Source of the DNA: Bacteroidota bacterium
Lineage (GTDB): Bacteria > Bacteroidota > Bacteroidia > Chitinophagales > UBA2359
Reading direction: 5' to 3'
DNA length: 40,227 nucleotides
Assembly: GCA_020630215.1 (NCBI GenBank)
Contig: JAHDBT010000010.1
Location: 1 to 40,227 of the forward strand
This document shows positions 1 through 40,227 of this stretch, piece after piece (the first letter of the stretch is position 1; each line of letters begins with the position of its first letter). Below the pieces are notes generated by a model. The model ran no database searches, was not told the origin of the DNA, and saw nothing but the letters and a program-made list of their open reading frames with translations. The translations under genes were made by a program, and so were the position numbers.

Positions 1-298
1 GTATTTGTAACGTAGGATATTGGGAAATATCGAAGTGGAAAATGTAAATTTATTTATTCTCCATCCCTAAGTGCTTGTAATCATTTGTAAATGATGATAG
101 TAGGAGATGGGCGTGTTATAAGTTGTTGGCTATCCATTTTTTCTCATTCACTAAAATGAGTTGATGAGGGATAGTTGATATATACGTAACTTTGGAGAGT
201 TGCGTTTTTAAACGAGTTATGCACAAGCAAGCAGTTGCTAATTTGAAGTAAGTCAATATGAGCAACGATAATATTTACGCCCCATTCAAAATAAAATT
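1..298. other. Intergenic leader, no gene seen
   Basis: AT-rich sequence without a convincing reading frame. The first 23 bases (ATTTGTAACGTAGGATATTGG) resemble bases 5451-5470 just right of the IS21 remnant (ATTTGCAACGCAGGATTGG), so this may be the cut end of a dispersed sequence. No clear TAnnTTTG promoter box was identified for the following methyltransferase. Confidence 0.4.
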
Positions 299-901
299 AT
301 GATCAAAGAAATTGGCAATATGGATATTTACCTGCTGGATCAGTTGATGAAAAGGAGGATAGCACCAGGCACGAAAATTTTAGACGCAGGTTGTGGCATA
401 GGAAGAAATAGCGAATTTTTTATCAGAAATAATTTTGACATTTTTGGCATTGACTTAAAGGAGGAAGCGATCCAAAAGGCTAAAGAACAAATTGTTTTAT
501 GGAATACTAATTTTGATTTGGAGCGTTTTTTTATTGCCAATTTAATAGCAATTCCTTTTCCCGATAATGAGTTCGATTTTATCATTAGTTCAGCGGTGCT
601 TCATTTTTCAAAAGACCGAGCGCATTTTAGAAAAATGTTTGAAGAGTTAGTCCGAGTGTTAAATCCTGGGGGCATACTTTTTATTCGGATGACAACAAAG
701 CATACCTTAGCCCATCTTTCCCAACATTTGCATGATGATATCTATCATATTCCAGATGGCTCTACCCGATATTTATTGGATGTAGATTATTTAAAAGACT
801 TGATGATTAAAAATAAATTGAGTTTCGCTGATCCGTTTAAAACAGTGAATGTAGCCGATGTACGGACGATGGCAGTAGTGGTTTTGCGAAAGCAGGGATA
901 A
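299..901 (+). CDS. Class I SAM-dependent methyltransferase
   Basis: A 200-residue soluble protein with the Rossmann-type methyltransferase fold. Motif I is LDAGCGIGRN (residues about 28-37). The acidic residue ending strand 2 is Asp52 in FGID. The motif IV region is FPDNEFDFIISSAVLHF, and VLNPGGILFIRM is the usual post-motif strand. This pattern fits the Methyltransf_11/25 group, which methylates small molecules or proteins; the substrate cannot be read from sequence. The length is typical of a minimal one-domain enzyme. It stands alone, with a 22-codon frame (911-979) right after it that may be a gene remnant. The start at 299 is the first ATG of the frame and has no Shine-Dalgarno sequence. 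Confidence 0.85.
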   Translation: MIKEIGNMDIYLLDQLMKRRIAPGTKILDAGCGIGRNSEFFIRNNFDIFGIDLKEEAIQKAKEQIVLWNTNFDLERFFIANLIAIPFPDNEFDFIISSAVLHFSKDRAHFRKMFEELVRVLNPGGILFIRMTTKHTLAHLSQHLHDDIYHIPDGSTRYLLDVDYLKDLMIKNKLSFADPFKTVNVADVRTMAVVVLRKQG

Positions 902-1302
902 GAGGAAGAAATGAATACAATAATAGATTTTAAGGAAGCCCAATTATTTGAACGAAATAACGGTATAGAACAAAAATAGCAAACGTACATAGTAGGGGTG
1001 TGGCTATGTCGTTGCTTACTAAACATTCGACTACAATTACTCCACCCAATCCATCCATGCTCCATCCATAAGTCCATTTTTTGCCATTCTCATTAAATTC
1101 ACCTAAAACATAAATCGAAGCAAAGACTTACTATTTTTTTGAAAAATAGTAAGTCTATACCCTTGTTTTCAGCAATCATTTTAAAGGAAGCTTATAGGTA
1201 CTCCGTAGAGACAGCATATCCGTAAAAAAAGCATTAGGCAAACTTCCATCGCTCTTCGTGCTAATGTTATTAAAGGTTAAAAACACCCCTAATAAGATGC
1301 AA
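902..1302. other. Intergenic stretch with a short frame and a hairpin
   Basis: No convincing gene. A 22-codon frame starts at 911 (MNTIIDFKEAQLFERNNGIE and two more residues) and stops at 979; it could be a remnant of a gene that once followed the methyltransferase, but I recognise no family. The perfect hairpin at 1124-1156 is listed separately. The rest looks like ordinary spacer. Confidence 0.35.
1124..1156. terminator. Perfect 15-bp hairpin, possible terminator
   Basis: AGACTTACTATTTTT (1124-1138) is exactly complementary to AAAAATAGTAAGTCT (1142-1156), with a 3-base TTG loop. The stem is AT-rich and lacks a separate T run after it, so it could be a bidirectional terminator for the upstream methyltransferase or an insertion relic. 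Confidence 0.45.
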
Positions 1303-1338
1303 AACTAAATCGCTAGTTGCAAAACTAAGTCTTTAGTT
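1303..1338 (+). promoter_or_regulatory. Tandem dyad operators
   Basis: Two 16-bp dyads lie exactly 20 bp apart: AACTAA-ATCG-CTAGTT (1303-1318, one mismatch) and AACTAA-GTCT-TTAGTT (1323-1338, perfect). Each is preceded by TGCAA. The first abuts the -33 TTG and the second fills the space between the -33 and -7 boxes, so a bound protein would block RNA polymerase. AACTAA/TTAGTT dyads resemble those expected for BlaI/MecI-type repressors in Bacteroidota; that link is my inference and no such repressor gene lies in the window. Confidence 0.6.
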
Positions 1339-1347
1339 CTATCTTTG
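1317..1347 (+). promoter_or_regulatory. Bacteroidota promoter for the MBL-like gene
   Basis: TTG at 1317-1319 and TATCTTTG at 1340-1347 are separated by 20 bases, matching the Bacteroidota TTG / TAnnTTTG consensus. It would give a leader of about 100 bases for the start chosen at 1457. Confidence 0.65.
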
Positions 1348-1456
1348 TGCAAGAAGGGAGGCAACAATACAGATGCATTTTCTTTTACGGTTACTAAGGT
1401 TCAACAGCCATGCCTATTTGTGTTTTTTTAATAATAACAATCAAAATTGCCTAATA

Positions 1457-2644
1457 ATGAAATTGAAAAAAATATTTCTTTTATGCACCATGTACTTTGT
1501 GTTTATCCAATTTGTAAGCGCACAAGAAAAGCAAAGTTTTTTGTATATAAAAGGAGATAATAACATCTCCGCAATCAGCATGAGCACGGGTACGTCAAAA
1601 TGCTCCGTTGTTGAATATCCCGAATTTTTAGTGCTTATTGATATTCCTCATATACCCACCCAAAAAAAGGAGGAAAATTCAATAAGCGCAGCCGATGACA
1701 AATCCAATCCGCTGATTACATTTATCGACAGTATTTACTTAAATAAACCCATAAAATATATTCTCAATACACATTCTCATAGCCACAGTCTATCAACCGT
1801 TACGCCTTTTCTAGAAAAAGGAGCACAGCTGGTAACGGCAAAAGAATATATTGAAATCTATAATAAAAGAGGGCTTTTTGGTGAAAAAACAAGCGAAGGT
1901 TATTCCGAATCAATTATTCAAATTTCTTCTGATACGACTTTATTAGCAGAAACAAATAAACCAATCGAGGTATTGCATCTGAAGAAATCTGATTACAAGA
2001 GCATCCCTACAAAAGTCTTTTTATTTTTCAACTTTCCTAAACAAAAATTACTAGCGACTTCCTGTATGGTTTATCTAACAGACCTTAACGAAAAGTATGG
2101 ATATAAAGGACTTGTATATAGTGATAGACTAATCGATGCGAATAAAATCATAGCGGATAAAAATCTTACCGTTGAAAATACCTTGCAATTACATAGATTC
2201 AAAGTGGAAAATGGTATTAAAAAGCCTGCAATTTATCCTATCTCGCACTTTAAAAATGTGCTAAAACATAGTTGGCATAGACGGGGTTTATCTGAACATT
2301 TCCAAAATATGAGCCAGGAAAAACTCACAACAAAAAAGGACAGTCTATTAAATTTCCTTGTCGAAAACAATATTTACCATATCATATTAAATCATGCCGT
2401 TTATGAATTGATTGGGAAAAAAGAATACCCCAAAGCTGTTGCTATGGCACAAATTCTTGTTGAATATGAACCTGGTAACCTAGATTTGATAGACTCCCTA
2501 GGCGAAACCTATTATAATAATGGACAAATGGATATGGCCAAACATTATAACAAAGTCTTAAAAAAATCAAAACGAGATACAGAAGGACTGGGTTTGGAAA
2601 TATGGGAAACAAATCAAAAGAAGAGACTAAAAAATGTTAGCTAA
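1457..2644 (+). CDS. Exported metallo-beta-lactamase-like protein with degenerate metal site and C-terminal TPR
   Basis: A 395-residue protein counted from ATG 1457. I prefer this start over ATG 1373 because it exposes a clean signal peptide (MKLKKIFLLCTMYFVFIQFVSA). The mature part resembles the metallo-beta-lactamase fold: LVLIDIPH, then YILNTHSHSHSLS at residues about 101-113. The usual zinc motif HxHxDH is altered here: reading H106-S-H108-S, the Asp and last His are replaced by His and Ser, so lactamase or hydrolase activity is uncertain. Residues about 335-390 form a TPR-like helical pair (YPKAVAMAQILVEYEP, DSLGETYYNNGQMDMAKHY). The protein acts in the periplasm or at the cell surface. 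The dyad operators upstream suggest that it is inducible. Function unknown. Confidence 0.7.
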   Translation: MKLKKIFLLCTMYFVFIQFVSAQEKQSFLYIKGDNNISAISMSTGTSKCSVVEYPEFLVLIDIPHIPTQKKEENSISAADDKSNPLITFIDSIYLNKPIKYILNTHSHSHSLSTVTPFLEKGAQLVTAKEYIEIYNKRGLFGEKTSEGYSESIIQISSDTTLLAETNKPIEVLHLKKSDYKSIPTKVFLFFNFPKQKLLATSCMVYLTDLNEKYGYKGLVYSDRLIDANKIIADKNLTVENTLQLHRFKVENGIKKPAIYPISHFKNVLKHSWHRRGLSEHFQNMSQEKLTTKKDSLLNFLVENNIYHIILNHAVYELIGKKEYPKAVAMAQILVEYEPGNLDLIDSLGETYYNNGQMDMAKHYNKVLKKSKRDTEGLGLEIWETNQKKRLKNVS

Positions 2645-2661
2645 GTAGTTTTACAAAAAAA

Positions 2662-2759
2662 AGCTCGGTTAGTAAGGACAATTAATTATGTCGAGCTACC
2701 TCATGTGAACTATTTATCTCGTTTTAATCGCTAGTTCACGTTACCTAATATTTGTCCTT
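2662..2759. repeat. Cluster of short inverted repeats between two exported-protein genes
   Basis: Three perfect pairs lie in 98 bases: AGCTCG (2662-2667) with CGAGCT (2692-2697); AAGGACAA (2674-2681) with TTGTCCTT (2752-2759); and GTGAACTA (2705-2712) with TAGTTCAC (2732-2739). The last two are nested and could form one stem with an internal loop. The first pair would compete with it. This could be a terminator, a leader RNA structure for the next gene, or a decayed mobile repeat. Confidence 0.4.
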
Positions 2760-2820
2760 GCAATAAATAAGTATTAATTAATTAATAGTGTTTTCTTATA
2801 TTAATTTAAAATTAAAAGTC

Positions 2821-4002
2821 ATGAAAAAAATCAATCTTTATTTAGCTTTTTTTATTGCTATTTGTACTACAGTCAGTGCTCAAACGAACCATCTCAAAAT
2901 CAATGATGATATAGTAATGCCTGACGATAGCTTGGAGAGCAAAGCTTTAATATTATCAGTAGATGCATTTTTGTCTGCTGCTCAAAACAATAGTCAAAAC
3001 AAATGGATATTACCCACTGAAAGGGTGGAAACACAAATTCTAATAGATGAAATAATGGGTATTCAAAAAAGTGAAAAATTTAAAGATGATTCTTTTTTTA
3101 AAGCTTACCTTACCAATATAATTCCCTTAGAAGAAGACAAATACGCAGTTAAAGTTTCCTACATAGGGATAAATGAAAACACCGCTATTTTAAGGGCAAG
3201 TTTTGAACTCATTGCACATAAAGCAAACAATAGCTTTTTAATTTCTTCTCCGCTATTGAGAAACACCCAAAATTGGAGCTCCAAAAAATCGGGCAATGAT
3301 ACCTATTATTATCCCTACACTATAGACGGCGAAAAGCTTCAACAAATTACGGATCAGATCGTGTTCTATGATAAAAAATTAAAGAATTATGAAAAAGAAT
3401 CATATACGGAACATTATTTATGCAAAAAGGAAACCAACCCCCTTAAATTGTTTGGGGTAGAGTATAAGTCAGATTATAATGGTAATGTTTTAAATACTTC
3501 ATGGGTTTCGGAAGAAGGCAAAAAAACAGTGGAGGTTTCAACTGAATCCAGACTTTATGGCGTTAGTATGCATGATTTATGGCATAACAGGTTAAGGAAA
3601 GTCATTGCTCGAAAAAAAGTGCATAGGAGAGTAGACTGCTACATCGCAACCTTATATGGTGGAATGTGGGGAAAAAGCTGGGAAGAGTTGTTTCCTGTTT
3701 TTAAGGAAAAATTTGTAGTTGGAAAACAAGTTGATTGGTTGGAACACAAGAAAAATAAGTCACATATTGTAGCTAACGAACATAACGTTTATACAGATGA
3801 TTTTATTGGTGCTTTGATAGTTAAGAAGATAGAAAAAGAAAAAGGATTTGATGGTGTTTGGGAATTATTACTAACCAAAAGGACTAAAGATGAAGACGAA
3901 TACTTTGCAAAAATAGAAAGCTTAACAGGGATTTCTAAAAAGAACTATAACAAAGAGGTTTCTAAATTGATTAAAGCTGAAATAAAGAATCTTGGCATCT
4001 AA
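2821..4002 (+). CDS. Exported hypothetical protein with degenerate gluzincin-like motif
   Basis: A 393-residue protein from ATG 2821, which gives a clear signal peptide (MKKINLYLAFFIAICTTVSAQ); the longer frame from 2788 adds 11 residues that do not look like part of it. I do not recognise a named family. The C-terminal half contains HDLWH (251-255), then VDCYIATLYGGMWGKSWEEL (about 271-290) and DFIGALIVKKIEKEKG. This order resembles gluzincin metalloproteases of Bacteroidota (HExxH, then an E-containing YxGG helix), but the catalytic Glu of HExxH is Asp and the third ligand may also be Asp. It may be an inactive relative or one with altered chemistry. It follows the MBL-like gene on the same strand, 176 bases away. 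Confidence 0.55.
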   Translation: MKKINLYLAFFIAICTTVSAQTNHLKINDDIVMPDDSLESKALILSVDAFLSAAQNNSQNKWILPTERVETQILIDEIMGIQKSEKFKDDSFFKAYLTNIIPLEEDKYAVKVSYIGINENTAILRASFELIAHKANNSFLISSPLLRNTQNWSSKKSGNDTYYYPYTIDGEKLQQITDQIVFYDKKLKNYEKESYTEHYLCKKETNPLKLFGVEYKSDYNGNVLNTSWVSEEGKKTVEVSTESRLYGVSMHDLWHNRLRKVIARKKVHRRVDCYIATLYGGMWGKSWEELFPVFKEKFVVGKQVDWLEHKKNKSHIVANEHNVYTDDFIGALIVKKIEKEKGFDGVWELLLTKRTKDEDEYFAKIESLTGISKKNYNKEVSKLIKAEIKNLGI

Positions 4003-4018
4003 ATTTTATATGGTAATT

Positions 4019-4190
4019 TTAATTGTTTTAATGTAAACTTTAAAAGTAATTGACATCAAGCCAGCCGCTTCAGGCCCGTTATGCTTCAGCTAGGAGGCTA
4101 GACTGGGCAGCATGGTCAAGCCTGTAGCAGTTTGGGCTTAAAGCCTCCTGGCTTGCGCCTAAAAGTGTAAACCGATTAGATAAATAGGTC
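4019..4190. mobile_element. MITE-like element, copy A (decayed)
   Basis: The right end (AAAAGTGTAAACCGATTAGATAAATAGGTC) matches the shared right end of the other copies. The left part carries AAAAGTAATTGACA, with a degraded terminus before it. The core has CAAGCCAG (4057-4064) pairing with CTGGCTTG (4148-4155). No target duplication is visible. It is related to copies at 6224, 16792, 26652 and 29842. Confidence 0.55.
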
Positions 4191-4385
4191 GCATTTCTCA
4201 AAGGGCAACAAGCCTATACTCAAATGCAAGTGGTTTTCAGGTTCTCTTTTGCTTAATAAATAAAGTTGTTTAACACAAATTTGATACGAATAATTGTATT
4301 ATGTTCCTGCTAGTTGAAAATTGGGCCAGTTGCCAGTTGCCAGTTGAAAACTGGGCCACTTTTAGAAAAGCTAAAAATAGAAAAA

Positions 4386-4871
4386 TTATTGTTTACTAGC
4401 CATTTGGATAGATTCTTTTACCCTAAAAGAGTCTCCATTCATGTTAATAAGGTGTGCTTTGTGAGTTAATCGGTCTACGATTGCGGCTGTTAGGACTTCA
4501 TCGCCAAAAATTTCGGTCCATCTATCAAATGCTAGATTGGTGGTGATGATGGTGGACTTTCTTCCAGCTCTGAGCGATAAATGAGTAAAGAGTAATTCGG
4601 CGGCATCTTTATCGAAAGAGATGTAGCCAAATTCATCGCAAATAACAAGGTCATACCTTTCAAAACGACTTTCTAATTGCCTTAATGTTCGCTCGGAACG
4701 TGCTTCTCTAATCTTAGTAAGCAATGCATGAATGGTGGTAAAAAAAACGGTAAAATCTTGTAAACAAGCTTTGATGCCAAGTGCAATAGCTAGGTGCGTT
4801 TTACCTGTTCCAGGGTTACCTGCCAGTACAATATTTCGGGCTTCTTGGATAAAGTTTTTGAACTTTGCCAT
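4386..4871 (-). pseudogene. istB: istB 3' fragment (IS21 helper ATPase)
   Basis: Remnant of the IS21 ATP-binding helper protein. It keeps Walker A (GNPGTGKTH), Walker B (YDLVICDEFGYISFD), TIITTNLAFDRWTEIFGD and the C-terminal VDRLTHKAHLINMNGDSFR. The family is normally about 240-260 residues. Here only about 160 remain, beginning at KFKNFIQEARN, and the N-terminal third is missing. The frame continues upstream into sequence that codes for istA in another frame, so the apparent longer N-terminus is not genuine. ATG 4871 is the first plausible initiator, but the protein would lack its target-binding domain. Confidence 0.8.
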
Positions 4872-5349
4872 TGATGCGCAGTTGCACCTCGCCCCAATCA
4901 AACTCAACCGTTGAACCTGGCTGCACTGTTTGTCGAATAAAGGCTTCCCGTTGAAGGTGGTGATGTTCCCGAATATAGTCCGTTACGGTTGAATAGCTAA
5001 TTTGATGTCCTGCTGCATGTAGATGTCTGTGAATATCGGTGGCTCGCATACGTTGCTTACCAAGTCCTTGAGCTAACTTTACCGTATTTTTCGACAGACA
5101 TTCTTCAATCATGGCAATCATCTCCCTACTTAAACGCCGACGAGTACGATTGCTGCTATTATAGCTAGGAATGTAGCTAATACTTTCAGGAGAAAGTAAG
5201 CCTTTTGCAGGCGTGTAACGAAGCTTGTGATTTTTTAGGTAGTTGTGGACAGTCGTGCGGGAAAGACTTAATGTTTTTGCGATTTTACGTTCGCTCTTAC
5301 CCTGTTGCCACAAAATAAGTATTTGTTGGTGTTGTCCCATCCTTATCAT
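4851..5349 (-). pseudogene. istA: istA 5' fragment (IS21 transposase)
   Basis: The N-terminal part of the DDE transposase: a helix-turn-helix (KSERKIAKTLSLSRTTVHNYLK, written here in part), a second DNA-binding stretch around MRATDIHRHLHAAG, and VEFDWGEVQLRINGKVQKL, which contains the first catalytic Asp. IstA is normally about 500 residues; here the sequence stops matching after GKVQKLY. It then runs out of frame through istB DNA to a stop near 4816. The second Asp and the Glu are gone, so it is inactive. I chose ATG 5349 (MIRMGQHQQ) as the start; 5340 is an alternative. Confidence 0.8.
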
Positions 5350-5439
5350 TTTTAAATATCGAAAATTGCTCGATATTTTGGTGATAAGTGGCCCAGTTTT
5401 CAACTAGCAGGGTGGCCCAGTTTTCAATTGGTAGGAACA

Positions 5440-5681
5440 GCTATGACGAATATTTGCAACGCAGGATTGGATAAAAGAATAAGCAATAATGGCCGATTTT
5501 ATTTTTCCACTTTCACTTATTAAGCTAAGAATCTCGGCTCGATATAATTAAACAACATCCTTTACGAAACAACAAGGCAAAAAAAGCAATAATCAAAAAA
5601 TCTCAATGTAGGCCAACCCCACAAAATAACCCTCAATACTGTCGCACCCCAAGTAAAACCCCAAATAAAAATATTCCTTCT
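5440..5681. other. Spacer between IS remnant and Zur-type operator
   Basis: No gene. Bases 5451-5470 resemble bases 3-23 of the window. The rest is AT-rich with no clear structure. Confidence 0.4.
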
Positions 5682-5702
5682 AAATGCAACAATGTTGCAT
5701 TT
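5682..5702 (+). promoter_or_regulatory. Predicted Zur-type operator 1
   Basis: A perfect palindrome: AAATGCAAC, AAT, GTTGCATTT. The same 9-3-9 layout occurs at 9202-9222 next to the Fur-family gene. The right arm supplies the TTG of the -33 box for the downstream lipoprotein, so repressor binding should prevent transcription. Assignment to Zur rather than another Fur-family member is inferred from the His-rich genes it serves. Confidence 0.8.
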
Positions 5703-5724
5703 CTAACTTTAATCCCTATATTTG
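5695..5724 (+). promoter_or_regulatory. Promoter of the His/Asp-rich lipoprotein
   Basis: TTG 5695-5697, a 19-base spacer, then TATATTTG 5717-5724, giving a leader of roughly 45-50 bases. The -33 box is inside the operator. Confidence 0.75.
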
Positions 5725-5777
5725 CACAATATTTAGTTTAAAAACAGACATTAACTATTTAATTTAAAATTTTAAAA

Positions 5778-6200
5778 ATGAGCAACATTAAATTTTTTTA
5801 CTTGCTTTCTTTCCTCGCTGTTGGACTACTATGCATTACAAGCTGTGGCAAAGATGATGATGATGACCATGATGATAACACCATTACCATTACTATTGAA
5901 GAACCAGTTGATGGGGAAAATATCGAAATAGCTAACTGTGCAGAGGTACGTATACATGTTGACTTTGTTGCCTCAGATGAAAACCATGAAGTGGAGGTTG
6001 TGCTGCACCCAGAAGGTGATGTGAATGACAAAATTATCGATCATGATGCACACTCACATGATCAAACCATCAACTTTGAACAGGAAGTGGACTTATGCAG
6101 CTATCCTGTTGGAACTTGCTTTCATCTTGAAGTTTCAGCATGTGTAGATCATGATTGTGCAGAAAAGGCTACCGTAGAGGCGGAGTTTTGTTTGCAATAG
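5778..6200 (+). CDS. Small His/Asp-rich lipoprotein, predicted zinc-regulated
   Basis: A 140-residue lipoprotein: a signal segment ends in CITSC with Cys23 as the lipidated residue. It is followed by an acidic tether (GKDDDDDHDD, residues 24-33), then a beta-rich domain with many metal-type ligands: His60, His70, His77, HDAHSHD (89-95), His116, HDC (125-127) and five Cys after the tether. I do not recognise an established family with certainty. Its promoter carries the same palindrome as the Fur-family/TonB locus, and it lies tail to tail with the TonB receptor gene. The likely role is periplasmic or outer-leaflet capture of zinc that feeds the receptor; this is inference. A MITE has inserted just downstream, between the stop codon and the terminator. 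Confidence 0.75.
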   Translation: MSNIKFFYLLSFLAVGLLCITSCGKDDDDDHDDNTITITIEEPVDGENIEIANCAEVRIHVDFVASDENHEVEVVLHPEGDVNDKIIDHDAHSHDQTINFEQEVDLCSYPVGTCFHLEVSACVDHDCAEKATVEAEFCLQ

Positions 6201-6223
6201 TGTGAATTTATGTTTGAAATTAG

Positions 6224-6350
6224 GACATGTTTATCTAACCCGAAAAGTACTTGACACTTTTAAACGGTGTAGCGAAGCGAAACCATCCTAATACCAAGTA
6301 CCATGTACCCTCTACCAAGAAAAAGTGTAAAACGCTTAGATAAACATGTC
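6224..6350. mobile_element. MITE-like element, copy B, with 8-bp target duplication
   Basis: A 127-bp element with perfect 15-bp inverted ends: GACATGTTTATCTAA (6224-6238) and TTAGATAAACATGTC (6336-6350). It is flanked by GAAATTAG on both sides (6216-6223 and 6351-6358). It has no coding capacity. The core contains TACCAAGTACC and CCCTCTACCAAGAAAAA, shared in the opposite orientation with copy E at 16792. Confidence 0.85.
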
Positions 6351-6355
6351 GAAAT

Positions 6356-6399
6356 TAGGTTTAGATGGCTTTTTCTAAGTCGTCTAAACCTATTTTTTT
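6356..6399 (+). terminator. Rho-independent terminator
   Basis: TAGGTTTAGA (6356-6365) pairs with TCTAAACCTA (6383-6392), followed by a run of seven T. It serves the small lipoprotein gene and overlaps the stop codon of the convergent TonB receptor gene. The first bases of the stem are the right-hand copy of the MITE target duplication. Confidence 0.8.
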
Positions 6400-8762
6400 A
6401 GCTTACCATCAAAAGGTACTTTCATCGTCAGAACAATATTCCTTCCTTGTTCTGGAACATTAATAATACGGTAGCGGCTTAAATGCGCTAAATAGCTGCT
6501 GTTAAATATATTCTGTACCTGACATTTAATATTTATTTCTTGTTTTCCAATGTGGATATCAGTGCCAATTCCTAAGTCTAAAAGTTGATAGGCTGGTGTG
6601 GATTGCTCAGAGCGATCGATGCGAAGATTACCCGCTGCAGCGAAATTATATTGATGGGATAATTCAATATAAGAATCGGCTATCCATTTATTATGAAAAG
6701 GCGAAAAACTAAGGTCGGTGCGGATAGAAGGTTGTGGGGTAAATGGCAATGCAAGCCTGGTTTTAGGGTTATAGCTTTGAACAAAATCCACCACTTGATG
6801 GAGGTTTAGTTTTGGTGAAAGTTCCCAATTCCACTGTAATTCAAAACCAGTATAAATGGCATTGTCTTGTCGGTATTGAAAAATTTGTCCTGCTTCTGGC
6901 AATTGTGAAAAACGAGCTGGGAAAGTAGGTCCAAGATAAATATAGTTATCAAAGTAATTGAAATATACGGCAAAACTGCCTTCTAGCTTTTTATAATTCC
7001 AATAGGCTCCTAAGTCAAGTTGGTAGCCATGTTCCGAGTCCAAATCGGGTGTACCTACTTCATGTCGGAAAGTGCCATGATGAATGCCATTAGAAACCGT
7101 TTCAGAAGGATAAGGTACTCGAAAGCTTTTACCAAAGTTTGCTTTTATCGTCCATTTTCCATCATAAAGTGCCAGATTAGAGCCGATGGAAGCTGACCAG
7201 TTAAAAAATAAGTCGTCGGTAGCTATAGAAATTAGGGAGTCTATAATGTTTTCATTACTATCCCATATATGTTGACGGTAAAACTCCGTATCATTATTAC
7301 CCAAATCTAAGCGCAAACCACCATTTACAAGCCAGTTTTCTGTAATTTCTTTTTCCAAAATGGAAAATAGGCCTCCACGGAAAGTCCGAAAATCAGGAAG
7401 CAGGTATTCAAACCCTCCCCGTCTATTGCGCTGCCATTGTGCATTAACACCAACAATGTTTTTCCAATGGTGACCAAAATAATACTCATAATGGGAAGCG
7501 ATACTAAAAGTTTCCAACAGCAGTTCAAGACCCAATTTATCATTGGGGTCTTCGAGTTGGGAAAGCGGAATGCTATGGAATTCTGGTTGGGATAGTTCTT
7601 GACGCAGGTTGCGTTGAAAACCAACATCTAAGGTAAGGTGATTACCTCTGAAGAAGAAAATTTGATTCAAAGAAATTCTTTGGTGGTCAACTTTTTGTTG
7701 TGGCACATCAAAGTCCCGATAATTTCCATCATCGGTAAGCGCATAAGAACGAGGAATGCCTACCGCACCACTAAATATTCCTACATCTAAGGAATAATGA
7801 TTGTATAGTAATCGAGTAATTCCCCAACTTTTATTTACCCCAGCAGAAATGCTAATGTTCGCTTCCTCTCCAGCTGTATTTTTTAGTCGATTATTTACAA
7901 TAGGCAAATCATAACCGTTATAAGTAAATAAATTGCTAGGTACCTGGTAATCTGCAAAATCTTGTTGAGAATAACGTGCCGTCAAAAACCAGCTATTAAT
8001 ATTGAAGCCCAATTTTGCGGAACCGCCCCAGTGATCGTTATTGGTTTTATGTACTGCGAGCAAACTGCCCTTGAAACTATTTTCGGGCAATAGTTTATCA
8101 GGCATGATATTGATAACACCTCCAAGTCCATCAGAACCATATTGAAGGGAGCCAGGACCTTTTATGATTTCGACTCTTTCCACATCAAACTGGTCTATTT
8201 CTAAACCGTGGTCACTGCCCCATTGTTGGCTCTCTTGTTTAATGCCTTGATGGTTAACAATAATACGATTAAAAGAAAGCCCTCTAATGACTGGTTTAGC
8301 AATACCAACGCCTACATTGATAACACTTATGCCTGGTAGTTTTTCAATAGATTGAGCAAAAGTACCTTCTAAGTTCTTCTCGAAAAAGTCCTCATGAATA
8401 TGGTCCGTTTGAAGGGTTTCTTCTTGTTTAGCATGTTCTTCTGAAACTTCATGCGTATGCAAAACCTCACTTTTTGGATGTAAAATGATTTTTATATCTT
8501 TTGACTTACCCGTTTTAACCTTAACAAATTCCGCATGAGTCTCATATCCAATATAGGAAACTCTTATTTCGTAAGCCTTATCCTGCAAGTCTATAAATGA
8601 AAATTGGCCATCCGTGTTGGTAATAGTATAAACACTATCAGGAAGCAGAAGAATGGTTGCACTTGGTACTGAAACCAAGTTTTCATCTAAGACAATACCA
8701 TTAATTTGAGCCTTTAAGGTAGAGCAGATGAATATTAAAAGAAAGCAAAAAAAGAATCTCAT
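6390..8762 (-). CDS. TonB-dependent outer membrane receptor with His-rich linker, probable zinc importer
   Basis: A 790-residue receptor. The signal peptide is residues 1-18 (MRFFFCFLLIFICSTLKA). A carboxypeptidase-regulatory-like beta domain follows (about 19-95). A His/Glu-rich linker comes next, with His95, 102, 104, 110, 121 and 123. Then comes the plug domain (about 125-222: LPGISV, PVIRGLSFNRIIV, VEIIKGPGSLQYGSDGLGGVI) and a 22-strand-type barrel to the C-terminus. The protein imports a ligand across the outer membrane using TonB energy. It lies 48 bases after the Fur/Zur-type gene on the same strand, so the two are probably one transcript from the operator at 9202. The repressor, the His-rich linker and the His-rich lipoproteins point to zinc; iron or another metal remains possible. 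No SusD partner is present. Confidence 0.9.
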   Translation of the reverse strand: MRFFFCFLLIFICSTLKAQINGIVLDENLVSVPSATILLLPDSVYTITNTDGQFSFIDLQDKAYEIRVSYIGYETHAEFVKVKTGKSKDIKIILHPKSEVLHTHEVSEEHAKQEETLQTDHIHEDFFEKNLEGTFAQSIEKLPGISVINVGVGIAKPVIRGLSFNRIIVNHQGIKQESQQWGSDHGLEIDQFDVERVEIIKGPGSLQYGSDGLGGVINIMPDKLLPENSFKGSLLAVHKTNNDHWGGSAKLGFNINSWFLTARYSQQDFADYQVPSNLFTYNGYDLPIVNNRLKNTAGEEANISISAGVNKSWGITRLLYNHYSLDVGIFSGAVGIPRSYALTDDGNYRDFDVPQQKVDHQRISLNQIFFFRGNHLTLDVGFQRNLRQELSQPEFHSIPLSQLEDPNDKLGLELLLETFSIASHYEYYFGHHWKNIVGVNAQWQRNRRGGFEYLLPDFRTFRGGLFSILEKEITENWLVNGGLRLDLGNNDTEFYRQHIWDSNENIIDSLISIATDDLFFNWSASIGSNLALYDGKWTIKANFGKSFRVPYPSETVSNGIHHGTFRHEVGTPDLDSEHGYQLDLGAYWNYKKLEGSFAVYFNYFDNYIYLGPTFPARFSQLPEAGQIFQYRQDNAIYTGFELQWNWELSPKLNLHQVVDFVQSYNPKTRLALPFTPQPSIRTDLSFSPFHNKWIADSYIELSHQYNFAAAGNLRIDRSEQSTPAYQLLDLGIGTDIHIGKQEINIKCQVQNIFNSSYLAHLSRYRIINVPEQGRNIVLTMKVPFDGKLKK

Positions 8763-8810
8763 TCAATAAAATTAAGTGGTAGCTTCACGAATACTAAGTA
8801 ATGGTTTTAC

Positions 8811-9191
8811 TTAATAAAGACAATCTTCGCATTGGCCAATGAGTAATAAATTAGCAGAAATGACTTTATGGTTAGGGACAGGGGGAATGGATATATCTAT
8901 TGTTAAGCATTCCGATTTCCCACATTCTTGACATTGAAAATGAGGATGATTTGTAGTGTGATTGGAAGCATACTCGTCCTTACATCTTGCCACCCATCTA
9001 AGACCATCTTTTCCTGTAAAGGAATGTAGAAACCCTGTTTTTTCTAATCGTTCCAATATCCTATAAACAGTGGTTTTGTTCATATCCTCCTTAAATTGTT
9101 TAACCAATTCCGCCACAGATAAAGCATGGTTAGAGTGAGCGAAGGCTTCGAGTATAATTTGGAGTGATTTTGTTTTCCTAAAAATTTCCAT
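8811..9191 (-). CDS. Fur-family metal-dependent repressor, probably Zur
   Basis: A 126-residue transcription regulator: a winged helix (SVAELVKQF, NKTTVYRILERLEKTGFLHS) followed by a dimerisation domain with HPHFQCQEC (82-90) and CEDC (121-124). The two CxxC pairs form the structural zinc site. Specificity (Zur, Fur, PerR) cannot be settled by eye; the His-rich neighbours favour zinc. I chose ATG 9191 (MEIFRKT) because the alternative ATG 9209 lies inside the operator and upstream of the expected transcription start. The -7 box TATCTTTG ends only four bases before the start codon, so the message may be leaderless. It overlaps its own operator (autoregulation) and is cotranscribed with the TonB receptor. 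Confidence 0.88.
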   Translation of the reverse strand: MEIFRKTKSLQIILEAFAHSNHALSVAELVKQFKEDMNKTTVYRILERLEKTGFLHSFTGKDGLRWVARCKDEYASNHTTNHPHFQCQECGKSECLTIDISIPPVPNHKVISANLLLIGQCEDCLY

Positions 9192-9194
9192 GCA

Positions 9195-9228
9195 ACAAAG
9201 ATAATGCAACTTTGTTGCATTAACAAAA
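9195..9228 (-). promoter_or_regulatory. Promoter of the Fur/Zur-TonB receptor operon
   Basis: On the minus strand, TTG at 9226-9224 (within TTTTG) and TATCTTTG at 9202-9195 are 21 bases apart; the operator fills the spacer. The -7 box is almost adjacent to ATG 9191. Confidence 0.65.
9202..9222. promoter_or_regulatory. Predicted Zur-type operator 2, between divergent genes
   Basis: A perfect palindrome: TAATGCAAC, TTT, GTTGCATTA. It lies between the minus-strand -33 and -7 boxes of the repressor operon. It also supplies the plus-strand -33 TTG of the lipoprotein gene at 9286, so one site can silence both directions. Confidence 0.85.
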
Positions 9229-9244
9229 TTTTACCGTATATTTG
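9215..9244 (+). promoter_or_regulatory. Promoter of the DUF4625-like lipoprotein
   Basis: TTG 9215-9217, 19 bases, TATATTTG 9237-9244. The geometry and operator placement match the promoter at 5695-5724. Confidence 0.75.
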
Positions 9245-9285
9245 CGTTAGAATAAAATGAACATTCCATAATTTAGCAGCTCAAT

Positions 9286-10140
9286 ATGAATAAATTAAAG
9301 ATTAACCATCTCCTCCCAATAATCATTTTTTTTGTAATTGGTTGTAATGGGGGAGATGTAGACGTTACGCCGCCATCAATGGAAGTAATAAGCTATACGC
9401 CTGTTCCTACGGAAGAGGAGATATGTGGTACTCAGGAGCCGCTAGTTTTTCAACTCGCAGGAGATGGCGAACTTACTTTTGATGTTATCTTTAGTGACAA
9501 TGATGCGCTGTCTCAATATAAAGTAGACATCCACAACAATTTTGATTGTCATGGACATGGAGGCGGAACAGCTCCTTCAATTGCAGTACCCAATATAGCT
9601 AATCAAACCGTTGACTGGACTGTTTTGGACATTCAAGATATTTCAGGCACCTCTGCACCAATTATTAAAACGCTTACCGTACCTCCAAATGTAACTGCTG
9701 GCAATTATCATTTTCACATTCAGGTAATTGACGAGTCAGGAAACGACAGTCCTTTTGTGAATTTCCATTCCTTGAAAATCAAAAATCCACTTGATGATGT
9801 TCCGCCTCAGATAAATGTTCAAGCACCTGCAAGTAGTTTTTCTATCCAAAAAGGAGAAGCCGTCAACTTTGTAGGGCAAGTCACAGATGAAAGGTCGCTT
9901 AGTGATGGTGGTAATGGAGTGCTTTATCTTGCTTATACTGATCTATCATCAGGAAACACCTTTACAACAGATAAAGCCTTTCCTTTTGATGAAAATGTGG
10001 ATACGAATTTTAATTTCGATTTTGAATATACCATCCCTCAAACCTTGGTTGCAGGAGATTATCGCTTTTCTTTAGGAGCCAATGACGGCGTACGCAATGT
10101 AGCCTCATTTGTGCTTTTTGATGTGGAGATAACTAATTAA
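9286..10140 (+). CDS. DUF4625-like lipoprotein, predicted zinc-regulated
   Basis: A 284-residue lipoprotein: signal segment to FFVIGC with Cys20 lipidated. Two beta-sandwich repeats follow: residues about 30-168 and 172-284. Each begins PP-x-(I/M)-x-V and ends in an AGxYxFxxxxxDxxGN-type strand. The first repeat carries clustered metal-type residues (HNNFDCHGH at 83-91, YHFHI at 141-145, His161). The second lacks them. The first repeat resembles DUF4625, a family of Bacteroidota lipoproteins; this is recalled, not computed. It diverges from the Fur/Zur-type repressor and shares its operator. The likely role is outer-membrane or periplasmic metal capture for the TonB receptor (inference). Confidence 0.75.
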   Translation: MNKLKINHLLPIIIFFVIGCNGGDVDVTPPSMEVISYTPVPTEEEICGTQEPLVFQLAGDGELTFDVIFSDNDALSQYKVDIHNNFDCHGHGGGTAPSIAVPNIANQTVDWTVLDIQDISGTSAPIIKTLTVPPNVTAGNYHFHIQVIDESGNDSPFVNFHSLKIKNPLDDVPPQINVQAPASSFSIQKGEAVNFVGQVTDERSLSDGGNGVLYLAYTDLSSGNTFTTDKAFPFDENVDTNFNFDFEYTIPQTLVAGDYRFSLGANDGVRNVASFVLFDVEITN

Positions 10141-10287
10141 TTTTAGTAGTGCTTTGGAAGGATATGTTGCGCTAATATCATAGCTGAATTTGAAAGGAAA
10201 TAATTGTAAATGATTGAAAATTAAGTTTTTGTAAGATATACTTTGTAGCCGTCGAATCCCTTTTGGTACGCTAGGTGATTCCGCTAC

Positions 10288-10332
10288 AACCCTTGATGGT
10301 ATTTATGCTGTTAAGGGTTTTTGTTTTTTAGG
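10288..10332 (+). terminator. Rho-independent terminator
   Basis: AACCCTT (10288-10294) pairs with AAGGGTT (10313-10319), followed by a T-rich tail TTTGTTTTTT. It lies about 150 bases after the lipoprotein stop, so the transcript may have a long 3' end. Confidence 0.7.
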
Positions 10333-10396
10333 CAAGTTTGCTTAGATATAGGGTGGCCAGTAACAACCGTTTTTTTTGAAACATGAATTTTCTACC

Positions 10397-10480
10397 ATGA
10401 AAAAGTTAATACCATTATTAATCTTGTTTCTAATTTTAATTGAGTCGTGTAAAAAGGATGCTTGTAAAGATATTACTTGA
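10397..10480 (+). pseudogene. 27-codon lipoprotein signal peptide frame, truncated lipoprotein or tiny lipopeptide
   Basis: The frame reads MKKLIPLLILFLILIESC followed by KKDACKDIT and a stop. This is a textbook lipoprotein signal peptide with a Cys at position 18, then only nine more residues. It is either the start of a lipoprotein gene cut by a stop or deletion, or a genuine very short lipopeptide. No matching downstream frame is apparent before the toxin gene. Confidence 0.45.
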
Positions 10481-10560
10481 CAGGATTTTAGGTTAATTAG
10501 ACAAACAACTGGTATATCATTAAAAAAGCTGCTACATTTAAGTTCTTGTAGTGACTTTTG

Positions 10561-10827
10561 TTATTTATCATCATAATGACCATAGCACGAAGCAATGTCT
10601 AGTATGTTTTCATTGATTCGGTAGACTAGGCGGTGTTTGTCGGTGATTCTTCTAGACCACCAACCTTGTAGGTCGCCTTTTAGTGCTTCGGGTTTGCCTA
10701 AACCATCAAATGGGGTGTTGCCAATATTGAGAATTAGATCTAATATTTTTGCGGCTAGTTTGGGATTCTCTCTTTTTAAACGTGGAATATCCTCTTCTGC
10801 TTTTTGGCTCAAACGAATTAAATACAT
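10561..10827 (-). CDS. YoeB/Txe-family mRNA interferase toxin
   Basis: An 88-residue RelE-fold toxin of the YoeB branch, which cleaves mRNA on the ribosome. Visible family features are KPEALKGDLQGWWSRRITDKHRLVYRI, with Glu47 and Arg59/60 in the positions of the catalytic Glu and Arg, and the C-terminal GHYDDK supplying the catalytic His84-Tyr85. The length is typical (about 85). The usual partner would be a YefM/Phd antitoxin of about 80-90 residues just upstream. Instead a 254-residue gene ends 14 bases before the start codon. The catalytic residues are intact, so an antidote is expected. Confidence 0.88.
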   Translation of the reverse strand: MYLIRLSQKAEEDIPRLKRENPKLAAKILDLILNIGNTPFDGLGKPEALKGDLQGWWSRRITDKHRLVYRINENILDIASCYGHYDDK

Positions 10828-10841
10828 GTTGTGTTGGGTGA

Positions 10842-11606
10842 TTAGTTATGGAGGATTTTAGTAAATGCCTGACTTGATATAGGATTAGGTGCTTGGTTAT
10901 CAAGTTCTATGGTTGCTGCCAAGATTTTCATTCTGTTGGTTAAATTCGAGGTGTCTTCTGTGGAGGGTTTCCAAAAGCCTGTAATGATGGAGTAGGCACC
11001 AAATTTAGTGATGGTGCTGTATATAAAGTCAATTAGTTCTTCTTGTATTCTTTTTTCAGGGAATTGCATTTGGTTGGTTAAAATTAAATCGGCAAGAATA
11101 ATTCCTACCTCCATTTTAAGCGATGCATCGAACCAACTTTTTAGGTATTTTACTTGTGGACCTGGGTGAAGTTCTAACTGTTTAATAACATTGTAATCGG
11201 GTTTATTAGTTTGTGCTTTTTTTAAAGCGCCCTCCAACGCATCAGTTTCTTCTAAATAGGGTGCAGTAATATTTTCGTAGGACAACAGAGAACTAGCTAC
11301 TGCATTTGCTAAATCGGAGTAGGGCACTAATTGAAGATTTTTAGATATATGCGTATTCAATTCTTCTAGGTAATTATTAAAGAACTCTAGGTCATCAGCA
11401 AGCCAACTTATAATCTCCCATCGCAAATCAAAAATGCGTTCTATCAAGCTGTTGGCTACTTCTTCGACAGGGTTTTGAACAACTCTCACAGTTAATAAAT
11501 CTACCACATCAGCAACTGATTGCTCAATAGATTTTTGAGGCAAATTATCCTTTTGCAGATGAGTCCATACCACAATTTTGCCTATTGGATTATTTACTGC
11601 TAACAT
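10842..11606 (-). CDS. Unknown 254-residue protein in the antitoxin position of a YoeB-type toxin
   Basis: I do not recognise this protein. It is soluble and largely helical, with no signal peptide, membrane segment or clear helix-turn-helix. The N-terminus MLAVNNPIGKIVVWT looks like a short strand. A central part has acidic helices (LADDLEFFNNYLEELNTHI) and the C-terminus is TIELDNQAPNPISSQAF. It stops 14 bases before the YoeB-like toxin on the same strand, so the two should be cotranscribed in the usual antitoxin-toxin order. It is about three times the length of YefM and does not look like one. It may be a new antitoxin type, or an unrelated gene behind which a toxin inserted; no other short antitoxin frame is present nearby. 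Confidence 0.65.
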   Translation of the reverse strand: MLAVNNPIGKIVVWTHLQKDNLPQKSIEQSVADVVDLLTVRVVQNPVEEVANSLIERIFDLRWEIISWLADDLEFFNNYLEELNTHISKNLQLVPYSDLANAVASSLLSYENITAPYLEETDALEGALKKAQTNKPDYNVIKQLELHPGPQVKYLKSWFDASLKMEVGIILADLILTNQMQFPEKRIQEELIDFIYSTITKFGAYSIITGFWKPSTEDTSNLTNRMKILAATIELDNQAPNPISSQAFTKILHN

Positions 11607-11646
11607 GATTTACTTTTTTTTGAAACGAGTACTTTACACTTTAAAA

Positions 11647-11654
11647 CAAAAATA
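11647..11654 (-). promoter_or_regulatory. -7 box for the toxin locus
   Basis: TATTTTTG on the minus strand (11654-11647), about 40 bases before ATG 11606. No good TTG is found at the expected -33 distance, and I see no palindromic operator, which is unusual for an autoregulated toxin-antitoxin operon. Confidence 0.4.
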
Positions 11655-11954
11655 CAGGAAAATTAGTTTATTTCCTAGCTTAAGTAGCTGAACATAAATA
11701 ATCGGCACATTCTTAACTGGCTTTTTTTTGCCACACTTACCCATTTATTTATAGTGTGTAAATATAAATACTTATAAAAATAACTCATTAACTAATACTG
11801 TTTTCTCTATTAAAAAATCAACATTTTCATTATAATCTATCATAATTTATTTTGTTTATGATTCTGGCATTTCTGTTTCAAAGGATTCTGTAAGTACCTC
11901 CATTTTTTACTTGTACACAGCACTGTCTTTTTATAAGAGTTTATCCTTTGATAC
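11655..11954. other. AT-rich intergenic spacer
   Basis: About 300 bases between the toxin locus and the rRNA methyltransferase, both on the minus strand. No frame, hairpin with T run or repeat stands out. Confidence 0.4.
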
Positions 11955-12707
11955 CTACCCCAACCGCTGCCGCATCGCCTCATACAACATCATCCCCGTA
12001 GCCACCGACACATTATACGAATCAAACGTACCTTGAATAGGAATTTTAACCACCTCATCCGCCATTTTTAAAAACTTAGGACTAACCCCTTTTCCTTCTG
12101 CGCCCATAACAATAGCTGTAGGACCGCTTAAATCGGCGGCTTGTAAATAAGTGTTGGTTTTTAAACTAGTGGCAACAATTTGTACGCCATTTGTTTTTAA
12201 ATACTTAATGGTATCTTCTAAAAACCGCACTTTGCAAACCGCTATTTTATGCAATGCTCCTGCCGACGATTTTAAAGCCTCCGCATTAATCGCTACCGAA
12301 CCTCTAGCGGTAATCACCATTGCCTGCGCTCCTGTGCAAGCGGCGGTGCGTGCCATTGCGCCAAAATTACGCACATCGGTAATGCCATCACATAAAACAA
12401 ATAAGGGCATTTGTCCATCTTCGTACGCTTTGGCTAGTACATCTGCTATGTCGTAGTAGGGAATTAGGGCGGCAAAACCTAGCACGCCCTGGTGGTTTTT
12501 TCTGGTAATGCGATTCAGCTTTTCTATTGGCACTACTTGTACCGACAAGTTTTGTGCTTTGGCTTTTTTGGTCACCTCCATCTGGAAATCTCTGTTCACG
12601 CCTTTTTGCAAAAACAATTTGTCAAAGGTAGTGCCTGCATCTAGGGCTTCTAGGATGGGATGCCGTCCGTAAATTAAGTTATCAGGAAATTTTTGCTTGT
12701 TTTTCAT
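11955..12707 (-). CDS. rlmB: 23S rRNA (guanosine-2'-O-)-methyltransferase, TrmH/RlmB family
   Basis: A 250-residue SPOUT-class 2'-O-ribose methyltransferase. The N-terminal substrate-binding domain (about 8-80) has IYGRHPILEAL and NHQGVLGF. The catalytic domain shows the three SpoU motifs: NFGAMARTA (Asn114 and Arg120), IVMGAEGKGV (about 195-204) and IPIQGTFDSYNVSVATG (about 218-234). These form the trefoil knot that binds SAM. RlmB methylates G2251 of 23S rRNA in Escherichia coli; the exact nucleotide here is by homology. Length and motifs are standard. The -7 box TAACTTTG (12719-12712) is very close to ATG 12707, so the mRNA may be nearly leaderless. Confidence 0.92.
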   Translation of the reverse strand: MKNKQKFPDNLIYGRHPILEALDAGTTFDKLFLQKGVNRDFQMEVTKKAKAQNLSVQVVPIEKLNRITRKNHQGVLGFAALIPYYDIADVLAKAYEDGQMPLFVLCDGITDVRNFGAMARTAACTGAQAMVITARGSVAINAEALKSSAGALHKIAVCKVRFLEDTIKYLKTNGVQIVATSLKTNTYLQAADLSGPTAIVMGAEGKGVSPKFLKMADEVVKIPIQGTFDSYNVSVATGMMLYEAMRQRLG

Positions 12708-12711
12708 AGGG

Positions 12712-12719
12712 CAAAGTTA
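12712..12719 (-). promoter_or_regulatory. -7 box for rlmB, close to the start codon
   Basis: TAACTTTG on the minus strand ends five bases before the ATG. The -33 TTG is not well placed (24-base spacing to the nearest one). Confidence 0.4.
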
Positions 12720-12874
12720 CGCTTTATCAGCTATTTGTAATATCAAGTGGGTAAATTTCGGTGCAAGTTTTTCATTGTAGCAAAAAAAAACTATTTTGGG
12801 GGATGAAAAAGATAGGATACCCATCTACTACAAAAAAATAACTCGCATCCGTCACTTATCATTAGACAACTATT

Positions 12875-14677
12875 ATGAATCCAACTTATCACCCTTTTAC
12901 TACAAAGAACAAACGCTCTTTTGCTGGTTTGGTGTTACTCCTATTGGGCGTAACGCTATTCCTTTGTTTTAGCTCCAGTTTGCAAGCACAAGAAATTACC
13001 AAAAAGTGGAAAGCCGCCGATGGTAATTTGTCGTGGCGATTTGCTGATGACGAGCTAGGGAAACGTTTTATTTACCGCAAAGGTAAACAAACCATACAAG
13101 GCACTTGGGAACTAGCCAATAAAAACATCGAACTTACTTACAGCGATCCCAATAAGCCCAAGCCCGTTCCTAAACTTACACCGCAACAACTAGCCGATAG
13201 TTTAGCCGTAGATTCTAACTATGTAGCTCCCAAACAACCCGTTTACAATCCGCCTATTCCCTTGCAATTAAATATAAAACAAGCTAGTGCCGATGCATTA
13301 GTACTACAAGGCGGTGGAAAAAATTACCAACTACAATATCGAGACGAACGGAGTGCAATAGGTAAAATACTCGACAACAGCATTTTACGAGGAATTATTG
13401 GCATTATTTGCTTATTATTTATCTGCTTTCTGCTGAGTAACAACCGAAAAGCCATTAACTGGCGGCTAGTAGGATCGGGTATTTTGCTGCAATTGCTCTT
13501 TGGTTTTCTGGTGCTCAAAAATCCTTATGTCTCCGCCTTTTTCCAATTTATTGCCGACTTTTTTGTGAGCGTTTTAAATTTCTCAGAAAAAGGAGCTAGG
13601 TTTTTATTTGGTAACCTAACCAGCGATTTTGGTATCGGAGCTATTTTCGCCTTTAAAATATTACCGACCGTTGTTTTCTTCTCTGCCCTTTCTTCCTTGT
13701 TATATTACTTAGGCATTTTACAAAAAGTAACCTATGGCATTGCTTGGGTAATGAGTCGCACCATGCGTTTATCGGGTGCCGAAAGTTTAGCAGCAGCAGC
13801 CAATGTTTTTATTGGACAAACGGAAGCACCACTAGTAGTAAAACCCTATTTGGATAAAATGACCAAATCGGAAATTATGTGTTTGATGACGGGTGGTATG
13901 GCAACCATTGCGGGCGGTGTGTTTGCTGCTTTTATTGGCTTTTTAGGAGGTGATGATCCCGTACAACAATCTACTTTTGCCAAGCACTTGTTAACGGCTT
14001 CTATTATGTCGGCACCAGCGGCAATTGTAGCAGCTAAAATGCTGTTTCCCGAAACTGAAAAAGTAGAAGAAAAACTAGAAGTACCTGCCGAATCTATTGG
14101 CTCCAATGCTTTAGAAGCGATTTCTAATGGTACAACGGAAGGCTTAAAACTGGCGGTAAATGTAGGGGCAATGTTATTGGTTTTTTTAGCGATGGTAGAA
14201 ATGGTAAACACCATGCTATTGTACATTGGTCAAATAGGCGATCTTAACGGAACAATTGCCGCCGATCCTAATTATGTAGTAGGCGACCCAAGCGATAAAC
14301 CAGGCTTGCGCTTAGAGTATTTGTTCGGCTATATTTTCGCGCCTATTGCATGGATATTAGGCGTACCTAGTACCGATATAGTTGCCATTGGTCAACTGCT
14401 AGGACAAAAAACAATTTTAAACGAATTTTTAGCCTACATTTCAATGGGTAATATGAAAGCAACAGGCGTATTAACCGAAGCTAAATCGCTAATTATTGCT
14501 ACTTATGCTTTATGCGGATTTGCGAATATCGGCTCCATCGGTATTCAGCTAGGAGGGATTGGTGCTTTGGCTCCATCGCAAAAAACAACGCTTGCCGAGC
14601 TAGGAGTAAAAGCCCTTATTGGCGGTACCATTGCTTGCTTTTTAACGGCTACTATTGCGGGGATGTTGTTGGGCTAA
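12875..14677 (+). CDS. Concentrative nucleoside transporter (NupC/CNT family) with exported N-terminal domain
   Basis: A 600-residue inner-membrane permease that imports nucleosides with cations. The CNT part is residues about 165-600, with GQTEAPLVV (314-322) in the first substrate-binding hairpin and CGFANIGSIGIQLGG near residue 545 in the second, both diagnostic. It also has an N-terminal extension. After a hydrophobic signal segment (18-38, ending LQAQ) comes a domain of about 120 residues (40-160) rich in beta strands, then a proline-rich linker. This domain lies outside the membrane and is not part of bacterial NupC (about 400 residues); it may capture nucleosides. Length and both CNT motifs are intact. 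It diverges from rlmB. Confidence 0.9.
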   Translation: MNPTYHPFTTKNKRSFAGLVLLLLGVTLFLCFSSSLQAQEITKKWKAADGNLSWRFADDELGKRFIYRKGKQTIQGTWELANKNIELTYSDPNKPKPVPKLTPQQLADSLAVDSNYVAPKQPVYNPPIPLQLNIKQASADALVLQGGGKNYQLQYRDERSAIGKILDNSILRGIIGIICLLFICFLLSNNRKAINWRLVGSGILLQLLFGFLVLKNPYVSAFFQFIADFFVSVLNFSEKGARFLFGNLTSDFGIGAIFAFKILPTVVFFSALSSLLYYLGILQKVTYGIAWVMSRTMRLSGAESLAAAANVFIGQTEAPLVVKPYLDKMTKSEIMCLMTGGMATIAGGVFAAFIGFLGGDDPVQQSTFAKHLLTASIMSAPAAIVAAKMLFPETEKVEEKLEVPAESIGSNALEAISNGTTEGLKLAVNVGAMLLVFLAMVEMVNTMLLYIGQIGDLNGTIAADPNYVVGDPSDKPGLRLEYLFGYIFAPIAWILGVPSTDIVAIGQLLGQKTILNEFLAYISMGNMKATGVLTEAKSLIIATYALCGFANIGSIGIQLGGIGALAPSQKTTLAELGVKALIGGTIACFLTATIAGMLLG

Positions 14678-14683
14678 ACGTTT

Positions 14684-14741
14684 GGAGGCCCTTTTTTAGA
14701 ACGTAGAGAAAATTTATGAATTTTCTCTACGTTCTGCCTCC
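14684..14741. terminator. Bidirectional hairpin between convergent genes
   Basis: AGAACGTAGAGAAAATT (14698-14714) pairs perfectly with AATTTTCTCTACGTTCT (14719-14735) around a TATG loop. GGAGGC (14684-14689) and GCCTCC (14736-14741) extend the stem past an 8-base T-rich bulge. It lies between the transporter stop and the convergent peptidase stop. Its centre is shared with palindromes at 19360 and 26472. Confidence 0.7.
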
Positions 14742-14760
14742 TACAAAAGCACCTATTACC

Positions 14761-16722
14761 TTATTTAAGGTGCTTCGCAAAAAAAGCCTCCATCACATTA
14801 AAAAACTCATCCCGATTTTTAGGGTTTCTAAAGCCATGCCCTTCATCGGCTTTCAGGAAATATTCTATTTCTACGCCTTGTTTTTTAAGGGCTTTTACCA
14901 ACTCATCCGTTTCTGTTTGCACTACTCGTCGGTCTTTGCCTCCTTGGGCAATGAGTAGGGGTTTGGTTATTTTTTTGGCTTGGTAAATAGGAGAGACGGC
15001 AACTAATTTTAGACTGTCTTTTTCGGTGCTGCCTACCATTTCGCTAAACATGTCGTTCATCGCTTCCATTTGTTTGGGAATGGCATTCATAAAAGCAAAA
15101 ACATTGTTAATGCCTACATAATCTACGCCACAGGCAAACAAATCGGGTTCTTTTACTAAGCCCATTAAGCTGGCATAACCGCCATAACTTGCCCCATAAA
15201 TACCAATGCGTTTAGGGTCGGCAATGCCCTCGCTAATTAACCATTTTGCGCCATCCGTAATATCATCTTGCATAGTGCCGCCCCACTCGCCAAACGAAGC
15301 TTTCCAAAACTGCCTGCCGTAGCCTATTGAACCTCGGTAATTCATTTGCAAAACGGCATATCCTCTATTGGCAAAAAACTGTACATGCGAACGGTAGTTC
15401 CATGCATCGCGTGTCCACGGGCCACCATGTGGATTTACAATAACGGGGAGGTTTTTGCCGCTGCTGCCTTTGGGTAAAGTTAAGTAACCATTAATGGTAT
15501 AGCCATCTCTGCTTTTGTAGCTGATGGGTTTCATTTCGCATAAATTATCCGTGTTCATCCACGGGCTTATATTGGCTAATTCGGTTAGTTCCTTTTTATT
15601 TTTATCGTAGAAATAATAAATGCCCATAGAGCGATCACTTTGCGCCCGCACTAAAAATTTATCTTCCTTTTGGCTTGCGCCCGTAATTACCAAATCATAG
15701 TTCGGTAGTTTGGCTTCTAAATCGGCGTACAAACTTTCGGCCTCTTTATCTAGGAAATGTCGTTCTTGTTTGGCATCGGTAAACAATACGGTTGTTAGCA
15801 CTTTTCGTTGGCGAGAGTAGGCCATGCTACTTACATCCACTTTAGGATTTTTATAAATGGTTTTTACAATTTGCCCATTCGACAAATCACACAAAACAAT
15901 AGCCGTTTTATCGGTGTCGAGGTTAGAAACGGCATATACGTTTTTGTTGTCAAAATCAAAAAATAAAGGAGTGATGGTAGCTTTAAAATCGGTGGTGAGC
16001 ATTTTTTTAAACGGGTCTTGTTCGGTAGGTCTATATAGCAAGGTATTTTCTACGCCATCGGTTGACATGGCAATACGCACATGCCCTTTATGGTCGGTTA
16101 GCCAGGAGTTAATATCGCCAGGATTTTCAGCAACCATTTTAGTGTCTCCTGTTTTAATATTGAAGCGGTAGGCATCAAAAAGGTGTCGGTTGCGTTGGTT
16201 AATCCCTAAAATTAATTCGTCTGGAATTTCGGGTAGTTCGTCAATCATTTGTATGCCAACTCCTTCAAAGGGCGTTAAATCTTTTTCGTTTTTACCGTCC
16301 TTATCCACTTGCACTAACTGAAAAGTGCCTTTATCGTCTGTGGCTCGCACAAAAATGAGTTGTTCATCATTTATCCAAGTGTAGCCGCCTAAATCTTTTT
16401 GGGTTTCCTTGGTAATAGGAGCAGGCTTTTTGTCGCCAATTTTTTGCACAAAAATATTTAACTTTCCTTCATGTGGTGCTAGGTAAGAAAAATAGGTGCC
16501 TCCTTTTGAAATTCGGAACCCACTTTTTTCGGGCGTTTTAAAAAAGTCGCTTACTGGAATTTGTCCATCTTTTAGCATCGCCATTGCGCCAGCATTATAA
16601 CTGTTGTCATCGCCATCGCTTAATGCTTCGCCGCCACCACCACAGCCGTAGGTAATTCCTAGTAATAGTGCTAAAAAAAGACCCGTTTTAAAACCCATAT
16701 TTTGTAATAAAGTATTGTTCAT
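14761..16722 (-). CDS. S9-family prolyl oligopeptidase-like peptidase, lipoprotein
   Basis: A 653-residue serine peptidase. It begins with a lipoprotein-type signal (GLFLALLLGITYGC), then a beta-propeller (about 60-390) and an alpha/beta-hydrolase domain. The catalytic triad is visible: Ser512 in YGASYGGYAS, Asp597 in GGKDRRV and His629 in DEGHGF. The family cleaves short peptides, often after proline or as dipeptidyl/acylaminoacyl peptidases; specificity cannot be read. Lipidation would anchor it in the periplasm or outer membrane, where it would process imported peptides. ATG 16722 is kept; ATG 16698 (MGFKTG) would also give a signal peptide. It is convergent with the nucleoside transporter. 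Confidence 0.9.
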   Translation of the reverse strand: MNNTLLQNMGFKTGLFLALLLGITYGCGGGGEALSDGDDNSYNAGAMAMLKDGQIPVSDFFKTPEKSGFRISKGGTYFSYLAPHEGKLNIFVQKIGDKKPAPITKETQKDLGGYTWINDEQLIFVRATDDKGTFQLVQVDKDGKNEKDLTPFEGVGIQMIDELPEIPDELILGINQRNRHLFDAYRFNIKTGDTKMVAENPGDINSWLTDHKGHVRIAMSTDGVENTLLYRPTEQDPFKKMLTTDFKATITPLFFDFDNKNVYAVSNLDTDKTAIVLCDLSNGQIVKTIYKNPKVDVSSMAYSRQRKVLTTVLFTDAKQERHFLDKEAESLYADLEAKLPNYDLVITGASQKEDKFLVRAQSDRSMGIYYFYDKNKKELTELANISPWMNTDNLCEMKPISYKSRDGYTINGYLTLPKGSSGKNLPVIVNPHGGPWTRDAWNYRSHVQFFANRGYAVLQMNYRGSIGYGRQFWKASFGEWGGTMQDDITDGAKWLISEGIADPKRIGIYGASYGGYASLMGLVKEPDLFACGVDYVGINNVFAFMNAIPKQMEAMNDMFSEMVGSTEKDSLKLVAVSPIYQAKKITKPLLIAQGGKDRRVVQTETDELVKALKKQGVEIEYFLKADEGHGFRNPKNRDEFFNVMEAFFAKHLK

Positions 16723-16791
16723 GATGATTTATAATTGTTTGTTGGTTAATTTTGCTATATTTCGGTTTTACTTTTGGTTTGAAAAAAAAAC

Positions 16792-16911
16792 GACCTATTT
16801 ATCTAATTCGTTTACAATTTTTCTTGGTAGAGGGTACTTGGTATTTAGACGGTTCTGCTTCGCTGCACCGCTGTAAAGTGTCAAGTACTTTTACTGTTAG
16901 ATAAACTGGTC
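16792..16911. mobile_element. MITE-like element, copy E
   Basis: Inverted ends GACCTATTTATCTAA (16792-16806) and TTAGATAAACTGGTC (16897-16911) match at 13 of 15 positions. The core is the reverse of copy B (TTTTTCTTGGTAGAGGGTAC, then TGTCAAGTACTTTT). Both flanks are A-runs ending in C, consistent with a duplicated target but not proof. It lies just before the cyclase-family gene and replaces most of its upstream region. Confidence 0.75.
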
Positions 16912-16932
16912 GAAAAAAACAAATAAAAAAAT

Positions 16933-17685
16933 ATGCGAGCGAATATAAAACTAAATGACGAAAATTTCAGCATTGATCTTTCAAAACCCATCGACATTTC
17001 TATTCCTTTAAAAGCAGGATTGGATACGGTGAGTGCATTTTACGCCTCTCCCGTACATATTGCCCCTGTAAGAGCAGGCGATTTTGTGGGGGATACGCAG
17101 GAAGGAGGTGTGGTAAATTTTAAAAATGTGCAATTTAATCCACATGGCAATGGCACGCATACCGAATGTGTAGGGCATATTTCTACTGGTGGCGAAACGG
17201 TTAATGAATGCATCAAGCAGTTTTTTTTTCTAGCAGAATTGATTAGTGTTTACCCCGTAAAATTAGCCAATGGTGATAGAGTAATTACCCAACAACAAAT
17301 AGCGGATGCGTTTAACAATAAGCTTGCACAAGCTTTGGTGCTGCGTACGTTGCCCAACGACGACCTAAAATTACGCACCAATTATTCTGGCAGCAATCCC
17401 CCTTATATTCATCACGAAGCCATTACTTATATGGTACAAAACGGCATCGAACACCTACTGCTCGACCTTCCCTCGGTTGATAAAGAACAGGATGAAGGAA
17501 AACTGTTAGCGCACAAAGCTTTTTGGCAATATCCTAGCAAACAAGTGCGTTTAGGATGCAGCATTACCGAGTTGATTTATGTACCAAATACCGTTAAAGA
17601 TGGGACTTACTTTATCAATCTGCAATTTGCCAGTTTATCCTTAGATGCAAGCCCTAGCAAGCCCATACTATACAAGCTATTGTAA
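16933..17685 (+). CDS. Cyclase-family hydrolase (kynurenine formamidase-like)
   Basis: A 250-residue protein of the cyclase superfamily (PF04199), metal-dependent hydrolases that include KynB formamidases and isatin hydrolases. It begins with a beta region IDISIPL. The metal motif HxGTHxDxxxH appears as PHGNGTHTECVGHI (His71, His76, Glu78, His82), with Glu in place of the usual Asp. Length is slightly above the KynB norm of about 210. No tryptophan-degradation genes sit next to it, so the substrate is open. The upstream region is largely MITE copy E, which may provide or disturb its promoter. Confidence 0.8.
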   Translation: MRANIKLNDENFSIDLSKPIDISIPLKAGLDTVSAFYASPVHIAPVRAGDFVGDTQEGGVVNFKNVQFNPHGNGTHTECVGHISTGGETVNECIKQFFFLAELISVYPVKLANGDRVITQQQIADAFNNKLAQALVLRTLPNDDLKLRTNYSGSNPPYIHHEAITYMVQNGIEHLLLDLPSVDKEQDEGKLLAHKAFWQYPSKQVRLGCSITELIYVPNTVKDGTYFINLQFASLSLDASPSKPILYKLL

Positions 17686-17879
17686 AACCCTCGGAAATGT
17701 TATCCATTTACAAATAAATTCCATATTTTTGTAGAGCACCTATTTTAATGATTTTTACGCTTGCATAAATTTTGTGTAGGAGTTGCACTAGGAAATTATT
17801 AAAACGTATGCCGAACCAATAAGTAGAGCCGAACAACTAACACCACATTTTCTCATCCTTAAAACCACTTTTTTTTACG

Positions 17880-18677
17880 ATGAAAAAAAGTTTTACTATA
17901 AGCATCACCCTCCTCTTGTTAATTGTTGTTTGTCCATCTTTATTAGTTTGGGCAAGTAATAGTTTTAACCAAAATTCATTTAAAGGAGATCCATTTAAAG
18001 AAAAACAATTGCGTTTTTGGCGAGTAAAAGAAGCCCAACGGGATAAAGATTATAACCTCAGAAAACGATTTGAAGCTAGAGGGCTTAATTATCCTCCTGA
18101 AGAAATATATATACGTGCTTTTAAAAAAGAAGGCATCGTAGAGCTTTGGGTAAAAGATTGGTTGGGGCAATTTGTAAAATATAAAGATTATACCATTTGT
18201 GCGTCTGCTGGCCGCTTAGGGCCTAAAAGACGACAGGGAGATCATCAGGTGCCAGAAGGATTTTATGAAATTAGTAAATTTAATCCGCAAAGCGACTATT
18301 TCCTCTCTTTAGGCATTAATTACCCTAACAAATCGGATAGGCTACAATCTAACTATAGGGCATTGGGCGGCAGTATTTATATACATGGCGAATGCAAAAC
18401 CGTAGGCTGTATGCCCGTTAACAATGAAAAAATTAAAGAACTTTATTGGTTAGCCGTACTAGCACGAGACAATGGACAAGCGACCATTCCAGTACATATT
18501 TTTCCTTTTAAGTTTAATAACATGATTTTTTATAATGAAGAGATGCCCAAATATGCCAATCAACCAAATATTATTAGTTTTTGGGACAACATAAAAGGCG
18601 TTTACGATTATTTCGAAATGAATCGCCGCTTACCTATTATTGGTGTGCGACAGGATGGGTATTATACTTATCAATAA
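17880..18677 (+). CDS. YafK-like L,D-transpeptidase-family protein
   Basis: A 265-residue exported protein with a signal peptide (about 1-25, ending VWASN). The YkuD/L,D-transpeptidase fold is shown by WVKDWLGQFVKYKDY, the QVPEGFYEI stretch that leads into the active site, and the active-site motif IHGECKTVGCMPV with His169 and nucleophile Cys177. The SxGC Ser is Thr-Val here, as in the YafK (DpaA) branch. YafK/DpaA of Escherichia coli detaches Braun lipoprotein from peptidoglycan; here it more likely edits peptidoglycan cross-links or attached proteins. It stands alone. Confidence 0.85.
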   Translation: MKKSFTISITLLLLIVVCPSLLVWASNSFNQNSFKGDPFKEKQLRFWRVKEAQRDKDYNLRKRFEARGLNYPPEEIYIRAFKKEGIVELWVKDWLGQFVKYKDYTICASAGRLGPKRRQGDHQVPEGFYEISKFNPQSDYFLSLGINYPNKSDRLQSNYRALGGSIYIHGECKTVGCMPVNNEKIKELYWLAVLARDNGQATIPVHIFPFKFNNMIFYNEEMPKYANQPNIISFWDNIKGVYDYFEMNRRLPIIGVRQDGYYTYQ

Positions 18678-18815
18678 AATTGCTTATTGATTTTAGGTTC
18701 AAATTTTTGAGCTGTGCTTCGTCTTTACGTATTATCGTCGGCACCAAACCTTAGTGAATGAGAAAAAATAAACTCCACCACTTTGAATTAAAAACCTTAA
18801 ATTTTTCAATAAAAA

Positions 18816-19202
18816 ATGCCAAAACAAATACTTTTCACCAATAATGCCCCCGCCCCTATCGGCCCTTATTCGCAAGGCGTATGGGCTGGCGACTTGCTTT
18901 TTTTATCAGGACAAATTGCCATTAATCCCGAAAACGGGGAAATGGTTACCCAAGATATTGTAGCAGAAACAAAGCAAGTAATGCACAACATTGGTGCATT
19001 GCTAAAAGCCGCTGGCCTGAGCTACGATAACATTGTAAAAACCTCCATTTTTTTAAAAAGCATGAACGATTTTGGGCAAGTAAACCAAATCTATGGCGAG
19101 TACTTTGATAATGATACTGCCCCCGCCCGTGAAACCGTAGAAGTAGCTCGATTGCCCAAAGATGTAAATATTGAAATTTCGATAACGGCTTTGAAGGGGT
19201 AA
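18816..19202 (+). CDS. ridA: RidA family enamine/imine deaminase
   Basis: A 128-residue YjgF/YER057c/UK114-family protein of standard length. It has the N-terminal NNAPAPIGPYSQGVWAGDLLFLSGQI, the central VMHNIGALLKAAGL, VKTSIFLKSMNDF and the C-terminal PARETVEVARLPKDVNIEI. The conserved Arg of PARETVEVA binds the carboxylate of enamine intermediates. RidA hydrolyses reactive 2-aminoacrylate made by PLP enzymes, protecting aminotransferases. It is cytosolic and monocistronic. Confidence 0.93.
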   Translation: MPKQILFTNNAPAPIGPYSQGVWAGDLLFLSGQIAINPENGEMVTQDIVAETKQVMHNIGALLKAAGLSYDNIVKTSIFLKSMNDFGQVNQIYGEYFDNDTAPARETVEVARLPKDVNIEISITALKG

Positions 19203-19329
19203 AGGTTTGGGGTTATGCATTGCTCTATTTAGCGCAAAGACATACTATTTTTCTAAAAATTTAGTACGTCTGAATAAACTAGACGACCACAAAATTAAAA
19301 CATCCCAATAACTAGGAAAGAGCAACAGG

Positions 19330-19438
19330 AAAGCCAAAAAATTTTGTGCAACCCTGAAAAGAAAATTCATGAATTTTCTCTACATGACTAGGAAAAAAAA
19401 ACGGCAAAGCCCAAAAAGCTTCGTGCAACTTCGTGTAC
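19330..19438. repeat. Intergenic short repeats: palindrome and CTTCGTGCAA units
   Basis: Bases 19360-19379 form the palindrome AGAAAATTCATGAATTTTCT, related to 14698-14735 and 26472-26493. Bases 19406-19438 (AAAGCCCAAAAAGCTTCGTG, then CAACTTCGTGTA) recur in modified form at 27629-27675. A weaker copy lies at 19330-19351. Confidence 0.6.
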
Positions 19439-19484
19439 ATCCTTACCAGAAGCTCATTTACCCCAATTATTTTAAAAGTAGTTT

Positions 19485-21317
19485 ATGCTTACTTCCCCAA
19501 CTAACAAAGCGGCAGCTATTTTTAGCATTGGCGCATTAACGGTTTGTCCTTCCTTTTCTATATTTTATGCGATAGATTCGAGCCTTGCCCCTCGGTTTAT
19601 GCTTTTATCGTTTATACTATTAATTACAACAGGTTTACTTTTGTGGAAAAAAGAGTTGGCTAACTTTAAGCAATTTAATAGTATTGGCGTATTGCTGTTG
19701 CTCTTTTATTTACTCAATTTAAGCACCGTTTTATGGAGCAATAGTTTTGCCGAAAGTATTTTTGAAAGTCAAAAAATGTTATTGTGGTTTGGGGTATTTT
19801 TTAATGCAGTTGTTTTTTACCAAACCTATCCTTCTTTTAAAAAATGGGCCTTTAAAAGTAGTATTGTACTCACTTTTATTGGCGGTGCTATTGCCCTCAT
19901 TCAAATGGCGCAATTGCCTACGGTTAATGCACATACTCTTTACAATATTAATGCTATTTGTGGGCATAAAAACTTGTTTTCTAGCCTTTTATTTTTGCTA
20001 TTAATGTTTAGTTTACAAGGCGTTTTGTACCTGCAAAATACCTGGCGCAAATTGGCTGTTTTTTCAACTATGCTGCTATTTAGCTTTATTGTAGTGCTGC
20101 AAACTCGTGCGGTATGGCTGGGCTTCTTTTTTACGCTGTTTACTTTTGGGGTATTATTTTTTTGGAAATTTAGACAAATCATTCCTAAAAAAACATTAGC
20201 AAAAATAGCAATAGCTGTTGGCTTACTACTAGGTGGCATTGTTACTTTTTATGTGGTAAAAGGCGACTACCAAGAATTTGTAAAACGCTTTTACGTGCCT
20301 CGCTACAACCGTTCCGAAACCGCACAGGAACGCATAACCCTCTGGAATAAAACCGCTTGTTTAATTAAAAAACACCCACTTACAGGCGTAGGGGCTGGAC
20401 AATGGAAAACCCATTATGGGGAATGTTCTATTGCTGGCTTGTATCGTATTGAGTTACACAATGTGCAGTTTCAACGCCCACACAACGATTTTTTATGGGT
20501 TTTTGCTGAAACGGGTATTTTGGGTTTTGTGGTTTATATTTTAATTTTTGTTTGGCTAATTATTGCAAGCATTGCTTATTTAAAAAAGGAAACCAATAAT
20601 AAAAAAGCCTTGTCCATCAGTATTTACTTATCCTTTTTGCTAGGGTATTTACTCATTGCCGCATTCGATTTTCCTAAAGAACGCATCGAACATCTTATTT
20701 ATACGGCCTTGCTTTTAGCATTTCTTTCGAGTGAGCTAACTAGTGCTGGATATTTAAAAGCGATTAAATTTCCTAAATGGGTAAACCTCGGAGTAGGTGC
20801 AATGCTTGTGGCATTAATTTTGAATGTTGTTATTGGTGGCTATCGCATTAAAGGCGAGTATTATACGGCCTATATGATTACCGCTAAACATCAACAAAAA
20901 TGGAACGCACTCATCCATTATGCTCACAAAGCACAATCTGTTTTTTACCAACTCGATCCAACTGCCGCACCACTAAACTGGTATATAGGTACTGCCTATT
21001 TTACGCTAGGTAATGCCGATGCTGCCATCACTAATTTTAAACAGGCATATCAATACAGTCCATACAGCCAACATATTACCAACGATTTAGCATCTTGTTA
21101 CGAGGTGAAAGGGCAGCACGAAAAAGCCAAGAGTTTATACCAAGAATCTATACGCATTAGTCCTACTTTTGAAGACCCCCGATTAAACTTGGGAGCGATT
21201 TACTACAATGAAAAAAACTATACCGAAGCACTAAAATGGGTCGAATCGGTAACAGAAGACTTACCACGAAAAAAACAGTATTTAGAAACTATTAAAAAGA
21301 AACTAAAAAAGCAGTAA
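19485..21317 (+). CDS. O-antigen ligase family membrane protein with C-terminal TPRs
   Basis: A 610-residue polytopic inner-membrane protein. About 11-12 hydrophobic segments span residues 10-455. The Wzy_C/O-antigen ligase signature lies in the periplasmic loop after HPLTGVGAGQWKTHYGE and HNVQFQRPHNDFLWVFAETGILGFVVYI. The conserved Arg and His-Asn residues of this loop are present. Residues about 490-605 form TPR repeats (AAPLNWYIGTAYFTLGNADA, TNDLASCYEVKGQHEKAKSL). Such proteins join polymer chains to lipid A core or to proteins, or polymerise surface polysaccharide. No glycosyltransferase cluster surrounds it, so the substrate is unclear. Confidence 0.88.
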   Translation: MLTSPTNKAAAIFSIGALTVCPSFSIFYAIDSSLAPRFMLLSFILLITTGLLLWKKELANFKQFNSIGVLLLLFYLLNLSTVLWSNSFAESIFESQKMLLWFGVFFNAVVFYQTYPSFKKWAFKSSIVLTFIGGAIALIQMAQLPTVNAHTLYNINAICGHKNLFSSLLFLLLMFSLQGVLYLQNTWRKLAVFSTMLLFSFIVVLQTRAVWLGFFFTLFTFGVLFFWKFRQIIPKKTLAKIAIAVGLLLGGIVTFYVVKGDYQEFVKRFYVPRYNRSETAQERITLWNKTACLIKKHPLTGVGAGQWKTHYGECSIAGLYRIELHNVQFQRPHNDFLWVFAETGILGFVVYILIFVWLIIASIAYLKKETNNKKALSISIYLSFLLGYLLIAAFDFPKERIEHLIYTALLLAFLSSELTSAGYLKAIKFPKWVNLGVGAMLVALILNVVIGGYRIKGEYYTAYMITAKHQQKWNALIHYAHKAQSVFYQLDPTAAPLNWYIGTAYFTLGNADAAITNFKQAYQYSPYSQHITNDLASCYEVKGQHEKAKSLYQESIRISPTFEDPRLNLGAIYYNEKNYTEALKWVESVTEDLPRKKQYLETIKKKLKKQ

Positions 21318-21530
21318 CTTTGTTAAATAGATGCCAAAGATTAAACAACGGAAATAACAAATGTTTCGTTTTAATAAATATAGAATAACGGTTCTGTGTA
21401 AACGAGTGGCTTATGCGTATTCCTAGCAGAACGTACTGATTGCCTTTGCTAACATTAAAAGGATAAGGCTATTGTAACTTCTATCAGCATCTTTCTCAAA
21501 CCAATTAACGTGAATCCTAAAAAATGAAAT

Positions 21531-23282
21531 ATGAAAAAAAAATTAACTCCTATTTTATGTTTACTCCTCCTTTTACTAGGGGGCAGTGCCGTCATAAAAG
21601 CTCAAGTTTCTCCATTGCCTAATACGGCCGAAAATGGAGAGGCGATTGTCGTTTTTATTACTAGTACTGGCAATAGCTTTGGCGAAGGCGATTGTAATAT
21701 ACAAGCCGAAAATGTGGTGTTTCAACAAGGATCTAGCACTTTTAATCCTATTGGTGTGATTATTTCTTCTACGGATGAACTTGTTGCCAGCGTTACTGTT
21801 CCCAACAATGTACCATCTGGCTCTTACGGTATTGCTATTGGGGAAGGGACAAGTTGCGAGGTATCTTGCGACCAATGTTTCTCTGTAGTTAATGACAGTT
21901 TTGAGAGTATTTCGCTTAGTCCAAACTCAGGTAACCAAGACGAAACACTAGCTATAACTATTACTGGCGTAGGCACTGAATTTACACAGGGCTCTTGTAC
22001 TGCTGTTTCCTTTACACAGGGTTCTTCTACAGCTAGCTTTTTGTCTAACCCTGTAAATATTGTTGACGATGAACTTATGCAAGTGCCGGTATACATTCCA
22101 CCAAGCATATCTGAAGGTGTATACGATGTAAATGTTTGTGGTACAACTTGTGTAGGTTGTTTTACCGTTAGTGAATCAACAGGAAACGGAGGAGCAATTA
22201 GCCTTAATCCTAATGTAGCAGAGTTAAACGATGTACTAAATGTAACCATTAGCAATACGATTCCATTTGTTTTTGGGCAAGCCACTTGTGCTATTGATGA
22301 GAACAATGTAATATTTTCACAAGGTTCCTCCACACTACCTATTTTATCAGTAGAGATAGATGATTTTTATCTACCTACGGAAGTGTATGTAGAGGTAGGC
22401 GTTTACGAAGCATCGCCTTGGGGGGCTTACGATGTGCTTGTTGGGGAGGATACAGGTTGTGAGGTGATGTGCTATGGTTGCTTTAATGTATTGCCCCCTC
22501 CAGAAGAAAGCGTTGTACCTACTGTTACGGAGGGAAGTGCTAACCAAGGAGAAACACTAGGGATTATGCTAAGAAGTTTATTGCCAGGTTTTGAATTTGA
22601 ACAATCAAGTTGTGCTTTAACAGCATTGGACGTAGTGATAAGCCGAGGCAGTACGGTACTGTATGTTAACTCTTTTAGCGTAAACAGCCTACAAGAAGTT
22701 ATATTAAACGTAGAGATACCAGTAGATGCTGAACTAGGCATGTATGATGTGAAAATTGGCGAAGGTACAGATTGTTATGCCGCTTGTACCGAATGTTTGG
22801 AGGTGAGTTGTATAATTTTAGATCCTGCTCCTATTGAGCAAATGGGTGCCGAAGCATTGGTTTGCCCTGCAACTGCCGACACTTATGTTTGGTACCTAAA
22901 TGGAGAAATAATGCCTTTTATTACGCAATCTATTAACGTAACCGAATCGGGCATTTACCATGTACAATACTTCTACGAAGATGGCTGTCAATCGCCATTC
23001 TCAGAAGAATTTAATTATGTTTGGAACAGCGTTGAACCAAGTCCAACCTTAAACGATTTGGTGCAAATGTCGTATCAAACCCAGGAGGTATTAGTGGAAG
23101 TTGCGCCAACATTGCAAGTAAACAACATTATTTTGTACGATATTAAAGGACAAGTAATTTTACAAGAAAAAGGGCAACAAGCTTCTCTTTTATTATCGAC
23201 TGTTACTTACCCTAAAGGTTTATACATTTTAAGTATTACTACCGACCAAGGTACTATCAATAAAAAAGTATTGATGCGTTAA
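21531..23282 (+). CDS. T9SS-exported protein with four Cys-containing IPT-like repeats
   Basis: A 583-residue secreted protein: signal peptide residues 1-25 (ending VIKAQ). Four beta repeats of about 90-100 residues follow (roughly 26-118, 124-210, 220-318, 328-425). Each has QGSST or RGST, a strand like SGSYGIAIGEG, and ends in a C-x3-C-x2-C cluster (CEVSCDQC, CGTTCVGC, CEVMCYGC, CYAACTEC), with a fourth Cys earlier. An Ig-like domain follows (about 427-500). The last 80 residues form a type A T9SS sorting domain (VEVAPTLQVNNIILYDIKG, then KGLYILSITT and KKVLMR). It is delivered through the outer membrane and cleaved. The function is unknown, perhaps adhesion or a surface structure. Confidence 0.8.
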   Translation: MKKKLTPILCLLLLLLGGSAVIKAQVSPLPNTAENGEAIVVFITSTGNSFGEGDCNIQAENVVFQQGSSTFNPIGVIISSTDELVASVTVPNNVPSGSYGIAIGEGTSCEVSCDQCFSVVNDSFESISLSPNSGNQDETLAITITGVGTEFTQGSCTAVSFTQGSSTASFLSNPVNIVDDELMQVPVYIPPSISEGVYDVNVCGTTCVGCFTVSESTGNGGAISLNPNVAELNDVLNVTISNTIPFVFGQATCAIDENNVIFSQGSSTLPILSVEIDDFYLPTEVYVEVGVYEASPWGAYDVLVGEDTGCEVMCYGCFNVLPPPEESVVPTVTEGSANQGETLGIMLRSLLPGFEFEQSSCALTALDVVISRGSTVLYVNSFSVNSLQEVILNVEIPVDAELGMYDVKIGEGTDCYAACTECLEVSCIILDPAPIEQMGAEALVCPATADTYVWYLNGEIMPFITQSINVTESGIYHVQYFYEDGCQSPFSEEFNYVWNSVEPSPTLNDLVQMSYQTQEVLVEVAPTLQVNNIILYDIKGQVILQEKGQQASLLLSTVTYPKGLYILSITTDQGTINKKVLMR

Positions 23283-23322
23283 GTGGAAGTGACAAAATAA
23301 AAGTCATTCAAAAAAACAATCT

Positions 23323-23360
23323 ATCGGTTCAGGCAAGTGCGCTTGAACCGATTTTTTTTT
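23323..23360 (+). terminator. Rho-independent terminator
   Basis: ATCGGTTCA (23323-23331) pairs with TGAACCGAT (23344-23352), followed by a long T run. It ends the T9SS cargo gene. Confidence 0.85.
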
Positions 23361-23428
23361 GCCCAAGTTAAAGGCCTTAGTTCGACCATTTATTCCTAGT
23401 AAATTTTCTAGGTGTAATGACGCTTAAA

Positions 23429-24556
23429 TTAAGCCACAATCATTTCCTTCAAGGTTTGCAAACCTTCATCCACTAATTTGTATCCAGCTAGTAAATAATC
23501 CTTTTCTGCGCCAATGCCCAATCTAAAATAGTTGTCCATACCATAGCAATCGCCAGCTAAAATAAACACGCTTTTATTAATCCGCAGCCAGTCCGATAAT
23601 TCCGTAGAGTTCATCTCTAAATGATAACGCATAAAAGCCATGCCGCCAGCTTTTGGTGGAATAAAATGAAACAGGTCGCCATGCGATTGTACCCATTCTA
23701 AGGTGTATTTTAAATTTTGGTTCAGCATATTTCTGTTGCGAGTTAAAATACGTTTTCGCATTTCGGGTTGCAGCACCCACTCAGTAATTTTGTTGCTTAA
23801 AATACCTGCGGTAATCGAGGTGTAATCGTGATAAGACCAAGCATCGTCAATGAGTTGTTTAGGACCAGTTAGCCAACCTACTCGCAGCCCTGGCAAGGCA
23901 TAAGCTTTTGATAAACCGCCATTCACCAACACCCTATCATACAAACCCACAAAACTATCAATTTCCACGCCATCCAACTCTGCCCCTCGGTACACCTCAT
24001 CCGAATAAATCCAAGCACCTACACTATCGGCAATATTGATAATTTCTTGCATTTCTTCCTTGCTTAAAGTGTAGCCTGTTGGGTTGTTGGGATTGCATAT
24101 TACAATCATTTTCGTTTTATTGGTTACTTGTTTTTTCAACTCCGCTAAATCGGGTTGCCAGTTGTCCGATTCTAGTAAGTGAAAAGCTTTAGGCGTACAC
24201 CCCATTTCTTGCACAATGCCCCAGATTTGCATATAATTAGGTACCATCATCACCACTTCATCCCCTTTTTCGAGCAGCGTATGGCAAGCAATAAAATTAG
24301 CTTCCGAAGTGCCATTGCAAACCATAACATTGTCTTCGTTGCAATTAGGATACAGCGCAGCAATTGCCTGTCGAGTAGGAATTAATCCATTGGTTTGTCC
24401 ATAACCCAGCACCATATTTTGTATGGTTTCGAGTTGTGTTTCCGATAGGAGTTCCTTTAGGGTAAAAGGATGGAAACCACTTTCGGTTAAGTTGTATTTA
24501 ACGGTGTTTTCGTAAATGGATTGGACCCGTTCTAGTTCAAAAATGGGAATGTTCAT
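23429..24556 (-). CDS. PLP-dependent aminotransferase, class I/II
   Basis: A 375-residue fold-type I aminotransferase. The cofactor residues are CNGTSEANF (phosphate binding, about 80-88), ICNPNNPTGY with Asn156, SDEVYRG with Asp186 and Tyr189, and the Schiff-base Lys217 in NGGLSKAYALPGLRVGW. Transamination of an amino acid is expected; the SKAYALPGLRVGW signature resembles the branch related to capreomycidine synthase and aspartate/aromatic transaminases. It is cytosolic. The upstream gene diverges. The window holds a second, distinct aminotransferase at 32758. Confidence 0.9.
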   Translation of the reverse strand: MNIPIFELERVQSIYENTVKYNLTESGFHPFTLKELLSETQLETIQNMVLGYGQTNGLIPTRQAIAALYPNCNEDNVMVCNGTSEANFIACHTLLEKGDEVVMMVPNYMQIWGIVQEMGCTPKAFHLLESDNWQPDLAELKKQVTNKTKMIVICNPNNPTGYTLSKEEMQEIINIADSVGAWIYSDEVYRGAELDGVEIDSFVGLYDRVLVNGGLSKAYALPGLRVGWLTGPKQLIDDAWSYHDYTSITAGILSNKITEWVLQPEMRKRILTRNRNMLNQNLKYTLEWVQSHGDLFHFIPPKAGGMAFMRYHLEMNSTELSDWLRINKSVFILAGDCYGMDNYFRLGIGAEKDYLLAGYKLVDEGLQTLKEMIVA

Positions 24557-24745
24557 AGTGGATTTATTTGGTGTAATTATTACTGCGCTTAAAACGTATA
24601 AAAGTACAAATCTTATTCTATTTCAACAAACGAATAAAAAAATAGGCTTATCTTTCCTATGTTCCCAAGATTATCACTACCCGACAAACCACCAACAATA
24701 AGCGTTAAGCCACTAATCACCTCCTAATTTCTCCCAAAAAAAACG

Positions 24746-24753
24746 TACTTTTG
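24746..24753 (+). promoter_or_regulatory. -7 box for the P5C dehydrogenase gene
   Basis: TACTTTTG, about 40 bases before ATG 24794. The -33 element is weak. Confidence 0.45.
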
Positions 24754-24793
24754 CGAAAAATTATATTACATAAACCAACTAACAAATATCCCT

Positions 24794-26422
24794 ATGTCAA
24801 AAGGATTTTTTAATATACCCTATCCAGATAACGAACCTGTGTTAAGTTATGCACCTGGTTCGCCAGAAAGAGCAGGCATAACGGCTGCACTTAAAGCGGC
24901 AAAATCGCAAGAAGTAGATTTGCCGATGATTATTAATGGGCAAGAGGTACGTACAGGCGAGCGTGTATCTATGCATCCGCCTCACGAACATGCACACAAC
25001 CTAGGCTACTACCACAAAGGCGGTACCGAACATGTACAACAAGCAATTGATGCAGCCCTTGCTGCTAAAGCAGATTGGGAAGCCATGAGTTGGGAACACC
25101 GTGCTTCTATTTTTATGAAAGCAGCAGAATTAGTAGCAGGCCCTTACCGCTACAAATTAAATGCGGCTACCATGCTGGGCCAATCAAAAAATGCCTACCA
25201 AGCAGAAATTGATGCCGCTTGTGAGTACATTGATTTTCTACGCTACAATGTGTTTTTTATGAGCGAAATTTACGCTGACCAGCCCGACTCGCAACCTGGC
25301 ATTTGGAACCGCATGGAATACCGTCCGCTAGAAGGATTTATTTTTGCAGTTACGCCTTTTAACTTCACCGCTATTGCTGGCAACCTCTCTGCCGCACCTG
25401 CCATGTTAGGCAATACCATTGTATGGAAACCTTCGGAAACGCAAATTTATTCGGCAGCCGTTTTAATGGAAGTTTTCCAAGAGGCAGGCTTACCTGATGG
25501 TGTAATTAATTTAATTTATACAGATGGACCTGTTGCTGGAGATGTATGTTTTGCACATCCAGATTTTGCAGGCATTCACTTTACTGGTTCAACAGGTACC
25601 TTCCAATTTATGTGGAAAACCATTGGAAATAATATTGCCAATTATAAAACCTATCCTCGTATTGTTGGCGAAACTGGTGGTAAAGATTTTGTTGTTGCCC
25701 ATGCTTCTGCTAATGCGGAGGAAGTTGCAGTAGGTTTATCAAGAGGTGCATTTGAGTACCAAGGACAAAAATGTTCGGCAGCTTCTAGGGCTTATATTCC
25801 TAGCAGTTTGTGGCCAGCCGTTAAAGAACAGTTACTAGCAGATGTTGCCAGTTTTAAAATGGGTAAAGTAGACGATTTAGGTAATTTTATTAATGCTGTA
25901 ATCGACGAAAAATCGTTTGACAATATTGCTCGTTATATCGAACATGCTAAAGCTGCGGATGTAGAAATTATTGCAGGTGGCAACTACGATAAAAGCGAAG
26001 GTTATTTTGTAGAACCAACCATTATTGTAAGCAAAGACCCAATGTACAAAACCATGTGTGAAGAAATTTTTGGCCCTGTACTCACCATTCACGTTTACGA
26101 GGATGCCGACTTTGATAAAATGTTAGACATTGTAGATGCCACATCGCCTTATGCATTAACAGGTGCCTTTTTTGCTAAAGACCGTCAAGTAATTGATAAA
26201 GCGGCTTACCGTTTACGTCATGCAGCAGGTAATTTTTACATCAACGATAAACCTACAGGGGCAGTTGTAAACCAACAACCTTTTGGCGGCGGTCGTGCTT
26301 CGGGAACCAACGATAAAGCAGGGTCCTACCTTAACTTATTGCGCTGGGTGTCGCCACGTACCATTAAAGAAACTTTTACACCGCCTAAAAATTACCGCTA
26401 TCCGTTTTTGTTGGAGGCGTAG
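24794..26422 (+). CDS. pruA: L-glutamate gamma-semialdehyde (delta-1-pyrroline-5-carboxylate) dehydrogenase
   Basis: A 542-residue NAD-dependent aldehyde dehydrogenase of the P5CDH type, which oxidises glutamate semialdehyde to glutamate in proline and arginine breakdown. Visible features: TPFNFTAIAGNLSAAPAMLGN, VWKPSETQIYS, the nucleotide-binding FTGSTGTFQFMW, the general-base Glu in VGETGGKDFVVAH, the nucleophile Cys327 in FEYQGQKCSAASRAYIP, and EIFGPVLTI. The long QGQKCSAASR motif and C-terminal NFYINDKPTGAVVNQQPFGG are characteristic of P5CDH. No proline dehydrogenase domain is fused and none is adjacent. Cytosolic. Confidence 0.93.
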   Translation: MSKGFFNIPYPDNEPVLSYAPGSPERAGITAALKAAKSQEVDLPMIINGQEVRTGERVSMHPPHEHAHNLGYYHKGGTEHVQQAIDAALAAKADWEAMSWEHRASIFMKAAELVAGPYRYKLNAATMLGQSKNAYQAEIDAACEYIDFLRYNVFFMSEIYADQPDSQPGIWNRMEYRPLEGFIFAVTPFNFTAIAGNLSAAPAMLGNTIVWKPSETQIYSAAVLMEVFQEAGLPDGVINLIYTDGPVAGDVCFAHPDFAGIHFTGSTGTFQFMWKTIGNNIANYKTYPRIVGETGGKDFVVAHASANAEEVAVGLSRGAFEYQGQKCSAASRAYIPSSLWPAVKEQLLADVASFKMGKVDDLGNFINAVIDEKSFDNIARYIEHAKAADVEIIAGGNYDKSEGYFVEPTIIVSKDPMYKTMCEEIFGPVLTIHVYEDADFDKMLDIVDATSPYALTGAFFAKDRQVIDKAAYRLRHAAGNFYINDKPTGAVVNQQPFGGGRASGTNDKAGSYLNLLRWVSPRTIKETFTPPKNYRYPFLLEA

Positions 26423-26471
26423 TAGTTTGTAGAAAGTAGTTAGTTGTAGGGTGTCCTTGTGTATGTAGGTG

Positions 26472-26493
26472 GAGAAAATTCATGAATTTTCTC
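26472..26493. repeat. Palindromic repeat, third copy
   Basis: GAGAAAATTCA pairs with TGAATTTTCTC in a perfect palindrome, followed by TACG as in the copy at 14719-14732. It lies about 50 bases after the P5C dehydrogenase stop and may act as its terminator. Confidence 0.6.
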
Positions 26494-26628
26494 TACGAAA
26501 TCGAAAAAGGAATTATAGCAAGAGATGAGCACTATTTGAATAGTAATGCATTAACATTAAAAGCTATATGAAAAATAAATAGTAATAGATTTAACAAAAA
26601 ACTATTTCTGTTAGTAAAATAAATTGTT

Positions 26629-26636
26629 TAAATTTG
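26629..26636 (+). promoter_or_regulatory. -7 box upstream of MITE copy C
   Basis: TAAATTTG lies just before the MITE insertion site. Transcription from here would pass through the whole element before reaching ATG 26926. Confidence 0.5.
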
Positions 26637-26651
26637 CACCAAAATTAGTTT

Positions 26652-26885
26652 GGCATGTTTCAGCAGTCTTAAAAGATAGTTGACACTTTTAGCTGCAAGC
26701 CACAGGCTTGAATACCAATATGCTCCAGTCTGGAGACTGGAACAGGCGTTTCTTTTTATAAAAAAGGAACGCAGGGTCAAGCGTTCCGCTTGAGCCAAAC
26801 GGTATTCAAGCCTGTGGCTTGCAAAAATTGCTCTTAGTAGATTTCTCGAAGTGTCAAGTAAAATTTATTGTGAATGAAACATGCC
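26652..26885. mobile_element. MITE-like element, copy C, with 8-bp target duplication
   Basis: A 234-bp element ending in GGCATGTTTCA (26652-26662) and TGAAACATGCC (26875-26885). It is flanked by the direct repeat ATTAGTTT at 26644-26651 and 26886-26893. Inside, a perfect 21-bp stem (26696-26716 with 26801-26821) encloses three hairpins: CCAGTC-TGGA-GACTGG, a T-rich arm ending GGAACGC, and CAAGCG-TTC-CGCTTG. No coding capacity. Confidence 0.85.
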
Positions 26886-26925
26886 ATTAGTTTATTCATT
26901 TATTTAACCTCCAAATTTTAAAGTT

Positions 26926-27288
26926 ATGACAACACAAGACGTTGCAAACCGATTAGTAGAATTATGCCGTACAGGACAAAGCCGCCAGGCAAAAGCGGAA
27001 TTATACCATCCGGATATTGTAAGTATGGAACCAGAAGGTACACCAAACTGGAAAGTACAAGGAATTGAAGCGGTTAATGCCAAAGCCGATCAATGGGAAA
27101 GTATGGTAGAAGAATTTCACAGTGCCAATGTTTCTGATCCTATTGTAACTGGCAACCATTTTTCGGTATCTATGGAAAATGAATGTACTTTTAAAGGAAG
27201 AGGTCGCCAATGGATAAAAGAAATTTGTGTGTATGAAGTACAAGAAGGAAAAGTAGTAAAAGAGCAATTTTTCTACAACTGGCAATAA
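26926..27288 (+). CDS. NTF2-like (SnoaL-type) protein
   Basis: A 120-residue small cytosolic protein of the NTF2-like cone fold. An N-terminal helix (VANRLVELCRTGQSRQAKAE), LYHPDIVSMEPEG, then VQGIEAVNAKADQWESM and a beta sheet (HSANVSDPIVTGNHFSVSME, KEICVYEVQEGKVVKEQFFY) match the SnoaL-like group. Members include small isomerases and hydrolases as well as non-catalytic binding proteins; no specific role can be assigned. The upstream region between the likely promoter and the ATG is filled by MITE copy C. Confidence 0.8.
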   Translation: MTTQDVANRLVELCRTGQSRQAKAELYHPDIVSMEPEGTPNWKVQGIEAVNAKADQWESMVEEFHSANVSDPIVTGNHFSVSMENECTFKGRGRQWIKEICVYEVQEGKVVKEQFFYNWQ

Positions 27289-27330
27289 GCCTTTTTGGTT
27301 TTATTACCAACTGATATAAATATAATTAAC

Positions 27331-27372
27331 AAACCCTCCTTTCAAGTTTTTGAGAGGAGGGTTTTATTTTTT
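27331..27372 (+). terminator. Rho-independent terminator
   Basis: AAACCCTCCT (27331-27340) pairs with AGGAGGGTTT (27355-27364), followed by TATTTTTTT. It ends the NTF2-like gene. Confidence 0.88.
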
Positions 27373-27445
27373 TGTAGAGATTCAAGCTTGGGCAGAAAGA
27401 AAAATTCTCCTAAAACAAACAGGATAATTAGGATTTTTGATGGTG

Positions 27446-27514
27446 CGACCCTGCTAGGGTCGGTTACCCTTTTTGCATCTTATTAGCTAACATACTTTGA
27501 CCACGCTGTGGTCA
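27446..27514. repeat. Pair of related small hairpins
   Basis: CGACCCT-GCT-AGGGTCG (27446-27462) and TGACCAC-GCT-GTGGTCA (27498-27514) share the pattern GACCnn-GCT-nnGGTC with paired changes in the stem. They lie between an NTF2-like gene and a convergent lipid kinase gene. They resemble REP-type units. Confidence 0.55.
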
Positions 27515-27628
27515 GTGGAATAAAAAAAATGATAATTACTTTAGGCGTAACTTATAGGATACTTCCCTAAAACTAAATCCTCGCAGGCTTAAAATATCTA
27601 ACTGCACTTACTTAGAAGCGGAGATAGC

Positions 27629-27675
27629 GAAGCCCAAAAAAACTCCGTGCAACTTAGTGTAAAACTCGGTGAGAC
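27629..27675. repeat. Degenerate tandem repeat of about 11 bp
   Basis: After AGCCCAAAAA come four units: ACTCCGTGCA, ACTTAGTGTAA, AACTCGGTGAG, ACTTCGTGGGA. The same head and two units occur at 19406-19438. It is non-coding and just downstream of the lipid kinase stop. Confidence 0.55.
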
Positions 27676-27697
27676 TTCGTGGGAACCCTTAGAAAAA

Positions 27698-28618
27698 TTA
27701 AGCCTTAGTTACTAGTTGTGGCCGAGGTGTAATCACCTTAATCCCACTTTTAATAACAGAAACATTTACTTCTGAAACATGTTCTTCTGCATCGCCATCT
27801 GCTTGTAAAAAGGTAGGGGCGGGGGCGGTAATTTTAAGTTTACTAGCTCGTACAATTCGTACCTTTTTGCTCCAATGCATTTTCTTAAAAATCATCAGAA
27901 AAAACATGTAAGTTAAAAAGAAGAACGAAAAATGACGCACAAAACAAACTTCGAGCAAGCCATCATTTAAATCCGATTGTGGGGTTAAACCGATGTTGTA
28001 ACCAAACTCGCCACTATTGCCAACACTTAAAGAAAATACTTTTCCTTCCAGCACTTCGCCATGTGCTTCTAGGCGAAAATCGAAAGGGCGGTACTTAAAA
28101 AATTCTTGAATGGTAACCCAAGTGTATTCTTTAAAACCTCGTCCTTTGGTTTTTGAAAAATGGTTGATTACCTGCGCCTCAAAACCTGTTCCTACAACGC
28201 TAAAAAAGTATTTATCGTTAAAAACACCTACATCCATATTGCTTACAAAACCATCGTTAATGACTTGTATAGCGGCTCGCTGATTAAAAGGCAATGCCAA
28301 TTTAGTAGCCAAACCATTACCCGAACCTAGCGGAATAATTGCCAAAATTACCTCCGTATTTACCAACTGACTTGCCACCTCATTAATCGACCCATCGCCG
28401 CCAACTGCTACTACAATATCGAAACCTTTGGCAATGGCATCTTTGGTAATGTCAATGGCGTGGCCGGCGTGTTCGGTAAAAACAATTTCGTAATCAAACT
28501 GTTGTTTATTAATAGTGCTGCGGATCATATCTGGTACGTTTACCTTATTACGCACACCTGCAATGGGGTTTACAATAAACCGTATTTTTTGTTTGGAGGT
28601 CTGTTTGTTATTATTCAA
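27698..28618 (-). CDS. Diacylglycerol kinase-family lipid kinase
   Basis: A 306-residue soluble lipid kinase of the DAGK_cat group (YegS/DgkB/LCB5). It has FIVNPIAGVRNK at the N-terminus, the nucleotide-binding VAVGGDGSINEVASQL (about 71-86), IPLGSGNGLATKL, and the C-terminal beta domain with DVGVFNDKYFFSVVGTGFEAQV, SVGNSGEFGYNIGLTPQSDLNDGLLEV and FLQADGDAEEH. It phosphorylates diacylglycerol, sphingoid bases or a related lipid; the substrate is open, and sphingolipids are possible in this phylum. It is single-gene and converges on the NTF2-like gene. Confidence 0.88.
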   Translation of the reverse strand: MNNNKQTSKQKIRFIVNPIAGVRNKVNVPDMIRSTINKQQFDYEIVFTEHAGHAIDITKDAIAKGFDIVVAVGGDGSINEVASQLVNTEVILAIIPLGSGNGLATKLALPFNQRAAIQVINDGFVSNMDVGVFNDKYFFSVVGTGFEAQVINHFSKTKGRGFKEYTWVTIQEFFKYRPFDFRLEAHGEVLEGKVFSLSVGNSGEFGYNIGLTPQSDLNDGLLEVCFVRHFSFFFLTYMFFLMIFKKMHWSKKVRIVRASKLKITAPAPTFLQADGDAEEHVSEVNVSVIKSGIKVITPRPQLVTKA

Positions 28619-28790
28619 TGCATTAAGTTTTAGGCTGTAAAATTAGCAATAAATTTGAATACTTATAAAACTTGCGAATTTGAGGTAAAAAGAGTAAGTT
28701 TGGTAAGGATTATGTATTGGAGTGTTCTATTACTTATTCGGTGAGTCGCCTGCTATTGTTTCGGCTGCTAATTACTAAAAAATAAAAATC

Positions 28791-29753
28791 ATGAAAAGAA
28801 GAACATTTATAAAAGGTTCTGCCATTATTGGCGGAACAGTAGTGTATCCAATGTTGCTAAATGGTAATTCGGGGATGTTTGGCGGTTCGGGTAATCGCAA
28901 AGTACATCGAGTAATGAATGCCGACAGAACCAAAGTTGGTACGCTGCCTATCCTTCGAGCTTTTGCAGGCAATCACCTCGATTATGTATCCCCTTATGTG
29001 TTGTTCGATGAGTTTGGACCCGTAGAACTAGCAGCAGGCAACGACCCTTTACGAGTAGATGCACATCCACATGCAGGCGTAATTCCAACCACCTATTTTT
29101 TAAAAGGTACGGGGCATCATAAAGACAGTCTTGATTACGACTTCCAAATAGGTAAAGGCGATTTTATGATGTTTAGTTCGGGAAGCGGTGCGATACACAT
29201 GGAGGAAACAGGACAAAAAATGTATGAGGAAGGAGGTGCGTATCATGGGTTTCAGATATGGTTAAATATGCCTGCCAAATACAAATTTGCCGACCCAACT
29301 ACAAGCGTACACCAAGATGATAAAATGGGTATTATTGAAAAAGATAATTACTCGGCAAAAATTATTTTAGGAGAATTAGATGGCGTAAAATCGCAAATAG
29401 AATTGTTATCGCCCGCCTTTTATTACCACATTAAATTAAAAGAAAACGGACGCTTGGATATTCCAACAAATCCGCAGCACAATGCTTTTATTTATTTGAT
29501 TGATGGAAAACTAGAGCTTGAAGGACGAAAGAAATTAAAAGCCAATCAAATTGTTTTTTATGAACGTGGCGAAAGTAACATTAATATTTTTAGCGAGTGC
29601 GGTGCCGAAATGCTCGTACTAGGCGGACAGCCCTTAAACGAACCTGTTTTTTCATACGGCCCATTTGTCATGAATTCGGAAGAAGAAATACGTTTGTGTA
29701 TGAGTAATTACCAAGCAGGTAAAATGGGAAATCCTGATTTGGTGAATCGTTAA
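28791..29753 (+). CDS. Exported pirin-family protein
   Basis: A 320-residue bicupin protein. The pirin N-terminal domain has all four iron ligands: His92 and His94 in AHPHAGV, His136 and Glu138 in GAIHMEE. The usual TYFLKG, GDFMMFSSGSG and YHGFQIWLNMP motifs are present, and the C-terminal cupin covers about 195-300. Unlike typical cytosolic pirins, it starts MKRRTFIKGSAIIGG, a twin-arginine (RRxFxK) export signal with a hydrophobic segment, so the iron site would be filled before Tat export. Pirins include quercetin dioxygenases and redox-linked regulators; the periplasmic role is unknown. Confidence 0.85.
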   Translation: MKRRTFIKGSAIIGGTVVYPMLLNGNSGMFGGSGNRKVHRVMNADRTKVGTLPILRAFAGNHLDYVSPYVLFDEFGPVELAAGNDPLRVDAHPHAGVIPTTYFLKGTGHHKDSLDYDFQIGKGDFMMFSSGSGAIHMEETGQKMYEEGGAYHGFQIWLNMPAKYKFADPTTSVHQDDKMGIIEKDNYSAKIILGELDGVKSQIELLSPAFYYHIKLKENGRLDIPTNPQHNAFIYLIDGKLELEGRKKLKANQIVFYERGESNINIFSECGAEMLVLGGQPLNEPVFSYGPFVMNSEEEIRLCMSNYQAGKMGNPDLVNR

Positions 29754-29841
29754 TTGAATGGCTAAATTGCTATAATTGTTAAATTGTTTTTTTGATAAAT
29801 ATTTTTATTTGTAATTAAATGATGATATTTGAATAAGGGAA

Positions 29842-30045
29842 TAATGTTTTTATTTAAATTCTAAAAGTAGTTGACAACAAGCCAGAGGCTTTAAGCCCGT
29901 TACGCTCCAGCCGGGAGGCTGGACCGGGCGTTCTTTTTTTTTTTTACAAAAAAGGAACGCCCGGTCAAGCGTCTCGCTTGAGCCATTTGGGTTTCAAGCC
30001 TCCCGGCTTGTAGTGAAAAGTGTAAACCTCTTCGATAAACAGGTC
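29842..30045. mobile_element. MITE-like element, copy D
   Basis: The left arm (ATGTTTTTATTTAAATTCTAA, split by small indels) and the right arm GATAAACAGGTC are decayed versions of the shared ends. AAAAGTAGTTGACA is the shared subterminal motif. The core 29878-30010 has the same cloverleaf layout as copy C: an outer CAAGCC...GGCTTG stem, CCAGCC-GGGA-GGCTGG, a T-rich arm ending GGAACGC and CAAGCG-TCT-CGCTTG. No target duplication is visible. Confidence 0.75.
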
Positions 30046-30066
30046 AAAAAATGACTCCTTTTTTAA

Positions 30067-30108
30067 TTTTCCTGTAGTGACGCAAAATTTTGCGTCACTA
30101 CAGGAAAA
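30067..30108. terminator. 42-bp perfect palindrome between convergent genes
   Basis: TTTTCCTGTAGTGACGCAAA plus A (30067-30087) is followed at once by its exact reverse complement (30088-30108), with no loop base and no mismatch. It has A and T runs at both ends, as a bidirectional terminator would, and lies between the pirin and sialidase-like genes. Confidence 0.75.
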
Positions 30109-30128
30109 CTCACGTTTGTTACTTACCA

Positions 30129-31607
30129 TTACTCCACAATTATTTTTTTCACCGCTATTTCACCACCTACCTTTACCGCTAATAAATAAACACCTGTCGC
30201 TAATTCTTTGCGATTAAAAAGGTATTTATTTTGGTAAGTCGTAGTATTATGAACTAATTTCCCATTTATATGATACGTTTTTATTTCTGCTAACAAATTT
30301 TGCGGATTATGGAATTGAATTTGTGTATTATTTTTAAATGGATTAGGACTTACTTGAACTGTATGATTTTGTGGACTAAGGGAATTAGTAGTCGTAAAAT
30401 CCCATACTTTGGCTTTGGTGTATTGCAATTGATTAGTCAAATCGTCCTCATAAAAAATATGGAAATAGCCATTGCTAAAAGTAATATCGGGATTGGTTTG
30501 GTTGCCATCAACACTCGAAATTCTTTCTACATGATTGGGTAAATCGTTTACACCCGTTGCCGACCAAGTAAAATAAACATCCCAGCCATCTTCGTTTCGT
30601 TCTTGCCATACCATGCACAGCACCTCATTGCTAGGCGAAACCGCTATGCGTGGAAAATTTTGGTTTACACTAACCGCTACCTCGCTATTAATAGCCGTAT
30701 AATCGCCTAATTCCATCGTTGCTAAATTCACGGTACTAGCATATACCCTCGACGAACCCGAACCTGCGCTCATCCAAACCGATACTAAGTTATTGCCAAC
30801 AATCACTCCATCGGGACCTGTAACAGGGCAGCCTTCTATATACCAATCTAGCCAATCAATGTCGGTAGCCTCGGTAAAAGTTGCACCATTATCCGTCGAT
30901 TTTGTTGCCCACATATCCCGTATATTATCGTTGTTATTTCTAAACAGCAATACCTGTGTTTCGCCTTGGGTGACAATAGTAGAGGGACAGCATTCACAAA
31001 CAATGCCCCCTGCCGCAGCCGTATTTGCTGTAACAGGTTCCAAAAAACTGCTACCATCCGTTGTCGTATTCACCACCTGATAAGTAGGCCCACTTCCACC
31101 TAGGGCAATATAACTTGCAATAGGATTTCCCGTATCCGTACTAGCAATATTTACCAAAATAGGCTCCGTACCCACAGGCGCAGGAATATCCAACACCACA
31201 CCAAAGGTTTGTCCGCCATCCTCCGATTTTACCATAAACACCCCGCCTTGCGAAAAATTGCCATTATCAAATGCTACAAAAACGCTGTTATCGTGCGTAG
31301 CAATGGTAGGTCCTTCTACCGAACCTACGTAAGGATTAATCGTTCCAGTATTTACTAAAACAGGTTCGTTAAAAGTTTCTTCATTGGCTTTTTTAGTACT
31401 CACATAAATTTCGTTGCCATGCCCCCACATTACAATTGGCGTTCCATCTCCTAGCACTTCTGCACGGGGGCGGATGTTGTCGTAGCTTGCATCGGCTACT
31501 GGGGTTGGAGCTTCCCAAGTTACTAGGGTTTGGGCGGTTGTTGGGGGATTGACGAGCAACAATAACATTATAGGAATAAGGAACAAAGAGAGTAAAAACG
31601 GTTTCAT
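30129..31607 (-). CDS. T9SS-exported sialidase-like (BNR/Asp-box) beta-propeller protein
   Basis: A 492-residue protein from ATG 31607, chosen over ATG 31649 because it starts a clean signal peptide (MKPFLLSLFLIPIMLLLLVN, then PPTTAQ). The body is a six-bladed-propeller type sequence with Asp boxes (SEDGGQTF, STDNGATF) and repeated VSVWMSAGSGSSRVY or VAFDNGN strands, as in exo-sialidases. The catalytic Arg triad and Tyr of true sialidases cannot be confirmed. The last 75 residues (QVSPNPFKNNTQIQF, KELATGVYLLAVKVGGEIAV, KKIIVE) form a type A T9SS sorting domain. It is surface-exposed or secreted; its binding or hydrolytic role is unknown. Confidence 0.82.
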   Translation of the reverse strand: MKPFLLSLFLIPIMLLLLVNPPTTAQTLVTWEAPTPVADASYDNIRPRAEVLGDGTPIVMWGHGNEIYVSTKKANEETFNEPVLVNTGTINPYVGSVEGPTIATHDNSVFVAFDNGNFSQGGVFMVKSEDGGQTFGVVLDIPAPVGTEPILVNIASTDTGNPIASYIALGGSGPTYQVVNTTTDGSSFLEPVTANTAAAGGIVCECCPSTIVTQGETQVLLFRNNNDNIRDMWATKSTDNGATFTEATDIDWLDWYIEGCPVTGPDGVIVGNNLVSVWMSAGSGSSRVYASTVNLATMELGDYTAINSEVAVSVNQNFPRIAVSPSNEVLCMVWQERNEDGWDVYFTWSATGVNDLPNHVERISSVDGNQTNPDITFSNGYFHIFYEDDLTNQLQYTKAKVWDFTTTNSLSPQNHTVQVSPNPFKNNTQIQFHNPQNLLAEIKTYHINGKLVHNTTTYQNKYLFNRKELATGVYLLAVKVGGEIAVKKIIVE

Positions 31608-31792
31608 GATGCGATAAATTGATAAGTGAAAGATTGGATAAGGAAACAAGATACTATAATTTTTTGGGATTAGGTAGATGGAGTTGACTTATATGTATCA
31701 CCAATTACAATACAACAGCATTAGAATTAGAGGAACTGATACAGGAACTAAATGAAGAACGGGAAAATTATTTAAAATAATAATGGATCGTC

Positions 31793-32527
31793 TTACTTCC
31801 CCACCGTCCTAACCTTCCCCCCAACCAGCCACTTACGCTGTAAAGCTCGGTTGGGCAAAATCTTTCCTGCGATCCTATACTTCGATTTTTTCAACACCTT
31901 AGAACGATTCGGGGCTTCACTCCTTACACTGCCTTTAGAACTTTGTGCGGCATGAACAAACCGCACATACTTTCCTCTTCCTTCTACCGATAAAAAGCCT
32001 ACGTGTGTATCCAAGCCTACTATGTATAAACCATCGCCCATTTTGGTAACGCCTTTTACAAAATCATCAATAGATTTGTGTTTAAAGCGTTTAATATAAC
32101 TTTCGGTTACCAACGATTTTACAATTTTCTCTGAAGCCTGCTGCGCCAATTTTCTCCGTTCTACCTTAAAACCTGCATCCCTTAAAATGGTGGTGACAAA
32201 ATAACCACAAGCAATTTTTCCTTTGTGTGGCACTTCGGTTGTGCCATTAAAATCCCATTTAGTGCCATACCATTCTTTAAACAATTCGTCGGTAATTGTG
32301 GCGTATAGGTAAGCGAAGGTACTGTCAACAATGGCTTCTTTTACTACTTTGTTTGGAGCTTCTTTATACGCCTGTTGTATAGTGTGTTTATTGTGGTTAA
32401 TGTGCGTTTTTAATTCGAGATAGTCGGTACCCGATAGGGAAAAATCTTCGCAGCTTGTTAGGGGGAAGAATAAAAATGCTAGGAGTATGGCAATTAGGGC
32501 GCAAAAAGTTGGTTTACTTGACTTCAT
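31793..32527 (-). CDS. Lipoprotein with NlpC/P60-like (papain-fold) features
   Basis: A 244-residue lipoprotein: LAFLFFPLTSC places the lipidated Cys at 26. The globular part contains GTKWDFNGTTEVPHKGKIAC (ending at Cys107, then GYFV), with Cys107 at the start of a helix, DTHVGFLSV with His175, and VRFVHAA with His192. A Cys-His-polar arrangement of this kind is typical of NlpC/P60 and CHAP cysteine amidases that cut peptidoglycan peptides. The family assignment is by pattern only. The C-terminus is very basic (residues about 195-244). It lies after the aminotransferase gene on the same strand, separated by a long inverted repeat. Confidence 0.65.
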   Translation of the reverse strand: MKSSKPTFCALIAILLAFLFFPLTSCEDFSLSGTDYLELKTHINHNKHTIQQAYKEAPNKVVKEAIVDSTFAYLYATITDELFKEWYGTKWDFNGTTEVPHKGKIACGYFVTTILRDAGFKVERRKLAQQASEKIVKSLVTESYIKRFKHKSIDDFVKGVTKMGDGLYIVGLDTHVGFLSVEGRGKYVRFVHAAQSSKGSVRSEAPNRSKVLKKSKYRIAGKILPNRALQRKWLVGGKVRTVGK

Positions 32528-32651
32528 GTGGGCTTTGTGAATTTTTTGTATAAGGTACTTTGGTATAAGGTAGAATGTACTTTTTATACCTCCTATTTTT
32601 TTGCAATAAAAGACAGATACTATAAGGTTTATTCCTTAAATTTTGTCCTAG

Positions 32652-32733
32652 TAAAATAGGAGGTCTGTACTTACTAAATATGCTAGAAACGTTAAAATAG
32701 TTCCCTTTTTGTATTGCTAGACCTCCTATTTTA
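32652..32733. repeat. Spaced 15-bp perfect inverted repeat
   Basis: TAAAATAGGAGGTCT (32652-32666) and AGACCTCCTATTTTA (32719-32733) are exact complements with 52 bases between. A third partial copy, ACCTCCTATTTTTTT, is at about 32586. It lies downstream of the aminotransferase and may be a terminator or the ends of a small insertion. Confidence 0.6.
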
Positions 32734-32757
32734 AAAGAGCTACTTTCTACTAAAAAA

Positions 32758-33975
32758 TTAATTTACCAAAACCCTACCCATCACTTCTTGCTGATACACT
32801 TCCAATCCTTTAGCTAAACATGCCAGCGATTTTTTAAGGTCGTTTTCATTCAATACATACGCCATTCGTACTTCGTTTTTACCTAGTCCTTTGGTAGCAT
32901 AAAACCCAGAAGCGGGGGCGAGCATTACGGTTTCGCCATTATGGTTAAACGATTCTAATAGCCATTTGCAAAACCGTTCCGAGTCATCAATTGGAAGGCG
33001 GGCGGTTACGTAAAAGGCCCCTTTAGGGCTTGGGCAAAATACATCGGGAATTTGATTTAATCCAGCGACTAAAACATTGCGTCGGTTTTCATATTCGGCT
33101 AGTACTTCCTTAAGGTAGCTTTGGGGTACATCTAAGGAAGCTTCCGCAGCAACTTGCGCTAGGGTAGGCGGACTTAAACGAGCTTGGGCAAATTTCATGG
33201 CGGTAGCAATCACTTCCTTGTTTTTACTTACCAAAGTGCCAATCCTTGCGCCACAAGCACTAAATCTTTTGGAAATAGAATCTACCACAACGGCATGTTG
33301 TTCTATGCCGGCTAGGGTTAAAATGGAATGGTGTTGTGCGCCGTCGTAAGCAAATTCGCGGTATACCTCATCGGCAAATAAAAAGAGGTCGTGTTTTAAA
33401 ACAATTTTTTGGAGCGTTGCTAATTCCTCCTTCGAGTATAAATAACCTGTTGGATTACTAGGATTACAAATTAATATAGCTTTGGTTTTTGGCGTAATCA
33501 ATTCCTCAAATGCTTCGATGGGAGGGAGGGCAAAGTTGTTTTCTATTTTGGCGGTAATGGGTTTTACCACTACATCGCCAGCCATCGAAAAGCCGTTGTA
33601 GTTGGCGTAAAATGGTTCAGGAACAATGACCTCGTCGCCAGCATCTAAACACGAAAACATGGCAAACAAAATCGCTTCCGAACCGCCAGTTGTTACTAGG
33701 AGGTCGGTATAGTCTAAAGTGATGTTGTGTTGGGCATAGTACTGCCTGAGCTTGCGTCGGTAACTTTCAAAACCTGCCGAGTGACTGTAGGCCAATACTT
33801 CAAAATCAATATTGCGAACGGCATCCAACATTTGTGGAGGCGTTTTAATATCGGGCTGACCAATGTTGAGGTGGTAAATTTTTACGCCTCGTGCTTTGGC
33901 GGCTTCGGCAAAAGGTACTAATTTGCGTATGGGCGAGGCAGGCATTTGCTGCCCTTTTTTAGAGATAGCTGGCAT
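32758..33975 (-). CDS. PLP-dependent aspartate aminotransferase-family enzyme
   Basis: A 405-residue fold-type I aminotransferase of the AspC/Bacillus AspB group. It has YHLNIGQPDIKTP, TTGGSEAIL (cofactor phosphate), ICNPSNPTGY (Asn171), FLFADEVYREFAYDG (Asp and Tyr for PLP), and the Schiff-base Lys236 in VVVDSISKRFSACGARIG. It probably transfers amino groups between aspartate or a related amino acid and 2-oxoglutarate. ATG 33975 (MPAISKKGQQMPASP) fits the family N-terminus. It is read after the histidine kinase gene with a 75-base gap, so it may be transcribed separately. Confidence 0.9.
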   Translation of the reverse strand: MPAISKKGQQMPASPIRKLVPFAEAAKARGVKIYHLNIGQPDIKTPPQMLDAVRNIDFEVLAYSHSAGFESYRRKLRQYYAQHNITLDYTDLLVTTGGSEAILFAMFSCLDAGDEVIVPEPFYANYNGFSMAGDVVVKPITAKIENNFALPPIEAFEELITPKTKAILICNPSNPTGYLYSKEELATLQKIVLKHDLFLFADEVYREFAYDGAQHHSILTLAGIEQHAVVVDSISKRFSACGARIGTLVSKNKEVIATAMKFAQARLSPPTLAQVAAEASLDVPQSYLKEVLAEYENRRNVLVAGLNQIPDVFCPSPKGAFYVTARLPIDDSERFCKWLLESFNHNGETVMLAPASGFYATKGLGKNEVRMAYVLNENDLKKSLACLAKGLEVYQQEVMGRVLVN

Positions 33976-34050
33976 AAGTTGTTGTTGTTATTGGTATGAT
34001 AAATTACGAATGGCAAAATTAATAAACCTCTAAGACTTTTAGGGATTTTT

Positions 34051-35142
34051 TTATTTTTTGTTGCTTACTTTTTCTTTTAAATCAACATTTAGGCTAACGG
34101 TAAAAATACCTTGTTCATCATCTTTTGCAAATTGGAGTTGGTGTTTTTTAGGATATAAAATGTCTAGGCGGCGTTGTACATTTTCTAGGCCAATACCGCC
34201 ATTTTGCTCCTTCAATTTTGTGGGCAATGATTTTTTGGTGTTGAGAGAATTGGTGATTTCAAAATGGAGGGTGTTGTGTGCATCCACCTTAATTTTGGCA
34301 TCCATCCAAGCTTTGTTGTTGGTATCCCAATCGCCATGTTTAAAGGCGTTTTCAAAAAAGTTGAGGAGGAGGAGGGGAGCAATTTGATGTTGTGATTTTA
34401 TATTTTCGCTATGCAGATTAATGCTTTGTTGCTCTGTATTTTTAAGTTGCTGTAAATCAATAAGGATGTACAAAAAATTGACTTCCTTTTTTAAAGGCAC
34501 GGCATCTGCTTGTCCGTCGTATAAAACATAGCGCAGCATTTTGGAGAGATTCATCACCATTGGCGCAGCATTATCATCCTTTAAATAGCAAAGGGTATAA
34601 ATGTTATTCAGCGTATTAAATAAAAAATGTGGGTGCAGTTGACTTTTTAATAATTTTAATTCCGTTTCGAGTTGCTTGTTTTTGAGTTCGCTATTTTTTT
34701 TGAGTTTGTTAATCCAATCGACAGCGAGGGCGTAGGTAATGCCAAAAATAAAAAAAACGAGCTGGGCAATGAGCTGTAACGCAAAAAACGACCAGTTTTG
34801 CATATCTAACTGATCTCTTAAAAAGCGGGTATAGTTATAATAATTAATAGAGAATGCGAGGGCCGAAGCTCCAAAAATTAACACCATTGCATACAGCAAA
34901 TGTTGGAGCAAGGTGCGTTGTTTTAAATAATTGGGCGTGAGGTAAAAGGCACTCACATAAAACACAATAATGCTTACCAGCAACGACGGAAATCCTCGAA
35001 TTAAAAAGGCCCATTCAAAAGCATAAAAATCGAGCAATACAATACTCACCACAATAGCATATCCTAGCCAACTAATAAGGTGACCAATGATTAAGCGTTT
35101 ATTTCCTTGCCATTTTTTTTGCGATTTTTGGAGGATATTCAT
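34051..35142 (-). CDS. LytS/YehU-type sensor histidine kinase
   Basis: A 363-residue membrane sensor kinase. Four hydrophobic segments (about 18-40, 47-67, 80-100, 118-142) are followed by a coiled coil (KLKKNSELKNKQLETELK) and the His_kinase domain (PF06580) with SQLHPHFLFNTLNNIY (phospho-acceptor His172). The ATPase has NFFENAFKHG as N box and GGIGLENVQRRLDILYP as G box. Such kinases normally pair with an adjacent LytTR response regulator; none is in the neighbourhood, so it is an orphan. Its start codon overlaps the stop of the polysaccharide deacetylase (ATGA), suggesting translational coupling. Confidence 0.9.
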   Translation of the reverse strand: MNILQKSQKKWQGNKRLIIGHLISWLGYAIVVSIVLLDFYAFEWAFLIRGFPSLLVSIIVFYVSAFYLTPNYLKQRTLLQHLLYAMVLIFGASALAFSINYYNYTRFLRDQLDMQNWSFFALQLIAQLVFFIFGITYALAVDWINKLKKNSELKNKQLETELKLLKSQLHPHFLFNTLNNIYTLCYLKDDNAAPMVMNLSKMLRYVLYDGQADAVPLKKEVNFLYILIDLQQLKNTEQQSINLHSENIKSQHQIAPLLLLNFFENAFKHGDWDTNNKAWMDAKIKVDAHNTLHFEITNSLNTKKSLPTKLKEQNGGIGLENVQRRLDILYPKKHQLQFAKDDEQGIFTVSLNVDLKEKVSNKK

Positions 35143-35819
35143 GGATTATTTGGCGTTTGCGTGTGCATGGGAATAGCTTTAAATTGATACCCTTTTTGAG
35201 CATAATGCGCTAGTATACGAGGCAGCACATACTGCAATAACCGCTGTGCTTTTTCATTATCATGGAACACCACAATCGAGCCGTCTTGTGCATTGTTCAG
35301 CACATTAGCTAAACATTTTTCGGGACTTAATTGCTCATCAAAATCACCACTCAACACATCCCACATAATAATTTGTGGCGTTTGTGTAACCTGTAATATT
35401 TTGGGATGTTGCAGCAAGTAGTTGATTTGTTGCGGACGAATACGCCCATAAGGAGGCCGAAACAAGGGACTTTTTACCAGCGCAGCACATTGCTTAATAT
35501 TGCTAATATATTGGTCCAGCTTCGTTGTCCAACCGTTAAGATGATGGTAAGTATGATTACCAATACTATGCCCCGCCGCTACAATTGCATCCAATATTTG
35601 CGGATGTTTTTGCACCTGTTCCCCTATACAAAAAAAACTAGCCTTTGCTTGATATTGCATTAAGCTTTCAAGCACCCATTGGGTAATTAGCGGTGTAGGT
35701 CCATCATCAAAACTAAGGTATAGGGTAGGGGCTTCTTGTTTAGCAACTCCCATCGGCATTTGCCAAGTAAGTTTTGGAAATAGATTTTGTATAACCGTTG
35801 GGGTTTTTGCTAAATACAT
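35139..35819 (-). CDS. Polysaccharide deacetylase (NodB homology domain)
   Basis: A 226-residue carbohydrate esterase 4 enzyme. Motif 1 is LYLSFDDGPTP (Asp38 base, Asp39 metal), motif 2 is GHSIGNHTYHHL (His89 and His93 as metal ligands), motif 3 is RPPYGRI (121-127), and the later IIMWDVLSGDFD and IVVFHDN motifs are present. It removes N-acetyl groups from a polymer such as peptidoglycan or surface glycan. There is no clear signal peptide, so it either works in the cytosol or is exported another way. It overlaps the sensor kinase gene by four bases. Confidence 0.9.
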   Translation of the reverse strand: MYLAKTPTVIQNLFPKLTWQMPMGVAKQEAPTLYLSFDDGPTPLITQWVLESLMQYQAKASFFCIGEQVQKHPQILDAIVAAGHSIGNHTYHHLNGWTTKLDQYISNIKQCAALVKSPLFRPPYGRIRPQQINYLLQHPKILQVTQTPQIIMWDVLSGDFDEQLSPEKCLANVLNNAQDGSIVVFHDNEKAQRLLQYVLPRILAHYAQKGYQFKAIPMHTQTPNNP

Positions 35820-35844
35820 AAAGTTTTATGGATTTATGATTGCT

Positions 35845-35917
35845 GAGGTTTGATTTTTTCCTATCGTCAGCAGAAAAAAATCAAAAATCGAATTTCAAAA
35901 ATCAAAAATCAAACCTC
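35845..35917. repeat. Inverted repeat with TCAAAAATC tandem units
   Basis: GAGGTTTGATTTTT (35845-35858) pairs with AAAAATCAAACCTC (35904-35917). Between them TCAAAAATC or close variants recur several times. It lies between the lytic transglycosylase and deacetylase genes and may terminate the former (minus strand). Confidence 0.55.
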
Positions 35918-35924
35918 AAAAATC

Positions 35925-38174
35925 CTAAGCCTTCCCTTTCACTTTAATTTTAAGCGGCATACCAGGTTTAATTTTTCCACTACGAGGTAAGTTATTCATT
36001 TTTCGTAGGCTATCAATGGTGTTTTCAGGATATTTTTTAGCGATGCTCCACAACGAATCTCCGCTTTTAACAATATAAGCCTCTACCCGTACCCCATCGC
36101 TACTAGCTACTACATCATTGGAGGTAGATGCACTATTTGGCAATTTTTGTTTTTCGGCAAAACTCATATTGTTGACTCCTTCGTAACGCCACAATTTATC
36201 GGTAGGCACTTGCACTTTAATTTTTTGTCCTATTGATAAGCTAGTCCTCAATCGGTTATTCCATCTTTTAAGGTCGCTCACGTAGCAGTCGTACCAATCG
36301 GCAATAAAGGTTAGGTTGTCGCCATTTTTTACCTGATAAGTGAGGGTGCTTGTACCACCTGTTACGGTATTATTGTTGCTTGCAGTATTTGTGCTCGTAC
36401 TAGTATTTTTGCTAGGCGGCGGCGTTGTTTTAGCAACAGTATTACTAGGCGCAGGCGCAGCTCCTTTGGTATACAATTTTATTTTTTGTCCTACTTTAAT
36501 TTTAGAACCATAAATACGAGGATTCCATCTTTTAATATCGCTTACCCTGCAATTATATCGTTCGGCAATTTCGCTAAGGCTGTCGCCGCTTTTTACTCGG
36601 TGATAAGTAGGGGCGGTGTTGTTATTTGTGCTCGTATTGCTACGATTACTACGCACACTAGCCGTTTTATTAGCCGCAGGTTCTTTACCATTTAAATAGA
36701 TGTATAGTATTCGCCCTACTTCCATATTAGAGGGACTTAAACCAGGGTTCCAACGAGCCAAGTCGTAGGCCTTACAACCAAACCATTTGGCAATATCGTC
36801 GAGCTTGTCGCCTTCGGAAATAGTGTAAAGTGCAGCACCTTTTGGAGCTACGGGAGTATTATTGCTACTATTATTAACCCTTGTATTGTTGGTATAAGCA
36901 GGTCCAGTAGTTGTGCTAGTTCTAGGAGCGTGTGGAGAGGGGGGCGTATTGCTAGGCGGACGCGTGTAAGGCGTGCTTGTGTAACTGGTAATATCGGTTA
37001 CTTCAAATAAATATATCTTTACCTTATCGCCAACTACAGGCTGTTTCATTTCAGGATTCCACAAACGTATTTCGCCAACGCTGCAGTTATTTTTAGCAGC
37101 AATTTTTTCCAAGCTATCACCTTCCTTCATGGTATGCCAGGAATATCGTCCATCGATAGGCACTTTGTATCTTGGCGAATTACTATGGTAAGATGGCGCA
37201 TCAACCAAGCCAATGGCATGAGGTTGTGAGATGGGCAAGTTGCGTTTTTCTCGGTAAATATTAATCACCGAAGAAGGCAAACGTAAATCGTAGGTGTAAT
37301 TATAGCTAGGTAAGTGTCCTTTGCGTAAAGCGGGATTTAAAAACTTTAGTTCTTCCACATTTAGTCCTAGTTCTGTAGCAATATCGTACAAGCTCAGTGG
37401 TCCACTAACCGTAACTACATCCGAAGAACGGAAAGAGTAAGGAAACTCAGGGTACTGTGGCGTAAGGTTGTGTTCTTGGTAATAGTTGGTCCAGTAAACA
37501 CACGAAATATAGGCAGGTACATAACCCCTAGTTTCGCGGGGTAAATATTTATAAATGCCCCAATAAGTACGACGACCCGAACGGCGCATCGCTTTGTTTA
37601 CATTACCAGGACCACAGTTATAAGCCGCAATTACCAATAGCCAATCGCCATATTTATTGTGCAGTCGTTTTAAATACCTACAGGCCGCATCACTCGCTTT
37701 ATAAGGATCACGTCTGTAATCAACATAAGAGGTTACCTTTAAACCCATCATTTGGGCCGTGCCTTTCATAAACTGCCATAAGCCCGTTGCACCTGCTCTC
37801 GAAACGGCATTTTGGTTCAAAGCAGATTCTTGGATGGCTAAATATTTAAGCTCTAAAGGCAAGCCATGTTTTAATAATTGCTCTTCAAAAATGGGAAAGT
37901 AAACAGGCATTAAACCCAAAATACGTTCCGATAAATCACGCTTTTTTTGGGTATATACATTGATAAAACCCCTTACGTAATTATTGTACGTAAGTGGTAA
38001 ATCAAAATTAGCACCTAAATGTTCAATTCGGCTTCGGTATTCCTCATCAGAATAGGAAGGAATTCTGACTACCTCATAAGAACTACTTATAGGCGTTGTG
38101 GTTTGTGCGGTTAACGATAATGCGCCTACAAAATACAATAGACTAGCTACTAGAAAAAACTGGAGTTTACTCAT
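35925..38174 (-). CDS. MltD-type lytic transglycosylase with six LysM-like repeats
   Basis: A 749-residue exported murein hydrolase, from ATG 38174 (MSKLQFFLVASLLYFVGALS, a signal peptide); the frame extends 16 residues further to 38222 without one. The SLT domain (about 85-250) has YLAIQESALNQNAVSRAGAT, with catalytic Glu116, GLWQFMKGTA, AAYNCGPGNVNKAM and ETRGYVPAYI. It is followed by one degenerate and five clear LysM modules (e.g. YHRVKSGDSLSEIAERYNCR, AYIVKSGDSLWSIAKKYP) joined by Ser/Thr/Asn/Pro-rich linkers. It cleaves glycan strands to 1,6-anhydro ends. MltD normally has two or so LysM; six is more than usual. Confidence 0.92.
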   Translation of the reverse strand: MSKLQFFLVASLLYFVGALSLTAQTTTPISSSYEVVRIPSYSDEEYRSRIEHLGANFDLPLTYNNYVRGFINVYTQKKRDLSERILGLMPVYFPIFEEQLLKHGLPLELKYLAIQESALNQNAVSRAGATGLWQFMKGTAQMMGLKVTSYVDYRRDPYKASDAACRYLKRLHNKYGDWLLVIAAYNCGPGNVNKAMRRSGRRTYWGIYKYLPRETRGYVPAYISCVYWTNYYQEHNLTPQYPEFPYSFRSSDVVTVSGPLSLYDIATELGLNVEELKFLNPALRKGHLPSYNYTYDLRLPSSVINIYREKRNLPISQPHAIGLVDAPSYHSNSPRYKVPIDGRYSWHTMKEGDSLEKIAAKNNCSVGEIRLWNPEMKQPVVGDKVKIYLFEVTDITSYTSTPYTRPPSNTPPSPHAPRTSTTTGPAYTNNTRVNNSSNNTPVAPKGAALYTISEGDKLDDIAKWFGCKAYDLARWNPGLSPSNMEVGRILYIYLNGKEPAANKTASVRSNRSNTSTNNNTAPTYHRVKSGDSLSEIAERYNCRVSDIKRWNPRIYGSKIKVGQKIKLYTKGAAPAPSNTVAKTTPPPSKNTSTSTNTASNNNTVTGGTSTLTYQVKNGDNLTFIADWYDCYVSDLKRWNNRLRTSLSIGQKIKVQVPTDKLWRYEGVNNMSFAEKQKLPNSASTSNDVVASSDGVRVEAYIVKSGDSLWSIAKKYPENTIDSLRKMNNLPRSGKIKPGMPLKIKVKGKA

Positions 38175-38222
38175 AATGGACAAAATTACAAAACATTGGT
38201 AAATAAATGGAGCAAAACGCAA

Positions 38223-39300
38223 GCAATCATTTATTTACAAAGGCTTATTTTATGGTGATTATAGATGTACTTATTTACTTATAGGAAAATGGGTTCCCTG
38301 GTTCCCCCAAAAAAACAATAACACAAGACTTTAACGTTCACATAATAAGGAACTATTTTGTCTTTATGTATTGATAGGGTAGCATATTAAAGCTTTTGAC
38401 GCAGTAGTGACCTAAAAGTAATTGACCTACATCCTTTCTATAAAAGTTACTTTTGAACTTAGCCATTTGTTATTGGTTTTTATTGCTACAAATAGGATAG
38501 AATAGTTTTGCTTACCTTTTATTTGCATTTGTATTCTACTAGCAGAACGACTTATTTTATTTTTAGCTTCCATTCTTACAGACTTCCATGCACTATACTA
38601 AACCTAAGCTATTTATTGAATAAGGTTTTATGCTTCAATTGCTTGTTAATGCAATTATTAAGAACCGTTACTACATTCAAGCCTATTTACTATAAACTAT
38701 TTAGTTTTTTGGCAGGATTTAGTTTGCTAATAATTATATTTGTAGAGATCTTGTTTACAATGGTTAAGATTAATTTACTAAATGTTTAATCTTGTATTTT
38801 AAGTAATTTTTAATGGAAGAATTACCATTCTTGTCTTTGTGAAACTTTGTAATTACCGCTTTCTTTACACTAAATACAGGCAAAAAGAATAGATACAGAG
38901 TAGCGTTCTTTAATCGCTGTTCACAATTATTTAGCCGTTTATGGTCGCTAATTTGGCTCTTTTAAAAAAAATCTTAGCCAAAAAAAAGCACTTTTTAGCG
39001 ATATTTTTTGATGAAAAAATAACGTAAGTCATTGATTATCAATTTCTTGTTTTCTTAAAGGGATTTGTTTTTTCTGGACAAAAGCTAAATTATGTTATTT
39101 TTTTTGAACAAAAGCTGCTTTACATTTGCAGTATAGGGAATGAGGAAATAAACATTCTGATACGTCCTAAAAAATTTATCCTACTTTTAGTAACGTTACT
39201 ATTACTTATGCGTATATACCGATAGCGGTGATCGTAAGTGAATTAAATCGAATTTTAACAGGTTATAGAGTTACCTTTGGGTACTTTTTAAGTCTAACTA
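38223..39300. other. Long non-coding stretch
   Basis: About 1.1 kb with no convincing gene. A 93-codon frame at 38508-38789 is hydrophobic and AT-driven and I do not accept it. Seen here: a possible MITE left-end fragment (AAAAGTAATTGAC near 38413); AAGATTAA/TTAATCTT (38766-38773 with 38786-38793); TTTGGCT/AGCCAAA (38952-38958 with 38976-38982); and an isolated TACATTTG (39121-39128) without a well-spaced TTG. Confidence 0.45.
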
Positions 39301-39331
39301 TTGATAATTAGAAAAATAAAGCGTATCTTTG
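39301..39331 (+). promoter_or_regulatory. Strong Bacteroidota promoter with long leader
   Basis: TTG at 39301-39303, 20 bases, TATCTTTG at 39324-39331, a near-ideal promoter. The next start codon is at 39552, so the leader would be about 215 bases. It contains only weak hairpins such as GGCA/TGCC near 39350-39364. Confidence 0.7.
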
Positions 39332-39551
39332 CAGCCGCTTAGGAAATATGGCATAAGATTTGCCAAAAATACGAAGTTGATATTTTTCTAAATTAGAGTA
39401 ATATTAACTTATTGTTAAATGAAAGTTAAGAACTAATAAATAACGCCTTTATAATATTTTTATAATTTAATTATTTAACTAAATTTTTGCCTATAGTATT
39501 AACAGATACATTTTTGAAATCAAATTACACAATTTTTTAAATAAATAACGT

Positions 39552-40208
39552 ATGAAAAGGTTATTCGTAATGTTAGCGATATTATTAGCTGGTATATCAA
39601 CATCAACCAGTATTTTTGCACAAGATGCAGCTAACGTAAACGCTCCAATAGCTGAAGTGGGGGAGGAAGTAGTAAAAACAATTAATTTTCAGAATAATTC
39701 TGTATTTGTAGACGTAGGCGGTAATGGTTTATTGTACTCTTTAAACTACGATAAAGTCTGGTATGCAGCAGAAAAATTTAAATTAAGCACTCGAATTGGT
39801 GTAGGAGTATCTTCTTCTATTTTTGAAGGCGATATGGATCCAATTATTCCATTAGGCGCAAGTGTATTGTTTGGAAAAAACAAGCACTATTTTGAAACAG
39901 GCATTGGTTCTACCATTGCATTCGGTTTTGAAGAAACGGCAGCAGCACTACAAGCAGAAAACGATAAAGGCGTAACTGTTTGGCAAGTACAAGCAGCTAG
40001 AGAACATACTTCGGTAAATGTAGCCGCTAACTTTGGTTACCGTTACCAAAACCCTAACGGTGGTTTGTTTTTCCGTGCAGGCGTTAGTCCAACTGTTACT
40101 GCATACAGCAAAACCGTTAGTTTTAATCCTGGTGTAGAAGCTAATATCAGCTTAGGGTATACCTTCAAGCAAAAAGAAGCTAAAGTACCAGTATTACAAT
40201 ATGACTAA
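39552..40208 (+). CDS. Outer membrane beta-barrel-like protein, function unknown
   Basis: A 218-residue exported protein: signal peptide about 1-24 (MKRLFVMLAILLAGISTSTS, then IFAQ). The remainder alternates short beta strands typical of a small barrel: NNSVFVDVGGNGLLYSLNYD, FKLSTRIGVGVSSSIF, GASVLFGKNKHYFETGIGST, SVNVAANFGYRYQNPNGGLF, FFRAGVSPTV and a last strand GVEANISLGYTF. It has no C-terminal aromatic residue, ending KEAKVPVLQYD. The layout fits the small OMP_b-brl group. A strong promoter with a long leader precedes it, which suggests high expression. The gene is complete in the window. Confidence 0.75.
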   Translation: MKRLFVMLAILLAGISTSTSIFAQDAANVNAPIAEVGEEVVKTINFQNNSVFVDVGGNGLLYSLNYDKVWYAAEKFKLSTRIGVGVSSSIFEGDMDPIIPLGASVLFGKNKHYFETGIGSTIAFGFEETAAALQAENDKGVTVWQVQAAREHTSVNVAANFGYRYQNPNGGLFFRAGVSPTVTAYSKTVSFNPGVEANISLGYTFKQKEAKVPVLQYD

Positions 40209-40227
40209 ACAAAACTTTTTTGTTTTA

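Follow-up and report, generated by a model that had tools for sequence, protein, structure and literature searches.

Genes and operators of the cassette

The window, that is, the whole stretch of DNA analysed here (40,227 nucleotides of contig JAHDBT010000010.1 from a Bacteroidota bacterium), contains a cassette of four genes: a lipoprotein (LP1), a TonB-dependent receptor, a Fur-family repressor and a second lipoprotein (LP2). LP1 (5778-6200, plus strand) encodes 140 amino acids and LP2 (9286-10140, plus strand) 284, the latter with two Ig-like domains. Between them, on the minus strand, lie the receptor (6390-8762, 790 amino acids) and the repressor (8811-9191, 126 amino acids, ATG at 9191), separated by a gap of 48 bp and therefore likely to form an operon, read from 9191 to 6390.

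Two perfect 9-3-9 palindromes, noted in a preliminary description of this DNA, flank these genes, and both were verified. The first, AAATGCAAC-AAT-GTTGCATTT (5682-5702), is located upstream of LP1; the second, TAATGCAAC-TTT-GTTGCATTA (9202-9222), occupies the divergent promoter region between the repressor-receptor pair and LP2. Single perfect 9-3-9 palindromes are not rare (0.36 expected in the window), and a third, unrelated one was present at position 1130. A pair with a common 6-mer core, as formed by the two operators, did not appear in any of 100 simulations. When the pattern AATGCAACnnnGTTGCATT was searched at up to three mismatches, the two operators were the only matches in the window (0.40 by chance).

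Each transcription unit has a predicted -7 element, as judged by us from the Bacteroidota promoter consensus. The sequence TATATTTG occurs before LP1 (5717-5724, plus strand), 17 bp past the box core, and again before LP2 (9237-9244, plus strand), and TATCTTTG was assigned to the repressor-receptor promoter (9196-9203, minus strand). In many relatives TATNTTTG is found at a comparable distance from the box in the LP1 promoter, and a minus-strand element akin to TATCTTTG is also kept. With TATCTTTG at this position, the repressor transcript would begin at or just before this codon, with a leader that is very short or absent.

The genome-wide scan for the palindrome proposed in the preliminary description was carried out on the organism's own draft genome (7.4 Mb, 767 contigs, 90% complete). 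Two copies of TGCAACnnnGTTGCA as an exact core were present, both at the cassette, versus one copy of the backwards control. Searches at one to three mismatches gave 258 matches versus 125, and 53 versus 27, in the reversed-pattern control; degenerate boxes, being only about twice as frequent as this control, are not callable one by one. An exception is a one-mismatch box on contig C634, where an ordinary zur gene is divergent from a MerC gene, and the regulon therefore extends beyond the window. Other one-mismatch sites examined in this genome were within open reading frames or beside unrelated genes.

Families of the four proteins

As judged by sequence comparison, the cassette combines a Fur-superfamily protein, a receptor of the TonB family and a DUF4625 protein with LP1. 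No significant match to LP1 was found in Pfam or NCBIfam, and it is a member of a lipoprotein family undescribed in either collection. In an alignment of 31 sequences, C122, H125 and C127 were invariant and H60, H92, H94, H116 and D126 nearly so; the family has a CxDHDC motif. The predicted structure is an Ig/FnIII-like beta sandwich, with pLDDT values mostly of 95-98 in the mature part. A surface-export-type N-terminus, defined as at least three acidic residues at positions +2 to +7 after the lipid-bearing Cys, was detected in 28 of the 31 members, suggesting that LP1 probably faces the outside. The mature N-terminus of the window protein, CGKDDDDD, fits the published lipoprotein export signal K-(D/E)2 (PMC5080379).

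LP2 scored 93.5 bits against PF15418 (cut-off 27), so that the earlier designation of a DUF4625-like lipoprotein holds. Its motif DIHxNFDCHGH is invariant (D81, I82, H83, N85, F86, D87, C88, H89, G90 and H91), as is H142. The preliminary description had regarded both lipoproteins and the receptor linker as rich in His; this applies to LP1 (6.4% His) and to the linker (6 of 41 residues) but not to LP2 as a whole (2.5%), in which His is concentrated in the invariant motif. Two members of the DUF4625 family that lack the motif, L303 from the same genome and L313, had neither a box nor a receptor adjoining, in what is a small sample. The same description placed both lipoproteins on the outer surface. 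That location suits LP1, whereas only 3 of 18 LP2 sequences had a surface-export-type N-terminus, suggesting that LP2 may face the periplasm. Structure searches with LP1 and LP2 returned generic Ig-like sandwiches (RbmA, FnIII) and no informative zinc-binding relative. DUF4625 had no mention in the literature searched; here, the box, the neighbouring receptor and the motif HxxFDxHxH would link it to zinc.

The receptor contains CarbopepD_reg_2, Plug and TonB barrel domains (Pfam), and its closest solved structure is ZnuD of Neisseria (4rdr, E=3e-18). In the alignment to 4rdr, D184 and H185 of the plug correspond to chain residues 113 and 114, and H561 of the barrel to chain residue 513; a single offset of 14 makes them D99, H100 and H499 of ZnuD. 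The high-affinity site of ZnuD is given as D90/H100/E340/H499 (PMC4557270), in which D90 is perhaps a printing error for D99. Three of the four ZnuD ligands are thus matched, and the fourth, E340, could not be aligned. Of 30 receptors, mostly from box-carrying loci, 25 retain D184, 29 retain H185 and 28 retain H561. Most LP1-associated receptors have in common a linker with E-H-A-K-Q-E and another His downstream. Since the score against the NCBIfam ZnuD model NF038289 was 121.7 bits, below the cut-off of 950, we name the receptor ZnuD-like and not ZnuD. It also stayed below the cut-off of the SusC model TIGR04056 (42.6 bits, cut-off 368.25).

The repressor belongs to the Fur superfamily by its match to PF01475 (38.5 bits, cut-off 23.1). 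A tree built from 73 Fur-family proteins placed it in a group of 13 (support 99) within the zur side of the midpoint-rooted tree, where 'zur' denotes genes that share the box and MerC context and not proven Zur proteins. Fur/PerR-type genes stood apart from this side (support 99), and the ordinary zur of the same genome was placed elsewhere on it. The phylogeny indicates that the window repressor ('Zur2') represents a distinct subfamily, separate from the ordinary Zur of the genome. All 13 members of the subfamily have the Cys4 structural zinc site (C87, C90, C121, C124), and the HxH pair is nearly or fully kept. The sensor cysteine C70, present in 42 of 42 ordinary Zur sequences, was found in only 4 of the 13; the window copy is one of these four and retains C70, H78, H82 and H84. 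As the sensor cysteine is lost in 9 of 13 members, the metal response of the repressor is not certain. With its changed sensor site, the subfamily may respond at another zinc set-point than the ordinary Zur, whose box it shares.

Distribution and box context in relatives

LP1 was detected in 38 of the order's 398 genomes. A set of 30 named LP1 loci from GTDB genomes, nearly all of the Saprospiria type, includes those of Phaeodactylibacter xiamenensis, P. luteus and Saprospira grandis. LP1, receptor and LP2 occurred together in more than 15 of these 30 loci, a strong co-occurrence of lipoproteins and receptor of the kind that the preliminary description had proposed to look for. LP1 genes without an adjacent receptor were also observed (L265, L270-L272, L274 and L275). 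In the 220 bp upstream of the gene, a box with no more than one mismatch was located for 26 of 30 LP1 genes and 16 of 18 LP2 genes, and the reversed pattern for none of either.

The repressor subfamily, taken as proteins that score 120 bits or more against that of the window, was present in 10 of the 398 genomes, and LP1 accompanied it in 8 of them (Fisher p=1.3e-7 over 398 genomes, not corrected for phylogeny). The idea that the repressor is an insertion peculiar to the window was dropped after wider sampling, as it occupies the same position, between receptor and LP2, in seven other loci (L215, L216, L217, L220, L223, L250 and L258). At L218, L219 and L222 it adjoins MerC with a box and without LP1. 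More distant Bacteroidota have copies too, with scores of 125-135 bits.

As a check for contamination of the draft genome, we compared a TrmH-type gene on the contig; its nearest matches were in the family to which the genome belongs (62% identity at best). This gene is 50% identical to that of relative G020, and the window receptor is 77% identical to the receptor of G020. In the tree, other repressor copies in the order come from another family. Acquisition of the cassette by lateral transfer is possible, with the receptor tree too weakly resolved at this point to decide. An IS21-type remnant adjoins LP1.

The exact box was common in 40 relatives, in which the backwards control was nearly absent. 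Stretches fetched from relatives contained 65 distinct boxes, 51 of them outside long open reading frames; in one relative (G038), many exact boxes sit within open reading frames and look like chance. Among 55 proteins encoded downstream of boxes were MerC (11), TonB plug (9), DUF4625 (5), FUR (4), ABC (3) and cobW (1). The preliminary description had named a box preceding mainly iron or peroxide genes as evidence against zinc; such a pattern was looked for and not found, none of the 25 families listed downstream of relatives' boxes being an iron or peroxide family.

Relatives have the box in front of zur, MerC-like, COG0523 and TonB-receptor genes, and FolE is found in the same clusters. A COG0523 gene is located at the box at L041 and immediately after LP2 at L215. 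By our own reading of the sequences, which we take to identify FolE and COG0523 at L074, L304 and L310, FolE follows MerC at L074, and two loci of more distant Bacteroidota combine many of these elements. At L304, the repressor and a box share a single cluster with MerC, FolE, a TonB receptor, two COG0523 genes and genes of the DUF4625 type. L310 has no COG0523 but contains the repressor, a box, MerC and FolE along with a receptor and lipoproteins, one of which clearly belongs to DUF4625. Zur typically controls COG0523 and folE paralogues (PMC6103462). The zinc regulon put forward in the preliminary description is well supported by this box context, the ZnuD-type ligands and the co-occurrence, and the comparative evidence argues for a zinc (Zur) regulon and not an iron or peroxide one. 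Counting against a zinc-uptake cassette, a search of the organism's own genome for a Zur-controlled inner-membrane importer revealed no ZIP protein and a sole ZnuA-family locus, which was not tied to the regulon as it has no close box. A cobW match in this genome was also set aside, as it looks like an ArgK/MeaB-type GTPase by our own reading.

Proposed function and alternative explanations

Taken as a whole, the locus is likely a zinc-starvation cassette for outer-membrane zinc uptake, probably switched on at zinc scarcity. We infer the following mechanism from the box, the operon structure, the residues conserved in the proteins and the co-occurrence of the genes. The zinc-loaded Zur-type repressor would occupy both palindromes, each at -33/-7 promoter elements, and silence both lipoprotein genes and the repressor-receptor operon; a fall in zinc would release it. 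LP1, exported to the surface, could then gather zinc via its conserved His/Asp/Cys cluster, and the ZnuD-like receptor, energised by TonB, would pass the ion inward via its plug and barrel site (D184/H185/H561). LP2 may hold zinc via its HNNFDCHGH motif, either on the surface by LP1 or on the periplasmic side. Of the outer-surface metal relay proposed earlier, the part assigned to LP1 agrees with its export-type N-terminus; the part assigned to LP2 does not fit a protein that mostly lacks this feature, and hand-over of zinc to the receptor is what the model would require.

Several features set the cassette apart from known systems. Like ZnuD and other Zur-controlled TonB receptors, the window receptor has a plug Asp-His pair, a barrel His and predicted Zur-type control; unlike ZnuD, it has an additional N-terminal carboxypeptidase-like domain and a His-rich linker, and is accompanied by two lipoproteins and its own repressor. 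The repressor resembles Zur in having the box of the relatives' ordinary zur, the Cys4 site and HxH, and differs in its subfamily and in the frequent loss of the sensor Cys. The logic of a receptor with a surface lipoprotein also recalls the SusC-SusD glycan systems, although the receptor is not SusC and neither LP1 nor LP2 had a SusD-family match in Pfam, in agreement with the earlier statement that SusD is lacking. The cassette differs from the BtuB-BtuG system in its ligand and in the fold of its lipoproteins, BtuG having a fold other than that of LP1 and LP2. What the two have in common is a TonB receptor and a surface lipoprotein in one locus and in the same phylum, BtuB-BtuG serving B12 uptake in Bacteroides (PMC10404256, PMC6143338). 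By this analogy, the cassette probably works like BtuB-BtuG, here for zinc. We suggest more tentatively that it might be the first zinc-specific counterpart of that system, in which surface LP1 would load the ZnuD-like receptor, a second zinc lipoprotein (DUF4625) would act beside it or in the periplasm, and a dedicated Zur paralogue with a rebuilt sensor would respond on the same box to a zinc level differing from that of the housekeeping Zur.

A zinc regulon need not imply a relay. LP1 might bind zinc at the cell surface for some other purpose, such as storage, adhesion or competition, while LP2 might be a periplasm-facing partner or chaperone and the receptor a lone importer. This possibility, somewhat doubtful in our view, agrees with the lack of a surface-export signature in 15 of 18 LP2 proteins, with the LP1 genes of several genomes that adjoin no receptor, and with the characterisation of proteobacterial ZnuD as a lone zinc transporter (PMC4557270). 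On the other hand, LP1, receptor and LP2 are tightly syntenic with common boxes in most carriers, and pairs of TonB receptor and surface lipoprotein are common in the phylum (BtuB-BtuG, PMC10404256). Zur-controlled TonB receptors elsewhere import metallophores or pirate zinc (PMC6103462), so that the receptor could import a zinc-metallophore complex or strip zinc-binding proteins, with lipoproteins that recognise the carrier and not free zinc; the Ig-like fold of LP1 and LP2, a common binding fold, would suit this role. We consider it unlikely, as the ZnuD-type plug and barrel ligands for the bare ion are conserved and no metallophore biosynthesis gene was noticed, without dedicated models, in the cassette or its recurrent neighbours.

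The identity of the metal bears on two further explanations. Ligand sets overlap among metals, the sensor site of the subfamily is altered, and a transporter called NicO-like solely from its sequence adjoins one box (L094), all of which would be compatible with cobalt, nickel, manganese or copper. That the box is common to COG0523, FolE, MerC and ordinary zur, the first two typical of Zur regulons (PMC6103462), makes another divalent ion quite improbable. An iron, haem or peroxide (Fur/PerR) regulon appears very improbable indeed. It is true that the best NCBIfam model for the receptor is a haem/haemoglobin receptor family, below its cut-off, and that Pfam calls the regulator FUR. However, ZnuD itself was initially misannotated as a haem transporter (PMC4557270), the genome has its own Fur/PerR-type gene elsewhere (C61) in a separate clade (support 99), and iron and peroxide families are missing from those listed after the boxes.

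Zinc import across the outer membrane appears little described in Bacteroidota, and this phylum is absent from a review of Zur regulons published in 2018. The zinc-starvation cassette proposed here offers a defined box, TGCAACnnnGTTGCA, and a receptor whose zinc ligands can be recognised, gives DUF4625 a role that can be tested, and adds a new CxDHDC lipoprotein family. In addition, the occurrence of a second Zur-type regulator and an ordinary Zur on one box makes graded zinc responses directly testable.

An insertion sequence remnant, a possible MITE and a toxin gene beside the lipoprotein genes

The gene for LP1, the 140-aa lipoprotein, is adjoined by an IS21-type insertion sequence remnant (window 4306-5435) with terminal inverted repeats of 24-26 bp. 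It comprises an IstB homologue (4386-4907) and a short IstA-like N-terminal part (4816-5403), the greater part of istA seemingly being missing. A second element, about 139 bp in length (6218-6356), separates the 3′ ends of the LP1 gene and the gene for the ZnuD-like TonB-dependent receptor. Its inverted terminal repeats are AATTAGGACATGTTTATCTAA / TTAGATAAACATGTCGAAATT, a related piece is also present at 4161-4196, and the element is possibly a MITE. In addition, we detected a YoeB-type toxin gene (10561-10827; PF06769 match, 85 bits) shortly past the gene for LP2, the DUF4625 lipoprotein; no antitoxin gene was recognised adjoining it.

Paired boxes in relatives

Both copies of the predicted Zur-type operator box in the window are single, unlike the paired boxes, 37-39 bp apart from start to start, that are frequent in relatives (loci L247, L249, L251, L256 and L260). 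Because boxes are so often paired at this spacing, the sequences suggest that two dimers would be bound in many relatives.

Diversity of the lipoproteins

Tandem LP1 paralogues, two behind a single box and without an adjoining receptor, were observed in Saprospira grandis and a near relative (L274, at 7439-8276, L275 and L242). The LP1 family alignment distinguished two types, in which the lipid cysteine is followed by either six further cysteines or two. The additional four are gained or lost as a set, suggesting two optional disulfides. A second DUF4625 gene in the window's own genome (G000:C674:120-836, L303) has no DIHxNFDCHGH motif, which is invariant in LP2, no box and no receptor; therefore, DUF4625 is not always metal-linked. 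Finally, a third lipoprotein type (ITTLVYTL... LRHEPDK... GGETDIEV), for which the single member scanned had no Pfam match, adjoins the box and more distant box-linked TonB receptors in L029, L071, L072, L077 and L087. This type may substitute for LP1/LP2 in other lineages.
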